The notes below the pieces were generated by a model. The model saw only the letters and a program-made list of their open reading frames with translations. It made no database searches and was not told the origin of the DNA. Shown piece by piece: positions 1 through 64,000 of a stretch of 64,000 nucleotides of DNA. Origin of the DNA: Deltaproteobacteria bacterium. Its GTDB lineage: Bacteria > Myxococcota_A > UBA9160 > UBA4427. Where the stretch lies: contig JAJDAN010000021.1 of NCBI GenBank assembly GCA_029261855.1, forward strand, positions 319,923-383,922. The letters run 5' to 3'. The translations under genes and the position numbers were made by a program. Positions within the stretch are counted from its first letter, which is position 1, and the number at the start of each line of letters is the position of its first letter.

Positions 1-930
1 CTGCTTCTCCGCCTGCCCGCCTATTACCTGCGCGACCTCGTGCCCATCGTCGGCTTCGCTGCCGCCTTCTTCACGTTGGGAACCGCGGGTCGCTGGCTCG
101 AGCTGCTGGCCGCCAAGGCCGGCGGTCTCTCGCCCCAACGCATGTCGGCCCCCCTGCTCGTCACGGCCCTGTTCCTGACGGTCGTCACCTTCTTCCTCAA
201 CGAGACCTGGGTGCTCGATGCCAGCCGCCGCTGGGATCAACGCGACGAACTCAGCAACCCCATCCGCTTTCGAGAGGGCTCGTTCTGGTACCAGCGCGGA
301 CGCACGATATACAACATCGCCGACGCTGACCGAGCCACGAACACCCTGCGGGGAGTGCGCATCTTCGAGCTCGACGAGCGCGGCCGCCTGATGCGGAGCA
401 TCGAGGCGCCCACCGCCACCCTCGACGCGTCCGACCACTTCGTCTTCCAGGCGCCGCGAGTCCGCCGCTTCGACCCCGTCGACCGCGCCCGCGCGCCCGA
501 CATCGAGGACCACCTCGAGGCCGCGTCCCTGTCGCTGCAGGACGAGAGCGGTGGAGCGCTCATGAACGCGGACCTGTCCACACTCTCGGTCCGCGAGCTG
601 TCCCAGGTGATCGGCCAGCAGGCGGCCGCGGGCGAGCCCGCAGCGAGGCCGCGCGCTCTCCTGAGCGCGCGACTCGCCGAGCCCTGGGTGGTCCTGCTCT
701 TCGTGCTCGTCGCCGTTCCGTTCGGTGTCCGCGCTGAACGCGGCGGTAGCCAGGGAATGACCGTCGGCGCGCTGTACGGGATGGCTGGGGTCACCGCCTT
801 CTTCGCGCTGCGCAGCCTCGTCGGCACCCTGACGAGCAGCGGCCTGCTCCCTCCGGTGCCGGGCCCCTGGGTGCTTCTCGCCGTCTTCGGCGCGGCCGGC
901 ACCTGGCGCTACGCGAGGATGCCCTCTTAG
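1..930 (+). CDS. LptF/LptG family lipopolysaccharide export permease (5' end missing)
   Basis: The reading frame is open at the left edge, so the first membrane helices are missing. The visible 309 residues show a hydrophobic segment near the start (AAFFTLGTAGRWLELLA), then LFLTVVTFFLNETW, a soluble beta-rich middle of about 150 residues (from WDQRDELSNP to about residue 210) and three C-terminal hydrophobic helices beginning at EPWVVLLFVLVAVPFG. This order of helices, periplasmic jellyroll, then helices is typical of the YjgP/YjgQ (LptF/LptG) family, the inner-membrane permeases that work with LptB to extract lipopolysaccharide. The segment VAVPFGVRAERGG matches the conserved loop between C-terminal helices of the family. 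I cannot say whether it is LptF or LptG because the paralogue, if adjacent, lies outside the window. Confidence 0.85.
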   Translation: MLLRLPAYYLRDLVPIVGFAAAFFTLGTAGRWLELLAAKAGGLSPQRMSAPLLVTALFLTVVTFFLNETWVLDASRRWDQRDELSNPIRFREGSFWYQRGRTIYNIADADRATNTLRGVRIFELDERGRLMRSIEAPTATLDASDHFVFQAPRVRRFDPVDRARAPDIEDHLEAASLSLQDESGGALMNADLSTLSVRELSQVIGQQAAAGEPAARPRALLSARLAEPWVVLLFVLVAVPFGVRAERGGSQGMTVGALYGMAGVTAFFALRSLVGTLTSSGLLPPVPGPWVLLAVFGAAGTWRYARMPS

Positions 931-1026
931 GACGGTACTCGTTCGGATGTAGGCTTGGGTGTAACCCTCGAGTCGGCATCGACATCGATTGCTTCGACCT
1001 GGCTCGAACAGTGGGAGCACCGCGCG

Positions 1027-3840
1027 ATGGCGCCCAGGAACCACAGGCTCGCGGTGGCGGAGGACTCGTGGACCCTTCGCCTCGGGGCGTTCCTGACCCT
1101 CTTCGGCATCCTGGCGGCTCACGCACTTCTCGAAACGGCACGGGACGCGCTGTTCCTCTCGAACATTCCCGCCGAGCGTCTGCCCTGGGTGTATCTGCTG
1201 ATCGCGGTCGTTGCCCTCGGGATCGCGAGGCTCTCGCATTCCGGTGCGGACAAGGGTCGCCACCGCGAGCGACTGACCGCCGTGCTGCTACTGGCCTCGC
1301 TCGTCACGCTCGCGTTCTGGTGGTGGACAGACCGCTCGGGTCCCTGGGTCTTCTACTCGCTCTACGTCTGGTCCGGGGTGATCTCGAGCATCATCGTCGT
1401 CAGCTTCTGGCTGCTGCTCGGCGAGCTGTTCACGATCACCGAGGCCAAGCGCTTCTATGCATCGATTGCCACGGGCGGATCCATCGGCGCCCTGGCGGGC
1501 TTCGGGCTCGCCACGGGACTGACCTTCTACATCGCCGCCGATTGGCTGCTGCTGGTATCCGCCTCCTTCTTTGCGGTGAGCGCCCTCGGCCCGGCCTTGC
1601 TGCTGCGCCCGTCTGGAACCACAGCGCCCACGACCGAGGCCGCGAAGCCGAGCGTCGCTCCGAGCGACTCCGACGCCGGCTCCAACAGCTTCTCGGCTGG
1701 CATCGCCGCGATCGCGTCTCATCCCTACGCGTGCCGTGTGGCCGTTCTCGTGGGACTGTCGACCCTGACGCTCACCTTCGCGGACTTCTTGTTCAAGAGC
1801 ACGATCGCGCACCAGGTCCCCGCAGACCGGCTCGGAACCTGGTTTGGCGGCATCTACCTCGCCCTCAACCTGGGCTCGTTGGGGATGCTCGTATTCGGCG
1901 TCACGCCGCTCATCCGTCGCCTCGGCATCCATCGGTCCCTCGCCGTACTGCCCGCTGCGATGGGGTTGGCGGCGGTCGGTTTGCTCGTCGGTGGCGCCCT
2001 GTTGCCGGTCCTGGCCCTGAAGGCCGCGGATGGCACCCTGCGCTACTCGCTCCAGAAGACCGCGCAAGAGCTGCTCTATCTGCCGATGCCGTCGGAGCTT
2101 CGCGCCCGGGTAAAGAGCTTCATCGACATTGCCGGCCAGGCGGGCGCGAAAGCCGTCGCATCGATCGCCATCCTGTTGGTCGTGGGCCTTCCCTCACACG
2201 ATCTGTTGTTGGCGGGTGGCGTCCTGATCCTGGCATCGGGCTGGGCCTGGGCCGCGATCGAGATTCGAGGCGCCTATCTCGACGTCTTCCGTCAGACCCT
2301 GAGCGAAGGGACGATCGCAACGCGAATCGATCACCCGGATCTCGACCTGGCCTCTCTCGAGACGCTCATCCGCGCCCTGAACCACCCCGACCCCCGTCAT
2401 GTCCTGGCGGCCCTGGCGCTATTCGAGGAGCGAGCCCGGGTCGATCTGATACCGGCGCTCATCCTCTACCACCCGGCCCCGGCGGTCGTCACCCGGGCGC
2501 TCGACCTGTTTGCGACGTCCGGACGCAACGACTTCCTCATGGTCGTCGAGAACCTTCTCGAACACGAAGACGCGGGCGTTCGCGCGGGCGCGGCGCGCAC
2601 GCTGTCGGCGACCTCTCCGAATCGGGAACGACTTCAGCAGCTCGCAGACAGCGACTGCCCGTGCATACGGGTCAGCGCGGTATCCGGCCTGCTGGTCCAC
2701 GGCTGGATCGACGAGTCCGACGCCAGCGTCGAGTTCGAGCGAGCCGTCCGCGACGCGGAGCCCGAAGCTCGCCTCGCGCTCGCCAACGCGAGCAAGCTCG
2801 CGTATTCCACGCTGCACCGCGAGCCGCTGGGGCAGCTGAGCCGCGACAGCGACCCGGAAGTCCGGCGCGAGGCAGTTCGAGCCATTCGCGCCAGCGACGA
2901 CCCCTGGTACACGCCGCAACTCGTGACACTGCTGGCCGACCGTATGGTTCGCGAAGAGGTCCGCCTGGCTCTGCTCGGACGCGGAGACGCCGCCCTGCAA
3001 GCGCTCTCCCGTGCGCTCGAGGACAGCGAAGTAGCGATTGCCGTCCGTCGACACATCCCGCGGACCCTGTCGCGCTTCGCCACCCCCGCCGCAGCCGAGA
3101 TCCTGCTGCAGTCCCTGGAACGACCTCTCCCCGGAATGGTCCGCTACAAGGTCCTGCGGGGTCTCGCACCGCTGCTGCGGGGCCCGATCGCACCGCTCGT
3201 CGACCTCGCGCCCGTGGCGCGGGAGGTCGAGTCGACCATCGATCGGGCGCTGCAACTCTTGCGCTGGAAGATCGAGATCGAGGAGGGCCACCGGGAGGAT
3301 GCCTCGCGCGCCACGTCCGGCGGCGCGTTGCTCGGGGAGCTGCTGTGCGACAAGGAGCGGCTCGCCATCGAGCGCATCTTCCAACTCCTGCAGCTGCTGC
3401 ATCCGGAGGAGGACTTCCGTGGAATCCTCGCCGGGGTCGACAGCGGCAGTCGTGCCGACCAGGCGAGCGGAATCGAGCTGATCGAGAACCTGCTCTCACC
3501 CGCGATGAGCCGCGCTCTGCTGGCTCTCCTCGATTCCGGTCCGGAGGCGACCCGCTGGCAGCGCGCCGTGGACCTGCGTCGGTCGGTCGTCCCCTATGCG
3601 GCGCTGCTGCACGAGCTGACCGAAGACGCCAGCGAGAGCGTTCGCGCCTTCGCGCTCCATCACCAGTCCGAGCTCGGCCTGACTGCCGCGGACGGATCGC
3701 CCGCGGACGTCGACGCCGAGCGGGCGAACCCGCTGGCGCGACTTCTCGACCAGGCCCTGGGACTGGTCGAGCGACTCCCCGAGGCGCGCATGCGCCGGCC
3801 CCTGCTCTCGCAGCCCGCGCCGGGAGATTCCCGTGGCTGA
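1027..3840 (+). CDS. NTT (ATP/ADP translocase family) membrane protein with C-terminal HEAT repeats
   Basis: A 937-residue protein. The first ~410 residues form about twelve hydrophobic helices resembling the NTT/ATP:ADP antiporter family (HALLETARDALFLSNIP near the start, GGSIGALAGFGLATGL, YSLQKTAQELLYLPMP). A low-complexity loop (TTAPTTEAAKPS) splits the two halves. Residues ~420-900 are soluble helical repeats of HEAT type (HPDPRHVLAALALFEERA, HEDAGVRAGAARTLSATS, SDPEVRREAVRAIRAS). I chose the ATG at 1027 because GGGAG lies 10 bp upstream; an in-frame TTG at 955 would add 24 poorly hydrophobic residues. The stop overlaps the next gene by 8 bp. In parasites such transporters exchange ATP and ADP; in free-living bacteria the substrate is not settled, so the transport substrate here is inference. 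The HEAT part may be a cytosolic binding scaffold. Confidence 0.85.
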   Translation: MAPRNHRLAVAEDSWTLRLGAFLTLFGILAAHALLETARDALFLSNIPAERLPWVYLLIAVVALGIARLSHSGADKGRHRERLTAVLLLASLVTLAFWWWTDRSGPWVFYSLYVWSGVISSIIVVSFWLLLGELFTITEAKRFYASIATGGSIGALAGFGLATGLTFYIAADWLLLVSASFFAVSALGPALLLRPSGTTAPTTEAAKPSVAPSDSDAGSNSFSAGIAAIASHPYACRVAVLVGLSTLTLTFADFLFKSTIAHQVPADRLGTWFGGIYLALNLGSLGMLVFGVTPLIRRLGIHRSLAVLPAAMGLAAVGLLVGGALLPVLALKAADGTLRYSLQKTAQELLYLPMPSELRARVKSFIDIAGQAGAKAVASIAILLVVGLPSHDLLLAGGVLILASGWAWAAIEIRGAYLDVFRQTLSEGTIATRIDHPDLDLASLETLIRALNHPDPRHVLAALALFEERARVDLIPALILYHPAPAVVTRALDLFATSGRNDFLMVVENLLEHEDAGVRAGAARTLSATSPNRERLQQLADSDCPCIRVSAVSGLLVHGWIDESDASVEFERAVRDAEPEARLALANASKLAYSTLHREPLGQLSRDSDPEVRREAVRAIRASDDPWYTPQLVTLLADRMVREEVRLALLGRGDAALQALSRALEDSEVAIAVRRHIPRTLSRFATPAAAEILLQSLERPLPGMVRYKVLRGLAPLLRGPIAPLVDLAPVAREVESTIDRALQLLRWKIEIEEGHREDASRATSGGALLGELLCDKERLAIERIFQLLQLLHPEEDFRGILAGVDSGSRADQASGIELIENLLSPAMSRALLALLDSGPEATRWQRAVDLRRSVVPYAALLHELTEDASESVRAFALHHQSELGLTAADGSPADVDAERANPLARLLDQALGLVERLPEARMRRPLLSQPAPGDSRG

Positions 3841-4786
3841 CTATCCCGTCGCCTCTACGCTGGCATCTCCCCTCGCCTCACCTCTCGATCGGGCGCTGTT
3901 CCTGCGGACCCAGCCGTATTTCGCCGACCTCGACGCGGGTGTCGTCGCACTCCTGGCCCGCGAGAGCCAGGAGCGCTTCTTCCGCCGCGGCGCGTGGGTG
4001 CTCGAGGAAGGCCGCCCCGCAGACCGGATCCTCTTCCTGGTCGAGGGCCGACTTCGCGGCGAGCAGGACGGGCATTCGCTCTGGGAGATCGAGGCGCCGG
4101 GCGGTGTCGGCCTCGCGCACTTGTTGGCACAAACGACCCGACCGCCCGGTTTCCGCGCGGAGAGCGACGTGCTGGCCCTCGAGATCGAGCGCGAGCCCTT
4201 CATGCAGATCCTCGACGACCACTTCGCCCTCACCCTGGAGATCGCTCGTAGCTGGAGCCACATGATCGCAGCGCTGGAACACGACGAGCAGCTTCCGGAG
4301 CTACCCCCCCTCCCCCCGGTTTCATCGCCCCCCCTACCCGGGGCCGGGACGAAGCTCGTCGACCATCTCGCCTTCGCACGACGAACGCCCTACTTCGAGC
4401 GAACCAATCTCACGATCCTCGCCGAGCTGTTCCGGACGGCACGCATGATCGGTCTGCAGGCCGGGCAATCGCTATACGAGGTGGGGGAACCCGTGGACTC
4501 CATCGCTCTCATCCTGAGCGGGAGCATCCTCAGCGAGGGCTACCGGCTCGAGCGCCTCGAAGCCGGCGAGTTGGTCGGCCTCTGGGACCTCATGACGGAC
4601 GACCCGCGGGAGCGGTCCGCCATCGCCGAGACCGAAGCGCGAGTCGTGTTGCTGGACCGCGCCCACTACGTCGATCTGCTCGAGGACCACTTCGACCTCG
4701 CCTGCGAGCTGCTCGCGATCCTCGCGCGAAGGCTCATCTCGGTCCAGAGCCTTCGCCTGTCGGGCGCGCAGGACGAGGCGGGCTAG
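3833..4786 (+). CDS. Protein with two cyclic-nucleotide-binding-like (Crp cupin) domains
   Basis: A 317-residue soluble protein made of two cNMP-binding-like domains (residues ~20-145 and ~180-310). Each has the beta-roll signature: RRGAWVLEEGRPADRILFLV in the first and LQAGQSLYEVGEPVDSIAL in the second. No helix-turn-helix follows, so it is not a CRP-type transcription factor. The phosphate-binding cassette is weak in the first domain (GGVGLAHLLA); the second keeps a GE pair (GELVGLWDLM) but not the usual PRxAT arginine arrangement, so nucleotide binding is uncertain. It starts with GTG at 3833 (GGAG six bases upstream) inside the end of the NTT-HEAT gene, so the two are almost certainly co-translated. 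The likely role is a cytosolic sensor or partner for the transporter; this is inference from the overlap. Confidence 0.8.
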   Translation: MADYPVASTLASPLASPLDRALFLRTQPYFADLDAGVVALLARESQERFFRRGAWVLEEGRPADRILFLVEGRLRGEQDGHSLWEIEAPGGVGLAHLLAQTTRPPGFRAESDVLALEIEREPFMQILDDHFALTLEIARSWSHMIAALEHDEQLPELPPLPPVSSPPLPGAGTKLVDHLAFARRTPYFERTNLTILAELFRTARMIGLQAGQSLYEVGEPVDSIALILSGSILSEGYRLERLEAGELVGLWDLMTDDPRERSAIAETEARVVLLDRAHYVDLLEDHFDLACELLAILARRLISVQSLRLSGAQDEAG

Positions 4787-4872
4787 CCGGCCGAAATCGG
4801 ATTCCGGCTTGCTGCGGGTGCGCGGCCTTCTGCCGCGCACGCTCCTAGCGGACGAAACCTCTGGCTTCGTTT
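4785..4872. terminator. Probable bidirectional terminator with stacked hairpins
   Basis: Between two convergent genes. A 9-bp perfect stem with a CTTCT loop spans 4818-4840 (GTGCGCGGC / GCCGCGCAC). A second weaker stem with one mismatch spans 4852-4870. There is no long T run on either strand, so termination efficiency is inferred from structure and the convergent placement. Confidence 0.6.
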
Positions 4873-4874
4873 GC

Positions 4875-5663
4875 TCAGAAGCGCACACCCACGACGGCGC
4901 CTCGGTGGGACGGCGCCAGGAAGAAGCTGGGCTTGGGGTCCACGGGCGCCGGGTTCCCCAGTGACCGGCGGTACGCGGCCAGATCCTCCTCCCCCCGCCA
5001 CGGCATCGTGAGCAGCATGAGTTCGCCGAAGGCAATGCCGACGCCTGCGGAGATGGCGGCATCCTCCAGGTCGCCCAGGGCTGCAATGACCCCGAAGCCC
5101 GCCATGTTGATTCCGACGTTCGACGCGTGCGGGACCCAGCTCTTCCGGCTGCGCGCGCGGTGGTCCACCGCCAGCAGCTGGGCCTCTCCGGCGCGGACCC
5201 GGGCTTCGAGTGCCTGTCGGTCGTCTCCGGGGATCTCGAGGATGGGTTCCGCGCCCAGGCGGCCGGGATTGGGCCACAACCCGAGACGCAAGCTGCCGAG
5301 TGTGGCCTTCGAAGCCGTCACGATACTGCTCACACGCTTGTCCCGATCGTTCGTGAGAACTGCCTCGGTCGTTCCCAGCGCGATGCCGATCCCCCATGCC
5401 CCCTGGAACGAGTACTGCCACAGTTGAGCGTTACCTTTGCCCGCGTCCAGGCGTCCAACCAGCGATGCGACCCTGGACTCGAGTTCCTCGTCACTCAGGT
5501 CCGCAAGATCTCCGGAGATGACCGCGTGCTCACTACCCCCGTCTGCAACCTCATCGCCACTCGCTACGGACCCGAACAGCAACAGGCTGGTGAGTCCCGC
5601 CGCGACCGACACGGCCGTTCGGGGTCGAAGGATATTCGCGAGGTCGTCGAGCAGGAGTCGCAT
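4875..5663 (-). CDS. Exported protein of unknown function, predicted outer-membrane
   Basis: A 262-residue protein I do not recognise. The N-terminus has a basic start and a hydrophobic stretch (TAVSVAAGLTSLLLFG) ending in VASG-DE, a plausible signal peptidase I site near residue 36. The mature part opens with an acidic helix (LADLSDEELESRVASLVGRL), then glycine-rich alternating segments, and ends in the residues AVVGVRF. A terminal phenylalanine preceded by alternating hydrophobics is the usual sorting signal of outer-membrane beta-barrels. It runs divergently from the kinase-like lipoprotein gene with only a few bases between the possible start codons, so the promoters must overlap coding sequence. 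Function unknown; cell-envelope location is a reasonable inference. Confidence 0.65.
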   Translation of the reverse strand: MRLLLDDLANILRPRTAVSVAAGLTSLLLFGSVASGDEVADGGSEHAVISGDLADLSDEELESRVASLVGRLDAGKGNAQLWQYSFQGAWGIGIALGTTEAVLTNDRDKRVSSIVTASKATLGSLRLGLWPNPGRLGAEPILEIPGDDRQALEARVRAGEAQLLAVDHRARSRKSWVPHASNVGINMAGFGVIAALGDLEDAAISAGVGIAFGELMLLTMPWRGEEDLAAYRRSLGNPAPVDPKPSFFLAPSHRGAVVGVRF

Positions 5664-5687
5664 GTCGTGTCCCTAGGTAGAAGGTTG

Positions 5688-6734
5688 TTGCGCCGCTGGC
5701 GGCGCGCGCATGGGCACATGGATGCGATCGCGCTGACTTGGTTACTCGTTGCGGTCAGCGGCGGCTGTACATCCCCGACCGTCACTCCGCCGCCCGGGCC
5801 CGCCCCCGTCGAGACAACCCGCGACGCGATCGCGGAGTTCCCCAACTGGCCCATACCCCCCCTCGAGGCCGAGCGCGTGCTCGCCGAGGGCGACCTGACA
5901 GTGCTCTCGGAACGCTACGCGGGCCGCGGGCTGACGGGCGCGTCGCGCGTCGAACTACGCGCCGCCGGACACCCCGAGAGCTTCTCCGCCAAGTGGAAGC
6001 CGATGCCCGCCGGACTCGACGGCATCAACAATGCGCCCCGCAAGGAGCTCGCCGCATACCAGATCCAACGCATCCTGCTCGAGCCCTCCGACTACGTGGT
6101 GCCCACTTCCGTCGCCCGCTGCATGCCGCCGGAGGCCTTTCCCGTGCCCGGCGACCATCACTCGACCCTGCCGGGGTCGAGCTGCGAACTGGGGATCTTC
6201 TCGCTCTGGCTCGAGGACGTGACCCTCCCCGATACGGTCCTGGACGAGATGCGATTCCGGAACGACTCGGTCTACGCCTACCACTTCTCGAACTTCAACC
6301 TGATCACCTACCTGCTCAAGCATCAAGACGGCCGCTACGGGAACTTCCTGGTCTCACGCAGCGACGGCGGACAGCGGCTGTTCTCCATCGACAACGGCGT
6401 GGCGTTCGGCGGCATCTGGTACAACTGGTTCGTTCCGAATTGGAAGCATCTGCGCGCGCCTGCACTGCGCCGCGCATCCATTGATCGGCTACGGGCGCTG
6501 CAACCCGCGGATCTCGCCTATCTCCGTACGGTGGCGCGCTTCGAGAGACTTCCGGACGGAAGCTGGGTCCCGACCGAGGCCGTCGGCGTTCTCGCCGAAG
6601 ACTACCAAGACGGCGTGCGGATCGAGGACGACGTCGTCGAGCTCGGCCTCGACGAAGACGAGATCGACGACATCTGGGAGCGCATCCAGGACTTGATCGA
6701 GGACGTCGACGACGGCGACCACGAGCTCTTCTGA
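5688..6734 (+). CDS. Predicted lipoprotein with PI3/PI4-kinase-like (HipA/FAM20-type) fold
   Basis: About 348 residues from the TTG at 5688 (n-region MRRWRRAHGHMD, then hydrophobic AIALTWLLVAV and SGGC). This resembles a lipoprotein signal with acylated Cys27, although -3 is Ser rather than Leu. A later ATG at 5718 would remove the basic n-region; an earlier GTG at 5667 is also possible. The mature part has the kinase-like landmarks in order: KWKP (Lys102) after a beta strand, RKELAAYQIQ (Glu120), a hinge-like GIFSLWLEDV, the catalytic-loop-like DGRYGNFLVSR (Asp214, Asn219), and the metal-site-like FSIDNGVAFG (Asp235). This set matches bacterial PI3/4-kinase-like and HipA/FAM20C-like kinases. 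The C-terminus is strongly acidic. It ends 34 bp before an NTT transporter gene. Kinase activity and export are inferences from motifs; function and substrate are unknown. Confidence 0.65.
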   Translation: MRRWRRAHGHMDAIALTWLLVAVSGGCTSPTVTPPPGPAPVETTRDAIAEFPNWPIPPLEAERVLAEGDLTVLSERYAGRGLTGASRVELRAAGHPESFSAKWKPMPAGLDGINNAPRKELAAYQIQRILLEPSDYVVPTSVARCMPPEAFPVPGDHHSTLPGSSCELGIFSLWLEDVTLPDTVLDEMRFRNDSVYAYHFSNFNLITYLLKHQDGRYGNFLVSRSDGGQRLFSIDNGVAFGGIWYNWFVPNWKHLRAPALRRASIDRLRALQPADLAYLRTVARFERLPDGSWVPTEAVGVLAEDYQDGVRIEDDVVELGLDEDEIDDIWERIQDLIEDVDDGDHELF

Positions 6735-6768
6735 ACCGGGCCCATCCAGGAAAGAAGAGGAGCGCAAG

Positions 6769-8109
6769 ATGGATCGAGGCGGCCCGTTGCAGACCTTCAC
6801 CGCCGTGCGTCCCGGCGAGCGCCTGCTCGCGGGGCTGATGTGCGGCTACTTCTTCCTGGTGATCGCGAGCTTCTGGGTCCTCAAGCCGCTCAAGAAAGCC
6901 CTCTTCATCGGCTACTACGACGGCAGCGGGCTGACCCTGGGAAGCTGGCAGCTCGGCGCCGCGCAGGCCGAGCTGATCGCCAAGGTCATGAACATGGGCG
7001 TCGCGTTCGTCGCGGTGGTTGTCTTCACGATGCTGGCGCGCCGCTTCCGCCGCCAGCAGCTGACCCTGATCTTCACCGCCTTCGTGGTCGCCTGCGAGCT
7101 TGCCTATGCGGGGTTGCTCGTCGAGCCCGGCGCCTGGACGGTGTGGAGCTTCTACCTGTTCGGAGATCTCTTCAGCACGCTGATGGTTGCGACCTTCTTT
7201 GCCTTCCTGAGCGACAGCGTCACACCCGACGCCGCCAAGCGGCTCTACGGACTGATCGGCCTGGGCGGAGTGGCCGGAGGCGTGTTCGGATCCACCGTCC
7301 TGGCCGCCGCCATCGAGTCGCTCGATCGCAGCGAGTGGATGGGGCTCACGGCCTTGTTGGGCGTCGTGATCGCGGCGGTGGCCGTCGCGGCCGGACGCAT
7401 CGTCGATCGAACGGAAAGCTCGGCTCTCGGGGCGCAGGCGACAGACGCCTCGCCGACGCCGCCCAGCGCACCTGCGGGCAACGCCGCCATCGAAGGGGCG
7501 CGCCTGGTCGGCCGCTCACCCTATCTGCTCTCGATCGTCGCCATCGTCGGCCTCTACGAGATCGTGTCGACCATCCTCGACTTCCAGTTCACGAGCACCG
7601 TCTCGCACTATCTGGACGGACCCGCGATCGGCAGCTACTTCGCGCGCGTCTACTCCGTAACCAACTTCGTCTCGCTCTTCGTCCAGGTCGGGTTGACGGG
7701 CTGGGTGCTTCACCGCCTCGGCGTCCTCGCGGCGTTGCTCGCCCTACCGGTCGCGGTCGCCGGCGGATCGGCCGCCTTCGCGCTGCTGCCCGCGCTCTGG
7801 ATCGGCAGCTCACTCAGCGTGATCGACAACGGTCTCAACTATTCGATCAACCAGTCCGCCAAGGAGGCGCTCTACGTCCCGACGACCCGGGAGGAGAAGT
7901 ACGGCGCCAAGGCCTTCATCGACATGTTCGTACAGCGCCTGGCCAAGGCGGTTGCGGTCGGGCTGAGTCTGGGGATCACGTTGGTCTTCGACGACTTCGG
8001 CTCGATCCCCTGGCTCTCTCTCTTCGTGCTGCCACTCGTCGCCGCGTGGCTCTTCGCCGCCCGCTACGCGGGGCGGCACTTCCGCCAGGTCGAGGGCTCA
8101 GTCCGATGA
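6769..8109 (+). CDS. NTT (ATP/ADP translocase family) membrane protein, short form
   Basis: A 446-residue membrane protein with about twelve hydrophobic helices, homologous in layout to the first half of the protein at 1027-3840: YFFLVIASFWVLKPLKKALF at the N-terminus, FYLFGDLFSTLMVATFFAFL, GLIGLGGVAGGVFGSTVLAA, and NYSINQSAKEALYVPTTREE (compare YSLQKTAQELLYLPMP in the larger protein). It lacks the HEAT tail. The ATG at 6769 is preceded by a good AGAGGAG Shine-Dalgarno. It follows the kinase-like lipoprotein by 34 bp on the same strand, so they probably share a transcript. Its end overlaps the convergent hflC by 12 bp. The family exchanges nucleotides across membranes in intracellular bacteria and plastids; the substrate here is not shown by the sequence. 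Confidence 0.85.
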   Translation: MDRGGPLQTFTAVRPGERLLAGLMCGYFFLVIASFWVLKPLKKALFIGYYDGSGLTLGSWQLGAAQAELIAKVMNMGVAFVAVVVFTMLARRFRRQQLTLIFTAFVVACELAYAGLLVEPGAWTVWSFYLFGDLFSTLMVATFFAFLSDSVTPDAAKRLYGLIGLGGVAGGVFGSTVLAAAIESLDRSEWMGLTALLGVVIAAVAVAAGRIVDRTESSALGAQATDASPTPPSAPAGNAAIEGARLVGRSPYLLSIVAIVGLYEIVSTILDFQFTSTVSHYLDGPAIGSYFARVYSVTNFVSLFVQVGLTGWVLHRLGVLAALLALPVAVAGGSAAFALLPALWIGSSLSVIDNGLNYSINQSAKEALYVPTTREEKYGAKAFIDMFVQRLAKAVAVGLSLGITLVFDDFGSIPWLSLFVLPLVAAWLFAARYAGRHFRQVEGSVR

Positions 8110-9000
8110 CGACGCCTCCCGCCCAACTGCTCCGGGGTCCGGGTCGAGGAAGCGGAAGAACGCGTGATCCGGAGGCAGCACGAGGGTCGTGCTGCCCTTC
8201 ATCGTCTTGCGATAGGCCTCGAGACTTCGGACGAATGCGTAGAAGTCCGGGTCCTTGTTGTAGGCCTCGGCATAGATCCGCGCCGAATCGGCGTCGCCTT
8301 CGCCGCGGGTGATCTCGGCCTTCGAGCGGGCTTCAGCGAGAGTCAGCTCGGCCTCGCGCTCGGCCTTGGCGCGCAGCTCACGGGCCTTGCGTTCACCCAC
8401 CACGCGCAGCTCGCGCGAGATCGCACGCCGTTGCTCGCGCATCTGATCGTAGGCGGCAGGTTCCGCCGCCCGGGGAAGCTCGATGCGATTCAAGCGGACG
8501 TCGACGATGTCGATCCCGGTCTCTCCCAACGCAACCTCGCTGGCGTCGTCCAGGGAAGCGATCACATCGGAACGGGCCAGCAGCTCGGCGCGCGTCGACC
8601 GTCCCACCTGCTCACGGACCCTCGACACGATCGTCTCGAGAATGCGTTTCTCGGCTTCGGGAAAGCCACGGGGGTAGCTGCGGCGGAACGCGTGGGCGTC
8701 CGATAGGCGCCAGACCGCGTAGTAGTCGATGATCAGGGACTCGCCGCCGCGGGCCAGCATCTCGGCCGGCGCCGCGTTCGCGTACTGGAGCCGGGCGTCG
8801 TACACGAGCACCGTGTCGACGACCGGAAGGCGGAGGTGCGGACCCGGCTTGTCGAGGATGTCCACCGCCTCACCGAAACGCAGCACGATCTTGGCCTCGC
8901 CCTCGCGAACGATCACGACGGGCCCCCAGCCAAAGCTCCCGGCCCAGAGCAGCGCGACGATGACCGCCGCAAGAACGATCACGGGGAAGAGCCATCTCAC
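8098..9000 (-). CDS. hflC: HflC, SPFH-domain modulator of FtsH protease
   Basis: A 300-residue protein with one N-terminal membrane helix (FPVIVLAAVIVALLWAG) and an SPFH/band-7 domain starting GEAKIVLRFGEAV. It has the HflC-type motif YNKDPDFYAFVRSLEAYRK near the C-terminus, which separates it from HflK. HflC pairs with HflK in large ring complexes around the FtsH protease on the periplasmic side of the inner membrane and controls degradation of membrane proteins. It begins with GTG at 9000 and overlaps the hflK stop by 4 bp (GTGA), so translation is coupled. Length is normal. Confidence 0.93.
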   Translation of the reverse strand: MRWLFPVIVLAAVIVALLWAGSFGWGPVVIVREGEAKIVLRFGEAVDILDKPGPHLRLPVVDTVLVYDARLQYANAAPAEMLARGGESLIIDYYAVWRLSDAHAFRRSYPRGFPEAEKRILETIVSRVREQVGRSTRAELLARSDVIASLDDASEVALGETGIDIVDVRLNRIELPRAAEPAAYDQMREQRRAISRELRVVGERKARELRAKAEREAELTLAEARSKAEITRGEGDADSARIYAEAYNKDPDFYAFVRSLEAYRKTMKGSTTLVLPPDHAFFRFLDPDPGAVGREASSSD

Positions 9001-10172
9001 GGCGTCCCTCCCCCGGCACTCGTCTCCCCGCGCGTCTTGCCCGAGCCCGTCTGCCCCTCGCCCGTCTCGCCCGAACGAATCTCGGACCCGAAGTGCTCGG
9101 CCGGGCGCGGCGCCAGTGCACCTGCACTCCCCGACCGACCGAGGTCCACGGGGATCAGCGGCACCACGCTGGCGGCGCCCGGCTCGATCACCAGCTTCTC
9201 GACGTCCGGCAGGACGTCTTCCATCGTCTCCAGGTAGAGACGGCTGCGCGTCACCTCGGGCGCCAGCTCGTACTCCACCAGCAAGGCGTCGAATCGGGAC
9301 GCCCGCCCCCGGGCCTCGAGGATGCGGGACTGCTTGTAGGCGAGCGACCGCTGGGTCAGCTCGATTGCGACCGCCTGGGCGCGTTCGAGGGTTTCCTTCG
9401 CATCACCGCGCGCCTCGGAGATCGCGCGCTCCTCGTCCTGGCCTGCGGCGATGATCTCGTCGAAGGCCTCCTGCACCTGTGCGGGCGCCTGAACGACCTG
9501 CAGCTCGATCTCCTGCACGCGGAAGGCCGAGCCCATACCGACGACCTCGAAGTAGGCGGCAAGCCTCTCTTCGAGCACCTCGCGCGCGCCCACCCGGATG
9601 TCGCTCTGCCGGGTATAGAGCACGTCGTCGACACTCATCTGTCCGACGACCTCTCGCACCGCCGCGCGCGCCGCGTCGTAGAGGGTCTCCTCGGGATTCG
9701 AGATCGCGTACAGATACGAGAACGGGTCCTCGATGCTGTACTTCAACACGTAGCCGAGGTTGACGATGTTGTTGTCCGCCGTCTGCATGGCGTTCTCGAA
9801 GGATGTCGTCGTGTCGCCGCGGGTGGGCGTCGCATCGTCGGGCAGGGCCTCGCGCTTGGGCGCGCCCGGCGCCCGGCGCTGGAGCCCGAACTCGTGCTGC
9901 CGAACAGCGGCCACGTTGACGATCTCGATGCTCTCGATGGGGGTCGGGAGGTGCCAGTGCAGACCCTCGTCCGCGACCACCCGGTCCCGCTCGCCGAACT
10001 GCAGGATGACCGCGGACTCGCCCGGCTCGAGGGTATAGAAGCTCGTCAACGCCCAGCCGATGATGACGGCCAGGGACAGCAGCCCCGTGGCCCAATTTGC
10101 GAGGGTGCGGGCTACCGAACGGCGGATGCCGTCCTCGTTGCCGAGTTCGTCTTCGTCGTCGCGGCGTGCCAA
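8997..10172 (-). CDS. hflK: HflK, SPFH-domain modulator of FtsH protease
   Basis: A 391-residue protein: a short charged cytosolic N-terminus (RRDDEDELGNEDG), one membrane helix (WATGLLSLAVIIGWALTSFY), an SPFH domain (EPGESAVILQFGERDRVV) with the HflK signature NLGYVLKYSIEDPFSYLYAI, a helical stretch rich in Ala and Glu, and a disordered Gly/Ser/Glu tail. The glycine-rich N-terminus of the E. coli protein is much reduced. It uses a TTG start at 10172, five bases after the stop of the upstream slipin gene. HflK and HflC form the FtsH-associated cage. Confidence 0.93.
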   Translation of the reverse strand: MARRDDEDELGNEDGIRRSVARTLANWATGLLSLAVIIGWALTSFYTLEPGESAVILQFGERDRVVADEGLHWHLPTPIESIEIVNVAAVRQHEFGLQRRAPGAPKREALPDDATPTRGDTTTSFENAMQTADNNIVNLGYVLKYSIEDPFSYLYAISNPEETLYDAARAAVREVVGQMSVDDVLYTRQSDIRVGAREVLEERLAAYFEVVGMGSAFRVQEIELQVVQAPAQVQEAFDEIIAAGQDEERAISEARGDAKETLERAQAVAIELTQRSLAYKQSRILEARGRASRFDALLVEYELAPEVTRSRLYLETMEDVLPDVEKLVIEPGAASVVPLIPVDLGRSGSAGALAPRPAEHFGSEIRSGETGEGQTGSGKTRGETSAGGGTP

Positions 10173-10177
10173 GCGGC

Positions 10178-10954
10178 TCAGCTCTCGTCGCTACCGCGAT
10201 CGTTCGAGAAGCCTGCCGCCGCGTCGAGGAAGGGGCGAATGAGATCGATGGGCAACGGGAAGATCGTCGTCGAGTTCTTGTCGCCCGCGATCTCCGCCAG
10301 GGTCTGCAGGTAGCGCAGCTGAAGGCCCATGGGCTCGCTGGCCAGCACGCGCGAGGCGTCCGCGAGCTTCTGTGCCGCCAGGAACTCACCCTCGGCCAGC
10401 ACGACCTTGGCGCGCTTCTCACGCTCGGCTTCGGCCTGCTTGGCCATCACGCGCTGCATCTCTTGCGGCAGGTCGATCTGCTTCACCTCGACCGCTCTCA
10501 CCTTCACACCCCAAGGCTCCGTCTGCTGGTCGATGATTTCCTGCAACTGCTGGTTGATGCGGTCGCGTTCGGCGAGCAACTCGTCGAGCTCCGCCTGGCC
10601 GCACACGGATCGCAGGGTGGTCTGGGCGAGCTGCGAGGTGCCGTAGAGGTAGTTCTCCACCTGGATCACGGCGAGCTCCGGATGCAGCACCCGGAAATAG
10701 AGCACGGCGTTCACCTTGACCGAGACGTTGTCCCGGGTGATGACTTCCTGTGCCGGGACGTCCATCACGATCTCGCGCAGTCCGACCCGGACCATGCGGT
10801 CGACGAAGGGAATGATCCACTTCAGGCCCGCACTCTTGACGCCCGTGAAGCGACCGAGTCGGAAGACCACACCGCGCTCGTATTCCGGAAGGATCCGGAA
10901 TCCCATGATGGCCAGCGCCAGGAAGACCACGACTGCGATCAACGGAGTCAGCAT
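10178..10954 (-). CDS. Slipin (stomatin-like SPFH protein)
   Basis: A 258-residue protein with an N-terminal membrane anchor ([19 protein letters not shown]) and a prokaryotic stomatin domain: [39 protein letters not shown] and the helical [17 protein letters not shown]. Slipins organise membrane microdomains and are characteristically encoded next to an NfeD protease-like partner, which is the next gene upstream here (13 bp gap). The typical slipin/NfeD order is kept, and hflK follows immediately, so one transcript carries three SPFH proteins. Good Shine-Dalgarno (GAGGGG) before the ATG. Confidence 0.9.
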
Positions 10955-10967
10955 GAACCTTGCCCCC

Positions 10968-12395
10968 TCACTTGCTCTCTGCGCGGCGGACCCGCAACGT
11001 CAGCCCCTCGACGGCCACCACTTCGACAGGCTCCCCTTCGGCGATCGGCTCGCCACCCTCGGCCCGGACATTCCAGTACTCGCCACGCACGAAGACTTTT
11101 CCCTTCGGATCGAGCGCGGATACAGCGCGGCCCACCAGGCCGATGATCTCGTCCACCCCCGACGTGGGCTTCAGCATCATGCTGCGACCCACGGAGAACA
11201 CGACGAGGCCGCCGAAGATACACATGCCGGCGACCGTGGGCACCAGCACGGTCCAGAAGGAAACCGTGAGATCGCTCAGCTCGGGCTGGTCGAAGACCAT
11301 GGTGCCCCCCAGCAGGATGCATAACGCACCGGCGGCGAACAGCGCACCAAAGGACGTAAAGAAGATCTCCGCGACGAACAGCGCCAGGCCCAGCAGGATG
11401 AGCATGAGGCCCACCCACGAGAAGGGCATCAGGTCGAAGCCGATACCCGCCAGCAACAGGCAGACCAGCCCCGCGAGGCCGGGAAAGAGCAGGCCCGGGT
11501 TGTTGGCTTCGATGTAGAGACCGAGTCCGCCGAGCAGCAGCAACACGAGCGTGATGTTGGGGTGCGCGACGAAGTCGAAGACCTTCTGGACCAGGGTCAT
11601 CTCGATGGGTACGACCTGGGCACCGGTGAGGGACAGGGTGACCGGTTCACCTGCCACCTTGACCTCGCGCCCTTCGACCGCGGCGAACAGCGCCGTGCGG
11701 TCTTCGGCCACGAGATCGATCACGTTGAGTTCGAGGGCCTCCTGCTCGCCGATGGCCACCGAATCACGCACGGCCTTGACGACCCACTCGACGTTGCGGT
11801 TGCGCTCTTTGGCGATGGTCTCCGCGTAGGCGGCGAGCAGATTCTCGGCCTTCTCCATCGACAGGTTTCGCATCACCGGGGCGGCAGGGTTCGCGTCGGA
11901 GGCATCCCCGTCGGTCTTGTCTTCTCCGGCCTTGTTCTTCGGATCTGCAGGCGGAGCCGCGGGCACCTGGTCCCCGCCGCCCACACCCACGGGATGGGCC
12001 GCGCCAATGCTCGTGCTCGGGGCCATGGCGGCCACGTGTCCGGCGACGGTGATATAGGTGCCTGCAGATGCTGCCCACGCGCCCCGCGGCGCGACGTAGA
12101 CGATCACCGGGACCTTCGCGTTGAGGATGGCCTGGATGATTTCCTTGGTGGCGCTCACGAGGCCGCCTTCGGTGTCCATCTCGATCAACAGGGCGTCGGC
12201 ACCGTCCGCCTCGCTCTGCGCGACGGCCTGCACGATGTAGTCGGCGGACGCCGGGTTGATGGTGCCCGCGATGGTCGCCAGATTGACCCGGGGTGCAGCC
12301 GTGGACGCGCCCGCCACCAGCGTCAGCGAGACGAGCACCACGAGCACAGACAGCCACGCTCCCAGCGAAGCGCGACGTGCGGCAGCCTGGTTCAT
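10968..12395 (-). CDS. NfeD-family membrane serine protease
   Basis: A 475-residue protein of the long NfeD type. A signal peptide ([20 protein letters not shown]) precedes a ClpP-like protease domain (residues ~40-215) with [14 protein letters not shown] and the nucleophile region [15 protein letters not shown] (Ser in SAGT). About four to five hydrophobic helices follow ([35 protein letters not shown]), then a C-terminal OB-fold NfeD domain ([20 protein letters not shown]). The archaeal homologue cleaves the C-terminal tail of its stomatin partner; by analogy this one probably acts on the slipin encoded next. An insert rich in Pro/Asp/Lys (residues ~140-175) interrupts the protease domain. 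Its ATG overlaps the coaBC stop by 4 bp. Confidence 0.9.
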
Positions 12396-13705
12396 CGAAG
12401 GCCGTCCCGGATCTTGGCCACCCGGTCGAGCAGGTGCGCGGCCACCTCGTCCTTCGACAGCAGGGGCAGGTCTTCGACCTCGCCGTCGGGCGACACGAAG
12501 TGCACCGCGTTCGTGTCCACATCGAAGCCCGCGTCACTGCGGGAAACGTCGTTGGCGACGAGCAGGTGGCAGCCCTTGCGTGCGATCTTCCGGCGCGCCG
12601 ACTCGATCACGTCGTGACTCTCGGCCGCAAAGCCCACGATGACGCGATGCGACCCCTGCTCCTTCGTCAGCCGGCACACCTCCGCCAGGATGTCGGGGTT
12701 CGGAACCAGCTCGAGCTGGATGCCCCCTCCCTCGGCGAGGCTTTCCTTCTTGATCTTGCGGTCCTGGGGGTTCGCCGGCCGGAAGTCCGCCACGGCGGCC
12801 GCCTTTACGACGAGGGTCGCATCCGGCAGCTCTGCCAGCACCGCGTCCCGCATCTCGAGGGCGCTCCCCACGTCGACGCGACGAACACCAGGCGGCGTCG
12901 GCAGCGCGGTCGCGCCGGCGACGAGTACCACCGTCGCGCCGCGACGAGCGGCCTCGGCGGCGACCGCGAAGCCCATACGGCCGGACGAGCGATTGGTCAG
13001 GCTGCGCACGGCATCGATGGGCTCACGGGTGCCGCCCGCCGTCACGAGGACGACCTCGCCCGACAGGGAATCGGACCCGAGGGCCAGGCTGGCCGCCGCG
13101 GCGATGGCAACGGGCTCGGACATGCGGCCCTGCCCTTCCCAGCCGCACGCCAGCTCTCCCGCATCGGGACCCACCGTCCGGACCCCTCGCGCGCGCAGGG
13201 TTTCGAGATTGGCCCGGGTCGCCGGGTGCTCCCACATGTTGACGTTCATCGCGGGCGCGACGAGTACGGGCGCGCGCGTCGCAAGCAGGACGGCGGTCAC
13301 CAGGTCGTCGGCCATCCCGGCGGTCATCCGGGCCAGCAGGTCCGCCGTTGCGGGTGCCACGATCACCAGCTCGGCCCAGTCTGCCAGCGCGATGTGGTCG
13401 ATCTCTGCGGCGGTCGTGTCAGAGCTTCCCGGGGTCGCCGTCCCGAACAGACTGCTGCTCGCGGGATGTCCCGTCAGGGTCTCGAGCACCAGGGGAGATA
13501 CGAAGTGGGTCGCACGCGGGGTCAGCACGCAGCGCACCGCATGACCGGCCCGGGTCAGCTCGCGCACGAGCTCAGGCACCTTGTAGGCGGCGATCCCGGC
13601 ACTGACCGCGACGACGATGCGCCGGGGCTCGGCGCGCTTCCGCGAGCTTCGACCCGGACTCTGGCGCTGATCCTGACTCTGACGATCCTGGCGATCCTGG
13701 GTCAT
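12392..13705 (-). CDS. coaBC: Bifunctional phosphopantothenoylcysteine decarboxylase / phosphopantothenate-cysteine ligase
   Basis: A 437-residue cytosolic flavoprotein catalysing two CoA steps: CTP-dependent addition of cysteine to phosphopantothenate and decarboxylation to phosphopantetheine. The N-terminal CoaC half shows VAVSAGIAAYKVPELVREL (flavin site), the conserved His in DHIALADWAE, and the PAMN motif (APAMNVNMWEHPATRANL). The CoaB half begins near VLVTAGGTREPIDAVRSLTN and keeps NRSSGRMG and the ligase lysine region (KIKKESLAEGGGIQLELV). The first ~28 residues are a repetitive polar leader (DRQDRQSQDQRQS), so the true start may be slightly downstream. It leads into nfeD with a 4-bp overlap. 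Other CoA genes in the window are coaD just upstream and coaX at 41180. Confidence 0.95.
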   Translation of the reverse strand: MTQDRQDRQSQDQRQSPGRSSRKRAEPRRIVVAVSAGIAAYKVPELVRELTRAGHAVRCVLTPRATHFVSPLVLETLTGHPASSSLFGTATPGSSDTTAAEIDHIALADWAELVIVAPATADLLARMTAGMADDLVTAVLLATRAPVLVAPAMNVNMWEHPATRANLETLRARGVRTVGPDAGELACGWEGQGRMSEPVAIAAAASLALGSDSLSGEVVLVTAGGTREPIDAVRSLTNRSSGRMGFAVAAEAARRGATVVLVAGATALPTPPGVRRVDVGSALEMRDAVLAELPDATLVVKAAAVADFRPANPQDRKIKKESLAEGGGIQLELVPNPDILAEVCRLTKEQGSHRVIVGFAAESHDVIESARRKIARKGCHLLVANDVSRSDAGFDVDTNAVHFVSPDGEVEDLPLLSKDEVAAHLLDRVAKIRDGLR

Positions 13706-13813
13706 GTCCCGACTACCCGCGAGGCCAAAATCCCTCGACCGTTTGCGAGGTTACCGAACCGCCTGCGAAATCCAAAGCGACGCTGCGACGCCCGAGCCCT
13801 AGGCGCGGTCGGT

Positions 13814-14314
13814 TCAGCCGTCGCCAAGCTTCTCCTGCAGGCGCTTGGCGACACCCGGCGGAACGAACTCCGTGACGTCGGCACCGAAGCGGGCCAGCTC
13901 CTTGAGTCGGGACGAGCTGACGTACAGGTGCTCGAGGCTCGTCATCATGAACAGGATCTCGATCGACGGCTTCAGATGTCGATTCATCAGGGCCATCTCG
14001 AACTCGTACTCGAAGTCGGACATGGCGCGGAGTCCGCGAATGATCGCGGTCGCGCCGATCTTCTCCGCGAAGTCGACCGTCAGCTCCGAAAAGGTCTCGA
14101 CCCGGATGTTCTTCTCACCGGCCAGGGCCTCGCGAAGCATGGCCAGGCGGTCTTCGAGATCGAAGGTGCCACCGCGCTTGTCGACATTCTCGGCGACGGC
14201 GACGACGACCTGGTCGAAGGCGCGCTGCGCGCGGTGGATCAGGTCGAGGTGTCCATTGGTGAGCGGATCGAAGCTGGCGGCGAACAGGGCCACCTTCTCG
14301 GTTCGTTCGGTCAT
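13814..14314 (-). CDS. coaD: Phosphopantetheine adenylyltransferase
   Basis: A 166-residue enzyme (usual size) that transfers AMP from ATP to 4'-phosphopantetheine, the penultimate step of CoA synthesis. It shows the nucleotidyltransferase motif FDPLTNGHLDLIHRA (HxGH variant NGH), the phosphopantetheine-site RGLRAMSDFEYEFEMALMNR and the C-terminal SSSRLKELARFGADVTEFVP. It overlaps the rsmD stop by 4 bp (ATGA), the widespread rsmD-coaD pairing. A 108-bp gap separates it from coaBC. Confidence 0.97.
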   Translation of the reverse strand: MTERTEKVALFAASFDPLTNGHLDLIHRAQRAFDQVVVAVAENVDKRGGTFDLEDRLAMLREALAGEKNIRVETFSELTVDFAEKIGATAIIRGLRAMSDFEYEFEMALMNRHLKPSIEILFMMTSLEHLYVSSSRLKELARFGADVTEFVPPGVAKRLQEKLGDG

Positions 14315-14907
14315 GTCCTGCCTGGGTCTCCGTCTCCGTCGGGGGGGAGGTCGTGCTTCTCGGATGGCGCCTTCGGCGACAACCAGGTCACCCGGGTATC
14401 GCCGTAGTCCCTCTCGTCCGCGACTTCCACGCCGACAGGGGGAGCCAGAGGATGACGCTTCGCCCTCTCGACGACCACCGTCGCGTCGGGCGTGAGCAAC
14501 TGACTCTCGAGCAATGCTCGCAGCGCTTCGGGCAGCCTGTCCGAGTCGTAGGGCGGGTCGAGAAAGACGAGATCGAAGGGCTCGCGCCCGGCCAGGCGTC
14601 GCAAGACGCGGACTGCATCACCCCGCACGACCTCCGTGCGGTCTTCGAGGCCGAGGGCCGCGAGATTGCGTTCGATCACCCGCAGCGAGCCCGCTGCGTG
14701 ATCGACCAGGAGAGCGAACGAGGCCCCCCGGGAAAGCGCCTCGATGGCCAGCGCTCCGGTCCCGGCAAACAGGTCGAGGACGCGTGCACCGGAGAGATCT
14801 CCCAGCTTCCCGAACACGGCTTCCCGAACGCGGTCCGACGTCGGCCGGACACCGTCGGGCGGCCCGACGAGACGCCGACTTCCAAGCTGTCCACCGACGA
14901 CGCGCAC
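14311..14907 (-). CDS. rsmD: 16S rRNA (guanine-966-N2)-methyltransferase
   Basis: A 198-residue SAM-dependent methyltransferase of the RsmD family, which methylates G966 of 16S rRNA during small-subunit assembly. The N-terminus VRVVGGQLGSRRLVGP matches the family start, so I place the GTG start at 14907; the frame stays open further upstream but that part is low-complexity Arg-rich sequence without homology. Motif I is LDLFAGTGALAIEALSRGA, and the catalytic NPPY-type motif appears as FLDPPYDSD. PTSDRVREAVFGKL is the typical N-terminal substrate motif. Normal family length is 180-200 residues. Confidence 0.93.
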   Translation of the reverse strand: MRVVGGQLGSRRLVGPPDGVRPTSDRVREAVFGKLGDLSGARVLDLFAGTGALAIEALSRGASFALLVDHAAGSLRVIERNLAALGLEDRTEVVRGDAVRVLRRLAGREPFDLVFLDPPYDSDRLPEALRALLESQLLTPDATVVVERAKRHPLAPPVGVEVADERDYGDTRVTWLSPKAPSEKHDLPPDGDGDPGRT

Positions 14908-15499
14908 CGTCCTGTCTACTCCGTTCTCGAATCGGTCCGCGACACCGGCGCGGATCCTGCGTCCGGCGTCGATGCGACCGCTCGAGTCGCAACGCTTCGG
15001 CGCACCGCGAAGCGTAGTCGCATTTCCGGACGTGCGCCGAACCCGGGCCACGCAACGCGAATCGACACAAGCCAGGACACACCGGCAAGTTGCATCACGC
15101 GATCGAGGGTTTCGCCCTAGCCGCGCCCGGTGAAACCCCCGGCCGCGACGCCAACTAGCGTCGACGCAGTTCTCTGTCACTACGCGCAACGTTGCTTTCT
15201 TGCCGTAGCGGCAATGATCGGTGCCACATGGATGTTTCGGCTATTGCCGCGACGAAGTCGTCCTATACAATGCGGCGCGTACGAGGGTCAGCAACGTCTT
15301 CGTGTACCAACTCTTTCGTGTAGGCCCACCGGACTAACAAGCACTCCCGATCTCAACCAGGCAATCCGAGACGGGAAGACCGCTTGACCCGTCCCACCCA
15401 GGGCCCAACCCGAACCCGGCTTCGGCCAGACGAGACGTCGAGACAGCTCGAATCACCCGCAAGCAAGAGAACGAGAAGCATCGAACCAAGGAGAAGGTC
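14908..15499. other. 592-bp intergenic region upstream of rsmD and the XRE gene
   Basis: No convincing gene: the reading frames here are short, Arg-rich or lack ribosome binding sites. The right half holds a possible promoter and a small inverted repeat (annotated separately) reading toward the XRE regulator. The left ~200 bp probably contains the rsmD promoter, which I cannot place. Confidence 0.5.
15200..15271 (+). promoter_or_regulatory. Possible sigma-70 promoter with adjacent inverted repeat, reading toward the XRE gene
   Basis: TTGCCG (15244-15249), 16 bases, TACAAT (15266-15271): four and five matches to the -35 and -10 consensus. Upstream is a perfect inverted repeat TTGCCG-tag-CGGCAA (15200-15214). 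The -35 box reuses the same TTGCCG half-site, so the XRE product could bind here and control itself; this is inference. The leader to the start codon would be about 220 bp. Confidence 0.4.
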
Positions 15500-15736
15500 A
15501 TGTCGACAGCTGCTCTCAGCCGCATCAAGAAGAAGTTGCCCGAACGCATCGCACAGGTCCGGGGAACGCGTTCCCAGCGCCAGTTCGCGCGCGACCTGGG
15601 CGTATTCCAGCAAAACGTCAACCGTTACGAGAACGGCACTACGCCGCACACCGATTTCCTGATCACGCTCGCGAACAAGGAGAGCGTGTCACTGGATTGG
15701 CTGCTGCTCGGCAAGGGCCGCATGCGCCGGCGGTAG
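15500..15736 (+). CDS. Small XRE-family helix-turn-helix regulator
   Basis: A 78-residue protein with a single Cro/CI-type HTH: RSQRQFARDLGVFQQNVNRYENG is the helix-turn-helix region (residues ~23-46), and the end TLANKESVSLDWLLLGKG is the usual CI-like finish just after the DNA-binding domain. No ligand or dimerisation domain follows; the last residues are RMRRR. A very strong ribosome binding site (AAGGAGAAGG) precedes the ATG, unusual for a repressor, suggesting it is made in quantity. A strong hairpin terminator follows at once, so it is monocistronic. No phage or toxin partner gene is nearby. Confidence 0.88.
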   Translation: MSTAALSRIKKKLPERIAQVRGTRSQRQFARDLGVFQQNVNRYENGTTPHTDFLITLANKESVSLDWLLLGKGRMRRR

Positions 15737-15743
15737 CCGGTCA

Positions 15744-15797
15744 GGCCGCAGTCGCGGCCGTGAGTTCACGGCCCGGAGTCTTCGGACTCCGGGCCGT
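15744..15797 (+). terminator. Strong hairpin terminator after the XRE gene
   Basis: A 13-bp perfect stem with a TTCG tetraloop (15768-15780 paired with 15785-15797: ACGGCCCGGAGTC), preceded by a smaller stem GGCCGC-agtc-GCGGCC (15744-15759). The T tract is short (TTTGCGTT). Confidence 0.85.
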
Positions 15798-16080
15798 TTG
15801 CGTTCCGGGTGGCGCGTCGGCTTGGGGCTCGCGCACCGGCAGTGGGCACGCAGCCGGGATGTGGCGCGCGGGGTCCTCCGCTCTCGAAAAGCGGAACGAG
15901 ACTTCCGCGCCCCCACGGGCTCGGCGCTCGGCCTGGGGCAACCCCTGCGCAGCCGCCCGGCCTACGCCCGCGGATTCAAACGCGTCGCGTCGCGCCGGCG
16001 CACCGGGGCACGCTTCTTGCTCAATCCCCTATCGACGCCGGCAGCTGAAATCCGGCGGAGGCGAGGAGTGCGGAAGCCGA
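15798..16080. other. Intergenic region before the small membrane protein gene
   Basis: With the terminator it makes a gene-free stretch of 344 bp. The frames that cross it are low-complexity and Arg/Ala-rich with no ribosome binding site. It presumably carries the promoter for 16081-17116 but I see no good -35/-10 pair. Confidence 0.4.
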
Positions 16081-16416
16081 ATGCTTCGGATGCTTGCAGG
16101 ACTGACGCTCGTTCTCACGGGCGCGGATCACTGGACCACCTACCTGTGCTTGCGCATGCCGGTGCAGGGGTGGGAGGTCATCGAGGCCAATCCCGTCGCC
16201 GACTGGCTCTTCGGAATGGCAGGCCTGGTGCCGGGCCTGGTGATCGACACCGGGATCACGGGATTCGCGGTGCTGTTCCTGCTGCTGACTCCTCGCTTCG
16301 GAAACAGAATCAAGGCCGGCCTGCTCGTGTTCATCGCCTCCACCACGGGGTACGCCGTGATCAACAACCTCAACGCCATGCAGGACCTCGGGCTATCGCC
16401 TCTGGGAGTTCACTGA
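16081..16416 (+). CDS. Small membrane protein, DUF5658-like
   Basis: A 111-residue protein with three to four hydrophobic helices: MLAGLTLVLTGADHWTTYLC, the EANPVADWLFGMAGLVPG region, LVIDTGITGFAVLFLLLTP and KAGLLVFIASTTGYAVINNL. The pattern of an acidic residue with TTY in helix 1, then EANP, and a conserved N-N-L near the end resembles DUF5658 proteins of unknown function. The ATG at 16081 follows GGAAG by six bases. The stop lies 1 bp from the next start, so it is co-translated with the lytic transglycosylase at 16418. Confidence 0.7.
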   Translation: MLRMLAGLTLVLTGADHWTTYLCLRMPVQGWEVIEANPVADWLFGMAGLVPGLVIDTGITGFAVLFLLLTPRFGNRIKAGLLVFIASTTGYAVINNLNAMQDLGLSPLGVH

Positions 16417-16417
16417 G

Positions 16418-17116
16418 ATGAGACGCTTCCTGCTCTGCGCATTCGCACTCATGGGCGGCTTCGCGCTTTCCTGCCAGGTCTTCCCCGGCGCACAACAGAC
16501 GGCGGAGGAAACCCGCGAGGGGACGCTACCGGCCGTCGCGGCTGCGCCCGTCGAGACCGTGTTGCTGGCCGACAAGATCGCGCAGATCGAGGGTGGACGG
16601 ACGCCGCAGAAGGCGCGGGCGACGTCGATCCGACGCCTGGTCGAGATATTCGGCGAGCGTCACACGGGCCTGTCCCAGTGGGAGATCGAGGCCGTCGCGA
16701 CCACAATCGTCGACGAATGTGCGCGCAACGGCCTGGAGATCAGCCTGGTGATGGCGGTGATCCACGTCGAGAGCGCGGGCTACCACCGGGCGGTCTCCCC
16801 GGTCGGCGCCCTCGGCCTGATGCAGATCATGCCCGACACCGGTCGCGAGCTCGCACGAGAACAAGGCTTCGAATGGCACGGCGAGGAAACCCTCTTCGAC
16901 CCGGTCGTGAACGTCCGGCTCGGGATCGCGTATCTGCGCGAGCTGTCCGACCGCTACGACCATGTGCCGACGGCACTCGCTGCGTACAACTGGGGCCCGG
17001 GCCGCATCGACCGTCGGATCCGCCGCGGCGCAAAGATGCCGGAGCTGTACGTCGAGCAGGTAATGCGCGCCTACGAGCAGGTGATCGACGACCCGACCCC
17101 GGGCGCATCGTCCTAG
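16418..17116 (+). CDS. Lipoprotein lytic transglycosylase (SLT/MltC type)
   Basis: A 232-residue lipoprotein that would cleave peptidoglycan glycan strands to 1,6-anhydroMurNAc ends. The signal MRRFLLCAFALMGGFALSC gives acylated Cys19. The Slt domain (residues ~85-215) has the catalytic Glu118 in VIHVESAGYHRAVSPVGA, the conserved GLMQIMPDTG, and AYNWGPGRID. A ~65-residue linker separates the lipid anchor from the domain. Its product, anhydroMurNAc, is the substrate of AnmK encoded at 23026-24192, so the neighbourhood is functionally consistent. Confidence 0.92.
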   Translation: MRRFLLCAFALMGGFALSCQVFPGAQQTAEETREGTLPAVAAAPVETVLLADKIAQIEGGRTPQKARATSIRRLVEIFGERHTGLSQWEIEAVATTIVDECARNGLEISLVMAVIHVESAGYHRAVSPVGALGLMQIMPDTGRELAREQGFEWHGEETLFDPVVNVRLGIAYLRELSDRYDHVPTALAAYNWGPGRIDRRIRRGAKMPELYVEQVMRAYEQVIDDPTPGASS

Positions 17117-17138
17117 GCAGATCGCAGCCAGCCGCGGT

Positions 17139-17190
17139 CGGACGACCTTTGCGGCGTCCGCCTGCTGACCCAAGACTGCGCCTTGGGTCA
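17139..17190. repeat. Double-hairpin intergenic repeat, copy 1 (probable terminator)
   Basis: Two stems in series: CGGACG/CGTCCG (17139-17160) and a 9-bp perfect TGACCCAAG/CTTGGGTCA (17166-17190) that overlaps the dacB stop codon. The core GACGACCTTTGCG...CCCAAGACTGCG recurs at 61311 and 61463 (see those entries). It sits between convergent genes, so it probably terminates both. Confidence 0.7.
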
Positions 17191-18741
17191 GGGGGATGCC
17201 GCGGGCTGCACTTCGTTGCCGGGGTCGGTCAGCACCGCGACGAAGCGATCGAGCGCATCCATCGCCTGCTCGTCCGTCCCGCGGTAGCCGTTCGTCAGCA
17301 CCGAGAAGATCGCGACTTCGCCGTCCGCGAGCTCGGCGAAGCCCGAAAGGGAGGTGACGCGGTTCAGCAGACCCGTCTTGGCCCGCACGCGTCCCGGAGC
17401 GCCTTCGACCCGCTTCTCGAGCGTGCCATCCCCGTTGGCGATCGGCAGTGCGGCCGTCAGCTCGGGACCGATCCGGAACGAGCCGCGCCCGATCCGGAGC
17501 GCTTCGACGAGCACGCGCGGCGACAGCTTGTCGCGGTACGACAGCCCCGATCCGTCGACGACGCGAAGACCCTCGAGATCGACACCCAAGGACGAGAGCG
17601 CGGCCCGCGACGCGGGAATCCCGTTCTCCCAAGAGCCCGGCGCCCCCGTGGCGTGAGCCCCCATCGCCTTGACGAGCGACTCGGCGACGGCGTTGTTGCT
17701 GAACTTCACGAACAGGCGGACGATCTCGCCGAGCGGTCTGCCCTGGAATTCCAGGACCGGCACCGCTGCCGGCGGCACCAGGCCGACCTGGGTCTTGCCC
17801 TGTACCTCGACGCCGAGAGCCGCGAGCTGCATTCCGAGCACCGCGCCGGCGTAGCGGGTCGGGTCGGTGACGCTCCGGTAGTACGTCTTCGTCTTGCCGC
17901 CGGCAGGGGCCTGGCCGTCGACCGTCACGAGCTCGCCGTCCGCTCCCGCGCGGCGGTCGACCACCAGTGAGCTTCTCTGTCCGGCGGGGCCGGTGCGGGC
18001 CCGATTCATCACGGCGAGATACGGAACCTGCGGATCCACGTCCACCAGCACCGGGTCGCCCGGTCGCGCCCCGGGCCGGACGGTCACCGCGAAGGCGCCG
18101 TAGTTCGCGTTCAGGCCCCCGACCGGTGCGTGATAGGCGCGCGAGGAAACGGCGCCCCAGTCCGGATGCCAGCGCGCGCCATCGAAGGCGCTGGGATCGA
18201 GCACCACGTCGCCCTCGACCCGCCGCAAACCGCGGCTGTAGAGGTCGGCGGACAGGCGCCACCAATCTTCCGAGGTCATCGCGGGGTCACCGCCGCCCCG
18301 GACGTACAAGGTCCCAACGACGCCGTCCGCGCCCGGCGATCGATCGGCCAGAACCGCGGTCTCGAAGCGGTGGGTCGGCCCGAAGGTCTCGAGCGCCGCC
18401 ATCGCCGTGAGGATCTTCATGTTCGACGCGGGTGTGAGCGCCTGGTCCGGGGAGCGTTCGAACAGCACCGCGCCGTCGCGGGCGCGCACGACCAGTGCCG
18501 AGACGCGCGCCCGTCGCAGTCCCCGTCCCAAGAGCGCGGCGTCGAGTCGTTCGGACAGCTTCGCCGGGCTCGTCGCGGTCGCCGCCGCGGCGCCGCCGCC
18601 TTCTGCCTCGACCGCGGACACGAGCAGGAAGGACGCGACGAGCAGGATTCCCGCGCGCGCTCTCGTCACCCACAGACCGCCGGCCGACGCTCCCCGATTC
18701 ACCACGCGCTGCCCTCCCGAAGACGCTTCGCCCATTGCCAT
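17188..18741 (-). CDS. dacB: PBP4-type D-alanyl-D-alanine carboxypeptidase/endopeptidase
   Basis: About 517 residues from the ATG at 18741 (start uncertain; the ribosome site is weak). A long n-region leads to a signal sequence (AGILLVASFLLVSAVEA). The S13 peptidase motifs are present: the active-site serine in ASNMKI (Ser106, Lys109), SNN in VKFSNNAVAESLVKAMG, and KTG in RAKTGLLNRVTSLSGF. The extra domain between the first two motifs, typical of PBP4 (VEGDVVLDPSAFDG onward), is present. The enzyme trims or cleaves peptidoglycan peptides in the periplasm. It runs divergently from the spmAB fusion gene with ~50 bp between starts. Confidence 0.92.
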   Translation of the reverse strand: MAMGEASSGGQRVVNRGASAGGLWVTRARAGILLVASFLLVSAVEAEGGGAAAATATSPAKLSERLDAALLGRGLRRARVSALVVRARDGAVLFERSPDQALTPASNMKILTAMAALETFGPTHRFETAVLADRSPGADGVVGTLYVRGGGDPAMTSEDWWRLSADLYSRGLRRVEGDVVLDPSAFDGARWHPDWGAVSSRAYHAPVGGLNANYGAFAVTVRPGARPGDPVLVDVDPQVPYLAVMNRARTGPAGQRSSLVVDRRAGADGELVTVDGQAPAGGKTKTYYRSVTDPTRYAGAVLGMQLAALGVEVQGKTQVGLVPPAAVPVLEFQGRPLGEIVRLFVKFSNNAVAESLVKAMGAHATGAPGSWENGIPASRAALSSLGVDLEGLRVVDGSGLSYRDKLSPRVLVEALRIGRGSFRIGPELTAALPIANGDGTLEKRVEGAPGRVRAKTGLLNRVTSLSGFAELADGEVAIFSVLTNGYRGTDEQAMDALDRFVAVLTDPGNEVQPAASP

Positions 18742-18793
18742 CGAACCATGCGCCCAGAACAGCTCAGATCGGCAGGGGGGGAGGAACCTTGAC

Positions 18794-20164
18794 TTGAGCC
18801 AGCTTATCCCCGAGCCTGCGGGGCGGCAATTCCGGACACTGGGCTGGGGGGTACCGGTGCTCAATTGGATCTGGCTTGCCCTGATCCTGTCGTCTCTCGT
18901 CTTCGCGGCCTATACGGGCCGGATGACCGACGTCACCCAGGGCCTGTTCGAAGGTACGAAGGACGCAATCCAGCTCGTAATCGGGCTGGTGGGCGGCATG
19001 ATGTTCATGCTCGGCCTCGTCCGCATCGCCTTCGACGGGGGCCTGCGCGACTGGATCGCGCGCGGACTGGCCCCGGTCCTGACGAAGCTCTTCCCGGACG
19101 TCCCGCCCGACCATCCGGCCATGGGCGCCATCGTCATGAACATGGCCTCGAACATGTTGGGGCTCGGCAACGCGGCGACACCCTTCGGTCTGAAGGCCAT
19201 GTCCGAGCTGTCCAAGCTCAATCGGCATTCCCCCGTCGCGTCCGACGCGATGGTCCTCTTTCTCGCCATCAACACGTCGGCCATCACGATCCTGCCGCCG
19301 AGCGGCACCATCATGGTGCGACTGGCCGCCGGATCGACCGCGGCGGACGCGATCTGGATCCCGACCCTCATCGCCACGACCTGCTCCACCCTGGCGGCAG
19401 TGGGCGTATTCTACCTGCTGCGACGGCTGCCGGTCTTCCGTCCGGTTCCGGGTCTCGTCGGCAGCCCGCCCCCCGACGAGGTCGAGGCCCTCCCCGACGA
19501 CAGCGCCGGAGAAACCCCGGAGCGCCTGCCGATGGAATGGTGGCGGGCCACTCTGGTCGGCGGCATCGTGCTCGCGCTCGTCGTCTTCTTCTTTCGCGAC
19601 GGCTGGCAACTCACCCAGGAACGGGGCGGCCTGCAGGGGGTGCTCGACCTGGTGCAGAGCTGGGCCTTCCCGAGCCTGATCGCCGGACTGCTGCTGATCG
19701 GCGTCGCCGGCCGCGTCTCGGTCTACGAGTCGATGATCGCCGGCGCCAAGGAAGGCCTCGAAGTCGCCGTTCGCATCGTCCCGTATCTGGTCGCCATCAT
19801 CGCGGCGGTCAAGATGCTGCGGGTCTCCGGCTTGCTCGACATGCTGATCTCCAGCGTCGCACCCATCACGGCCGCGGTCGGCGTTCCCGCCGAGGTGCTC
19901 CCCATGGCGCTGCTGCGCCCCCTCTCGGGTTCGGGCGCCTTCGGCGTCATGAGCGAGACCTTGCAGGCCAGCGGGCCCGATTCGTTCGTAGGCATGCTCG
20001 CCAGCACGCTGCAGGGCTCGACGGAAACGACCTTCTACGTCCTCGCGCTCTACTACGGCGCCGCCCGGGTCACGGCCACTCGGCACACCCTGGCGGCCTG
20101 TCTGACGGGTGACCTCGCCGGCTTCGTGGGTGCCGTCGCCGCCTGCCACCTCTTCTTCGGCTGA
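18794..20164 (+). CDS. SpmA-SpmB fusion, nucleoside-recognition-domain membrane protein
   Basis: A 456-residue inner-membrane protein that joins SpmA-like (LNWIWLALILSSLVFAAYTG, VIGLVGGMMFMLGLVRIA, NMASNMLGLGNAATPFGLKA) and SpmB-like halves (YESMIAGAKEGLEVAVRIVP, LPMALLRPLSGSGAFGVMSE, GSTETTFYVLALYYGA). Both halves carry the Gate/nucleoside-recognition fold. In Bacillus SpmA and SpmB affect spore-cortex dehydration and lie beside a D,D-carboxypeptidase; here too a D,D-carboxypeptidase gene (dacB) is adjacent, in a bacterium with no sign of sporulation. TTG start at 18794 with GGAGG nine bases upstream. It leads the amgK-murU operon (10-bp gap). The transported substrate is unknown. Confidence 0.88.
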   Translation: MSQLIPEPAGRQFRTLGWGVPVLNWIWLALILSSLVFAAYTGRMTDVTQGLFEGTKDAIQLVIGLVGGMMFMLGLVRIAFDGGLRDWIARGLAPVLTKLFPDVPPDHPAMGAIVMNMASNMLGLGNAATPFGLKAMSELSKLNRHSPVASDAMVLFLAINTSAITILPPSGTIMVRLAAGSTAADAIWIPTLIATTCSTLAAVGVFYLLRRLPVFRPVPGLVGSPPPDEVEALPDDSAGETPERLPMEWWRATLVGGIVLALVVFFFRDGWQLTQERGGLQGVLDLVQSWAFPSLIAGLLLIGVAGRVSVYESMIAGAKEGLEVAVRIVPYLVAIIAAVKMLRVSGLLDMLISSVAPITAAVGVPAEVLPMALLRPLSGSGAFGVMSETLQASGPDSFVGMLASTLQGSTETTFYVLALYYGAARVTATRHTLAACLTGDLAGFVGAVAACHLFFG

Positions 20165-20174
20165 CCCGATTCCC

Positions 20175-21251
20175 ATGAAGGAAAGGGACACAGGAGCCGA
20201 CGAAGACGACAGCCAGGTGCGCATCCGCGAAATCGTGTGGACGGCCCTGGCACGCCGCGTCCACGCCATCGACCCCATCGAGGCGGGGCTCGGAGCCCGC
20301 CGCTTCTTCCGCGTCTGCTTCGACGACGGGAAGCACCCCGCGAGCGTCGTCGCGCGCATGGACGCCGCGGAAGATCCTTCCCTGCGGCCGGCGGGGATCC
20401 CTCCCGAGCCGGCTCTCGAGCCCGTTCGCGCGCTGCTTGCTGGGGCCGGCCTGCCCGTCCCCAGCGCCTACGGCGCGGGCGACGGCTGGATGCTGCTCGA
20501 AGACGTGGGCGAGACCAGCCTCGAGCAGGCCGCCGCGTCGCTACCCAAGCCCGAGATCGAGTCGCTCTACGCCGAGGCCTGCTCGCTCGTCCCCCGCCTG
20601 CAGGGCGTGGCTGCCGTCGCCGGACATCCGAGCTTCTCGCGCCGCCTCGACGATGCCCTCTTCTCCTACAAGGCCGAGCAGTTCATCGCCTGGACGCTGC
20701 CCTGGGCCCGCGGCGGCGACACCGCGTCGACGGCGGACGCGGGCGTGGTGCGCGCCGGCTTCGCGGCCGTTGCCGAGGTCAGCCGCGACGCCCCCGCACG
20801 ACTCGCCCATCGCGACTTCAAGGCGGCCAACCTGCACCTGCACCCGCGACCCGAACACGACAGCCGCCTCGTCATGATCGATCTCCAGGGCGCCTTCCTG
20901 GCGCCTCCGGAATACGATCTGGTGTGTCTGCTGCGAGATTCCCACGTCGCCCTGGACGAAGCGTTCGTCCAGGGAGCCCTGGATCGGGTCCGTTCCCAGC
21001 TACCCGACGCTCCCGCCCCCGACGTGTTCGCGCGACGCTTCGACCTGCTCACCTTGACGCGCAATGGCAAGGACCTCTCGCGCTATCTCTATGCCGCGAA
21101 GACGCGCGGCGACCAGCGCTATCTGCGCTTGCTGCCACGCGCGGTCCGCACCCTGCAGGCGGCAGCACGCCGCGTCGACGACACCGATCCGCGTCTGCGA
21201 CGTCTGGCCGACCTGGTCGAATCGCTCCCGGAGCCCCCATGCGCGGGATGA
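20175..21251 (+). CDS. amgK: AmgK-like N-acetylmuramate 1-kinase (aminoglycoside phosphotransferase fold)
   Basis: A 358-residue kinase with the APH fold: Brenner motif LAHRDFKAANLHL (Asp214, Asn219) and the metal-binding Asp236 in MIDLQGAFLAPPEYDL. RFFRVCF near residue 45 matches the nucleotide-loop start in AmgK (the R-x-Y/F-x-R strand). AmgK phosphorylates the anomeric 1-OH of MurNAc or GlcNAc in peptidoglycan recycling; assignment rests on the directly overlapping murU gene (13 bp), the diagnostic amgK-murU pair. The D-x-Q-x-A motif reads DLQGA. It follows spmAB by 10 bp. Confidence 0.85.
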   Translation: MKERDTGADEDDSQVRIREIVWTALARRVHAIDPIEAGLGARRFFRVCFDDGKHPASVVARMDAAEDPSLRPAGIPPEPALEPVRALLAGAGLPVPSAYGAGDGWMLLEDVGETSLEQAAASLPKPEIESLYAEACSLVPRLQGVAAVAGHPSFSRRLDDALFSYKAEQFIAWTLPWARGGDTASTADAGVVRAGFAAVAEVSRDAPARLAHRDFKAANLHLHPRPEHDSRLVMIDLQGAFLAPPEYDLVCLLRDSHVALDEAFVQGALDRVRSQLPDAPAPDVFARRFDLLTLTRNGKDLSRYLYAAKTRGDQRYLRLLPRAVRTLQAAARRVDDTDPRLRRLADLVESLPEPPCAG

Positions 21252-22228
21252 TCCTGGCGGCTGGACTCGGCACCCGCCTGCGCCCCCTGTCGACCTTGTG
21301 CGCGAAGCCCGCCATGCCGATTCGCGGCATTCCGGTGATCGCGCACACGCTCACATGGCTGGCGCAACACGATGTCAACGAGGTGGTCATCAACCTCCAC
21401 CATCTCCCTGACAGCGTGCGCGACGCCGTCGAGCGTCACCGGCCCGACGGCATGCAGCTGCACTATTCGCCGGAATCCGAGCTACTCGGCACCGGCGGTG
21501 GCATGCGCGCCGTCGCGGACTTCCTCGCCGGGAGCGACCCCTCGGTGGTGGTCGCCGGCGACATGCTGGTGGACTTCGACCTCCGGGCCGCAATCGCGCG
21601 GCACACGGAGCGGGGTGACCGCTACACGCTGCTGGTCCGCCGAGACGATCCGCGGGCTGAGGCCTTCGGCACCCTCGGCGCCGACGCCGACGACTGCCTG
21701 CGGCGCATCGGCAAACGCTTCGATCTCGGCGGAGAGACGGCCCGCGGCCTGTTCCTGGGCATCCGGATCGTGGCGGCCCGCTGTCTTCGCGACTGGCCCG
21801 AAGCCAGCGCCTTCGAGGACCTCGCGGACTGGTTGGGCCCCCAGCTGCGCGCCGGCGCACGGGACGTGCGTCTGGACTGGATTCCATTCGATCAGTCCTC
21901 ATGGCAACCGGTGGGGACGGCCGAAGAGTATCTCGCGGCCAATCTGGACCCTCCGCCCCTGTCCTACCGGGACGAGATTCCAGGACGGCCGAGAGCGAGC
22001 GTCGTGATGCAGGGGGGCCAGCCCCTCGTCGTGGGCGACGGAGCGACGATCGATCCGGCGGCATCCCTCGAACGGGTGGTGGTGTGGCCGGGAGAAACGG
22101 TGCCCGGGGATGTCCGGGCCCGAAATGGGGTATGGGCGGACGGACGCTTCACGGTGTCGGACGAAACTCGACCTGAAGTCCAACAAGAAGCTTCACGGAA
22201 CCGATCCAACGACGAGCGCGCGCGGTAA
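21239..22228 (+). CDS. murU: MurU-like N-acetylmuramate-1-phosphate uridylyltransferase
   Basis: A 329-residue nucleotidyltransferase. The N-terminal GMILAAGLGTRLRPLS is the sugar-nucleotide pyrophosphorylase signature; CAKPAMPIRGIPVI has the substrate-loop lysine; ELLGTGGGMR and VVAGDMLVDFDL (metal Asp) follow. Residues past ~245 form a short extension with VVGDGATIDPAASLERVVV, suggestive of a partial left-handed helix. MurU makes UDP-MurNAc from MurNAc-1-phosphate, bypassing the fosfomycin-sensitive MurA step. Overlaps amgK by 13 bp, so co-translated. The typical enzyme is ~225 residues, so this one is about 100 residues longer at the C-terminus. Confidence 0.83.
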   Translation: MRGMILAAGLGTRLRPLSTLCAKPAMPIRGIPVIAHTLTWLAQHDVNEVVINLHHLPDSVRDAVERHRPDGMQLHYSPESELLGTGGGMRAVADFLAGSDPSVVVAGDMLVDFDLRAAIARHTERGDRYTLLVRRDDPRAEAFGTLGADADDCLRRIGKRFDLGGETARGLFLGIRIVAARCLRDWPEASAFEDLADWLGPQLRAGARDVRLDWIPFDQSSWQPVGTAEEYLAANLDPPPLSYRDEIPGRPRASVVMQGGQPLVVGDGATIDPAASLERVVVWPGETVPGDVRARNGVWADGRFTVSDETRPEVQQEASRNRSNDERAR

Positions 22229-22266
22229 GCTCGCAAGGACGAGACCCTGGGAGGCGCGGACGGCGA

Positions 22267-23004
22267 GTGAGCGAAGTGCTCTTCATCGGTACGAGCGACG
22301 CGTTTGGCGCGGGCGGTCGTCGGCAGTCCGCGGTGCTCGTCCGTGGGCAGCGCGGGTCGATGCTGCTCGATTGCGGCGCCACCACCGGGACCGGCATGCA
22401 CGAGCTCGGGATCGAGCGCAACGAGATCGACACCATCCTGGTGTCCCATTTCCACGGCGACCACTTTGGCGGTATCCCGCTGTTGTTGCTCGCTGCCCTG
22501 TACCAGGACGGACGCAAACATCCGCTCCGTATCGCGGGCCCACCGGACATCGAGAGCCGGGTGCGCGCCCTTGCGCGCGCCATGGGCCACGCCATCGAAG
22601 ATCGCGACTGGACCTTCCCGATCGTGTTCCAGGAGGTGCCGGCGGGCAGCGCGCACGAAGTCGGCCCGGCCCGGATCCAGTCCTTCGCCACGCGTCATCA
22701 GGTCGAAGCCCATCCCCAGGGCTATCGCGTCGAGACCGGCGGTGAAACGATCGCGTACTCGGGGGATACTGGCTGGTTCCCGGAGCTGCCGCGGATCTCC
22801 GCCGGCGCCGATCTGTTCATCTGCGAGTGCACGCTCCACGGCCAGCGGCTCGACTTCCACCTCGATCTCGAGACCATCGAGAGGCACCGCGCCGACTTCG
22901 ATACGGGCCGGATCCTGCTGACCCACCTCGGCGAAGAGATGTCGCAGCGGCGCGGGGAATGCTCGATCGAGACCGCCGACGACGGTCTGGTGGTCAAGAT
23001 CTAG
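22267..23004 (+). CDS. Metallo-beta-lactamase-fold hydrolase, RNase Z-like
   Basis: A 245-residue cytosolic MBL-fold protein. It has the metal motif SHFHGDHFGG (HxHxDH), a downstream YSGDTGWFPEL (metal Asp) and the late histidine THLGEEM. The layout, including the GTSDAFG start and the lack of a signal peptide, resembles the ElaC/RNase Z and PhnP-like branch, but it lacks the full exosite arm of tRNase Z. It is 38 bp after murU on the same strand and may be a recycling hydrolase of the operon, for example a phosphatase- or phosphodiesterase-like step; that is inference. GTG start at 22267. Confidence 0.8.
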   Translation: MSEVLFIGTSDAFGAGGRRQSAVLVRGQRGSMLLDCGATTGTGMHELGIERNEIDTILVSHFHGDHFGGIPLLLLAALYQDGRKHPLRIAGPPDIESRVRALARAMGHAIEDRDWTFPIVFQEVPAGSAHEVGPARIQSFATRHQVEAHPQGYRVETGGETIAYSGDTGWFPELPRISAGADLFICECTLHGQRLDFHLDLETIERHRADFDTGRILLTHLGEEMSQRRGECSIETADDGLVVKI

Positions 23005-23025
23005 ACTCGTTCGATCCCGCGAGTT

Positions 23026-24192
23026 CTACCCGTCGCGTTCCGTCGCGCTGTCGGCGCCGAGGACGACTTCGCCGAGCACCGCCGCGCGCGACGCTCCGGT
23101 GCAGGCCGGCAGGTGGTTCGGGACGCCGAGCAGGGCGTTCCGTCCCATCAGCGAGAAGGCCATGGCCTCGACGGCGCCCGACGGAACGCCGACCGTGTCG
23201 GAAGTCTGCACGGACGCGTTCGGCAGCGCGCGCACGAGGCTCGCGAGCATGGCCGGGTTGCGAGCGCCCCCGCCGCACACGAGCAGCCGATCCACGGCGG
23301 GAGAGCCCGGAAGCAGCTCGCGACAGGCTCGGGCCACTGCCTCGGCGGTGAAGGTCACGAGGGTCGCGAGCAGATCATCGAGGGACTTGCGGCCACGCTT
23401 CCATTCGGCCGCCAGGGCCTCCGCCTCGGCGCTTCCGTAGCGTTCCCGGCCCGTGCTCTTCGGCGCCGGACGCGCGAGGTAGTCGTCGTCCATCAGTCGC
23501 GCCAGCAGGGCGCGATCCGCACGGCCGCGCAGCGCCCCGCGGCCGTCGCGGTCGATGCGCTCCTTGCCGTCGGTGGCGGCGCGAACGACGCCGTCCACGA
23601 GCGCGTTCGCAGGGCCGACGTCGAACGCGATCACGCCATCGGGGTCGCCCGCCGGCAGCCACGTCAGGTTCGCGATCCCTCCCAGGTTGAGCGCAACCCG
23701 ATTCTCTTCCGGATCCGCAAGGGCAGCGAGATGGAAGAAGGGTGCCAGCGGCGCGCCCTCTCCTCCCGCAGCGAGGTCGCGCGCACGGAAGTCGGCGACC
23801 ACCGTGCAGCCCGTCCGCTCGGCGATGACCGAGGGGTCGCCGATCTGCAAAGTCGCGCGACGTTCCGGATGATGCGCCACGGTCTGACCGTGAGACGCAA
23901 TCGCGTCGATCTTCGCGAGAGGGACCCTGGCTTCGGCGGCGACCCCGCGAGCGGCAGCCGCGAAGCGCTCTCCCAGTTCGACGTCGAGGGCGGCCAGCTC
24001 GGCCAGCACCTGTTCGCCCGGCACCCGGCAAGCGGCCAGATGGTGGATCCGCTCCTGCAGACCGGGGTCGAAAGGAAGCTCGACGAACGCACGCAACTCG
24101 TAGGGACGAGCTTCCGGGATGTCGGGCCACTCGACGAGAGCCGCATCGACACCGTCCGCGGACGTCCCACTCATCAGACCGATCACGAGCAT
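23026..24192 (-). CDS. anmK: Anhydro-N-acetylmuramic acid kinase
   Basis: A 388-residue kinase of the hexokinase/acetate-kinase superfamily that opens the 1,6-anhydro ring of anhydroMurNAc and phosphorylates C6. Motifs: GLMSGTSADGVDAALVEW (ATP loop), IASHGQTVAHHP, the catalytic DVGPANALVDG, LNLGGIANLTWLP and VCGGGARNP. I set the start at 24192, where the conserved MLVIGLMSGTS begins and a GGGGAGG purine run sits just upstream; the frame continues upstream without homology. It converges on the spmAB-amgK-murU-MBL operon and completes the entry step of the same recycling pathway. Confidence 0.95.
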   Translation of the reverse strand: MLVIGLMSGTSADGVDAALVEWPDIPEARPYELRAFVELPFDPGLQERIHHLAACRVPGEQVLAELAALDVELGERFAAAARGVAAEARVPLAKIDAIASHGQTVAHHPERRATLQIGDPSVIAERTGCTVVADFRARDLAAGGEGAPLAPFFHLAALADPEENRVALNLGGIANLTWLPAGDPDGVIAFDVGPANALVDGVVRAATDGKERIDRDGRGALRGRADRALLARLMDDDYLARPAPKSTGRERYGSAEAEALAAEWKRGRKSLDDLLATLVTFTAEAVARACRELLPGSPAVDRLLVCGGGARNPAMLASLVRALPNASVQTSDTVGVPSGAVEAMAFSLMGRNALLGVPNHLPACTGASRAAVLGEVVLGADSATERDG

Positions 24193-24278
24193 TCGAGGCC
24201 CCCCTCCCCGGCTTGCCGCCCCTCGAAGCGCCGCGGCCGCGGCCAGTGTATGCGGTTTCGTTGGCGATTTCCGCGCAG

Positions 24279-24307
24279 TTGACAGCGAAGTAAAGGACGC
24301 GAATACT
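24279..24307 (+). promoter_or_regulatory. Strong sigma-70 promoter for the small membrane protein and glycosyltransferase genes
   Basis: A perfect TTGACA -35 box (24279-24284), a 17-base spacer and AATACT (24302-24307) as -10. It lies in the 229-bp divergent gap after anmK and reads toward 24422. The best promoter match noticed in the window. Confidence 0.7.
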
Positions 24308-24421
24308 CGCCCGCCCGCCTCCGGTGACGCGACCCGTGGGCGTCCGAGGCGCGTCCGCGCGGCCCGGTTGCCCCAGCGCCCCGCACTGAATCCCAAGACC
24401 GAAGCACCGGAGGATCCCGCA

Positions 24422-24679
24422 ATGAACGACACCTCTCGCAAGCAGGGCTGGGCGATCACCGGCGGCGCCATCCTGCTCGGTCTGCTCTTCCTGCAGGGCA
24501 TTCTCAACGGCAGCTACGTCGCGCTCGCGATTCCCGTCGCCGTCCTGACTCTCTTCGTCCTGGGTCTGGTCGCCTGGGTCGGTCACACCATCGCGACGGT
24601 TCAGGTCGAGGCCGAGCCTCCCGCCGCCGACCGGGCTCCGGTCGCGGCGGACCCGGGACCCGAAGCGACGCGCGAGTAG
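24422..24679 (+). CDS. Small membrane protein of unknown function
   Basis: An 85-residue protein with two hydrophobic helices (WAITGGAILLGLLFLQGIL and VALAIPVAVLTLFVLGLVAW) and an Ala/Pro/Glu-rich tail. The ATG at 24422 follows GGAGG by a good distance, and the promoter at 24279 reads into it, so I believe the gene is real. It is 3 bp upstream of the glycosyltransferase at 24683 and probably co-transcribed. I do not recognise a family. Confidence 0.7.
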   Translation: MNDTSRKQGWAITGGAILLGLLFLQGILNGSYVALAIPVAVLTLFVLGLVAWVGHTIATVQVEAEPPAADRAPVAADPGPEATRE

Positions 24680-24682
24680 GCC

Positions 24683-25942
24683 ATGCGAATCGCGCTGCTC
24701 ACGTACCGCGGCAACATGTTCTGCGGTGGCCAGGGAATCTACGCCGCCTACCTGGCGCGTGAATGGAAGCGGGCGGGACACGACGTCCACGTCTTCGCCG
24801 GCCCGCCCCTACCCGAGCTCGAGGCCGACATCCCGCTCCACGTGATCCCGAACGACAACGTGTTCGGGCAGCCCTACCCCGACTTCTTCGATCCCAAGGC
24901 CCCCTTCTCGCTGCTGAAGCCGCTGTCGCTCTGGGAGCTCGGCGTCTCGCGCTTCGGCGTCTTCCCGGAAATGCAGACCTTCGGCTTCCGGCTGATGGCG
25001 CGCTGGAAGTACTTCCAGCAGAAGTACAAGTTCGACGTGGTCTTCGACAACCAGTGCCTGAGCTGGGGCCTGCTCGGGCTTCGCGCCATGGGCGTCCCCG
25101 TCGTGTCGGTCATCCACCACCCGCTGCACATCGACCGCGAAGCCGACTTCTCCATCGATCCGCGACTCATCAAGAAGGTGAAGCGCACCCTCTACTTCCC
25201 GCTGTTCATGCAGCAGCAGGTGGCGCGGCGCCTCGACCGAATCGTCACGGTCTCCAAGGCGAGTCGCGTGGAGATCGAGCGCTACTTCGGGATTCCGCAG
25301 CATCGGGTGCCCGTCGTCTACAACGGCACCGACACCGAGATCTTCCGCCCGCTCCCCGACGTCCGGAAGGACGCCGACATGCTATTCGTCGGCCGCACCG
25401 AGGATCGCAAGAAGGGCATCGGCACCATGCTCGAGGCGCTCTCGATGCTCCCCGAGCACATCACCTTGAAGATCGTCGACGGGCGCATTCCATCGGACGG
25501 CCTCGTCCCCGGACTGATCCGACGTTTCGGACTCGAGAAGCGCGTGATCATCCGCGACGAGATGCTGTCGGTCGAGGAGCTGGTGCGCGAGTACTCGAGC
25601 GCTCGGGTCGCCATCGTACCGTCGTTCTTCGAGGGCTTCGGCTTCCCCGCCAGCGAGGCCATGGCCTGTGGATTGGCGGTGATCGCGAACGCAGCCGGAG
25701 CACTCCCCGAGGTGGTCGGCACCGACGGCAGCGCCGGACGCCTGGTCCCGCCCCGCAACGCCGAAGCCATGGCCCAGGCCATGAAGGACGTGCTCGCCGA
25801 CCCCGCCCACACCGCGCAGCTCGGCCGCAACGCCCGCGCGCGGGTCGAGAAAACCTTCCAGTGGAGTGACGCCGCCGCGAATCTGGTCGACGTCTTCGAG
25901 GACACGCGACGTGCTGCTCACGGTCGATCTCGAGCGGCTTGA
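24683..25942 (+). CDS. GT4-family glycosyltransferase A
   Basis: A 419-residue GT-B glycosyltransferase. The acceptor half starts with TYRGNMFCGGQGIYAAYLAR, a glycine-rich loop unlike the usual GGxE, and includes VSVIHHPLHIDREADF. The donor half holds VYNGTDTEIFRP, FVGRTEDRKKGI and the GT4 donor-site motif SFFEGFGFPASEAMACG with its two glutamates. It probably adds a sugar to a lipid or polysaccharide on the cytosolic face. The protein at 26656 shares the unusual GNMxCGGQGIY start and HHPL.xDR block, so the two are paralogues separated by a methyltransferase. Confidence 0.9.
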   Translation: MRIALLTYRGNMFCGGQGIYAAYLAREWKRAGHDVHVFAGPPLPELEADIPLHVIPNDNVFGQPYPDFFDPKAPFSLLKPLSLWELGVSRFGVFPEMQTFGFRLMARWKYFQQKYKFDVVFDNQCLSWGLLGLRAMGVPVVSVIHHPLHIDREADFSIDPRLIKKVKRTLYFPLFMQQQVARRLDRIVTVSKASRVEIERYFGIPQHRVPVVYNGTDTEIFRPLPDVRKDADMLFVGRTEDRKKGIGTMLEALSMLPEHITLKIVDGRIPSDGLVPGLIRRFGLEKRVIIRDEMLSVEELVREYSSARVAIVPSFFEGFGFPASEAMACGLAVIANAAGALPEVVGTDGSAGRLVPPRNAEAMAQAMKDVLADPAHTAQLGRNARARVEKTFQWSDAAANLVDVFEDTRRAAHGRSRAA

Positions 25943-26654
25943 CGTCCGCGCCGGGCACCGGGTCCTCGACGCGGGCTGCGGAGAAGGCCGTCACTGCTTC
26001 GGTTGCCTCGAACGCGGCGCCGACGTGGTCGGGCTCGATCTCGACTTCGCGTCCCTGCGCGACGCCAGCAAGCGCCTGCGCGGCCGCGGCCGCGAACTCG
26101 ACCGGATCGGCGAGATGGTCCAGGGCAACACCTTCCACCTGCCCTTCGGCGACGCCAGCTTCGACCGGATCATCTGCTCGGAAGTCATGGAACACGTCCA
26201 CGACTACCGCGGTGCCGCGCGCGAGCTGGCGCGAGTCACGAAGCCGGGGGGCCGGGTCGCGATCACCATCCCGACCGCCACCAGCGAGAACCTGTATCTC
26301 CGTCTCGGGGACGACTACTTCGAGAGTCCGGGCGGCCACATCCGGATCTTCCGCCCCCGTGAGCTCGCCCTCGGCCTCGCCGCCGCGGGTCTGTCCACCA
26401 GGGGAGTCGGTTTCGCACACGGCTTCCACACACCCTACTGGGTCCTGCGTTCCGTGATGCACCTTCCCGACGCCGACGACAGCGCGATGGTGCGCGCCTA
26501 CCGAAGCTTCCTGATCCGCGCGACGGGATCGAAGCTGCTCGATCGGGTCGAGAAGCTGCTGAACTACGTCTGCCCGAAGAGCCTCATCCTGTACGCGCAC
26601 AAGCCGGCGGTCGCGACCAGCCAGCCGGAGCCGCGACAGGTCGCCGCGGCCTGA
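25911..26654 (+). CDS. Class I SAM-dependent methyltransferase (Methyltransf_11 type)
   Basis: A 247-residue enzyme with motif I VLDAGCGEGRHCFG, motif II acidic DVVGLDLD, motif III NTFHLPFGDASFDRIICSEV and the EVMEHVHDYRGAARELARVTKPGG block. No membrane segment. I start at GTG 25911, preceded by GAGG nine bases upstream, which overlaps the end of glycosyltransferase A by 32 bp; the frame is open further upstream but the sequence there reads as shadow. Its place between two paralogous glycosyltransferases suggests it methylates the sugar or lipid they build. Substrate unknown. Confidence 0.88.
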   Translation: MLLTVDLERLDVRAGHRVLDAGCGEGRHCFGCLERGADVVGLDLDFASLRDASKRLRGRGRELDRIGEMVQGNTFHLPFGDASFDRIICSEVMEHVHDYRGAARELARVTKPGGRVAITIPTATSENLYLRLGDDYFESPGGHIRIFRPRELALGLAAAGLSTRGVGFAHGFHTPYWVLRSVMHLPDADDSAMVRAYRSFLIRATGSKLLDRVEKLLNYVCPKSLILYAHKPAVATSQPEPRQVAAA

Positions 26655-26655
26655 C

Positions 26656-27996
26656 GTGCAGCCCGGGAGCGAGCCGCTCCGGATCGCCTTCGTCGCCTAC
26701 CGCGGGAACATGGAATGCGGCGGGCAGGGGATCTATCTCTGGCATCTCGCCCGGGAGCTCGCGGCCCTCGGACACCGCGTCGAGGTCTTCGTCGGGCCGC
26801 CCTACCCGGACCCCATGCCGTGGGCCAGCCAGGTCCACCGCGTCCCCAACCGCGAAATGTGGGCCAAGTGGTTCACCCGGGACTACGCCGGGATGCTCGG
26901 CGAGAAGAGCCGTACCGAGGTGCTGTCGCCCCTGAACTTCTACGAGCTCGCGGCGAGTCGCCTCGGCTTCCTGCCCGAGCCCTTCGCCTTCAGCTGTCGT
27001 GCCTTCGCGGCCATGACCCGCGAGATCCGGGGCGGTACCCGCTGGGACCTGGTTCACGACGTGCAGTGCCTGGGGTACGGCCTGCTCGGGCTCCAGGCGC
27101 TGGGGCTCCCGGTGGTGACGACCGTCCACCACCCACTGACCGTGGACCGCCGCGCCTCGTTCGTGCGCGACGCGACCCTGCGCGACGCGGTCGGGACGGC
27201 ACAGTTCTACCCGATCGGCATGCAGCGCTTCGTCGCGCGTCGCCTCGAGCGCGTGCTCACCTCGTCGGAAACCAGCGCGCGGCAGATCGTCGACGACTTC
27301 GGCGTCCGGGCCGAGCGCGTGGTCAACGTCTGGAACGGACTCGACACCGACTACTTCCGACCCGATGAGAACGTCACCCGCAGCGAAACCGAGCTGGTGT
27401 GCGTCGGCCGCGCCTCGGATCCGAACAAGGGGATCAAGACCCTCGTCCAGGCGCTCGCGCGGCTCCCAGATCCGGTGCGCCTGACACTCGTCGACAACGA
27501 CCACCCGGACAACGACATCTTCAAGTGGGCACGCGCCGAGGGAGTGGAGGCGCGACTGCACGTTGCGGGGCGCGTGCCCCGGGACGAGCTGCGTCGCCTC
27601 TACCAACGCGCCAGCGTGGTCGTCGTGCCGTCCCGCTTCGAGGGCTTCGGCCTGCCCGCCGCGGAAGCGATGTCCTGCGGCGCACCGGTGGTCGCCTGCC
27701 AGGCGGGCGCCCTACCCGAGGTCATGCGCGTCGGCGGCGGCGGCCTGCTCGTCCCCCGCGACGACCCGAAGGCCCTCGCCGACGGGATCCGCACCCTGCT
27801 CGACGACCCCGCACGCCGGACGCAGCTGGGTCGTTCGGCGCGAACACGGATCGAGCAGAATTTCTCCTGGCCACGGGTCGCACAGGCGACCGTGTCCGTC
27901 TACCGCGACGTGCTCGCCGAGCGGCGCGGACGACCCACCAGCACGATCACATCGGACAAGGTCGGCGCCAGACCCGCGACCCCGTCGAAGGCCTGA
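26656..27996 (+). CDS. GT4-family glycosyltransferase B (paralogue of A)
   Basis: A 446-residue GT-B enzyme. The start AYRGNMECGGQGIYLWHLAR mirrors glycosyltransferase A, as do VVTTVHHPLTVDRRASF, VWNGLDTDYFRP, CVGRASDPNKGI and SRFEGFGLPAAEAMSCG. GTG start at 26656 directly after the methyltransferase stop (1 bp gap). The last 97 bp overlap the end of the oppositely oriented methyltransferase gene at 27900. A and B look like an in-place duplication; they may add successive sugars of one chain. Acceptor and donor unknown. Confidence 0.9.
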   Translation: MQPGSEPLRIAFVAYRGNMECGGQGIYLWHLARELAALGHRVEVFVGPPYPDPMPWASQVHRVPNREMWAKWFTRDYAGMLGEKSRTEVLSPLNFYELAASRLGFLPEPFAFSCRAFAAMTREIRGGTRWDLVHDVQCLGYGLLGLQALGLPVVTTVHHPLTVDRRASFVRDATLRDAVGTAQFYPIGMQRFVARRLERVLTSSETSARQIVDDFGVRAERVVNVWNGLDTDYFRPDENVTRSETELVCVGRASDPNKGIKTLVQALARLPDPVRLTLVDNDHPDNDIFKWARAEGVEARLHVAGRVPRDELRRLYQRASVVVVPSRFEGFGLPAAEAMSCGAPVVACQAGALPEVMRVGGGGLLVPRDDPKALADGIRTLLDDPARRTQLGRSARTRIEQNFSWPRVAQATVSVYRDVLAERRGRPTSTITSDKVGARPATPSKA

Positions 27997-28733
27997 ATCG
28001 CGCCGCGCGCGATGCCCGCCGGAAGCCGGGCCATGGTCTTCGACCAACCCGGCATGCCCCATCCGAGGGAGATGCCTTCGACGCTCTCGACGACGAGATG
28101 CGCTTCGGCCTGCTCGCGCATCAGCGGCAATTCGTAGCGGGTGAAGTGATCGCTGGGAGCGTCGTAGCCCCGACGTTCGCGAACCGGCGGCAATCCGATC
28201 TCGAGCCGCAGGTCGTCCACGGCGCGCCCCACACGACAAGCGAGGGACTCGAAGTTGGCGATGGCCAGCACCACGCAGCCGTCCCGGGCGCACACGCGCG
28301 CCATCTCCGCGATGGCCTGCTCGGGCTGGTCGAAGTGGTCGATTGCACCCTTGCAGATCACGCCGTCGAAGCTGCCCGTCGCGAAGGGAAGCCGGTCCGC
28401 CCAGCCCTGCACCCAGTCGGGCTCGACCGCGCCCGCCTTGATCTTGTCCGCTGCAAAGAGACGGGCCATCTGCGTCATCCGACGCGAAGGCTCTGCACCA
28501 ACGACGATGGCTCCTCTCGCCGCGAGCGCGAGCGAGTCCTGACCGACGCCGCTCGCCACGTCGAGGATTCGCTTGCCCGGACCGGGTCGAGCCCGATCGA
28601 GGGTCACGTCGGTCATCTTCTGGAACAGGAATTCGCTGTCCGGCGTCATGCCCGTAGGGATGACGTCGCTCATGTCCCGGTCGAGATCCACGATTCGCAC
28701 GGCGCGCACCTTAGCATCTCCACGCGGCTGCAT
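27900..28733 (-). CDS. Class I SAM-dependent methyltransferase, convergent with glycosyltransferase B
   Basis: A 277-residue methyltransferase: KRILDVASGVGQDSLALAAR (motif I), GAIVVGAEPS, LPFATGSFDGVICKGAIDHF and ARDGCVVLAIANFESLA. I use the ATG at 28733 because GGGGAG lies five bases upstream; an ATG at 28673 (MSDVIPTGMTPDSEF) is an alternative. The C-terminal region includes EGISLGWGMPGWSKT. Its 3' end overlaps glycosyltransferase B by 97 bp in antisense, so mutual interference is likely. Its upstream side faces the coiled-coil membrane protein gene. Substrate unknown; probably tied to the same surface molecule. Confidence 0.85.
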   Translation of the reverse strand: MQPRGDAKVRAVRIVDLDRDMSDVIPTGMTPDSEFLFQKMTDVTLDRARPGPGKRILDVASGVGQDSLALAARGAIVVGAEPSRRMTQMARLFAADKIKAGAVEPDWVQGWADRLPFATGSFDGVICKGAIDHFDQPEQAIAEMARVCARDGCVVLAIANFESLACRVGRAVDDLRLEIGLPPVRERRGYDAPSDHFTRYELPLMREQAEAHLVVESVEGISLGWGMPGWSKTMARLPAGIARGAIQAFDGVAGLAPTLSDVIVLVGRPRRSASTSR

Positions 28734-28807
28734 CGGCTCTCCCCGGTCCCCACGTCGCCCTCCGGAGCGTTCGGCCGAGCTGCGGTGCGGTATCCTGGCT
28801 GCCGCCC

Positions 28808-30136
28808 ATGCCTGCCCAGGACGCCCATCCTCCGGCCGAGTCCGACGCGCCCGATCCGCGCGACGAAAGCCCGGCGACGCCCTCTCGCGGAAGCTCGTTG
28901 CCCGGCCCAGGCGACCTGCGCAGCTTCGGTCAGAACACCCTCGACCGGCTGTACGCGTTCCGCGTCATCTACGTTGCGATCTTCGTCTTCATCCTGCTGT
29001 ACGTCTTCAGCGTCCGCGGGGCCGAACAGCTCCTGCAGAACCACTTCAGCGAAGTCGTCCGCGACGCCGTGCGAATCACGCGACTGAACGTGCCGGTCAA
29101 GACGCAGATCCAGACCCGCATCGAGAAACGCGTGCAGGCTTCGCGCTGGGTCCGCTGGGGCGGCGTCCAGGCCACGGTCATCGTGCTGGCGAGCGATGGC
29201 GCGACCTGGATCTATGTCGGCGGACGCACCGTGCAGCCGCCAGGCTCGCTCGATCCCCGCGAGATCGCACGCGAGGCCGAGCGCCTGCTGCCCGCCCAGG
29301 AAGAGGTGATCGTATCCGTCCCCCACAACGCGCTGCTGGCCAACGCGATCCTCGTCTTCTACGCGTCGCTGTTGCTCGTTGCCCTCTTCTTCTACAACCG
29401 GGCCGTGAGCCGGGGCGAAACGCGCCGCCTCCACGAGGTGGTCGCCGCGCGCGACCTGAGCGCGCTTCGCGCCCAGGGCATCGAGCAGGAGCTCGAGGCG
29501 GTCCGGCGGAAGATGCTGGAGGTAGACCCCGCCGAGCGGGAACAGAGCGACGAGATCCGCTCCCTGCAGCAGGAACGCCAGAGCCTGCAGGCGAAGATCA
29601 CCGCCCTCGCGCAACGAGAAGAAGAGCTGCGGCTCAAAGCCGCGCGCGCCACCGAGCTGGACCAGGAACGACAGGCGCTCGAAGACCTGCTCGAAGAGGC
29701 CGGCGGCGACCTGGCCGCGCGCGACGACGAGATCCGAAATCTCGAGCGCACCCTCAAACGAGGCGGCTCGCGCACCGCCACGCCGACCGGTCGCAGTCGT
29801 GAGGCCGATGTGCTCGCGCGGCGCTTCGACACGCTCTACAAGACCCTCGAGATCGATGCGCGCGCAGTCGCCGACCTGATCGCGCTGCGCGACGAGACGA
29901 TGAAGCTGAAGGCCGAAGAGAGCCTCAAGAGGCTCTCCGACGAGACGGAGAACGTCGCCGTGCGACGGAAGGTGGGCGGCCTGCCACCCCGGCTCGCGAT
30001 CTTCGAGCTCGGCTTCGCCGGCAAGGGACGCATCTACTACGCGAAGGGGGACAAGCGCCGCTTCCGCGTCCTGGCCGTCGGCGCCAAGAACAGCCAGAAG
30101 ACCGACCTCGAGTACCTCCGCAGGCTGTCGCTCTAG
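28808..30136 (+). CDS. Membrane protein with periplasmic loop, coiled coil and RelE-like C-terminal region
   Basis: A 442-residue protein I cannot place in a named family. Order: a Pro/Asp-rich disordered N-terminus (~45 residues), a membrane helix (VIYVAIFVFILLYVFSV), a probable periplasmic region to ~residue 175, a second helix (ALLANAILVFYASLLLVALF), then a long coiled coil (~residues 210-320; EERQSLQAKITALAQREEEL-like heptads with many Glu/Gln/Arg), a linker, and a final ~50 residues (AIFELGFAGKGRIYYAKGDK, FRVLAVGAKNSQKTDLEYL) whose pattern resembles RelE/HigB-type toxins (basic strand, K-N-S-Q-K-T-D). No antitoxin gene is adjacent. A sensor-like transmembrane layout with a possible RNA-binding or ribosome-binding tail is my inference. 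Confidence 0.65.
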   Translation: MPAQDAHPPAESDAPDPRDESPATPSRGSSLPGPGDLRSFGQNTLDRLYAFRVIYVAIFVFILLYVFSVRGAEQLLQNHFSEVVRDAVRITRLNVPVKTQIQTRIEKRVQASRWVRWGGVQATVIVLASDGATWIYVGGRTVQPPGSLDPREIAREAERLLPAQEEVIVSVPHNALLANAILVFYASLLLVALFFYNRAVSRGETRRLHEVVAARDLSALRAQGIEQELEAVRRKMLEVDPAEREQSDEIRSLQQERQSLQAKITALAQREEELRLKAARATELDQERQALEDLLEEAGGDLAARDDEIRNLERTLKRGGSRTATPTGRSREADVLARRFDTLYKTLEIDARAVADLIALRDETMKLKAEESLKRLSDETENVAVRRKVGGLPPRLAIFELGFAGKGRIYYAKGDKRRFRVLAVGAKNSQKTDLEYLRRLSL

Positions 30137-30147
30137 CCTACTGAGAC

Positions 30148-30525
30148 CTACGAGGCGCGGGCGGCAAGCAGCTTTCGCAACGTGTCCTTGAGTTCTGCAT
30201 CCTCCCAGGGCTTTGGGAGCACCGCGTCGATGGTCGCCGCGTCCTTGTCTCCCGGCGAGACCGCCTGGGCCCAACCCGTGATCAACAGGCGTGCGGTGTT
30301 CGGCTGCAGCCGCGCGACGCGGGCCAGCAGCTCGACGCCCGTCATCCCCGGCATCTTGTGATCGCTGAGCACCGCGTCGAAGTCTTCGACCTCGAGCTTC
30401 GCGAGCGCCTCGCGAGGGGTCTGCGCGGTCACCAGCTCGTAGCCCTCGCGCCGGAGACTGCGGCGCAGAGCGCCCAGGATCCGCTCCTCGTCGTCGACCA
30501 GGAGCACGCGAGCGACGCGCGTCAC
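30148..30525 (-). CDS. Single-domain response regulator (receiver only)
   Basis: A 125-residue CheY-like receiver with no output domain. Acidic pair VDDEER, phosphoacceptor Asp in DAVLSDHKMPGMTG, switch Thr in LLITGWAQ and the Lys in AVLPKPWED. The GTG at 30525 lies four bases past the stop of the histidine kinase, so it is translated from the same message and is the likely phosphoacceptor of that kinase. Upstream in-frame codons read as an Arg-rich shadow. Confidence 0.88.
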   Translation of the reverse strand: MTRVARVLLVDDEERILGALRRSLRREGYELVTAQTPREALAKLEVEDFDAVLSDHKMPGMTGVELLARVARLQPNTARLLITGWAQAVSPGDKDAATIDAVLPKPWEDAELKDTLRKLLAARAS

Positions 30526-30529
30526 GCGA

Positions 30530-32176
30530 TCAACCGCCCGCCGGGCCGTCGACCGGTAGCCACACGGTGAAGGTCGTACCGTCTCCCACCCGACTCGAGA
30601 CGTCGATGCGGCCCTCATGCCGACGGACGATGCTGTAGGACGTCGAGAGCCCGAGGCCCATGCCAGCGCCCACTTCCTTCGTCGTGAAGAAGGGATCGAA
30701 GATCCGCGTCTGGTCCGTCGGCTCGATGCCGGCGCCGGTGTCGCGAATGGAGATGGCGACGCCGTCGTCCTTCGGCTCCGTGCAGATCTCGATGGTCCCG
30801 GTGCCCCCCGCGCCCCCGAGCTTCTGCTCGATGGCCTGGTAGGCGTTCACCAACAGGTTCATGAAGACCTGCTTGAGCTGACCGGCGAAGCAGCGAACCG
30901 GCGGCAGCTCTCCGTAGTTCTTCTCGAGCACAACCGAGTGCTTCATCATCGTCCATGCGATGCTCGCGGTGGAATCGAGACAGTCGTTCAGGTCCGCCGG
31001 CGCGAGATCGTCGCTCCCGTGATGCGAGAAGTCGCGCAGGTCCTTCACGATGTGTCGGATGCGCTCGGCGCCGTCCTGGGATTCCCGTACCGCCTTCGCG
31101 AAGTCGGTCTGCACGTAGTCGAGATCGAGCTCTCGGACGAGGGCCGTCAGGGCGTCCGACGCCTGCCGGATCCCCTCGATGCCCGCTCCCACAGGCGCGG
31201 CGGGCCCTGCCCCTTCCAGGTCCTGGACCGCCTTCTGCAGATCGTCGACACGCTCCCAGGCCTGCCGCAGGTCACCCAGGTACTCGGCCATCTGGAAGAG
31301 GTTGGCGTGGATGAATCCCATCGGGTTGTTGATCTCATGTGCGATGCCGGCGGCGAGCTGACCGATCGAAGCCATCTTCTCCGTCTGCAGGACCTGTCGT
31401 TGCAGCTGGTGGATCTCGGAGAGATCCTGGAAGATGGCCACCGCGCCACCCGCCGCGGCCAGCGGCGAACACGAAAGACCGATCGGGATCACGATGCCGT
31501 CGGAGCGACGCACCTCGGTTTCCGCACCCTTGAAACGCGCGCCTTCGGACAGGGTTCGGCCGATGGGGGATCCGTCCCGGGGCTCGCCCACGAACCAGTC
31601 CCACAACACTCTTCCGACCAGCCTCCCCCGCTCGACGCCGAGGATCTCTTCGGCGGTGGTATTCGCGGTCTCGATCCGCCCTTCCGCGTCCACGACGACG
31701 AGGGCGCTATTGAGATTCTGGACGATGTCGTCGTTGTAGCGCTGCAGGTCGCGGATGCGGCGTTCGGCTACGCTCTGGGCGGCCTGCTGTCGCCAGCGAC
31801 GCACCTGTTCCAGCACGACGACCGGCAGCACCTCGGCGTAGTCCGGCCCAACGCGTACGCAGTCGGCGGCGCCGCTGCGGAACGCTTCGAGGGCCGCGCC
31901 CTCGCCGGCATCGTCGGTCACGAACACGAGCGGAGGACCCGCATTCGCGAGCGCCTCGAGCACCGGGCCGGACGCCTGCGGGCTGGCGCGATCGAGCAGC
32001 ACGGCGTCGACCTGCCCACTGGCTGTCGCAGCGAGACACGCCGCAGCATCGCGGACGATCTCGATCTCGACATCCCCGCCCAGCTGGGTCAGTGCGTCCA
32101 GCGTATCGCGGCAGGAATCGGGACCCTCAGCTCGGGTCAGCACGACGATGCGCACGAGCGAAGGCGCCTTTTCCAA
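30530..32176 (-). CDS. PAS histidine kinase with N-terminal receiver-like domain
   Basis: A 548-residue cytosolic kinase. Residues ~1-130 resemble a receiver (VRIVVLTRAEGPDS, AVLLDRASP) in which the acidic pair at the start is absent, so it may be a pseudo-receiver. A PAS domain follows (ALVVVDAEGRIETANTTAEE). HisKA shows the phosphoacceptor His in AAGIAHEINNPMGFIHANL; the ATPase domain has NLLVNAYQAIEQ, DTGAGIEP and the G2 box GAGMGLGLSTSYSIV. No membrane segment, so the input is intracellular. The TTG start at 32176 has GGAGAGAG five bases upstream. It is followed at once by the single receiver gene. Confidence 0.88.
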   Translation of the reverse strand: MEKAPSLVRIVVLTRAEGPDSCRDTLDALTQLGGDVEIEIVRDAAACLAATASGQVDAVLLDRASPQASGPVLEALANAGPPLVFVTDDAGEGAALEAFRSGAADCVRVGPDYAEVLPVVVLEQVRRWRQQAAQSVAERRIRDLQRYNDDIVQNLNSALVVVDAEGRIETANTTAEEILGVERGRLVGRVLWDWFVGEPRDGSPIGRTLSEGARFKGAETEVRRSDGIVIPIGLSCSPLAAAGGAVAIFQDLSEIHQLQRQVLQTEKMASIGQLAAGIAHEINNPMGFIHANLFQMAEYLGDLRQAWERVDDLQKAVQDLEGAGPAAPVGAGIEGIRQASDALTALVRELDLDYVQTDFAKAVRESQDGAERIRHIVKDLRDFSHHGSDDLAPADLNDCLDSTASIAWTMMKHSVVLEKNYGELPPVRCFAGQLKQVFMNLLVNAYQAIEQKLGGAGGTGTIEICTEPKDDGVAISIRDTGAGIEPTDQTRIFDPFFTTKEVGAGMGLGLSTSYSIVRRHEGRIDVSSRVGDGTTFTVWLPVDGPAGG

Positions 32177-32254
32177 GCGCGCTCTCTCCAAGCAGATCCT
32201 CACGGCCCTGCACGGCCTACACGAAGACTCACATGTGGGGGGATTCACGCGAGG

Positions 32255-33727
32255 CTAGCGGATCGATCCCCGTGCGGAAACCCCGGGTACCCGCGAAGCG
32301 ACGGGCTCCTGCTTGCCAATGCCGTGCTTGACGAGTTTGCGATAGAAGGTGCTGCGACCGATCCGCAGGCGACGTGCAGCCGCGGTCGCGTCGCCGTCCG
32401 CCTCTCTCAGCGCACGCACCAGCGCGCTGCGTTCGTAGGCATCGAGCGACAAGGGAAGGCGGTCCGGACCGTCATTGGACGGCGATGAGCCGAGCGCCGC
32501 CGCGGACGGCTGAATGTCCGCTCCGCGCAGTTGCGGTCCGGCCGACAACGCGATCGCCGACTCGATGACGTTCTCGAGTTCGCGAACGTTCCCGGGCCAA
32601 TCGCGATTCGCGAGTGCGTCCAGGAACTCGTCCTCGACACTGACCACGGGGGAGTCGGAAGCGTGCTTCGCCAGGAAGTGCTGCACGAGCAAGGGGATGT
32701 CCGAGAGACGCTCGCGGAGGGGAGGCATCTCGAGGCGGACCACGTCGAGTCGATAGTAGAGATCCGCGCGAAAGCTGCCTTCGGCGACCATCGCCTGCAG
32801 ATCGCGGTGGGTGGCCGAGACTACCCGGATATCCACGGGAATCGCCTGGCTCGCGCCCAGCGGACGGACCTCACGCTGCTGCAGGGCCCGCAGCAGCTTG
32901 GCCTGCACGGCCGGCGGCAACTCGCCGACCTCGTCGAGGAACAGGGTCCCGCCATCGGCACGGCGAAAGAGCCCCTCGGCACCGACCGCGTCGGTGAAGG
33001 CGCCCTTCTCATGACCGAAGAGTTCGCTCTCGATGATCGACTCCGGCAGCGCGCCGCAGTCCACCGGCACGAAGGCACCCTGCCCTCGCGGGCTCGTCGC
33101 GTGCAGCAGTCGCGCCGCCAGCTCCTTGCCCGTCCCACTGTCGCCCAGGATGACGACGGAGCTCTCGTTGTGACGCAAGCTGCGGATGCGACGCTCGACG
33201 TCGCGCATGGCCGGGGACGACCCCACGAGACCGGAACGCAGGTCTCGCCCGCGCAGCTCTTCTTCCAGCTCTCGATTGCGGCGCAGCAGCCGGCGACGGT
33301 CCACGGCCTTGCGAACCGTGCTGCGAACCCGCAGGACGTCATCGAAGGGCTTCTCGAGGTAGTCGAAGGCGCCGCGTCGCATGCAACCCACTGCGCTCTG
33401 CACGCTCGCCTGACCCGTCATCACGACGACCTCGACCTCTGGCCGGTCACGCTTCAGCCGGTCGAGCACGTCCAGCCCATTGACCGCGCCCATGAACAGA
33501 TCGAGCAGCACGACATCGAGGGTCGCGTCGTCGAGCAGCGCGTCGAGATCGCCCGGGTCGCTCGCGAGGATCACCTGCTGGCCGTCGGCTTCGAGGATCC
33601 GGCGCATGGACCGCAGCAGCAGCGGCTCGTCGTCCACCACGAGGACCCGACCCACGCCCTTCGCCCGGGACCGCAGCCTTCCGCTGTCCTTCGAGGGGAC
33701 TGACGAATGCGGCATGGAATGACCCAT
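32255..33727 (-). CDS. NtrC-family sigma-54-type response regulator with GAFTDA loop
   Basis: A 490-residue protein: receiver (VVDDEPLLLRSM, phosphoacceptor in VVLLDLFMGAVNG), a short linker, an AAA+ domain (Walker A GDSGTGKELAARLLH; Walker B GGTLFLDEVGELP; arginine-finger region ADLYYRLDVVRLEMPPLRER) and a Fis-type HTH (ATAAARRLRIGRSTFYRKLV). The sigma-54-contacting loop reads GAFTDA rather than GAFTGA. It is probably the output of the kinase encoded 78 bp away on the same strand. Runs divergently from a second NtrC-type gene. Confidence 0.92.
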   Translation of the reverse strand: MGHSMPHSSVPSKDSGRLRSRAKGVGRVLVVDDEPLLLRSMRRILEADGQQVILASDPGDLDALLDDATLDVVLLDLFMGAVNGLDVLDRLKRDRPEVEVVVMTGQASVQSAVGCMRRGAFDYLEKPFDDVLRVRSTVRKAVDRRRLLRRNRELEEELRGRDLRSGLVGSSPAMRDVERRIRSLRHNESSVVILGDSGTGKELAARLLHATSPRGQGAFVPVDCGALPESIIESELFGHEKGAFTDAVGAEGLFRRADGGTLFLDEVGELPPAVQAKLLRALQQREVRPLGASQAIPVDIRVVSATHRDLQAMVAEGSFRADLYYRLDVVRLEMPPLRERLSDIPLLVQHFLAKHASDSPVVSVEDEFLDALANRDWPGNVRELENVIESAIALSAGPQLRGADIQPSAAALGSSPSNDGPDRLPLSLDAYERSALVRALREADGDATAAARRLRIGRSTFYRKLVKHGIGKQEPVASRVPGVSARGSIR

Positions 33728-33797
33728 GCCCTACTCATCGGTCCCGGAATCGGGACGCTTGAGCACCCCACCGGCAAGCAGCCGGCAGGAAGAAGGC

Positions 33798-33826
33798 TTG
33801 AAGGGCGGCAGAGCCGCCTATACACT
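33798..33826 (+). promoter_or_regulatory. Probable sigma-70 promoter for the + strand NtrC gene, with operator-like repeat
   Basis: TTGAAG (33798-33803), 17-base spacer, TACACT (33821-33826), about 44 bp before the start at 33870. The spacer contains a perfect inverted repeat GGCGGC-aga-GCCGCC (33804-33818), a possible operator. A second hairpin, GTCCCG-gaat-CGGGAC, lies ~50 bp upstream in the 142-bp divergent gap. Confidence 0.5.
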
Positions 33827-33869
33827 CGCGCCACCCCCCTCCGCGTAGCCGGAGGAACCCCGTCTCTCG

Positions 33870-35279
<1,410 letters not shown>

Positions 35280-35772
35280 CCGTCCCGCCAGGACGGCGGG
35301 GGCCGCAGCGCCCCCACCTGTTTCGTCCTCCACCTGCAAGTCGGCCATCCCCGTAGGCACGCTCGCGGTCCGTGACACACGGACCGCGAGCGTGACCGGC
35401 CAACTCACCCGCAACGGGCCGGCAAGCCACCGGCGGGAAGCGACGAGGGAGTGCCTTTCCCCGTCACCCCAGCGTCGGAATCCGGACGCTCCTGCGTGTG
35501 GAATGCCGCCCTGCAGCCCTGGGCGGCAGCGGAAGTCCGCAGCGATCTGCGCACTCGCCTCCCGCGGTACCAGTCCGAAAACTTTAGAAGAAACTGGGAC
35601 TTGGGGCAGAACCGGCCCGAAGCGCAGGGCTCCCGAGTCCCTGAATCGGGACCGAAGTCGATTCCAGTGCCAGCGTTGGCATCCACCGTGCACTTCCCCG
35701 GATCCATCACACACCAGGTCAGCAGAGGGGCTGGCCCGGGACCTAGATGCGATTCAGAGGAGATGCGCCGGA
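35280..35772. other. 493-bp leader region between the NtrC-type gene and sigma-28 with clustered hairpins
   Basis: No gene seen. The first 120 bp hold three hairpins: CCCGCC/GGCGGG (35284-35300), GGGGGC/GCCCCC (35298-35315, followed by CTGTTT) and the 17-bp stem described separately. The rest contains a less GC-rich patch near 35576-35600 (TCCGAAAACTTTAGAAGAAAC) that could hold the sigma-28 gene promoter, but I see no convincing boxes, including no GG-N10-GC sigma-54 site. Confidence 0.5.
35358..35394 (+). terminator. 17-bp perfect hairpin in the leader of the sigma-28 gene
   Basis: Left arm 35358-35374, loop ACA, right arm 35378-35394; all 17 pairs match (CACGCTCGCGGTCCGTG and its complement). 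There is no T tract, so simple intrinsic termination is doubtful; it could be a processing, attenuation or protein-binding site. 378 bp upstream of the sigma-factor start. Confidence 0.7.
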
Positions 35773-36540
35773 ATGGAAGCCCTGCTCCGCGATGCCAAAG
35801 AGAAGTACAGCGAGATCCCGTCCAACCTCAAAGAGCAGATCGTTCTCGAGCACACCCCGCTCATCCGATACATCGTCAACCGCATCGCGGTCCGCCTGCC
35901 GTCGCATATCGACCTGGACGACCTCCACAACACCGGCGTCATCGGGCTGATGGACGCGATCGAGAAGTACGACCCCGAGAAGAACTGCAAGTTCAAGACC
36001 TATGCCGAGTTTCGCATCAAGGGCGCGATCCTCGACCAGCTGCGCTCACTCGACTGGGTGCCCCGCAGCGTCCGACAGAAGAGCCGGAAGCTCGAGAAGG
36101 CCTACGGCGAAGTCGAGCAACGGCTGGGCCGCCAGGCCACCGAGGACGAGGTGGCCGATTCCCTCGGCCTGCAGATCGACAAGTTCCACGACCTCCTCAA
36201 CCAGGTGCGCGGCATCTCCCTGGTGAACCTCGAAGAGATCCGCGGCACGAACAGCGACGGCGAACGCGCCGGAACCTTCGCCGACATCATCGAGGACGTT
36301 CATTCGGAGAATCCCTTCGCCTCGCTCAAGCTGCTCGAGACGAAGCACTTCATCTCCGACACGATCGGCACTCTTCCCGAGAAGGAGCGCCTGGTCGTCT
36401 CGCTCTACTACTACGAAGATCTCAACATGAAAGAGATCGGGAACATCCTGGGCATCACCGAGTCCCGCGTCTGCCAGATCCACACGAAGGCAGTCCTCCG
36501 GCTCCGCTCGAAGCTCAAGGGAATGGTCGACTCCCGCTGA
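35773..36540 (+). CDS. Sigma-28 (FliA/WhiG) RNA polymerase sigma factor
   Basis: A 255-residue sigma-70-family factor. Region 2 has HIDLDDLHNTGVIGLMDAI, YDPEKNCKFKTYAEFRIKGA and LDQLRSLDWVPRSVRQKSR; region 3 covers RKLEKAYGEVEQRLGRQATE; region 4 ends with LVVSLYYYEDLNMKEIG and ITESRVCQIHTKAVLRLRSK. This three-region form and DWVPRSVR are diagnostic of FliA/WhiG factors, which drive flagellar and other morphology genes. No flagellar gene or anti-sigma FlgM is nearby. ATG at 35773 chosen because AGAGGAG lies about nine bases upstream. An intergenic repeat follows the stop. Confidence 0.95.
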   Translation: MEALLRDAKEKYSEIPSNLKEQIVLEHTPLIRYIVNRIAVRLPSHIDLDDLHNTGVIGLMDAIEKYDPEKNCKFKTYAEFRIKGAILDQLRSLDWVPRSVRQKSRKLEKAYGEVEQRLGRQATEDEVADSLGLQIDKFHDLLNQVRGISLVNLEEIRGTNSDGERAGTFADIIEDVHSENPFASLKLLETKHFISDTIGTLPEKERLVVSLYYYEDLNMKEIGNILGITESRVCQIHTKAVLRLRSKLKGMVDSR

Positions 36541-36672
36541 GGACGCCGATCGCACCGCATCTTCGCGACCTGCTCGCTGCGGCCCCCTCGACGTACAGGG
36601 GTACGTCTTCGGCGACCTCCACTCCGCGGGCCGCGAAGCTACGGCACCCTCGACGCCCTCAGCCGCCCCGTC
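36541..36672. repeat. Imperfect long-hairpin repeat, copy 1
   Basis: Between convergent genes. Its centre is a 7-bp stem GACGTAC-AGGG-GTACGTC (36590-36607). Flanking arms pair imperfectly (CTTCGCGAC and GGCCGCGAAGCTACGG parts). The block 36628-36654 matches 54094-54120 at 24 of 27 bases, so it belongs to the same family as the element at 53972-54157. Probably terminates both neighbours. Confidence 0.65.
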
Positions 36673-36673
36673 G

Positions 36674-37399
36674 TCAGTCGTCCAGGCGAACGAGGACGAC
36701 GGTCACGTTGTCGACGCCGCCTCGCTGGTTCGCGCAGGCTACGAGGGTGTCGCAGGACTTCTGGAGGTCCGGGTCGTGGCTGACCAGCTCCAGGATCTCA
36801 CCGTCTCGCAAGTGAGTCGTGAGACCGTCGGAGCACAGCACGAAGGTGTCTCCGGGTGCGGGTGTCAGCTCGGCGAGGTCCGGTTGCGCGGCAGGAGCGA
36901 CGCCGAGCGCTCGCGTCAGGACGTGGCGGTGCGGGTGCTCGCGGGCGTCCGCCTCGCTGATCTGACGCCGGCGCAGTAGCTCGCCGACCAGGGAGTGGTC
37001 GTCGGTCAGCTGCCGAATGCGTCCACCGCGGATCAGGTACGCGCGGCTGTCGCCGACGTGGGCCAGGGCGACACGATCCGGTGTCGCGAGGATCGCCACC
37101 AGGGTCGTTCCCATTCCGGATAGATCGGGATCCGACTGGGCGGTCCGATGAATCTCGCGATTCGCGCAGGACACGGCCTGGCGCAGCTTCTCGGCGGGAC
37201 TTGCGGTCGCGCCCTGGAGAGCGTGGATCGCGCGAAGCGCGTGCTCGGTCGCCATCTCGCTCGCGACCTTGCCGGCCTTGTGGCCGCCCATGCCGTCCGC
37301 CACCAGATAGAGCCCGAGATCCGGCGCCGTCGCGAAGCTGTCTTCGTTGGCTTGTCGCCTCAGACCGACGTCGCTGCAGGCCGCCATGGACAGCTTCAT
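36674..37399 (-). CDS. PP2C-family serine/threonine protein phosphatase
   Basis: A 241-residue soluble PPM phosphatase. Metal-site motifs: LYLVADGMGGHKAGKVAS, GMGTTLVAILATPDRVALAH, VGDSRAYLIRGGRI, FVLCSDGLTTHL and GVDNVTVVLVRL. This is the single-domain PrpC/Stp type that reverses Hanks-type kinase phosphorylation. Start set at ATG 37399 (GGAG ~9 bases upstream) where MKLSMAACSDVGLRRQANED begins; the longer upstream frame is unlikely. No Ser/Thr kinase of the Hanks type is in the window. Confidence 0.93.
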   Translation of the reverse strand: MKLSMAACSDVGLRRQANEDSFATAPDLGLYLVADGMGGHKAGKVASEMATEHALRAIHALQGATASPAEKLRQAVSCANREIHRTAQSDPDLSGMGTTLVAILATPDRVALAHVGDSRAYLIRGGRIRQLTDDHSLVGELLRRRQISEADAREHPHRHVLTRALGVAPAAQPDLAELTPAPGDTFVLCSDGLTTHLRDGEILELVSHDPDLQKSCDTLVACANQRGGVDNVTVVLVRLDD

Positions 37400-37647
37400 G
37401 CTTCGGGTTCTCCGCGTCAGACCGGCGCCTGCCCGGACCATCCGGCGGGCGCTTTCACACACACATCGGAGGGGCGCCGGCTCACCTTGACCATCGCGCG
37501 CCGACCTTTCCCGGCCCTCGCCCACGCCTGCAATTTCCGGACAAAAACCATTCAATTCCGGGACGTCAGGCGTCGATAATACGCACGAGGTACGCTGCGA
37601 ACCATGCGACCGCCCGCCAACGTCGGGCAGGGTCGGGGGGGAATGAA

Positions 37648-39228
37648 ATGCCGAAGACCCTGCTACTGGCGGACGACAGTGTCGTGATCCAGAAGCTCGT
37701 CGGACTGAGTTTCGCCAACGAGGACGTGGAGCTCGTCACCACGGACAACGGTGATGACGCGCTGAAGCGAGCCCGGGAGATCCACCCGGATCTCGTCCTC
37801 GCCGACGTCGTGATGCCGGGCAAGAACGGCTACGAGGTCTGTCAGGCCATCAAGGAAGATCCCTCGATCAACACCACTCCGGTGCTGTTGCTGACCGGTA
37901 CCTTCGAGGCCTTCGACGAGGACCGCGCGCGCCAGGTCGGATCCGACGGTCACATCACGAAGCCCTTCGAAGCACAGGGGCTCGTGGACCGGGTCACCGA
38001 CCTGCTTTCACGACCGCGCCCGGCCCCAAAGCCGATCGCCTCGCCTGAAGCCCAGTCCGCCGCCCAGCCCGCCGCTGCATCGGCCGCGCAGCCCGCGGTC
38101 CCCGAGCTGCCGACGGCGCCCGCCGCAGAGCCCGACGACGCCTACGACTTCTTCGACGACGAGGTCCAGGAGCTTGCCGCGCCGGAAGCCCCGGCCGTCC
38201 CGGCGGCCGCCATGGCTGCTCCGGATGATTCATTCGAGTTCGGCGAAGACCTCGACGCGCTCTCGCTCACGTCCCCGGGTGGAGACACGTCCGAGACCCT
38301 CGACACGAACTTCGAGCTCGACGAGGACACGCCTGACGATCTCACGATCGCAGTCGTGGCCGAGACGCCCATCGCAACCCCGCCGCCCGTCCCGATCGAT
38401 CTGGACGCGCCGGACGCCACGCGAGTCGCCATGGGCGAAACGATGATCACCGACGACTTCGGTGCGATGCCCGCTTCGCCGCCCGCATCCGCAGCCCAGG
38501 TCGCCTCCCTGGACGAGCGCCTCGCGGAGGCCGCCCCGGCGACCGCGGTACCGGCCGTCCCCGCAGCGCCGACGCCGGTTTCCGATCCCGCTCAGACGAT
38601 GCTGGCGGACGACCTGTTCGCGGACCCGGTCTCGACGGAGGCGGCAGCTCCGACGCCGCCGCCGATTCCCGCACCGGCGGCTCCCGAAGCCGCGACGCCT
38701 GCGACGGGCGAGCTGCCGCCGGCGATGGACTCCGGCTTCGAGTTCGGCTTCGACGACGCCAACCCCGGTTCGGCGGAACCCGTGGTCGCAGCGACCGCAG
38801 AGATCGAAGAGGACCTCGTCGACGACGAGTCGGACCCGTTGGCCGGCATGGCGTCGCCGCGGGCCGTCGCTTCCTTCGAAGCGGAGGCCGACGCCGACGC
38901 ACCCGATCTCGCGGATGCCGCCGGCTCGACCCACAGCGGCTACGACGTCTCCGCGTCGGACCTCGGCAACCCGCTCGGCGACGCGGACGGCAGTCCGTCG
39001 CTCGCGACGCCCGTCGCAGCCGCGGCGCGCAGCGACCTCTCGCCGCTGATGCAGGAACGCATCCACGAAACCCTCGAGAAGATCGCGTGGGAGGCGTTCG
39101 CGGACGTTTCCGACACCATCGTCCGCCAGGTCCTGCAGCGGGTGGAGTCGATCGTCTGGGAGGTCGTGCCCCAGATGGCCGAAGCCCTGATCCAGGAAGA
39201 GATCCGGCGCATGAAGGGCGAGGAGTAG
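37648..39228 (+). CDS. RomR-like response regulator with long disordered linker and conserved C-terminal helix
   Basis: A 526-residue protein. Residues 1-125 are an intact receiver (LLLADDSVVIQKLVGLSF; phosphoacceptor in DLVLADVVMPGKNGYEV; HITKPFEAQGLVD). Then about 330 residues of Ala/Pro/Asp/Glu-rich disorder with recurring acidic blocks (DAYDFFDDEVQELA, DSFEFGEDLDALSL, GFEFGFDDANPG). The last ~60 residues form a conserved amphipathic helix (ETLEKIAWEAFADVSDTIVR, VESIVWEVVPQMAEALI, QEEIRRMKGEE), which resembles the PopZ-type C-terminal helix and the output end of RomR polarity proteins. No DNA-binding domain. Likely a polarity or motility regulator; inference. A weak promoter (GATAAT at 37575) may lie upstream. 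Confidence 0.8.
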   Translation: MPKTLLLADDSVVIQKLVGLSFANEDVELVTTDNGDDALKRAREIHPDLVLADVVMPGKNGYEVCQAIKEDPSINTTPVLLLTGTFEAFDEDRARQVGSDGHITKPFEAQGLVDRVTDLLSRPRPAPKPIASPEAQSAAQPAAASAAQPAVPELPTAPAAEPDDAYDFFDDEVQELAAPEAPAVPAAAMAAPDDSFEFGEDLDALSLTSPGGDTSETLDTNFELDEDTPDDLTIAVVAETPIATPPPVPIDLDAPDATRVAMGETMITDDFGAMPASPPASAAQVASLDERLAEAAPATAVPAVPAAPTPVSDPAQTMLADDLFADPVSTEAAAPTPPPIPAPAAPEAATPATGELPPAMDSGFEFGFDDANPGSAEPVVAATAEIEEDLVDDESDPLAGMASPRAVASFEAEADADAPDLADAAGSTHSGYDVSASDLGNPLGDADGSPSLATPVAAAARSDLSPLMQERIHETLEKIAWEAFADVSDTIVRQVLQRVESIVWEVVPQMAEALIQEEIRRMKGEE

Positions 39229-39312
39229 GCCCCGCGCCAGCAGACGGATCGGTTACTCTCCCCGACCCGCGCCGATCCGAGGCTCGCTTCGAATCGGCGC
39301 GCAGGAGAGATC

Positions 39313-40176
39313 ATGTCGCCTTCCTCTTGCTGTCCGCCGGTATCCACGTGGCGCCCGCTCGTCGAGCTGGCCCTGGCCGAGGACGTCGGCTCCGGCGACG
39401 TGACGTCGGCCCTCACCATTCCCGCAGTCGCCCGGGGGCGAGCGCGCATCGAGGCGCGAGAACCCGTAGTGGTGTGCGGCCTGGATATCGCGGAGGAAGT
39501 GTTCCGGCAGGTGGATCCCGGCCTCACCCTGGAACGACAGGTGCGCGAGGGAGAGCAGGTCGCAGAGGGAACCGCCCTGCTCCACGTCGAGGGCTCGGTC
39601 CGCTCGATCCTGACGGCCGAGCGCACCGCGCTCAACTTCATGACCCGGATGTGCGGGGTCGCCATGCATGCGCGGCGCTTCGTCGAAGCCGTCTCCGGCA
39701 CCGGAACGGCCATCGTCGACACCCGCAAGACCCTGCCCGGCTGGCGCGTGCTGGACAAGTACGCCGCGGCGACCGGTGGCGCCGTCAATCATCGCGTCGG
39801 GCTGTTCGACGGCATCCTCCTCAAGGACAACCACATCGCGGCAGCGGGAGGAGTCACCCCGGCCGTGAAGTCGGCGGTCGCCGGTGCTCCGGCGGGGCTG
39901 CGGGTGCAGGTGGAGGTGCAGTCAGCCGCGGAAGCTGCCGAGGCCGTGGCGGCTGGCGCCGACTTCCTGCTGCTCGACAACTGCCCCCCCGCGGTCTGCC
40001 GGGAGATCGCGGCGAACGCTGCGCCGGGCGTCCTGCTCGAATCGTCGGGGGGCATCGCGCTCCACAACGTGCGCGAGCATGCGGAAGCGGGCGTCCACCG
40101 GATCTCCATCGGAGCCATCACGCATTCGGCCCCGTCCGCGGACCTGGCCCTCGAGATGATCGCGTCCGAGGCATGA
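39313..40176 (+). CDS. nadC: Nicotinate-nucleotide pyrophosphorylase (quinolinate phosphoribosyltransferase)
   Basis: A 287-residue enzyme that converts quinolinate and PRPP to nicotinate mononucleotide in NAD synthesis. Motifs: EDVGSGDVTSAL, ERTALNFMTRMCGVA, the substrate loop DTRKTLPGWRVLDKYA, GAVNHRVGLFDGILLKDNHI and LLDNCPP with SSGGIALHNV. It overlaps birA by 4 bp (ATGA), and birA overlaps coaX, so three cofactor genes are translationally coupled. Confidence 0.96.
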   Translation: MSPSSCCPPVSTWRPLVELALAEDVGSGDVTSALTIPAVARGRARIEAREPVVVCGLDIAEEVFRQVDPGLTLERQVREGEQVAEGTALLHVEGSVRSILTAERTALNFMTRMCGVAMHARRFVEAVSGTGTAIVDTRKTLPGWRVLDKYAAATGGAVNHRVGLFDGILLKDNHIAAAGGVTPAVKSAVAGAPAGLRVQVEVQSAAEAAEAVAAGADFLLLDNCPPAVCREIAANAAPGVLLESSGGIALHNVREHAEAGVHRISIGAITHSAPSADLALEMIASEA

Positions 40177-41183
40177 ACGATGGTGCCAGCCGGGTGCTCG
40201 AGACCCTGCGATCGGCTCGCGACAGCGACCGCGAGGGGCGCTGTTCTGGAGAGGCCCTGTCGGAAGCACTCGGCGTGTCCCGGGCAGCCGTGTGGAAGCA
40301 GGTCGAGAGCCTGCGACAACGCGGGTACGAAATCGAGGGAGCGCCCGGCGGTGGCTATCGCCTGACCGCCCTGCCCGACCGCCTCTACCCGGAAGAACTC
40401 ACGGCCGGCTGTACCCGGCGTTGGGTGGCGCGCGAAATCCACTACTTCGAGGAGATCGACTCGACGAACCGGCTCGCGTTCCAGCTGGCACGGGACGGGG
40501 CTCCCGCGGGTTCCGCGGTCGTCGCCGAGAAACAAACTGCCGGACGTGGACGCCTCGGTCGCTCGTTCTTCTCACCCGCCCACCAGAATCTCTACACGTC
40601 CATCATCCTGCGGCCCGAGATCACGATCGCCGAGGCGCCGACCCTGATCCTCGCGGCGGCCATCGCCGTCGCCGAAACCCTCGGCGAGCCCGAGCGGGTC
40701 GAGATCAAGTGGCCCAATGACGTCTTGATCGATGGACTGAAGACGTCGGGCATCCTGATGGAGATGAGCGCAGAAGCCACCCAGGTGGGATTCGCGATCC
40801 TCGGGATCGGCGTGAACCTGAACGTCGAGCGTGACGAGCTGCCCGAGGACTTCCGCAGCCGCGCGACCAGCCTGCGGTCCGCTGGAGGCGAGCGCGTCGA
40901 CCGGGTCGGCTTCGCGAGGCGACTTTTCGGTATCCTCGAGGACGTGCTCGACCGTCACACGGCTTCCGGCTTCGCAGCGATCCGACCCCGCTTCGACCCG
41001 TGGTTTCGCATGCCGGGCCGCGCCATCGAGGTCCATGGCATGCACGGCGACATCCTGCGCGGAATCGCCCGGGGAATCGCATCGGACGGCGCCCTCGAGC
41101 TCGATCTCCCCGACGGCAGCACGTCCCGGGTGATTGCGGGAGACGTCACCCTGTCCAAGCGCAACGAGGAAGCGACCCCATGA
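40173..41183 (+). CDS. birA: Bifunctional biotin-protein ligase / biotin operon repressor
   Basis: A 336-residue protein. An N-terminal winged HTH (GEALSEALGVSRAAVWKQVE, GAPGGGYRL) precedes the ligase domain with IDSTNRLAF, the biotinyl-AMP loop AEKQTAGRGRLGRSFFSP, KWPNDVLIDGLKTSGIL and the C-terminal SH3-like domain (GDILRGIARGIASDGALEL). The HTH shows it can also act as a biotin-responsive repressor. It overlaps nadC and coaX by 4 bp each; birA-coaX is a common arrangement. Confidence 0.95.
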   Translation: MNDGASRVLETLRSARDSDREGRCSGEALSEALGVSRAAVWKQVESLRQRGYEIEGAPGGGYRLTALPDRLYPEELTAGCTRRWVAREIHYFEEIDSTNRLAFQLARDGAPAGSAVVAEKQTAGRGRLGRSFFSPAHQNLYTSIILRPEITIAEAPTLILAAAIAVAETLGEPERVEIKWPNDVLIDGLKTSGILMEMSAEATQVGFAILGIGVNLNVERDELPEDFRSRATSLRSAGGERVDRVGFARRLFGILEDVLDRHTASGFAAIRPRFDPWFRMPGRAIEVHGMHGDILRGIARGIASDGALELDLPDGSTSRVIAGDVTLSKRNEEATP

Positions 41184-41983
41184 CCGTCCTGCTGGTGATC
41201 GACATCGGCAACACCAACATCTCGCTCGGCGTCTTCGACTACGAAGCCGATGCCGCGGCCGAGCCGGGCAAGGGCGACCCGGACCTGCACTGGCGTCTCA
41301 GCACCCACCGCGAACTCACCTCGGACGAGCTGACCGTCACCCTGCGTGCCTTGTTCTCCCAGGAAGGACGAGACGTCTCGGAAGTCACCGACGTGATCGT
41401 CTCCAGCGTCGTGCCGCCCCTGCTGCCCATCTGGGAGCGGGTCACCACGAAGCTCTTCTCCCGGGAGCCACAGATCGTCGGGCCCGGCATGCGCACCGGG
41501 ATGCCCGTCCGCTACGAGAATCCGCACGAGGTCGGCGCCGACCGGATCGTCAACTCGGTCGCGGCCTTCGAGCTCTTCGGCGGGCCGGTGATCGCCGTCG
41601 ACTTCGGAACCGCCACCACCTTCGACTGCGTCTCGGCCAAGGGCGAATACATGGGGGGATGCATCTTCCCGGGCATCCACATTTCCATGGACGCGCTGTT
41701 CGAGCGCACCTCCAAGCTCCACCGGATCGAGATCGCACGTCCCAAGCAGGTGATCGGGAAGACGACGACCGGCGCCCTGCAGTCGGGACTGCTCTACGGC
41801 TACGCGGGCATGGTCGATTCGATGATCGAGCGCATTCGTCCGGAGCTGGGAACCAAGACCGCGCGGGTGATCGCGACGGGCGGCCTGGCGGGGCGTATCG
41901 CCAGCGAGAGCAAGCACATCGAGGAGGTCGTTCCGTTCCTCACCCTCGAGGGTTTGCGCCTCCTGTTCGAGAAGAATCGCTAG
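41180..41983 (+). CDS. coaX: Type III pantothenate kinase
   Basis: A 267-residue kinase of the acetate/sugar-kinase superfamily that phosphorylates pantothenate, the first committed CoA step. Motifs: LLVIDIGNTNISLGVF (phosphate 1), the substrate motif GPGMRTGMPV, ENPHEVGADRIVN with the catalytic Asp, VIAVDFGTATTFD (phosphate 2), YMGGCIFPGI and VIATGGLAGRI. This isoform is feedback-insensitive and monovalent-cation dependent in the family. It overlaps birA by 4 bp. CoA steps CoaBC and CoaD are encoded at 12392-14314. Confidence 0.96.
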   Translation: MTVLLVIDIGNTNISLGVFDYEADAAAEPGKGDPDLHWRLSTHRELTSDELTVTLRALFSQEGRDVSEVTDVIVSSVVPPLLPIWERVTTKLFSREPQIVGPGMRTGMPVRYENPHEVGADRIVNSVAAFELFGGPVIAVDFGTATTFDCVSAKGEYMGGCIFPGIHISMDALFERTSKLHRIEIARPKQVIGKTTTGALQSGLLYGYAGMVDSMIERIRPELGTKTARVIATGGLAGRIASESKHIEEVVPFLTLEGLRLLFEKNR

Positions 41984-42016
41984 TCGAGCACGCCGGAACC
42001 CTCCGGTTTCGGCCAG

Positions 42017-43363
42017 CTAGCGCGGCTCCGTCACGACGACGACCGCCGCCTGTCCCTTTGCGACGGTCAGCTGAAAGTCGCGCCGCACCGTCAGCCCCGG
42101 GCCCGTGACCGACACGCTGACGGTGTGCTCGCCCGGCTCGACGATCGCCCGCGAGATCAGGACGTGGTCCGCCAGCATCGTCCACGAACGGGTGTCGGGC
42201 TTGTCGAGACCGACCAGGGCGGCCTCGGTCCCGAGAGCCGCCAACAACCCGATCACGGACCCGAGGCCGCCACCGGCCTGTTGGCCGGCGATTCGCGCGC
42301 CCTCGGCGGCCGCGGCCCGGGTGATCATGCGGGTGAGCGCCGCGCCGATGATGCGCGGCTTCAGGCGGTCGTATTCCTTGCGGATGTCCGCGCCGATGCT
42401 CGCCACGCGATCGATCGGCACCTTGCGACCGTCGATGTCGACGGTGGCGTCTCGGGCGTGACTGCCGGACGGAACCAGGTCCGGATAGACCACCACCTTG
42501 AAGACGCTGCGGGCGAGAATCTGGGTGTTGCCCGTGATGAAGGTCCCGGCGATCCCGATGGCCGCGCCAATGGGCATGCGCTCGGGCACCTTGTGGGGCA
42601 CGCGCCCGAGAGACACGACCGTGATGATCTCGGTGGGCGGTGGCGAGCCGCCGGGCAGCGGGCCGTCCCCGAGCAGCTCCCGGATTCGCGGGCCCCGATA
42701 CGGGTTGGGTCCCGCCAGGCGCGTCACCGGTTCGCGCAGCGTCGGAAGCACGCCCGCCGCCATGGCTTCCTCGTAGTAGCGGAGCGCGCGGTTTCCTTCT
42801 CCCAGCCGCTCGAAGGTCAGGCCAGCCAGGTAGGACCCGAAGACCCCCGGTCGTTCGAGGCCGACGCTCTCGAGGTACTCACGCATGACCGTGAAGCTGC
42901 GGGCTTCGACGGCGGCGCCGCTCCAGTTCCCGAGCGCGAGATAGTTGAGCATGTTCACCGAGTTCAGCGCGAGACGCTCGGCGGGTGGTGTCCGATAGTC
43001 CTTCGCGCTGTCGCTGTAGATGAACTCCCCGATGGTGCCGCCGACGTCGTTCTTGTAGTCGAGCAGCTCGATCTCGGTCTCGCCGGCGCCCAGGTCTCGG
43101 GCGCTGCCCTTGTAGTCTTCGATCGCCTGCAGCAGCGAACCGCGCTCGAGCACCGCGAGCGATTGCTCGGAGTCCCACGACTCCGGCAGCTCGTCGATCG
43201 AGCCGACGTCGAGGATCTCGTTCACGTCGGCGATGCCGCCGCGGTAGTCCCCGACGGAAACCTGCTCCGTCGCGGACTCGATCCGCTCGGAATAGGTCGC
43301 GCAACCGCTCCCGAACAGCGAGAAGAGCAGCAGCGATGCGATCAGCAGCGCCGAACGAGACAC
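42017..43363 (-). CDS. Lipoprotein of COG3014 type, TPR-like
   Basis: A 448-residue lipoprotein: signal SRSALLIASLLLFSLFGSGC gives Cys21 in LFGSGC. The N-terminal half has helical TPR-like segments (QSLAVLERGSLLQAIEDYKG, ALGNWSGAAVEARSFTVMRE, GSYLAGLTFERLGEGNRALR). The C-terminal half has a hydrophobic glycine-rich patch (PIGAAIGIAGTFITGNTQIL) and a beta-rich end (EPGEHTVSVSVTGPGLTVRR). The family is typically found next to LpoB, as here (6 bp apart), so a periplasmic role linked to peptidoglycan synthase activation is likely but unproven. Confidence 0.82.
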   Translation of the reverse strand: MSRSALLIASLLLFSLFGSGCATYSERIESATEQVSVGDYRGGIADVNEILDVGSIDELPESWDSEQSLAVLERGSLLQAIEDYKGSARDLGAGETEIELLDYKNDVGGTIGEFIYSDSAKDYRTPPAERLALNSVNMLNYLALGNWSGAAVEARSFTVMREYLESVGLERPGVFGSYLAGLTFERLGEGNRALRYYEEAMAAGVLPTLREPVTRLAGPNPYRGPRIRELLGDGPLPGGSPPPTEIITVVSLGRVPHKVPERMPIGAAIGIAGTFITGNTQILARSVFKVVVYPDLVPSGSHARDATVDIDGRKVPIDRVASIGADIRKEYDRLKPRIIGAALTRMITRAAAAEGARIAGQQAGGGLGSVIGLLAALGTEAALVGLDKPDTRSWTMLADHVLISRAIVEPGEHTVSVSVTGPGLTVRRDFQLTVAKGQAAVVVVTEPR

Positions 43364-43369
43364 CCGAAG

Positions 43370-43984
43370 CTACTTCTTGACGGCCTTCGAGCGCGTGACT
43401 TCGTTCTGGAACTCGATGATCCCGGTTTCGATCTCGACCACCTGCAAGAACAGGCTGTACTGGATGCGCCGCAGTCCGCTCAGCTTCTCGTCCACTCCGC
43501 TGATCTTGCCGGTGAAGAAGTACTCGACGCCCAGCTGCTTGCCCAGGCGCTGGGCCGAAGCGGGATTGTACGCCGCGCCCTGCTGCATCCCGACTTCGCG
43601 GACCAACGCGTCCTGACGGGCCCGATCGACGACACGAACGTCGCCCGTGTTCACCAGGGCCGTCTCGATCGACGAAAGCAAGGTCGCCATCTGGTCGTCG
43701 ATGTGCTGGGTCGTCTCGTTCGTGATGGGCCAGATCGCCACCAGGGGACGGTCCTTCTTCTCGACCACCCCAATCCAGAAGCGAGACGCTTCGAGGTGCT
43801 TGAGGTAGTCGGCCACCAGATAGTTGATGTCCTCACGGTCGAGCTTCACGCTCAGCGCGGGAGCGTCCATGTCGGGATTATCGGTCCCCTCCCCGCCGCG
43901 CATCGCCTGAGGCGCGCAGCCCAGAGCGAAAATGACTCCGGCGAGAAGGACGACGCGTAGCGTGCGACGGCTTGCGGACAGCAT
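43370..43984 (-). CDS. lpoB: LpoB-family penicillin-binding-protein activator lipoprotein
   Basis: A 204-residue lipoprotein with signal RRTLRVVLLAGVIFALGC (acylated Cys23). The mature part has RPLVAIWPITNETTQHID, GDVRVVDRARQDALVREVG and the LpoB-type GKQLGVEYFFTGKISGVDEK, VVEIETGIIEFQNE. In enterobacteria LpoB spans from the outer membrane to activate PBP1B. It abuts the stop of the upstream small lipoprotein gene and is 6 bp before the COG3014-type gene, so three lipoproteins form one operon. Confidence 0.88.
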   Translation of the reverse strand: MLSASRRTLRVVLLAGVIFALGCAPQAMRGGEGTDNPDMDAPALSVKLDREDINYLVADYLKHLEASRFWIGVVEKKDRPLVAIWPITNETTQHIDDQMATLLSSIETALVNTGDVRVVDRARQDALVREVGMQQGAAYNPASAQRLGKQLGVEYFFTGKISGVDEKLSGLRRIQYSLFLQVVEIETGIIEFQNEVTRSKAVKK

Positions 43985-44344
43985 CTAGAAGAAGCCTCCA
44001 ATGGCTGCGAACGGTAGGAAGACGATATCGAGAGGGACGGTCAGGACCATCAGCGGGACCTGCGCCGCCGGCGCGATCGTCGAATTCGCGACGCCACGGG
44101 TCATGCCGAACAACAGCTTCGAGTTGTACCAGGGCTTGGGCTCGGGTTCCCGCGGTTGGTAGCGGGGCTCGATGCGGCCGTCCTCCGAGGTCTGGGTCTG
44201 GGTCGAATCCGTCGCCGAGCGCTCCGGTACATCCGACGAACAGGCCAGGGTCCCGAACGAGGCCCCAAATGACAGGGTCATGACCCACAGCACTGCCACG
44301 ATCCGCAGTCCACGCGGGACTCCTTGCGACGCGAGTTGCAGCAT
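43985..44344 (-). CDS. Small lipoprotein, first gene of the lpoB operon
   Basis: A 119-residue protein I do not recognise. The signal GLRIVAVLWVMTLSFGASFG is followed by TLAC, giving Cys37. The mature part is polar (PERSATDSTQTQTSEDGRIE), then has RYQPREPEPKPWYNSKLLFG and two hydrophobic C-terminal stretches (APAAQVPLMVLTVPLDIVFL). GGAGGAAG precedes the ATG at 44344; a longer upstream frame is less likely. Its stop touches the lpoB start. The C-terminal hydrophobic part suggests insertion into or pairing with a membrane. Confidence 0.75.
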   Translation of the reverse strand: MLQLASQGVPRGLRIVAVLWVMTLSFGASFGTLACSSDVPERSATDSTQTQTSEDGRIEPRYQPREPEPKPWYNSKLLFGMTRGVANSTIAPAAQVPLMVLTVPLDIVFLPFAAIGGFF

Positions 44345-44541
44345 TGGTCTTCCTCCTCTCTTCCTACGCGATTTCCGACGGCGGGAATCGTACCCGCAGC
44401 CTGGCCCCCCAAACACCTCACCTGACCCGGGGTTTCACCCCTCGGGCAATCAAGTTCGGCCGGGTGCAGGCCGACTGTTGAAGGTGGCGGCGTGCCGACC
44501 GCAGGGAAGACCTGCGGACCAGCAGAGGGGTTTGTACACCA

Positions 44542-45597
44542 ATGGCTTCAACGGGCAAGATCCGGCTCAGCCTGTCGCCCCAGGCGGAGAAGTACGTCCG
44601 CAAGGACGCGCCCGTCGAAGCCCGGCGAATGGCCGCTCGCGGCGCCCTGCCCCTCGAGCCCGTCGAGCTCGCCACCGTGTTGTTCGCACTCCTCCACGAC
44701 CCCGACACCGAGGTGAAGTCACGCGCCCGGGAGAGCCTCGAGGAGCTTCCCGAACACGTCACCTTCGCGGTGCTCGCCGGTCCGTCGCACCCCTCGGTGC
44801 TCTCCCATCTGGCCCGGGTCCACCACGACAGTGAGCCCCACTGCGAGCGGATCGCGCTGAATCCCCACACCGGAGACGACACCCTCGCCTACCTCGCCAC
44901 CCTGCCCCTGCGGCGGGTCATCGACATCATCAGCAACAACCAGGAACGGCTGCTCCAGTCCGACGAGATCGTCGAGGCGCTCGGCGCCAACCCACTCACG
45001 GGTCGCGCGGTGATCGAGCGCATCCTGACCTTCCTCGGCGTCGATGAGGAAGAAGAAGACGAGCTCGACGCGAACGTCAGCAGCAGCGACGCCGAGGCTG
45101 CCATCCTCGCGATGCTCGGCGATGGCATGGCCGACGTCGCGAAGCACCTCGCCAGCGACGAGGACATCGACGACGACGAGCTGACCGGGAATCTGTTCGC
45201 CGCCATCCAGAAGATGTCGGTGATGCAGAAGATCAAGCTGGCCCGGGTCGGGGGCAAGGAGGCGCGCTCGCTCCTCATCCGTGACCGCAACAAGATCGTG
45301 GCGAGCTCGGTGGTCTCGAGCCCGAAGATCACCGATACCGAGATCGTGCAGATCGCCAAGTCCCGCAACGTCTCGGACGACATCCTTCGCATGATCGCCC
45401 GCAACCGCGAGTGGACGAAGCACTATCAGGTCAAGTCCGCGCTGGCCACGAACCCGAAGTGCCCCCTGTCCGAGGCCATCAAGTTCCTGAACTATTTGCA
45501 GGAGAAGGAGCTGCGGAGCATCATGAAGAGCAAGGACGTGCCTTCAGCGATCGCAACCCACGCTCGTCGGATCCTGGGCAAGAAGGGCAAGGTGTAG
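44542..45597 (+). CDS. Helical-repeat (HEAT/DUF2336-like) protein upstream of the MglA-like gene
   Basis: A 351-residue soluble protein made of short helical repeats (PVELATVLFALLHDPDTEVK, SRARESLEELPEHVTFAVLA, SHPSVLSHLARVHHDSEPHC, RNVSDDILRMIARNREWTKH). A central acidic stretch (DEEEEDELDANVSSSDAEAA, LASDEDIDDDELTG) divides two repeat blocks. The end is basic (ATHARRILGKKGKV). Resembles the HEAT-like proteins found beside Ras-like GTPases in deltaproteobacteria; I do not assign a name. It is 6 bp upstream of the MglA-like gene, so the two are an operon. Probably a scaffold for that protein. Confidence 0.72.
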   Translation: MASTGKIRLSLSPQAEKYVRKDAPVEARRMAARGALPLEPVELATVLFALLHDPDTEVKSRARESLEELPEHVTFAVLAGPSHPSVLSHLARVHHDSEPHCERIALNPHTGDDTLAYLATLPLRRVIDIISNNQERLLQSDEIVEALGANPLTGRAVIERILTFLGVDEEEEDELDANVSSSDAEAAILAMLGDGMADVAKHLASDEDIDDDELTGNLFAAIQKMSVMQKIKLARVGGKEARSLLIRDRNKIVASSVVSSPKITDTEIVQIAKSRNVSDDILRMIARNREWTKHYQVKSALATNPKCPLSEAIKFLNYLQEKELRSIMKSKDVPSAIATHARRILGKKGKV

Positions 45598-45603
45598 TCG
45601 GCC

Positions 45604-46581
45604 GTGGCGCATCTCACACCGGACGGAACACAAGTCAACGCACGCATTGCCTTCTGGGGCATCGCGGGAGCCGGCGTCTCGTCGAACCTGCGCGTCATCT
45701 ACGAGAAGCTGCGCTCGGATCACCGCGGAGAGTTGCAGCAGATCCCGACGCGACTCGACCCGACGACCCACTACGAGCTGCTCCCCATCGAGCTCGGCCA
45801 GGTCAACGGCTTGCGGACCCAGCTGCAGGTGATCGCGGTGCCCGGCGGCCCCGAACACGCACCCACGCGGAAGCAACTCCTCGACCACGTCGACGGCGTC
45901 GTCTTCGTGGTGGATTCGCGACCAGACCGCGTAGACGCCAATCTGGAATCCCTGGCCGAGCTGCGCCAGGCCCTCGCCGCCTACGGCCACAGCCTCGACG
46001 AGCTCCCGGTCGTCGTGCAGTACAACAAGCGGGACGCCAGCGACCCGTACGTCATCGAGGAGCTTCACCGCAAGCTCGACATTCCCCAGGCCGCCGTCTT
46101 CGAGGCCGTCTCGAGCAGCGGCAAGGGCGTTCTGCAGACCCTCACGACGATCTCGAAGCGGGTGATCCGGGTCCTGCGGGAATCCGACCTGGAACCCGAG
46201 CCCGAACCGGAGGTCCGGTCCCAGCCCCCGCCCGCGCCGGAACTCGAGCCGCCCGCGCGCAGCCACGTCGACCTGATGGAACAAGCCATCCTCGCGGAGG
46301 GAGGCCTGGCCGACGATGACGACGGACAGGACGCCGCCCTCGCCGCGCTCGACGCTCCTCTCGACGAGCCCTGGGACTCCTCCCCCGGCCGGGACCCGCG
46401 ACACAAGTCGGCGGACGGAGCGCGCATCGGCGCGGACTTCGAAGTCGTCTCCGTCGGGCAGGCCGAGGTCGCCGGTCAGCGGAGCGTGAAGCTGCCCCTG
46501 GTCCTGGGCAACTCCGAAGGCGAGACCGTCACCCTGCGTCTCACCGTCTCGCTGGATCCCCTCCTCGACGGAGACGAGTGA
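45604..46581 (+). CDS. MglA-like small-GTPase-fold protein with degenerate P-loop
   Basis: A 325-residue protein whose first ~190 residues align with MglA-family Ras-like GTPases: TRLDPTTHYELLPIELGQVN, HVDGVVFVVDSRPDRVDANL, VVVQYNKRD (G4 intact, residues 141-144) and AVSSSGKGV (G5). The P-loop, expected as GxxxxGKTT, reads GIAGAGVSSN (residues 19-28): the catalytic lysine is Val. The G3 motif is VPGGPEH instead of VPGQ. It is therefore probably a pseudo-GTPase. The C-terminal ~130 residues are an acidic Pro/Glu linker (EPEPEPEVRSQPPPAPELEP) and a small beta-rich end (EVAGQRSVKLPLVLGN). GTG start at 45604; the stop overlaps the next ATG by 1 bp. Confidence 0.8.
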   Translation: MAHLTPDGTQVNARIAFWGIAGAGVSSNLRVIYEKLRSDHRGELQQIPTRLDPTTHYELLPIELGQVNGLRTQLQVIAVPGGPEHAPTRKQLLDHVDGVVFVVDSRPDRVDANLESLAELRQALAAYGHSLDELPVVVQYNKRDASDPYVIEELHRKLDIPQAAVFEAVSSSGKGVLQTLTTISKRVIRVLRESDLEPEPEPEVRSQPPPAPELEPPARSHVDLMEQAILAEGGLADDDDGQDAALAALDAPLDEPWDSSPGRDPRHKSADGARIGADFEVVSVGQAEVAGQRSVKLPLVLGNSEGETVTLRLTVSLDPLLDGDE

Positions 46582-48869
46582 TGCCGCGGCGAGTCGGCAT
46601 CTTCGGGACCTCCGAGGAGTCGCTGCAGCTGCTCCGCCTGCTGGCGGTGAACCCCCAGATCGAGATCACGGCTGTCTGGGACGACAACCCCGAGGCGGCG
46701 CTGCATCTTGTCCGGCGGGCCGCGCCCGAGGTGGCGTCCCTGCTCGAGTCGCTGCTCACGGTCGACGCCGAGGGCTTCCGCAACGCCGGACGACTCGACG
46801 CCGTCGTCGAGGGAGGCGCTTCCCCGGGCTTCGCCACGCGCTACCCCGATTCCGCCGAGCAAGGTCTACAGATCCTGTCTCCCCTGACGGCTCGCCTGCT
46901 CTGGGGGTACGAGACCGCGACACGCGACCGCAAGAACGACCTCCTGACCGCACTGTCGGAAGTCGTCGAGTCGGTCGAGCTGACCATCGACTCCGACGAG
47001 CTGTTCGCGCGCATGCTCGAGATCGCCGTGGGCGTCACCGGTGCGGATGGTGGCTCTCTGATGCTGCTCGACCCAGCGCGGCGTGAGCTGACGATTCGGG
47101 TCGCCATCGGCGTCGAACGCGAGCTGTGGCCGAAGATTCGCGTGCCCGTCGGCGACGGGATCGCGGGACGGGTCGCCCAGGACGCGCGCCCCCTGCTGAT
47201 CAACGGGCGAGCCGACCGAGGCGCCTTCCAGATCGTGCGCGAACGCATGGATGTGGAGTCCGCGCTCTGCGTTCCGCTCGTCTCCGACGGCGGCGTGCTG
47301 GGTGTCCTCAACCTCCATCACAGCAGCCACCGAGACGCGTTCAGTGAAGACGACCTGCGCTTCATGGAACGGGTGGCGCGGCTCGACGCCCAGATCATCA
47401 CCCGGGCCGAAGAACACCAACTGCTCCGCAACCAGGCCGCTCGCTATGACACCGTCCGCAGCGTGCACGAAATCCTGGGCGGCGCGAATCCGCTGCTCGA
47501 GCGATTGCGCGCCCTGTGCCTCTTCACCGCGGAACGGGTGGGCGACGGTATCGCGACGATCTACCTCGGCGGCAGCGAGGACGGCGATCTGCGGCTGGCG
47601 GCGACCTCGCTCGAGGGCGGCGGCTTCGGCGGCGAGTACCGCGTGGTCGAGGGTCAGGGTATCGACGGCGGCGTCGCCCAGAGCAAACGCCCCGCGTTCC
47701 TGCGCCGCGACGACGGCAGCCTGGCCTACGTCTCCCTGCCCCTGTTGGCGGGAGACCGGCTCGTGGGTGTGCTGTCACTGCAGACCGGCGCAAGACCTCC
47801 GCGCGGCCGCGGAGCCGAGGAGACCCTGCTCGAGCTCGCGGCAGCCACCGCGGATGGCATCGCCCAGTCGGATCGCGAGATGCGCATGTCCGTCCGCGCG
47901 AACCGCATCAACGCCATCAACGAGACCGGGATCCGCATGATCTCGAGCAAGCAGCTCAATGAGGTCGTACGCCTGGCCACCTCGTCGGTCGCCATGATCC
48001 TCGAGGCGGATCACGCCATCTTGCGACTTCAGGACGACGAGACGAAGCGCTTCGTCATCCGCTCGTACTTCGGGGCGGCGGACGGTCAGGTACAGGAGCG
48101 ACTGTTCAAGCTGGACAAGCAGGTCTGCGTGGAGACGATCCGCAAGCGCACGGCCCTGCGTGTGCCCGACCTGGCGGACCACCCCGGCTTCGAGACCTGG
48201 CAGGGCGAGTTCCGGTCCTTCCTGTGCGCTCCGATCCGAGTGGAAGGACGCGTCGTCGGCACCCTGTCCGCCTATGACAAGATCGTGACCGACCACTTCT
48301 ACGCGAGCGCCTTCGACGACGACGACCTGCAGATCTTCACGAAGTTCTTGAGCTACGTGGAACGCGGGATCGACGGCGCCCTCTCCCATTCGGCGGCGCG
48401 ATTGCACCGCAGCTTCGACCAGGAGACCGGCCTGCCCAACGCGAGCTATCTGCAGCAGCGTATCCAGGAAGAGGTCGCACGGGCCGCGGGACGCGACGGG
48501 GCGCTCGCCATCGCCCTGTGTCGAATCGAGAACCTCGACGAGATCATCGGGCGGGTGAACCCCGCCCACGCGCACCGCGTCACGCTCCGGACCGCGGAGG
48601 CCCTGCGCGCGCACCTCCGGGACTTCGACGTCCTCGGCAAGACGGGCGCGGGCGAGTTCACGGTGCTGCTGCCCGAGCCGGGTCCCTCTCCGGGCGAACG
48701 GGTCTTCGAGCTAGCGCGCGCCGTGGCCGACGAGCTCTCGAAGGATGAGGCACTCAATGAACCGGTCCGGGTCGGACTGGCCTTCGGCTACGCGGTCCAC
48801 CCGGTGGATGGCCGCGATCGGGACGCGCTGCTGCGGATCGCATCCGAGCCGCGCATCCGCATGGTCTGA
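46581..48869 (+). CDS. Multi-GAF signalling protein with degenerate GGDEF domain
   Basis: A 762-residue cytosolic protein. The N-terminal ~115 residues form a Rossmann-like or NTP-binding-like strand-helix unit (RRVGIFGTSEESLQLLRLLA, ITAVWDDNPEAALHLVRRAA). Three GAF domains follow (about residues 130-290, 300-450 and 455-610; VGDGIAGRVAQDARPLLING, GGVAQSKRPAFLRRD, VCVETIRKRTALRVPDLADH). The C-terminal domain has diguanylate-cyclase fold features (DQETGLPNASYLQQRIQEEV) but the active loop reads GAGEF rather than GGDEF, so it likely lacks synthesis activity and may bind c-di-GMP or GTP, or only fold. ATG at 46581 overlaps the MglA-like stop (TGATG). Confidence 0.85.
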   Translation: MPRRVGIFGTSEESLQLLRLLAVNPQIEITAVWDDNPEAALHLVRRAAPEVASLLESLLTVDAEGFRNAGRLDAVVEGGASPGFATRYPDSAEQGLQILSPLTARLLWGYETATRDRKNDLLTALSEVVESVELTIDSDELFARMLEIAVGVTGADGGSLMLLDPARRELTIRVAIGVERELWPKIRVPVGDGIAGRVAQDARPLLINGRADRGAFQIVRERMDVESALCVPLVSDGGVLGVLNLHHSSHRDAFSEDDLRFMERVARLDAQIITRAEEHQLLRNQAARYDTVRSVHEILGGANPLLERLRALCLFTAERVGDGIATIYLGGSEDGDLRLAATSLEGGGFGGEYRVVEGQGIDGGVAQSKRPAFLRRDDGSLAYVSLPLLAGDRLVGVLSLQTGARPPRGRGAEETLLELAAATADGIAQSDREMRMSVRANRINAINETGIRMISSKQLNEVVRLATSSVAMILEADHAILRLQDDETKRFVIRSYFGAADGQVQERLFKLDKQVCVETIRKRTALRVPDLADHPGFETWQGEFRSFLCAPIRVEGRVVGTLSAYDKIVTDHFYASAFDDDDLQIFTKFLSYVERGIDGALSHSAARLHRSFDQETGLPNASYLQQRIQEEVARAAGRDGALAIALCRIENLDEIIGRVNPAHAHRVTLRTAEALRAHLRDFDVLGKTGAGEFTVLLPEPGPSPGERVFELARAVADELSKDEALNEPVRVGLAFGYAVHPVDGRDRDALLRIASEPRIRMV

Positions 48870-48881
48870 GCGCGAGAAGCG

Positions 48882-49991
48882 CTAGAGCAGATCCGCCAGG
48901 CTGCGCGCCGGGATGCCCGCGCCCTCGGCGGCGCCTTCGCACACCACCTCTCCTCGCCACACGTTCGCGCCCTCGCCCAGCGCCGGGTCGGCCTGGACTG
49001 CCGCGACGATGCCCTGCTCGGCGATCTGCTGGACGTACGGCAAGGTGGTGTTGGTGAGCGCGAAGGTGGAAGTGCGGGGCACCGCGCCGGGCATGTTGGC
49101 GACCCCGTAGTGGACCACGTCTTCCACGATGTAGGTCGGATCGGAGTGCGTCGTCGGGTGGATGGTCTCGATGCAGCCGCCCTGGTCGACCGCCACGTCG
49201 ACGACCACCGAGCCCGCCTCCATGCGCGCCACCAGCTCCCGGGAGACCAGGGTCGGGGGACGCCGGCCTTGCACGTAGACGGCACCGATCACCAGGTCAC
49301 TCGTCACGACGGAACGCTCGATGTTCGCCGGGTTCGAGTAGAGGGTGTTGAGCTCGCCGCGAAACAAGTCGTAGACGTAAGACAGGCGCGGCAGATTGGT
49401 GTCGAGAACGTCGACCTCGGCGCCCAGGGCATGGGCGACGCGCAAGGCGTTGATGCCGACGGTACCCGCGCCGAGAATCGTGACCCGACCTCGCGCGACA
49501 CCCGGCACGCCGCCGAGCAGCAATCCCTTGCCGCCGTTCTCCTTCTGCAAGAGGTTCGCGCCCACCTGGGCGGCCAGCCGCCCCGCCACCTCGCTCATGG
49601 GCGCGAGGATGGGAAAGGACCCGTCGCGGTTCCGCACCGTCTCGTAGGCGATGGCGTAGACATCGGCCGCCTGGAGGGCGGCGGTCAGCTCGGGCGCCGC
49701 CGCCAGGTGCAGATAGGTGAACAGGATCTGCCCGGCACGCAGAAACTGGACTTCGTCCGCATTCGGTTCCTTGACCTTGACGACGAGATCCGGCTCGGAC
49801 CAGGTCTGCTCGGCGGACGCCAGGCGAGCGCCGACCTGCTGGTAGGTGTCGTCCGGGAAGCCGCTGCCCACACCCGCACCGGCTTCGACCCAGACCTCGT
49901 GGCCCGCCTTGACGAGGGCGCGTACGCCGTCGGGAACCATCCCGACCCGGAACTCGCGGTCCTTGCTCTCTCTCGGGACACCGATCCGCAT
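48882..49991 (-). CDS. ald: Alanine dehydrogenase
   Basis: A 369-residue cytosolic NAD-dependent oxidoreductase (L-alanine + NAD to pyruvate + ammonia). MRIGVPRESKDREFRVGMVP is the family start; VVKVKEPNADEV has the substrate lysine, LFTYLHLAAAPELTAAL the catalytic histidine region, and VTILGAGTVGINALRVAHAL the NAD loop. HYGVANMPGAVPRTSTFAL is conserved near the C-terminus. ATG at 49991. Converges on the GAF gene (12 bp apart). Confidence 0.95.
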   Translation of the reverse strand: MRIGVPRESKDREFRVGMVPDGVRALVKAGHEVWVEAGAGVGSGFPDDTYQQVGARLASAEQTWSEPDLVVKVKEPNADEVQFLRAGQILFTYLHLAAAPELTAALQAADVYAIAYETVRNRDGSFPILAPMSEVAGRLAAQVGANLLQKENGGKGLLLGGVPGVARGRVTILGAGTVGINALRVAHALGAEVDVLDTNLPRLSYVYDLFRGELNTLYSNPANIERSVVTSDLVIGAVYVQGRRPPTLVSRELVARMEAGSVVVDVAVDQGGCIETIHPTTHSDPTYIVEDVVHYGVANMPGAVPRTSTFALTNTTLPYVQQIAEQGIVAAVQADPALGEGANVWRGEVVCEGAAEGAGIPARSLADLL

Positions 49992-50103
49992 GCGCGGCCC
50001 TCCTCGGCGCCCGGCTCGCGGCGCTCGGGACTCTTCGGCTGAACCCTGGGCTTTCGTTACCGGGCTTTCGCTGGGGATTTGGCCACTTGGCAGCTCTCGT
50101 GCG

Positions 50104-51363
50104 TCAGCCCTGGTAGGCCTCGATCAGGATGTCGGCGATCTCGGGGCGCATGATGCGGATGTCCGGACGCTCACCGGTCTGCAACTGCTCGCGCACCTTC
50201 GTACCGGAGATCGAGAACGGCTTCTCGTCCGAATGTCGCTCGGTGAGATCGACGCGTCCGAGACTCTCGTAGAACGCCGCGAAGCCGATCTTGCAGGGCT
50301 GGATGTGCAGCTCTCCCGGCAGGGCATCGAAGATCTCGTGAGCGTCGAAGTCGCCCCAGATGGCCTTGCCGTCCTCGTAGGGCGCGTCGGCGTGCTTGCG
50401 CCCGATCACGATGTCGCTGAAGCCGTAGTTCTGGCGATAGATGCCGTGCATCACGGCTTCCTTCGGGCCTCCGTAGAACATCTTGATGTCGAGACCGATC
50501 AACTCGAACACCTCGGACAGGTCGTAGCCGGCCTGCTTCCAGACCGACTCGTCCTTGTCGCCCTCGCCCAGCAGGTTCGCATCGTGGAGCTTGCGATAGC
50601 AGCGCATGCGCATGGCGGCGGGGACGTCGTCCCCCTTCAGTTCCCCGACCAGGGGATTCAGGACGACACCGGTGAAGTGTCCGGCAGAGGTCAGCTGCTC
50701 CGCGCCCGCCACCAACGCGTACTCGTGTGCGCGGTGGAGCGGATTGCGTGTCTGGAACGCCAGCGCACGGTCCCACTTGCGGTCCTGGATGAACGCGCGC
50801 GTCATGCGCGGCGACAGCATGTACTCGCCGTAGTCGGCGTTCACGGTCTGGGGCAGCACGCGCAGGGAGCCGCCGAGCAGCTTGCCCCGGGGATCCTTCT
50901 CGACCATGCGACCGCCGGGATGATCCATCCGGTCGGTGCCATACACGGCCTTCACGTAGCGAGGCTTGTCCCAGTCGAAGATCTCGACGTCATCGACGAT
51001 GGCCACCAGGTCGCCCGCCTCGTTCACGACGGCGGCGGACCCTCCCGCCGGAATCGCGGCGGCTTCGTCATCGCTGACCGGCAGCGAGAGCGGGATCGTC
51101 CAGACGTAGCGCTTGCCGCCACTCAGGATGACGCTCTCGTCGAGAACGCGATCGTAGGCTTCCTGCTTCATCGGCCCTTCGAGAGGGGAAAGTGCGCCGT
51201 CGGCGATGCGGTAGACGGTGGACAGATCTGCGGCGCTGACCCGCAGGCTCGGCAGCTTGGCCGCCTCGGCGCGCAGCTCCTGGCGCCGGCTGACGGGGAT
51301 GATCCGGTCGACGGGCTCCGAGAGCCCACCGTGAACGGGTACGAGGTCCTTCCTGGGTGCCAT
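50104..51363 (-). CDS. sat: Sulfate adenylyltransferase (ATP sulfurylase, monomeric type)
   Basis: A 419-residue homologue of the Sat/PAPSS ATP-sulfurylase that makes adenylylsulfate (APS) from ATP and sulfate, or the reverse. An N-terminal PUA-like domain (AADLSTVYRIADGALSPLEG) precedes the catalytic domain with ALAFQTRNPLHRAHEYAL, GIYRQNYGFSDIVIGRKHAD and PFSISGTKVREQL. No APS kinase domain is attached and no aprAB or dsr gene is in the window, so assimilation versus dissimilation cannot be told from the gene. The nearby JAMM protease and Rrf2 regulator suggest assimilatory use. Confidence 0.95.
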   Translation of the reverse strand: MAPRKDLVPVHGGLSEPVDRIIPVSRRQELRAEAAKLPSLRVSAADLSTVYRIADGALSPLEGPMKQEAYDRVLDESVILSGGKRYVWTIPLSLPVSDDEAAAIPAGGSAAVVNEAGDLVAIVDDVEIFDWDKPRYVKAVYGTDRMDHPGGRMVEKDPRGKLLGGSLRVLPQTVNADYGEYMLSPRMTRAFIQDRKWDRALAFQTRNPLHRAHEYALVAGAEQLTSAGHFTGVVLNPLVGELKGDDVPAAMRMRCYRKLHDANLLGEGDKDESVWKQAGYDLSEVFELIGLDIKMFYGGPKEAVMHGIYRQNYGFSDIVIGRKHADAPYEDGKAIWGDFDAHEIFDALPGELHIQPCKIGFAAFYESLGRVDLTERHSDEKPFSISGTKVREQLQTGERPDIRIMRPEIADILIEAYQG

Positions 51364-51449
51364 CTTGTGCCTTCTCCTTGCTCTCTTCTCGCGCTTGGTT
51401 TTGTTCGACCGATCTGCTCGACCCGATCTCTTCGACTTTTGGGGGGCGA

Positions 51450-52499
51450 CTACCAGACGGGCGCGAAGACCGACCCGCTATCCAGCAGGATCCGGTCGCC
51501 GCTGCCGTCGACTCGCCGAACGAAGAGCCGTTCCAGGCTCCTCTCCAGGCCCATCGCCTCACCGACATATGCAACGAATCGCCCATCCGGAGAAACGGCG
51601 GGCATCTTCTCGTCCCGGATGCCGCCTACAACGGGCGACCTTGCAGACCCGTCGGGTCGCATGCGTCGCAGCCGCCAGCCGGCTCGGGACGGCGAACTGT
51701 ACACGATCCAGTCGCCGATGGGCGAGAACGAGGGCTCCCGCCCGGCCCCCATCCGCTGCTCGTGGCCCGTGGCGAGGTCCAGCGAAACCAGCTCCACGCG
51801 CTCCTCGCGCCCGAGAGGCGTCGGGAGTCGGCGCACATAGAGCAGCTTCTTGCCGTCGGGCGACAGCCGCATGGTCTGGGCGTTCTGGTCTTCGAGAACG
51901 ACACGCGGAGAGCCTCCTGCGGTGTCGGTCACCCAGATCCGCTCGAACTGCGCGCCGTCCCGCACCACCACCTCGAGATAGGTGATCTGGTGGTCCTTGC
52001 CGTAGGCCGCGTACATGTGCGGATTCGGTCCCGAGGTGATCGTTCGGACCTCCTCGCTCTCACGACTGAATTCGTAGATCTGGATCGTGCCCCGGTGGTT
52101 GCTCAGGAAGAGCAACCGCTGGTGGTCGTCGGACCATGAGAGCGGCAGCGCGCCGCGGGGAACCGAGCGGACGGGTGTGACCTGCGCGGTCTGGGGATCC
52201 ACCAGGGCGAGGCGTCCGGGAAAGCGGCTCATGTCCGCGCGATCGCCCGGGGCACCGAACAGCTGACCGATGGCCTCGACGCGGGCGACCCCGGCCTTCT
52301 GCTCCTCCGCTTCCTGCTGGGCCTTCTGTTGGTCGAGCAGCTCCGCGCGACGACGCGCGGGCTCGGGCTCCCACCACGTGACCGCGATCGGATCGCTCGG
52401 AAGCTCGTCCAGGCTCAAGCCGATGCTGCTGCAACCCGTGAGCAGCGCGCAGGCGGCGGCGACCAAAGTCGCGAAACCGTGAATAGACCTGGGCTTCAT
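51450..52499 (-). CDS. Lipoprotein with WD40-like (PD40) beta-propeller
   Basis: A 349-residue lipoprotein: HGFATLVAAACALLTGC gives Cys23. Residues ~95-345 form TolB-type PD40 blades (LPLSWSDDHQRLLFLSNHRG, AQTMRLSPDGKKLLYVRRLP, EPSFSPIGDWIVYSSPSRAG, KMPAVSPDGRFVAYVGEAMG). A charged Gln/Glu coiled stretch (RRRAELLDQQKAQQEAEEQK) links the anchor to the propeller. Role unknown, probably a periplasmic binding scaffold. Its ATG overlaps the stop of the JAMM gene by 4 bp, so they are co-translated. Confidence 0.8.
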   Translation of the reverse strand: MKPRSIHGFATLVAAACALLTGCSSIGLSLDELPSDPIAVTWWEPEPARRRAELLDQQKAQQEAEEQKAGVARVEAIGQLFGAPGDRADMSRFPGRLALVDPQTAQVTPVRSVPRGALPLSWSDDHQRLLFLSNHRGTIQIYEFSRESEEVRTITSGPNPHMYAAYGKDHQITYLEVVVRDGAQFERIWVTDTAGGSPRVVLEDQNAQTMRLSPDGKKLLYVRRLPTPLGREERVELVSLDLATGHEQRMGAGREPSFSPIGDWIVYSSPSRAGWRLRRMRPDGSARSPVVGGIRDEKMPAVSPDGRFVAYVGEAMGLERSLERLFVRRVDGSGDRILLDSGSVFAPVW

Positions 52500-53011
52500 T
52501 CGCCGGCCTCGAGGCGTCGCCCGCGCAAGGTCCCGCTCGCATCCCGCTCGAAGATGCCCGCCGACAGCACGCGATCGACCTTCTGCGCTCCAACAGCGAG
52601 CACGATCTGGGCGGCCTCGGGGAACGGAAACAGCGGGTGGTTCGCGAAGTCCTGGTCCATTTCCGACAGATAGACGCCCGCGGCTACGTGGGAGTGGTAG
52701 ACGGCGGTGACCTGTTCGCCGTGACTCTCGGCGTCCTTCTGCGCGCGCAGGTAGTCGACCTCGCTCATGTAGTACGCCTCGGTGCCGTCGCGGGGGTGGT
52801 TCTTCGGGTCGTTCTGGTTCTGTTGGGTCATGGTGTTGCGGCAGCGATGGGCGCGCCGGTAGGGATCCGCGTCGGTACCCGTCACCAGGCCACAGCATTC
52901 TTCGGGCCGGGTCTCGAGCGCATGAGTGAATAGCTCGTTCAACAGCCGCCCCGGAATGACCGTCGCGGGCGCATTCTCGTCGATCTCGATCGGGTCTCTG
53001 TGCGGACTCAT
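52496..53011 (-). CDS. JAMM/MPN+ metalloprotease (M67-type)
   Basis: A 171-residue protein with a complete JAMM motif: HSHVAAGVYLSEMD (His106, His108, Ser116, Asp119) and the upstream Glu in RPEECCGLVTG. This is the zinc isopeptidase-like fold; bacterial stand-alone members such as Mec act with ubiquitin-like sulfur carriers (CysO/ThiS) in cysteine or thiolation pathways. Set at ATG 53011 because MSPHRDPIEIDENA is the first conserved block; the longer upstream frame is Arg/Pro-rich shadow. Proximity to sat and an Rrf2 regulator (8 bp from its stop) supports a sulfur role. No ubiquitin-like or E1-like gene is seen here. Confidence 0.85.
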   Translation of the reverse strand: MSPHRDPIEIDENAPATVIPGRLLNELFTHALETRPEECCGLVTGTDADPYRRAHRCRNTMTQQNQNDPKNHPRDGTEAYYMSEVDYLRAQKDAESHGEQVTAVYHSHVAAGVYLSEMDQDFANHPLFPFPEAAQIVLAVGAQKVDRVLSAGIFERDASGTLRGRRLEAGE

Positions 53012-53019
53012 CACGTCGA

Positions 53020-53469
53020 TCAGATCTGGTAAGTGAGCGCCTCGGGGTGGGCGCGGCGCACCGCTGCCCGCGCCGCACGCCGGCACAGCTGCTCGAGGGT
53101 GGTAGACGAGAGGACCTGGGCGAATCCGGAAGCGAGCTCGGGCCACAAGAAGTCGGGGCGGTTCTGCGACGCATCGCCCGCGTCGTCACCCCAGCCGTCC
53201 GCGGCGCCGAGCGGACCTTCCACGGCTTCGACGACCTCACGCAGGGTGATCCGGGACGGCGGCCGAGAAAGGGTGTAGCCGCCTCCCGGCCCGCGCTTCC
53301 CGATGATCAGGTCGGCCTTTCGAAGGCGCTGGAAGATCTGCTCGAGGTAGCGCGTCGGGATGCCCTGGCGCTCGCCGATGACGCGAACCTGAACCAACTG
53401 GCCCTGCCCGTTGTAGGCAAGGTCGAAGATCCCGCAGATGGCGTAGTGGACCTGGAGCGAAAGCCGCAT
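53020..53469 (-). CDS. Rrf2-family transcriptional regulator
   Basis: A 149-residue winged-helix regulator: MRLSLQVHYAICGIFDLAYN, VIGERQGIPTRYLEQIFQRL (recognition region) and GKRGPGGGYTLSRPPSRIT match Rrf2/IscR/CymR proteins. Unlike IscR it has no CX5CX7C cluster motif (only isolated cysteines), so it does not look like an Fe-S protein; CymR-like sulfur control is possible. It is the first gene of the JAMM-propeller run and may control it. Start at 53469; the upstream frame is not supported. Faces 53557 divergently. Confidence 0.9.
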   Translation of the reverse strand: MRLSLQVHYAICGIFDLAYNGQGQLVQVRVIGERQGIPTRYLEQIFQRLRKADLIIGKRGPGGGYTLSRPPSRITLREVVEAVEGPLGAADGWGDDAGDASQNRPDFLWPELASGFAQVLSSTTLEQLCRRAARAAVRRAHPEALTYQI

Positions 53470-53556
53470 GTTCGGGTCAAGAATGGCAGAGCGGAGGCCC
53501 GGTCCGCCAGGCTTCCGGCTCGCGATAGGCTCCGGGTCCGGTAGAGTCGCCGCCCG

Positions 53557-53976
53557 ATGAGCGGAGACCCCGACCGTAAAGACCTCGACCGTACGGTCCG
53601 GACGACGCATCGGACGGTCCTCGCGATGATCGCGGTCTGTGCCCTCGTCGCCTGGATCCAGCCCGGCCCGCCCGACGAGCCGGGAACCGATCCGATGCTG
53701 ACCGCCGTTGCCATGACGCTCGGCCTGGCGGTGATCGTGTTGCGCGGAATCACGCGCTCGAAGGCGATCGTCCCCCAGACACGGGTGACCCTGCTGATGT
53801 CCGCGTACGCCTGCGGCTTCGCCCTCGCCGTACTCGGTGCCTATGTGGCCATCAACGTCGAGCAACCGCAGACCGGCGTCGCCTTCGCCCTGGCGGCGTT
53901 CATCATCTGCCTGCGTCCGCCTTTCTCGCCTTCCGCGCCTTCCCCCTCCACGCCGGCCGACCCGCCGAGCGCCTAG
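53557..53976 (+). CDS. Small membrane protein of unknown function
   Basis: A 139-residue protein with about four hydrophobic helices (TVLAMIAVCALVAWIQ, MLTAVAMTLGLAVIVL, VTLLMSAYACGFALAVLGAY, GVAFALAAFIICLRP), a polar N-terminus and a Pro/Ser tail. ATG at 53557 has only a weak ribosome site (GAG). I do not recognise a family. It lies divergent from the Rrf2 gene and its stop is next to a long inverted repeat. Confidence 0.6.
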   Translation: MSGDPDRKDLDRTVRTTHRTVLAMIAVCALVAWIQPGPPDEPGTDPMLTAVAMTLGLAVIVLRGITRSKAIVPQTRVTLLMSAYACGFALAVLGAYVAINVEQPQTGVAFALAAFIICLRPPFSPSAPSPSTPADPPSA

Positions 53977-54157
53977 CCCGGATTATTCATGAGCGCCCTA
54001 CTGCGAACACCGAAAGCACCGAATCTACGCGGGCTTCTCCCTCCGGTCCTGCTCGACGTACTGAGAGTACGCCTGCGCGGGCCTTCGGTCCGAGGGCCGC
54101 GAAGCTTCGGCACTTTCGACATTCTCGCTACGGGCTTCATGAATAATCCGGGCTAGG
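53972..54157. repeat. Long imperfect palindrome, copy 2
   Basis: A 21-bp perfect inverted repeat (53972-53992 and 54137-54157, CCTAGCCCGGATTATTCATGA) bounds about 186 bp that fold as one imperfect hairpin; the inner arms also pair in part (GAACACCGAAAGCACCGAA with CTTCGGCACTTTCGACATTC). The apex is CGTACT-GAG-AGTACG (54057-54071). The 54094-54120 block matches 36628-36654 at 24/27. It sits between same-strand genes (53976 stop, 54166 start), so it may terminate one and set the start of the other. Confidence 0.75.
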
Positions 54158-54165
54158 GAGCGACC

Positions 54166-56265
54166 GTGCTGCTTCAAATCGACGCCCTCGCCAAGCGGAT
54201 CGGCGGGCGCACGCTCTTCGAGGGCGTGTCGTTGCAGGTGCAGGCCGGTGACCGCATCGGTGTCGTCGGCCCGAACGGCGCCGGCAAGTCGACCCTGTTG
54301 AAGGTCGTGTACGGCGACGATGTCCCCGACGACGGACGCATCTCGCGGCCGCGCCAGGTCACGATCGGAATGCTGCGGCAGGAGATCGACCCCAGCGAGT
54401 CGCGATCCGTGCGCGACGAGGCCGCGACCGCCCTCGCCCACCTCGATGCCCTCGAGCAGGAGCTTCGCGATCTCGAGGCGACCATGAGCGAGGCTGGCGC
54501 GACAGGCGGGGAAGTCGACGGCGATCTAGCCGATCGCTACCACCGCACGACCACCCGCTTCGAGATGGCTGGAGGCTTCGAGCGCGACGCCCGCATCGAC
54601 GCAGTGCTCGGCGGCCTCGGCTTCTACGCCGAGGCGCGGGTGCGGCCTCTGTCGACCTTCTCCGGCGGATGGCTGATGCGGGTCGAGCTGGCGAAGCTGC
54701 TGTTGTCCGACCCCGACGTGCTGCTCCTCGACGAGCCCACGAATCACCTGGACCTTCCGGCGATCCAGTGGTTCGAAGCGACCCTCGATGCTTTCGAGGG
54801 CGCCGTGCTCACGGTTTCCCACGACCGCACCTTCTTGCGACGCCACGTGAGCCGGGTCGCCGAGCTCGACGGCATCGGGGGCTTCGCCTGCTACGAGGGC
54901 AACTACGACTACTATCTCGCCCAACGCGAAGAGCGACGCGCGACCCTGCTGGCGGCCCGTGCGAAGCAGGACCGCGAGGTCGCCCAGATGGAGCGCTTCG
55001 TCGAACGCTTCCGCGCCAAGGCGAGCAAGGCCAAACAGGCCCAGAGTCGCGTCAAGGCCCTCGATCGCATGGAACGCATCGAGGTCGCCTCCGACAGCCG
55101 CAAGCGGATCCGCATGCGGATTCCGCCGCCGCCGCGGTCGGGACGCGTGGTCATGGACCTCGCCGACGTCCACAAGTCGTACGGGGACAAGAAGGTCTAC
55201 GACGGCATGTCGTTCCAGCTCGAACGCGGCGAGCGCGTGGCACTCGCGGGGCCCAACGGCGCCGGCAAGTCCACCCTGCTGCGCCTGCTGGCCGGCGTGA
55301 TCGACCACGATAGTGGCGAGCGCACGCCGGGACACAATGTCCAGATCGGCTTCTACGCACAGCACCAGCTCGAGACCCTCGACCCGGGCAACTCCGTGCT
55401 CGACGAGCTCGGGACCGCCGCGCAGCTGGGCGACGTCCCGCGCCTGCGCACCCATCTCGGCTCGTTCCTGTTCACGGGAGACGACGTCGAGAAGAAGGTG
55501 AGCGTCCTGTCCGGGGGCGAGAAAGCGCGTCTCGCCCTGGCGAAGATGTTGCTGCACCCGCGCAACCTGCTGGTGCTGGACGAGCCCACCAACCACCTGG
55601 ACATCGAGGCCTGCGAGGTGCTGGAACGGGCCCTCGACCAATACCAGGGCACCCTCGTCTTCGTCTCCCACGACCGCAGCTTCATCAACGCCCTGGCGAC
55701 GCGCGTCGTCGAGGTGAAGGCCGGCGCCCTGCGCAGCTTCGCCGGCAACTACGACGAGTATCTCCGCCGCACCGAAGGCGGCGCCGCGCAGCTCCCCGCC
55801 CCGGCCCCGGCCACTGCATCACCCGCTGCCGCGCCGTCCCGGGCACAGGCGCGGGGCAAGACCCCGAGCCAGACGCAGTCGAAACCGTCCAGCACCAATT
55901 CCAGCACCAATTCCAGCGCCAATTCCAGCGCCAATTCCAGCGCCAAGGCGCCACGGCAATCCAAGGAAGACCGCCAACGCGACCGGGAGCGACGAAAGGC
56001 CCTCGAACGTTTGAATCGTCAGGTCGCGCGCATCGAGGAGAAGATCCAGGCCGAAGAACGCGAGTTCGAGTCGCTGGGTTGGAAGCTCGCGGAGCCCGAC
56101 CTGTACAAGGACGTCGACCGCATGCGCGAGCTGACCGAGACCCGGGAGGGGCTCGAGGCCGCCATCGCCGAGAAGTACGCCGAGTGGGAGCGGCTATCGG
56201 ACGAGATCGCCGCACTCGCCGACATCGCCCCGGCCAGTGCCTCGCCCAACGCCGCGACGGATTGA
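54166..56265 (+). CDS. ABC-F ATPase (translation factor type, Uup-like)
   Basis: A 699-residue soluble protein with two ABC domains and no membrane part. Domain 1: GPNGAGKSTLLKVVYG, STFSGGWLMRVELAKLL, LLLDEPTNHLDLPAIQW. A P-site tRNA interaction linker (arm) follows (MERFVERFRAKASKAKQAQS). Domain 2: GPNGAGKSTLLRLLAGV, VSVLSGGEKARLALAKML, LVLDEPTNHLDIEACEV. The C-terminal third ends in a coiled coil (RQRDRERRKALERLNRQVAR, AIAEKYAEWERLSDEIAAL) as in Uup, which binds DNA or the ribosome. A Ser/Ala/Asn-rich linker with a 12-bp tandem repeat separates them. GTG start with GGGAG five bases upstream. Confidence 0.92.
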   Translation: MLLQIDALAKRIGGRTLFEGVSLQVQAGDRIGVVGPNGAGKSTLLKVVYGDDVPDDGRISRPRQVTIGMLRQEIDPSESRSVRDEAATALAHLDALEQELRDLEATMSEAGATGGEVDGDLADRYHRTTTRFEMAGGFERDARIDAVLGGLGFYAEARVRPLSTFSGGWLMRVELAKLLLSDPDVLLLDEPTNHLDLPAIQWFEATLDAFEGAVLTVSHDRTFLRRHVSRVAELDGIGGFACYEGNYDYYLAQREERRATLLAARAKQDREVAQMERFVERFRAKASKAKQAQSRVKALDRMERIEVASDSRKRIRMRIPPPPRSGRVVMDLADVHKSYGDKKVYDGMSFQLERGERVALAGPNGAGKSTLLRLLAGVIDHDSGERTPGHNVQIGFYAQHQLETLDPGNSVLDELGTAAQLGDVPRLRTHLGSFLFTGDDVEKKVSVLSGGEKARLALAKMLLHPRNLLVLDEPTNHLDIEACEVLERALDQYQGTLVFVSHDRSFINALATRVVEVKAGALRSFAGNYDEYLRRTEGGAAQLPAPAPATASPAAAPSRAQARGKTPSQTQSKPSSTNSSTNSSANSSANSSAKAPRQSKEDRQRDRERRKALERLNRQVARIEEKIQAEEREFESLGWKLAEPDLYKDVDRMRELTETREGLEAAIAEKYAEWERLSDEIAALADIAPASASPNAATD
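55888..55947 (+). repeat. 12-bp tandem repeat within the ABC-F gene
   Basis: Five in-frame copies of TCCAGCRCCAAT (55888-55947, the last imperfect) encode the linker SSTNSSTNSSANSSANSSA. The length of the linker may vary between strains by slippage. Found between the second ABC domain and the coiled coil. Confidence 0.9.
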
Positions 56266-56300
56266 CGAGCCCCCGGGGCCACCGTAGTCTCCGCCGACCT

Positions 56301-56387
56301 GCCCGGGTGGCGGAATTGGTAGACGCGCCAGGTTCAGGACCTGGTGTTCGCAAGGACGTGCTGGTTCGACTCCAGTCCCGGGCACCA
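56301..56387 (+). tRNA. tRNA-Leu(CAG)
   Basis: An 87-nt sequence that folds as a class II tRNA: acceptor GCCCGGG/CCCGGGC, anticodon stem CCAGG/CCTGG with loop TTCAGGA (anticodon CAG), a long variable arm (TGTTCGCAAGGACGT), T-arm GGTTCGACTCC and encoded 3' CCA at 56385-56387. A hairpin follows. No integrase or att-like duplication adjoins it. Confidence 0.95.
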
Positions 56388-56393
56388 TATCCG

Positions 56394-56418
56394 CAAGTCG
56401 GCCCGAAGGGCCAACTTG
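56394..56418 (+). terminator. Hairpin after tRNA-Leu
   Basis: CAAGTCGGCCC-GAA-GGGCCAACTTG, 11 positions with one mismatch. Lies seven bases past the tRNA CCA end and probably ends or processes the tRNA transcript. No T tract. Confidence 0.5.
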
Positions 56419-56523
56419 CTGCGCCGCGGGCGCTTGCCTCCGGGCTTTGATTGGGACTGATTTCGGGGGGCTGGTTGACCCGGGGGTCGGGGTGCCTAGG
56501 GTTGTGCCCCCGGAGGGCCCCAA

Positions 56524-58953
<2,430 letters not shown>

Positions 58954-58982
58954 CCGTCGACAACGAGGAATACCGGCCCGCG

Positions 58983-60122
58983 GTGCGCGTCGCTCTCGTT
59001 CACGATTGGCTCACGGGCATGCGCGGCGGAGAACGCGTGCTCGAGGAGCTGTGCGGCCTGTATCCCGAGGCCGATCTCTTCACCCTCATCCACGTTCCGG
59101 GGTCGACGTCCGCGCGCATCGAGTCGCGTTCGATCCACACCTCGTTCCTGTCGCGCGTCCCGGGCATTCATCGCCACTACCGCGCCTGGCTTCCCCTGTT
59201 TCCCGCGGCCGCCCTGCAGCTGGACCTGTCGGGCTACGACCTGATCATCTCCTGCAGTCACGCCGTCGCCAAGTCCGTGCGCGTCCCGCCGGGCGCGAAG
59301 CACCTGTCGTACTGCCTGACCCCCATGCGCTACGTCTGGGACGGGCGGGACGCCTACCTCGGAACGGGTCTTCGGCGCGCACTGACGACGCCGCTCGTTG
59401 CCTGGCTGCGACGCTTCGACACACGCACCAGCGGCCCCGACCGGGTCCAGCGCTTCGTCGCGATCTCGAGCGCCGTGCGCGACCGCATCACGCGTAGCTA
59501 CGGCCGGGACGCGACGGTCGTGCATCCACCCGTCGCCACGGATCGCATCCAGCCCGACGCGAGCCCCCCCGACGACTTCTACCTGCTGGTCGGCGGCTTC
59601 GTCCCCTACAAGCAGGAAGCCCTCGCGCTCGTGGCGTTCCGGAAGCTGGATCGGCGTCTCGTCGTCGTCGGCGACGGCCCCGGTCGGGCAGCCGCCCAGG
59701 CCCAGGCGCCTCCCCAGGCCGAGTTCGTCGGCCGGGTGTCCGACGCCGAACTGGCGCGACTCTACGCGCGCTGTCGCGCGCTCATCTATCCCCAGGAAGA
59801 AGACTTCGGGCTCGTGGCCGTCGAGGCCCAGGCGGCGGGTCGACCGGTGATCGCATTCGGGCGCGGCGGAGCCGTCGACAGCGTGCGCCCGTATCGCGAC
59901 GACCGCACGGAAGAAGGGCCCGGCGATGCCACGGGGATCTGGTTCGATCGCCAGGACCCGGATGCCCTCGCCGCTGCGGTCGCACGCTTCGAGGAACACG
60001 AAGCCGTCTTCGACCCGGTTCGCATCCGCGCGTGGGCGGAGCGCTTCTCGCCCGACCGCTTCCGTCGTGCGTTCCAGGCCGAGGTCGACGCGGTCCTCGG
60101 GTCGCCCCCGACCCGGCCCTAG
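58983..60122 (+). CDS. GT4-family glycosyltransferase C
   Basis: A 379-residue GT-B enzyme. Start VALVHDWLTGMRGGERVLEE is the GT4 glycine-rich loop; ISCSHAVAKSVRVPPGAKHL and YCLTPMRYVWD are typical of the mannosyltransferase branch; donor site YPQEEDFGLVAVEAQAAGRP. No membrane helix. GTG at 58983, 29 bp after lon, with GAGGAA 13 bases upstream, so co-transcription with lon is possible. Probably one sugar addition for the exopolysaccharide made by the genes that follow. Exact sugar unknown. Confidence 0.88.
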   Translation: MRVALVHDWLTGMRGGERVLEELCGLYPEADLFTLIHVPGSTSARIESRSIHTSFLSRVPGIHRHYRAWLPLFPAAALQLDLSGYDLIISCSHAVAKSVRVPPGAKHLSYCLTPMRYVWDGRDAYLGTGLRRALTTPLVAWLRRFDTRTSGPDRVQRFVAISSAVRDRITRSYGRDATVVHPPVATDRIQPDASPPDDFYLLVGGFVPYKQEALALVAFRKLDRRLVVVGDGPGRAAAQAQAPPQAEFVGRVSDAELARLYARCRALIYPQEEDFGLVAVEAQAAGRPVIAFGRGGAVDSVRPYRDDRTEEGPGDATGIWFDRQDPDALAAAVARFEEHEAVFDPVRIRAWAERFSPDRFRRAFQAEVDAVLGSPPTRP

Positions 60123-60158
60123 GCACCTGGCGCCCCCGCCTTGTGGCATGCTCCTGCC

Positions 60159-61313
60159 ATGCCGGCGCCCGCACAGATCCAGCACCTCGACCTGAAGGCC
60201 GAGAACCAGTCGATCCAGGGCGAGATCGACGCCGCGATCCGGCGCGTGACCGACAGCGGGCAGTTCGTGCTCGGCCCCGAAGTGGACGCATTCGAACGCG
60301 AGTTCGCCGACTACTGCGGCGTCGGCCACGCCGTCGGCTGCGCATCGGGCTCCGATGCCCTGCTGCTGGCGCTGATGGCGTTGGACCTGCGGCCCGGAGA
60401 CCAGGTCGTCTGCCCGTCCTACACCTTCTTTGCGACTGCCAGTGCCATCACGCGTCTCGGGGGCATCCCGGTCTTCGCGGACATCGACCCGCGAACCCTG
60501 AACCTCGACCCCGAACAGGCGCGCAAGGCCGCCGCGCGCTGTTCGCAGCTGCGCGCGCTGCTACCGGTGGACCTGTTCGGCCGTATGGTCGACACGGAGG
60601 CGTTCCTCGGTCTCGGAGACGAGCTCGGCGTCCCCCTGATCTTCGACGCGGCCCAGTCCGTCGGCGCGCGGGACACCCAGGGACGTCGCGCCGGAAGCCT
60701 GGGTGACTTCAGCTGCTTCAGCCTCTACCCCACGAAGAACCTGGGGGCCCTCGGCGACGCGGGCATCGTCACGACGAGCAACCCGGATCACGCCGCGCGC
60801 CTGCGAACCCTTCGCGTCCACGGTGCCAGCGAGCCGTACCTGCACGACGAGGTCGGCATCAATTCTCGACTCGATGCCCTGCAGGCCGCCGTCCTTCGCG
60901 CAAAGCTTCGGCATCTCGACGACTGGAACGACTCCCGTCGCCGACTCGCGGCCCGCTACGACGCGGCCTTCGCAGCCGCCGGCGCCCAGGACCTGTCACT
61001 GGCGACACCCACCCGCGACGCGACGGATCCCGTGCATCACCAGTACGCCATCCGGGTCCCGGAACGCTTGCGCGACCCGTTGCAGCAGGCGCTCGCCGGC
61101 GACGGGATCGCGACCCGGGTCTTCTATCCAGTCGGGCTCCACCAGCAGCGCTGCTTCGCGTCGCTCACGCGCGCTGGGGACGTTCTGCCGGAGACCGAGC
61201 GCGCCGTGCGGGAGAACCTCTGCCTGCCGATCCACCCGATGCTGCGGGAAGACGACATCGACCGGGTCGTCGAGCGCACGATCACGTTCCTTCGAAGCGC
61301 CGCTCGTTCCTAG
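60159..61313 (+). CDS. DegT/DnrJ/EryC1/StrS sugar aminotransferase
   Basis: A 384-residue PLP enzyme. The fold markers are VGCASGSDALLLALMAL, VVCPSYTFFATASAITRLG, DAAQSVGARDTQGRRAGSLG and the PLP lysine in SLYPTKNLGALGDAGI. This family transaminates keto-sugar nucleotides for polysaccharides, antibiotics or LPS. The ATG at 60159 is preceded by no clear ribosome site; an in-frame TTG at 60141 is possible. It follows glycosyltransferase C by 36 bp and is bounded downstream by hairpin repeats. Confidence 0.92.
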   Translation: MPAPAQIQHLDLKAENQSIQGEIDAAIRRVTDSGQFVLGPEVDAFEREFADYCGVGHAVGCASGSDALLLALMALDLRPGDQVVCPSYTFFATASAITRLGGIPVFADIDPRTLNLDPEQARKAAARCSQLRALLPVDLFGRMVDTEAFLGLGDELGVPLIFDAAQSVGARDTQGRRAGSLGDFSCFSLYPTKNLGALGDAGIVTTSNPDHAARLRTLRVHGASEPYLHDEVGINSRLDALQAAVLRAKLRHLDDWNDSRRRLAARYDAAFAAAGAQDLSLATPTRDATDPVHHQYAIRVPERLRDPLQQALAGDGIATRVFYPVGLHQQRCFASLTRAGDVLPETERAVRENLCLPIHPMLREDDIDRVVERTITFLRSAARS

Positions 61314-61407
61314 CTGCGGTCTGACGACCTTTGCGTCGTCGCCTCTTTCCCCAAGACTGCGTCTTGGAACTGACGCCTAGGAGGCCGACCCAAGACGCAG
61401 GCTTGGG
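61311..61407. repeat. Double-hairpin intergenic repeat, copy 2, with extra hairpin
   Basis: 48 bp at 61311-61358 repeat exactly at 61463-61510. Stems: GACGAC/GTCGTC (61323-61340) and CCAAGAC-TGC-GTCTTGG (61351-61367). A third stem CCCAAG/CTTGGG (61389-61407) resembles the second stem again. Starts three bases before the aminotransferase gene ends. Confidence 0.85.
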
Positions 61408-61462
61408 ATTTCGGCTTCCGTCGCAAGCCGGGATCCCGCGGCGACGCCGCGGGCCGGCCAGC

Positions 61463-61520
61463 TAGCTGCGGTCTGACGACCTTTGCGTCGTCGCCTCTTT
61501 CCCCAAGACTCCGTCTAGGG
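61463..61520. repeat. Double-hairpin intergenic repeat, copy 3
   Basis: The same 48 bp as copy 2, in the same orientation, 152 bp away, ending just before the stop of the phosphoglycosyltransferase at 61529. Its second stem (CCAAGAC/GTCTAGG) carries one mismatch. With copy 2 it fills the 215-bp gap between convergent genes; copy 1 is at 17139. Confidence 0.85.
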
Positions 61521-61528
61521 TCAGGCTC

Positions 61529-62920
61529 CTAGGTCGCGTTGCGCGCTCCGCGGAAGACGGTCATCAGGATGATCCGGATGTCGAGCCCGACCGACCAGTT
61601 CTGCACGTAGTAGAGATCGTGTTCCACGCGCTCGTGCAGCGACGTGTCGCCCCGCCAGCCGTGAACCTGGGCCCAGCCCGTCATGCCGGCCTTGACCTTG
61701 TGGCGCAGCATGTAGCCCGGGATCTCGCGCTTGAACGCCTCGATGAAGACCGGGCGCTCGGGGCGCGGGCCGACCAGGCTCATGTCCCCCCGCAGCACGT
61801 TCCAGAGCTGGGGTAGCTCGTCCATGCTCGTCCGCCGGAGCCAGGCGCCGAGTCGGGTCCTGCGCGGGTCGCGGCGCTGGGACCAGACGGGCCCGGTATC
61901 CCGCTCGGCGTCGCGCTTCATCGTGCGGAACTTCCACATCCGGAACACCCGACCGTCGAGACCGGTGCGGTCCTGGGCATAGAAGATCGGGCGGCCGTTC
62001 GAGATCCAGACCGCCGCGCCGACCGCCGCCGCCACCACGAGCGCCGGGACGGCGATGGCCGCGCAGACCACGAGGTCGAAGAGCCGCTTGTTGACGACCG
62101 CCCAGCCCACCATGGGGGTCTCACGCAGGCCGATGATCGGCAGGCCGTCCAGACTCTCGATCGAGCTGCGCAGGGTCATGACGCGCAGCAGGTCCGGCAC
62201 GAGCTTGACGCTCACGATCTCGTCATCGAGGTCGGCGAGCACCTTCTCGAGCGCGTGGGTTTCGTCCTGGGGAAGTGCCAGGATGACCTGATCGACGCGA
62301 TCCCGGCTGTGGAGCACTTCCTTCAGCTGCGAGAAGCCGCCGAGCACCGGGATGCCGCCGACCTCCTGACGCGCGCCTCGGCCCTGGTCGGCCAGTACGC
62401 CGAGCACCTGCAGACCGGCTTCGGGATGCACTCCGATCCGGTGGATGATCTCTTCTGCGAGCTGACCCGCTCCCACCACGAGCACGAAGCGCTGGTTGAG
62501 GCCGCGCCGTCGCAGGGCCCGCAGAGCGAGGCGTCCACCGGCCCGGAAGCCCATTACGCCAATCGGGGCGAGCACGCTGAATACGGCGACGGCTCCGCGC
62601 GACTGCAGCGGGCTACCGGCGAAGAAGGTCAGCGCGACCAGCAGGACGACACCCATCGCCGTAGCCTGGATGACGGCCCCCGCTTCTCGCAGCAGCGACC
62701 CCGTCCGCTGGGGCTGATAGAGGCCCCGACCGCGTAGCAGGAACAGGAAGAGGGGCGCGATCGCAAAGACGAGGAGTGCGTGCGAACGCATGCCGGGCTC
62801 GGGCGCGGCCCCGCTCGCCAGGGCGCTCAACCACCAGGCGGCAAGCCAAGCGCCGGACACGAGTGCCGCGTCCGTCACGACGAGGAGCGTTCGGAAGACT
62901 TCGCTGTAGCGATAGAGCAA
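61529..62920 (-). CDS. WcaJ-type undecaprenyl-phosphate sugar-1-phosphate transferase
   Basis: A 463-residue inner-membrane polyprenyl phosphoglycosyltransferase that starts a polysaccharide repeat unit by moving a hexose-1-phosphate to undecaprenyl phosphate. Four N-terminal helices (VSGAWLAAWWLSALA to VLAPIGVMGFRAGG), a central Rossmann-like domain (VLVVGAGQLAEEIIHRIG), a re-entrant helix (RLFDLVVCAAIAVPALVVAA) and the catalytic domain: FRMWKFRTMKRDAERD, LRRTSMDELPQLWNVLRGDM, SLVGPRPERPVFIE, GMTGWAQVHGWRGDTS. Runs toward the aminotransferase gene. Confidence 0.95.
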   Translation of the reverse strand: MLYRYSEVFRTLLVVTDAALVSGAWLAAWWLSALASGAAPEPGMRSHALLVFAIAPLFLFLLRGRGLYQPQRTGSLLREAGAVIQATAMGVVLLVALTFFAGSPLQSRGAVAVFSVLAPIGVMGFRAGGRLALRALRRRGLNQRFVLVVGAGQLAEEIIHRIGVHPEAGLQVLGVLADQGRGARQEVGGIPVLGGFSQLKEVLHSRDRVDQVILALPQDETHALEKVLADLDDEIVSVKLVPDLLRVMTLRSSIESLDGLPIIGLRETPMVGWAVVNKRLFDLVVCAAIAVPALVVAAAVGAAVWISNGRPIFYAQDRTGLDGRVFRMWKFRTMKRDAERDTGPVWSQRRDPRRTRLGAWLRRTSMDELPQLWNVLRGDMSLVGPRPERPVFIEAFKREIPGYMLRHKVKAGMTGWAQVHGWRGDTSLHERVEHDLYYVQNWSVGLDIRIILMTVFRGARNAT

Positions 62921-63025
62921 GCTCAGCTCCCTTCCTGTCGCCTGGCCTGTCGCCTGGCCTCGCCCGGCCGCGAGGAGCGTCCGCGCAGGGGCTCACGCTA
63001 GCAGGCCGCCCCGAATGGGGCGCTC

Positions 63026-64000
63026 TCAGCCGACGCGGTCGGCGTCCACCGCCCCGCGCAGATCGTCGAGAAACGTGGGCATGGCGGAGATCACGCGGCT
63101 CCAGTTCGGGATCTGGGGTGCGCCCATGGGATCGCGCACGAAATCGAGGCCCGCCGCACGCAAGGCTCCCGAGAAGGTCTCCACCGCCACTTCCTCGGCA
63201 TGCCGGTCGAAGAGCAGGCCGTTCAGCTTCGCGTCGTCGCTGTAGCGCGCGATGGTGTCCTGGGCGGTTCGCACGTAGGCGGCCATCAACGTATTCAGGA
63301 AGCCCGCGTCGAACTCGACGCCGTAGCTCGCGAGGTTGCGGATCAGCGAGGCCGCGATGTCGACCACCATCCGGTGCAGTCCCCGGGTTGCGTCTCCCTG
63401 GGACAGGTCCTGGTGCTTGTGGTCGTAGTTGGCGACGAGCTCGACCTGGGCGACCCGCTTGAGTGAACAATTGCGGAACACTTCGGCCAGGACGCCTACT
63501 TCCAGACCCCAGTCGGCGGGAATTCGGTTGGCCCGAACCAGGTCGCTCGTCATCGAGCATTCGCCGGACAGCGGATAGCGGAACGACCCCAGGTACTCGA
63601 GCAACGGGACGGGACCGATCACCGATTTCATGGCTTGTAGCAGCGGCGTCATGAAGAGACGGGTGACGCGCCCGTGCAGCCGGTCCGTGACCCGACTGTA
63701 GTAGCCCTTGGCGAACTCGTAGTTCATGTTCGGGTTGGCGGTCGGGAAGCAGAGTCGCGCGAGCAGCTCCCGGCTGTAGTCGCGGATATCACAGTCGTGC
63801 ACCGCGATCACCCGGGACGCCTGGTTGGCGAGCACGTACCCGTAGGCGAGCCAGGTGGCGCGTCCCTTGCCGTCGGCGCCGGGATCGAGCCCTTCTCCGC
63901 GGAGGCGCTCGAGAAGCTCGCGGATGCGCGGGCCGTCGGCCCACACCACCGTCGGCTCGGCGAGCCGGGTCGGCACTTCGCGGAACAGACTGCGCATTTC
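63026..64000 (-). CDS. GT81-like glucosyl-3-phosphoglycerate synthase family glycosyltransferase (5' end missing)
   Basis: The frame continues past the right edge. The 325 visible residues look like the GpgS/MpgS-type GT-A retaining glycosyltransferases: the DxD-type motif VIAVHDCDIRDYSRELLARL, PTANPNMNYEFAKGYYSRVT, the substrate region GRVTRLFMTPLLQAM and GSFRYPLSGECSMTSDL. These enzymes make glucosyl- or mannosyl-3-phosphoglycerate for compatible solutes or polysaccharide primers. Substrate is uncertain because the N-terminal Rossmann start is off the window. It is on the same strand as the phosphoglycosyltransferase with a 105-bp gap. Confidence 0.75.
   Translation of the reverse strand, partial: EMRSLFREVPTRLAEPTVVWADGPRIRELLERLRGEGLDPGADGKGRATWLAYGYVLANQASRVIAVHDCDIRDYSRELLARLCFPTANPNMNYEFAKGYYSRVTDRLHGRVTRLFMTPLLQAMKSVIGPVPLLEYLGSFRYPLSGECSMTSDLVRANRIPADWGLEVGVLAEVFRNCSLKRVAQVELVANYDHKHQDLSQGDATRGLHRMVVDIAASLIRNLASYGVEFDAGFLNTLMAAYVRTAQDTIARYSDDAKLNGLLFDRHAEEVAVETFSGALRAAGLDFVRDPMGAPQIPNWSRVISAMPTFLDDLRGAVDADRVG

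Follow-up and report, generated by a model that had tools for sequence, protein, structure and literature searches.

Kinase-fold proteins with an intact catalytic set are tied, both physically and phyletically, to NTT nucleotide transporters and to exported phosphatases. The member at the center of this analysis is encoded in a 64,000-nucleotide stretch (the window, meaning the whole of the DNA analyzed) on contig C21 of a 6.96 Mb deltaproteobacterial genome. Here an open frame at 5688–6734 and an NTT open frame at 6769–8109 lie on the same strand, 34 bp apart from stop to ATG, as the original prediction had stated. The locus probably represents a reversible extracytoplasmic phosphorylation module that would be fed with ATP by the NTT and would act on a target that is most likely a protein. 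The side-by-side occurrence of a kinase, a protein of the ATP-carrier family and often a phosphatase suggests that many uncultured bacteria carry out phosphorylation outside the cytoplasm.

The predicted exported, lipoprotein-like kinase-fold protein (5718–6734, + strand) was defined from its open reading frame, sequence conservation, an AlphaFold2 model and Foldseek searches. Counted from the first in-frame ATG at position 5718, it is 338 residues long; GTG 5667, TTG 5685 and TTG 5688 are alternative upstream starts. We number residues from ATG 5718. The earlier numbering used TTG 5688, one of several candidate starts, and its positions therefore shift by 10, so that K102 becomes K92, E120 becomes E110, D214 and N219 become D204 and N209, and D235 becomes D225. 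The last of these belongs to the metal-binding motif D225-N226-G227. The full set of PI3/4-kinase-like landmarks that had been read from the sequence is real, with all five residues invariant in 20 order-level homologues. The window genome contains a single copy of the kinase.

Neither the kinase sequence itself nor a profile of it had a significant match among PDB sequences (the best, at E 0.2–0.3, were unrelated enzymes), so the assignment of a fold rests on structural models. Using the family alignment, we generated AlphaFold2 models of two distant members, the window protein (pLDDT 89.6, pTM 0.86) and a member from KSB1, L113 (pLDDT 92.6, pTM 0.90). When compared with the PDB using Foldseek, both models have PI4KII as their top match (E 4.8e-8 for the window protein and 1.8e-7 for L113). 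The TM-scores of the PI4KII matches are 0.34–0.49, with 13–19% identity, and the match is therefore a distant one. The window model also matches Hydra Fam20 (E 1.4e-5), and the L113 model matches Fam20C with bound Mn/ADP (4kqb, E 6.5e-6, TM 0.52) and the Fam20C–Fam20A complex in 5yh2 (TM 0.57). Structure prediction followed by a fold search had been proposed as a check on the kinase assignment, and two independent models of distant members agree in having PI4KII and Fam20/Fam20C as their best matches. As judged from the models, the family has a kinase fold like those of PI4KII and Fam20.

At the level of sequence families, PF00454 (PI3_PI4_kinase) matches the window kinase below threshold (14.4 bits, E 0.036, with a cut-off of 27.1) and recurs in 34 of 63 homologues, with a best E of 1.8e-5. 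The Fam20C model (PF06702) gives no clear match, being found in five of the 63 members with a best E of 0.034. Because neither Pfam sequence model is satisfied, we do not file the family as a member of Fam20 or of PI4KII. Pfam CotH has no match in the window protein or the 63 homologues, and an NCBIfam search of the window kinase returned nothing.

Kinase homologues are present in 22 of the 98 genomes covered by a search of relatives, the window genome included. A search of GTDB contigs with the window kinase as a single query gave no match; a scan of the same contigs with an alignment (profile) query gave 74 kinase loci, which span Myxococcota and other 'Deltaproteobacteria', Gemmatimonadota, Kiloniellales, Gammaproteobacteria, KSB1, Calditrichota, Bacteroidota and Acidobacteriota. 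All of the loci come from uncultured or metagenome-assembled genomes, and the family has no characterized member. In 63 aligned homologues from several phyla, K92, N104, Q117, D204, D225, N226, G227, G310 and E315 are invariant, and E110, N209 and R108 are among the residues conserved in at least 90%. Three members (L074, L076 and L078) have Gln in place of the catalytic-loop Asn, and this subclade is still found in a cluster of kinase, NTT and Y_phosphatase3 genes. Fragmentary remnants of the kinase also occur, one with disrupted frames (L054, G010:C78) and one with a shortened frame adjoining an NTT (L053, G003:C129).

The kinase tree has two halves. The first consists mainly of lipoproteins and contains the Deltaproteobacteria, the Kiloniellales and one Acidobacteriota; members of the second, from Gemmatimonadota, Gammaproteobacteria and Bacteroidota/KSB1/Calditrichota, have cleavable signals. 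Judged by inspection and by the lipobox pattern, an export signal occurs in every clade, consistent with the proposal that the kinase is exported. Lipoprotein-type signals are seen in the Myxococcota and Kiloniellales kinases and cleavable Sec-type signals in those of Gemmatimonadota, Gammaproteobacteria and KSB1; the Sec signals of the second half end in motifs such as AQ-D. A cytosolic kinase was rejected because of these signals across clades. As for a lipoprotein-like signal on the window kinase, most relatives in the first half have clear lipoboxes (LTAC, LAAC, LALGC, LGLGC and similar), but the VSGG-C of the window protein is a poor lipobox behind an uncertain start codon and is the weakest point with regard to location. 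A Cys135–Cys156 disulfide was considered as family-wide proof of export and was rejected, since members of the second half mostly lack both cysteines.

A survey of gene neighborhoods, which had likewise been proposed as a check, found an NTT within 5 kb of 44 of the 75 kinase genes, across five named phyla, and an NTT in 40 of 40 kinase-bearing genomes. For kinases with at least 5 kb of sequence on both sides the count is 23 of 37; no NTT lies within 5 kb of the other 31 kinases (14 of those with full flanks). Chance adjacency was rejected, since the density of NTT genes in kinase-bearing relatives (∼0.68 per Mb) predicts an adjacent NTT in only ∼0.9% of cases. Inherited synteny alone was rejected as well. 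The NTT lies downstream in tandem in 11 cases, upstream as an NTT-HEAT fusion in 21, convergent in nine and divergent in three, and the six arrangement types imply no fewer than 14 changes along the kinase tree; the pairing has therefore outlived many rearrangements.

The association extends to gene content. An NTT is present in 21 of 21 kinase-bearing relatives versus 38 of 77 relatives without the kinase (p 5.8e-6) and, within the Gemmatimonadota class, in 25 of 25 kinase-bearing genomes versus 91 of 124 without it (p 0.0013), counts that treat as independent genomes that are not fully so. In the same class, 19 of 26 kinases are within 6 kb of an NTT, and all 19 further kinase-bearing genomes that were checked contain an NTT, also where the two genes are not adjacent. 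The immediate neighbors of ten kinases, most of them without a nearby NTT or phosphatase, share no common theme and include MatE, patatin, VTT, MTTB and cytochrome genes among others.

The window NTT (6769–8109, + strand) is a single-domain NTT (TLC) nucleotide transporter of 446 residues, identified from PF03219, PDB matches and residue mapping. It is a clear TLC-family protein (69.8 bits against PF03219, with a cut-off of 21; E 2.6e-19), and its nearest solved relatives are the ADP/ATP carriers 9j3j and 9j3n (PDB, E 2.7e-13). Its score against TIGR00769 is 67.3 bits, far under the cut-off of 387 for classical NTP/NDP exchangers. K72, D133, D271 and K393 occupy the places of K155, E245, E385 and K527 in Arabidopsis NTT1 (AtNTT1). 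Mutation of AtNTT1 at K155, E245 or K527 affects binding or transport (PMC3306366). The window NTT thus keeps Lys, Asp, Asp and Lys at these places, and a clearly non-nucleotide substrate, a possibility weighed in the original prediction, is not indicated. The NTTs of L064, L074, L076, L078, L085 and L091 form a close group with the same four residues. Kinase-paired NTTs of several other clades have residues such as Ser or Asp instead of Lys at the K155 and K527 places, and because of these differences their substrate may not be ATP. Judging from these residues, ATP is best supported as the predicted substrate for the group of the window NTT only.

Exported phosphatases of three kinds flank 35 of the 75 kinases, as found by neighbor analysis and Pfam, with two kinases at one locus. 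The commonest is a PPP/Shewanella-like metallophosphatase, which occurs at 25 loci in Gemmatimonadota, Gammaproteobacteria, KSB1, Calditrichota and Bacteroidota; 'Shewanella-like' is our reading of its motifs, and the Pfam assignment is Metallophos. A lipoprotein Y_phosphatase3 occurs at six loci in Deltaproteobacteria and Kiloniellales, one of them matching with an E of 7.8e-69, and another kind of metallophosphoesterase lies beside the kinase at three loci. Nearly all of the kinase-linked phosphatases carry export signals. Phosphatases from different groups that fill one role next to a single kinase family are what would be expected of a reversible phosphorylation module. None of these three exported types was found next to the window kinase itself. 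Elsewhere in the window genome there are three Y_phosphatase3 genes, unlinked to the kinase; one of these (L133, G000:C77) encodes a protein with a lipoprotein-like N-terminus and is a possible unlinked partner phosphatase.

A second type of enzyme, with PPDK_N and PEP-utilizer domains, shares clusters with NTTs at L052, L081, L082, L083, L088 and L090; the domains were checked with Pfam in L082 (2216–5164). All five of the proteins with a readable N-terminus have a Sec-like signal. The PPDK_N protein is a candidate for a second exported ATP user fed by the NTT, where we infer the use of ATP because of the domain. A full-length homologue of this exported protein was not found in the window genome.

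The model that best accommodates these observations is one in which the kinase would be exported by Sec, lipid-anchored in the window organism and released into the periplasm in other phyla, and would use ATP to phosphorylate a target in the periplasm or on the cell surface, most likely a protein. The inner-membrane NTT encoded next to it would bring cytoplasmic ATP out and swap it for the ADP formed. The linked exported phosphatases, of a type that depends on the phylum, would reverse the mark. We infer here kinase activity, a protein substrate, and ATP/ADP exchange together with its direction (export, rather than import or the transport of another nucleotide). Four contrary outcomes had been named beforehand, concerning fold, location, neighbors and NTT substrate, and none of them was observed. 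Beyond what the original prediction had to go on, the exported phosphatases beside the kinases and the exported PPDK_N enzyme beside NTTs lend further support. As a plausible but tentative extension, free-living Gram-negative bacteria of several phyla may keep ATP in the periplasm, exported by NTTs in exchange for ADP and feeding both the kinase and the PPDK-like enzyme, with reversible phosphorylation controlled by phosphatases and, in Gemmatimonadota, by two-component systems.

It is rather unlikely that the same module has a lipid, a glycan or a small molecule as the target of its kinase instead of a protein. Such a target would suit a protein whose closest solved fold is that of the lipid kinase PI4KII and which, in the window organism, is probably anchored to the membrane. 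Phosphatidylinositol is the substrate of PI4KII, and xylose that of Fam20B. Some of the kinases adjoin a patatin gene (L112) or a gene with a VTT domain (L089), and the relatives of Y_phosphatase3 include lipid phosphatases. However, half of the kinase family has a cleavable signal and would be soluble in the periplasm, and the commonest neighboring phosphatase is of the PPP/metallophosphatase kind, which acts on proteins in other systems.

Phosphorylation of a protein target also has to be weighed against a locus for scavenging nucleotides or phosphate, in which the NTT would import extracellular nucleotides, the phosphatases would strip phosphate and the kinase-fold protein would have an accessory or regulatory part. 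The NTTs that have been characterized come from importing parasites or from plastids (PMC5381601). Exported metallophosphoesterases often serve phosphate scavenging, and genomes of these phyla commonly encode NTTs whether the kinase is present or absent. Scavenging nevertheless offers no obvious use for a kinase whose catalytic residues are conserved, and it is the kinase that stays constant while the phosphatases belong to three unrelated groups. No 5'-nucleotidase or nuclease was found among the neighboring genes scanned, and the exported PPDK_N proteins beside NTTs would also need ATP. We regard a scavenging function as improbable on these grounds. That the protein is a pseudokinase or carries out other chemistry (AMPylation or glutamylation) with nucleotide still supplied by the NTT is very improbable: the kinase-fold proteins SelO and SidJ do perform non-kinase chemistry, and Gln replaces the catalytic-loop Asn in L074, L076 and L078, but the invariance of K92, D204 and D225 and the conservation of E110 and N209 in at least 90% of the 63 homologues are as in active kinases.

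The periplasm is usually described as being without ATP. A 2014 paper argued from ATP-dependent processes in the periplasm that some bacteria must have ADP/ATP transport, and a 2020 review gave the route of ATP to the periplasm as unknown. A survey found NTTs in many free-living bacteria, with no function known for them there (PMC5381601). An ATP-fed phosphorylation module of the kind proposed here bears on both questions, because NTTs could be the exporters of ATP for exported kinases. Such a module would also parallel, in bacteria, the Fam20 secretory-pathway system, and it is open to experiment, since the genes, residues and partner phosphatases are named.

In the open-access literature we found no earlier account of bacteria that pair an exported kinase with an NTT. 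The novelty lies in the system, and the component parts belong to known superfamilies. Like the Fam20 kinases, the window family has a predicted kinase fold, a predicted location outside the cytosol, a presumed need for imported ATP and a DNG-type metal-binding motif region; unlike them, it is bacterial, shares 12–14% identity over the fold alignment and is gene-linked to NTTs. PI4KII is the best Foldseek match of both models, and its Pfam family PF00454 is the recurrent weak sequence match, but PI4KII phosphorylates a lipid at the cytosolic face, whereas the window family is predicted to be exported. To our knowledge, eukaryotic Fam20 is not gene-linked to an NTT, and no CotH gene is paired with a nucleotide transporter. 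The CotH spore-coat kinases of Bacillus (PMC7821199) resemble the family as bacterial atypical kinases that act on surface-layer proteins. The window transporters have the same TLC, HEAT and cyclic nucleotide-binding architectures as NTTs in the accessible part of the survey, which makes no mention of a link to an exported kinase and phosphatase (PMC5381601). They would differ in function from known NTTs, which supply parasites or plastids with imported ATP or nucleotides or, as proposed for 'Ca. Azoamicus', exchange ATP/ADP with a ciliate host (PMC7969357).

The window locus includes a second NTT, an NTT-HEAT fusion of 961 residues (955–3840, + strand) identified from Pfam (TLC, 27 bits with a cut-off of 21; HEAT_2, 61 bits) and from the A3 profile (E 4.6e-114). 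The end of its gene is overlapped by that of a cyclic nucleotide-binding domain protein (3833–4786, + strand; PF00027, 75 bits in two stretches), and the same order is found in L031/L059. The cyclic nucleotide-binding protein probably regulates the NTT-HEAT transporter, and together the two upstream genes could regulate the flow of nucleotide. Between them and the kinase, and divergent from it, is a gene for a 262-residue protein that begins with a signal-like stretch and has no Pfam match (4875–5663, − strand). It is kept in this position in L031/L059, and whether it belongs to the kinase–NTT module is uncertain. Convergent to the NTT, on the − strand at 8098–12395, are genes that by inspection, rather than by family search, encode HflC/HflK-like SPFH proteins, a third SPFH-like protein and an NfeD-like membrane protein. 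In the Gemmatimonadota loci, the NTT and the kinase are often separated by genes for a histidine kinase and a response regulator, as at L110 (7594–8936), where the NTT gene is of the NTT-HEAT-cNBD form.

Follow-up and report, generated by a model that had tools for sequence, protein, structure and literature searches.

The locus described here raises the question of what becomes of a small GTPase of the MglA family once residues on which its switching depends have been replaced, and of what such a protein does between a solenoid protein and a GAF-domain sensor. It lies in a 64,000-nucleotide stretch of DNA (the window) from a draft genome of 6.96 Mb in 91 contigs, which is probably metagenomic, and comprises three genes on the forward strand, to which all feature coordinates below refer: a HEAT/LRV-like alpha-solenoid gene (44542..45597; 351 aa, ATG start), a gene for an MglA-like pseudo-GTPase (45604..46581; 325 aa, GTG start) and a gene for a GAF sensor protein (46581..48869; 762 aa, with its ATG inside TGATG). 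The first two genes are separated by a gap of 6 nt and the last two overlap by 1 nt; on re-reading of the genes, the coordinates, gap and overlap given in the first-pass annotation all proved correct. Because both flanking genes, one upstream (43985-44416) and one for alanine dehydrogenase downstream (48882-49991), are on the opposite strand, the three genes look like an operon. A promoter scan of this operon found none. The surrounding genes are metabolic (nadC, birA, coaX and alanine dehydrogenase). A defence-system reading of the operon was also considered and rejected, there being no PADLOC match.

When the MglA-like protein was compared with PDB sequences using phmmer, it matched MglA of M. 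xanthus (6h17, E 1.7e-38) and also MglA of T. thermophilus (3t12), and a Pfam Arf match was obtained at E 2.4e-5. Residues 7-193 align with M. xanthus MglA without a gap, so the residue numbering is common to both proteins, and the AlphaFold model has the MglA fold, with a TM of 0.94 on the length of 6h17. The model also contains a C-terminal four-strand beta domain (residues 278-316; 46435..46551) with a pLDDT of about 91, the linker to it being predicted at low confidence. This domain is conserved across the family, including the outgroup genomes L077 and L078 and members without a P-loop.

Within this fold, the nucleotide-handling motifs are altered at three places. The P-loop GIAGAGVSS (residues 19-27; 45658..45684) has V25 (45676-45678) in place of Lys25, so that G1 reads GIAGAGVS where GxxxxGK[ST] would be expected; the P-loop glycines and Ser26 are still present. 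In switch I (P53-T54; 45760..45765) a proline stands for Arg53, while Thr54 is retained; in MglA, these two residues are the intrinsic arginine finger and the Mg-binding threonine, respectively (PMC6876712). In G3, VPGG (residues 79-82; 45838..45849), the catalytic Gln82 is replaced by Gly82, and the G4 motif NKRD (residues 141-144; 46024..46035) is intact as an NKxD. TVPGQ in G3 and the arginine finger in G2 are features of MglA group 1 (PMC4316618), and the window's protein has AVPGG and DPT instead. By fold and sequence, the lineage of this protein is the MglA family, and its group 1 features have failed at G1, at G3 and at the arginine finger. The valine, the glycine and the retained NKRD had been described in the first-pass annotation, which proposed an MglA alignment and a predicted structure as checks; the alignment bears it out, and the model has the MglA fold. 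The loss of the arginine finger had been missed. With the fold present and at least one G motif missing, the protein fits the published definition of a pseudo-GTPase (PMC5593906), and on its sequence this assignment appears well supported. We infer that GTP binding and hydrolysis have both been lost. Loss of the glutamine by itself is no proof of lost hydrolysis.

The same positions were compared in 77 orthologues from the class to which the window belongs, a group of uncultured myxobacterial relatives, with the window's own protein included. Gln82 is missing in 76 of the 77, and so is Arg53 (76/77). Lys25 is missing in 19 and kept in 58, nearly all of the Lys-bearing orthologues also being without the hydrolytic residues. 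The lysine is replaced by Thr in seven cases, Val and Ile in four each, Ala in two, and Pro and Leu in one each; 20 more orthologues keep it and have lost the next Ser/Thr, with R, L, E, K, Q or A at that position. Homologues with an intact GKT, which the first-pass annotation had named as counter-evidence, do formally exist (Lys in 58/77, GK[ST] intact in 38/77), but in other species, and in the window's own genus, represented by the window genome and one congener, both proteins have Val25. The Asn and Asp of G4 are kept in 15 of the 19 Lys-less orthologues. Basic residues that might compensate for the lysine were looked for in the Lys-less members, and none recurred consistently; the enrichments seen are at other positions and confounded by relatedness. 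Decay has gone furthest in genus g11, where most members have neither P-loop nor NKxD, the alignment of the P-loop columns being uncertain there; the HEAT gene and the beta domain at the C-terminus are nevertheless retained.

Changes of state at Lys25 were counted by parsimony, which carries no direction. There were at least 11 on a maximum-likelihood tree of HEAT proteins, which is independent of this trait, and at least nine once L067 and the genus with the strongest decay had been removed; a G-domain tree made from an alignment stripped of its P-loop columns gave at least ten. The direction is suggested by five genomes from two small outgroup phyla (L077, L078 and L215-L217), in which the HEAT/MglA pair occurs with GKTT and RTLF intact, and TVPGQ is present in all four of them that cover that part. 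The C-terminal beta domain was detected in L077, L078 and L217, and a GAF-GGDEF partner is present in L078 and L216. Since the outgroup pairs are intact and L078 has the nadC-birA-coaX neighbourhood of the window, we infer that an intact GTPase is the ancestral state and that the changes at Lys25 are mostly losses.

The product of the first gene was modelled as an all-helical alpha-solenoid of 25 helices (pLDDT 86, from a model built on six sequences). Its score for Pfam HEAT_2 is under the cut-off (17.5 versus 27.7 bits, E 0.005), three orthologues gave no Pfam match, and its profile had no match among PDB sequences. Structural matches of the model were generic ARM/HEAT solenoids with Z up to 7.2, and Foldseek likewise returned only generic solenoids, with nothing under 1e-3. 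The label "HEAT" in the first-pass annotation is thus apt as a fold class and not as a Pfam family. Orthologues were matched at up to 1e-179, and the family is present in 331 of the 377 Myxococcota genomes searched; within the trio, conservation is usually highest for this protein. In M. xanthus, none of the MglA variants G19A, K25A, T26N, Q82A/R, N141A, K142A and D144A could be detected as protein (PMC3000849). Because such mutants failed to accumulate, an MglA-like protein that carries V25 and G82 must owe its stability to something else, and the HEAT solenoid, being adjacent, present throughout and better conserved, would be the best candidate for this role.

An orthologue of the MglA-like gene was found in about 34 of the 40 relatives searched, and most of their neighbourhoods have the HEAT, MglA-like and GAF-GGDEF genes in the same order. 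This synteny comparison, suggested by the first-pass annotation, shows that the trio recurs throughout the class, and since it does so with the same substitutions, the association is more than chance. Outside the class, the MglA-like gene adjoins a HEAT gene in one of 25 loci (L198). In genera g2, g9, g11 and g6 and in genome G031, the GAF orthologue is absent genome-wide while the HEAT and MglA-like genes are kept, in a class whose genomes are probably mostly metagenome assemblies. As these five groups kept both genes without any GAF orthologue in the genome, the core of the locus is the HEAT/MglA-like pair, which the GAF gene often joins but can be dispensed with. The earlier description of the MglA-like protein as wired to a multi-GAF protein therefore holds for the conserved coupling, but not for the five groups. 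A strict link between GAF loss and P-loop loss was rejected, as two GAF-less genera keep Lys25. The distance matrices of the HEAT and MglA-like proteins had a partial correlation of 0.27 after coaX and birA were taken into account, no higher than that of gene pairs for which no contact is expected.

The GAF protein consists of an N-terminal Rossmann-like segment, three GAF domains and a degenerate GGDEF domain. The N-terminal segment (residues 1-112; 46581..46916) is Rossmann-like by sequence pattern and conserved in the orthologues, and its residues 2-60 gave a weak profile match to the dinucleotide-fold enzyme 3nkl (E 0.003). Designed armadillo repeats, the top PDB matches of this segment, were rejected as its relatives, since they matched via a short motif and each stretch was insignificant alone. 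Three GAF stretches follow (PF01590, 1e-38), and the GGDEF domain (residues 612-755; 48414..48845; PF00990, 4.2e-13) has the motif GAGEF at 48645-48659. The first-pass description of a three-GAF protein was accurate for the GAF domains and incomplete, the C-terminal pseudo-GGDEF domain and the separate Rossmann-like segment having been missed. Because GG[DE]EF, the diguanylate cyclase motif, occurs in none of the orthologues covering this position, L078 included, it seems unlikely that the domain makes c-di-GMP.

A pseudo-GTPase may simply be a gene on its way out. For the G domain, comparison of the window with its congener, which has Val25 as well, gave a dN/dS of 0.138 (Nei-Gojobori), compared with 0.134 for the HEAT gene and 0.184 for the GAF gene; other pairs in which both members are without Lys25 gave 0.10-0.20 and most Lys25 pairs 0.06-0.20, in all of which dS is possibly underestimated through codon bias. 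The MglA-like gene is maintained by selection and is not decaying, although dN/dS does not reveal which property is selected. A draft of 91 contigs, probably metagenomic, and the rapid drift of the motifs could still point to decay or to an assembly artefact, but the low dN/dS, the same valine in an independent congener and the open frames in dozens of genomes rule this reading out, and its probability is negligible. The earlier statement that the protein probably cannot bind or hydrolyse GTP normally stands as a reading of the sequence and has gained strength, carried by the loss of Gln82 and Arg53 in almost the entire class and by the recurrent loss of Lys25 under purifying selection. The same annotation had also suggested that the locus would be a new kind of polarity or signalling switch; for a part in polarity we found no support beyond the family name: the window genome has a canonical MglA elsewhere (C42; GKTT and TVPGQ), adjoined by the only roadblock (MglB-type) gene found in the genome, and a third MglA paralogue with intact motifs (C54). 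That the MglA-like protein regulates motility or polarity by acting on this canonical MglA/MglB pair, for instance by forming heterodimers or serving as a decoy, would agree with its MglA fold and with the presence of the pair in the genome; we consider it very unlikely, as no roadblock gene lies near the operon and the neighbours are metabolic, with no link to pili or gliding. Since the sole roadblock gene is at C42, the pseudo-GTPase is an orphan as to MglB, and orphan members without MglB do occur in the MglA family (PMC4316618).

The main rival is a protein that has kept some binding of guanine nucleotide, either weak or assisted by its HEAT partner, and stays fixed in a GTP-like state as the Rnd proteins of class ii do; its expression or the GAF sensor, and not hydrolysis, would then set the switch. 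It owes this rank to the retention of NKRD and Thr54 and to the G4 Asn and Asp of most Lys-less orthologues, which, like the P-loop glycines, are odd for an empty pocket. Ser26 is kept in the window too, Lys25 persists in the majority of a family that has almost uniformly lost Gln82 and Arg53, and Rnd proteins bind GTP without hydrolysing it (PMC5593906). Against this, Lys25 has given way to six different residues in about a quarter of the orthologues and the equivalent of Ser26 is lost in 20 more, basic residues do not consistently compensate, and one genus is mostly without recognisable pocket motifs. On balance, we regard a GTP-locked protein as unlikely. Much less probable still is an active GTPase that obtains the catalytic groups it lacks in trans, from the HEAT or the GAF protein. 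The partner genes are co-conserved, and group 1 Rup GTPases also have no G3 glutamine, a trans-supplied Gln having been suggested for them (PMC4316618), but trans-catalysis would not account for the repeated loss of the P-loop lysine and the Mg-binding Ser/Thr, nor for the lineages that keep the MglA-like gene with no GAF gene anywhere in the genome.

We therefore favour, with a probability of roughly 0.58, the stepwise decay of what was once a switch to a pseudo-GTPase that now serves as a subunit of a HEAT scaffold and is modulated by a sensor with GAF and pseudo-GGDEF domains. The ancestor of the operon would have been an active signalling module of HEAT protein, MglA-type GTPase and GAF-GGDEF protein. 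Gln82 and the arginine finger, the residues for hydrolysis, would have been lost as a first step in the ancestor of the class, and P-loop residues as a second step, many times independently. What is left, the G-domain fold with its C-terminal beta domain, would most likely act as an adaptor that is constitutive and independent of nucleotide; it would dock on the HEAT solenoid and be stabilised by it. The GAF/pseudo-GGDEF protein may respond to a small ligand that it binds, changing the complex through contact and not via c-di-GMP; both the HEAT/MglA-like complex and the ligand sensing are thus predicted features. A wider form of this proposal, in which the module has shed both enzyme activities, so that a pseudo-GTPase and a pseudo-diguanylate cyclase work by contact on the HEAT scaffold and relatives survive at every stage from intact through hydrolysis-dead to binding-dead, is more tentative, and we would put it somewhat below even odds.

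If the preferred reading of stepwise erosion holds, intact outgroups, a hydrolysis-dead majority and binding-dead lineages form a graded natural series in one conserved operon, so that the use to which a small GTPase is put after switching stops becomes testable with paired orthologues. The order and the consequences of the loss of a GTPase switch would then be directly open to experiment, and an unnamed HEAT family would gain a likely role as partner of MglA-type proteins.

Few pseudo-GTPases have been described, those cited here being eukaryotic, and in the open-access literature that we searched there was no description of a HEAT-MglA pair, of the outgroup HEAT-MglA operons or of a bacterial pseudo-GTPase of the MglA family. 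With the group 1 MglA proteins of M. xanthus and T. thermophilus, the window's protein has in common the G-domain fold, the ungapped alignment, NKxD and Thr54; it differs from them in the replaced Lys25, Arg53 and Gln82, in the extra C-terminal beta domain and in having a HEAT gene in place of the MglB partner gene. The outgroup HEAT-MglA(-GAF-GGDEF) operons have the same gene order and the same HEAT family, but their MglA proteins keep GKTT, RTLF and, where that part is covered, TVPGQ, and look like working GTPases. The Rup group 1 GTPases are likewise without the G3 glutamine, but they belong to another family with other neighbours, and PMC4316618 does not report that any of them have lost the P-loop lysine. 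Importin-type HEAT/ARM solenoids that bind Ran offer a pairing of solenoid and small-GTPase fold as an analogy only, since they have no sequence relation to the HEAT-like protein and the structural matches are generic (Z 5-7). A further parallel is offered by the eukaryotic pseudo-GTPases (PMC5593906), namely p190RhoGAP pG1/pG2, CENP-M and the fungal dynein LIC of class i and Rnd of class ii, which likewise have a GTPase fold with lost G motifs, are kept by selection and have a proposed scaffold or adaptor role. Unlike them, the protein described here comes from the bacterial MglA lineage, in which such proteins have arisen repeatedly within one operon family that still has living, intact relatives.

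In one member of the class of uncultured myxobacterial relatives to which the window belongs (genome G122, locus L196), the HEAT and GAF genes nearly abut each other (762-3423). No MglA-like gene was detected between these two genes, and it is possible that the pseudo-GTPase has been completely lost in G122. In the outgroup operon L087 (3643-8488), which contains an EF-G-like gene, a long MglA with intact motifs and a GAF-GGDEF gene, the HEAT gene was absent, and no HEAT homologue was found in the genome of L087. In genus g17 (L038, 6248-7930; L176, 4081-4869), the downstream gene is a shortened, diverged GAF-family fusion with an N-terminal segment joined to a GGDEF end; longer homologues, with 35-36% identity, are encoded elsewhere in both genomes.

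The genes nadC, birA and coaX, the last encoding type III pantothenate kinase, lie 5′ of the HEAT operon in the window (39313-41983), and the same order precedes the intact HEAT-MglA operon of the outgroup-phylum locus L078, together with an added EF-G-like gene. Between coaX and the HEAT gene, a divergent group of three genes on the minus strand (42017-44416) likely encodes lipoproteins, one of them LpoB-like (PF13036, 5.6e-24).

Directly upstream of nadC-birA-coaX, a gene at 37648-39228 encodes a 526-aa protein that combines a receiver domain with a long linker rich in acidic residues and proline and with a tail of helices; homologues of this protein were found near the HEAT operon in the loci of about 15 relatives. 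By analogy, the layout of this protein recalls that of RomR-type regulators of MglA.
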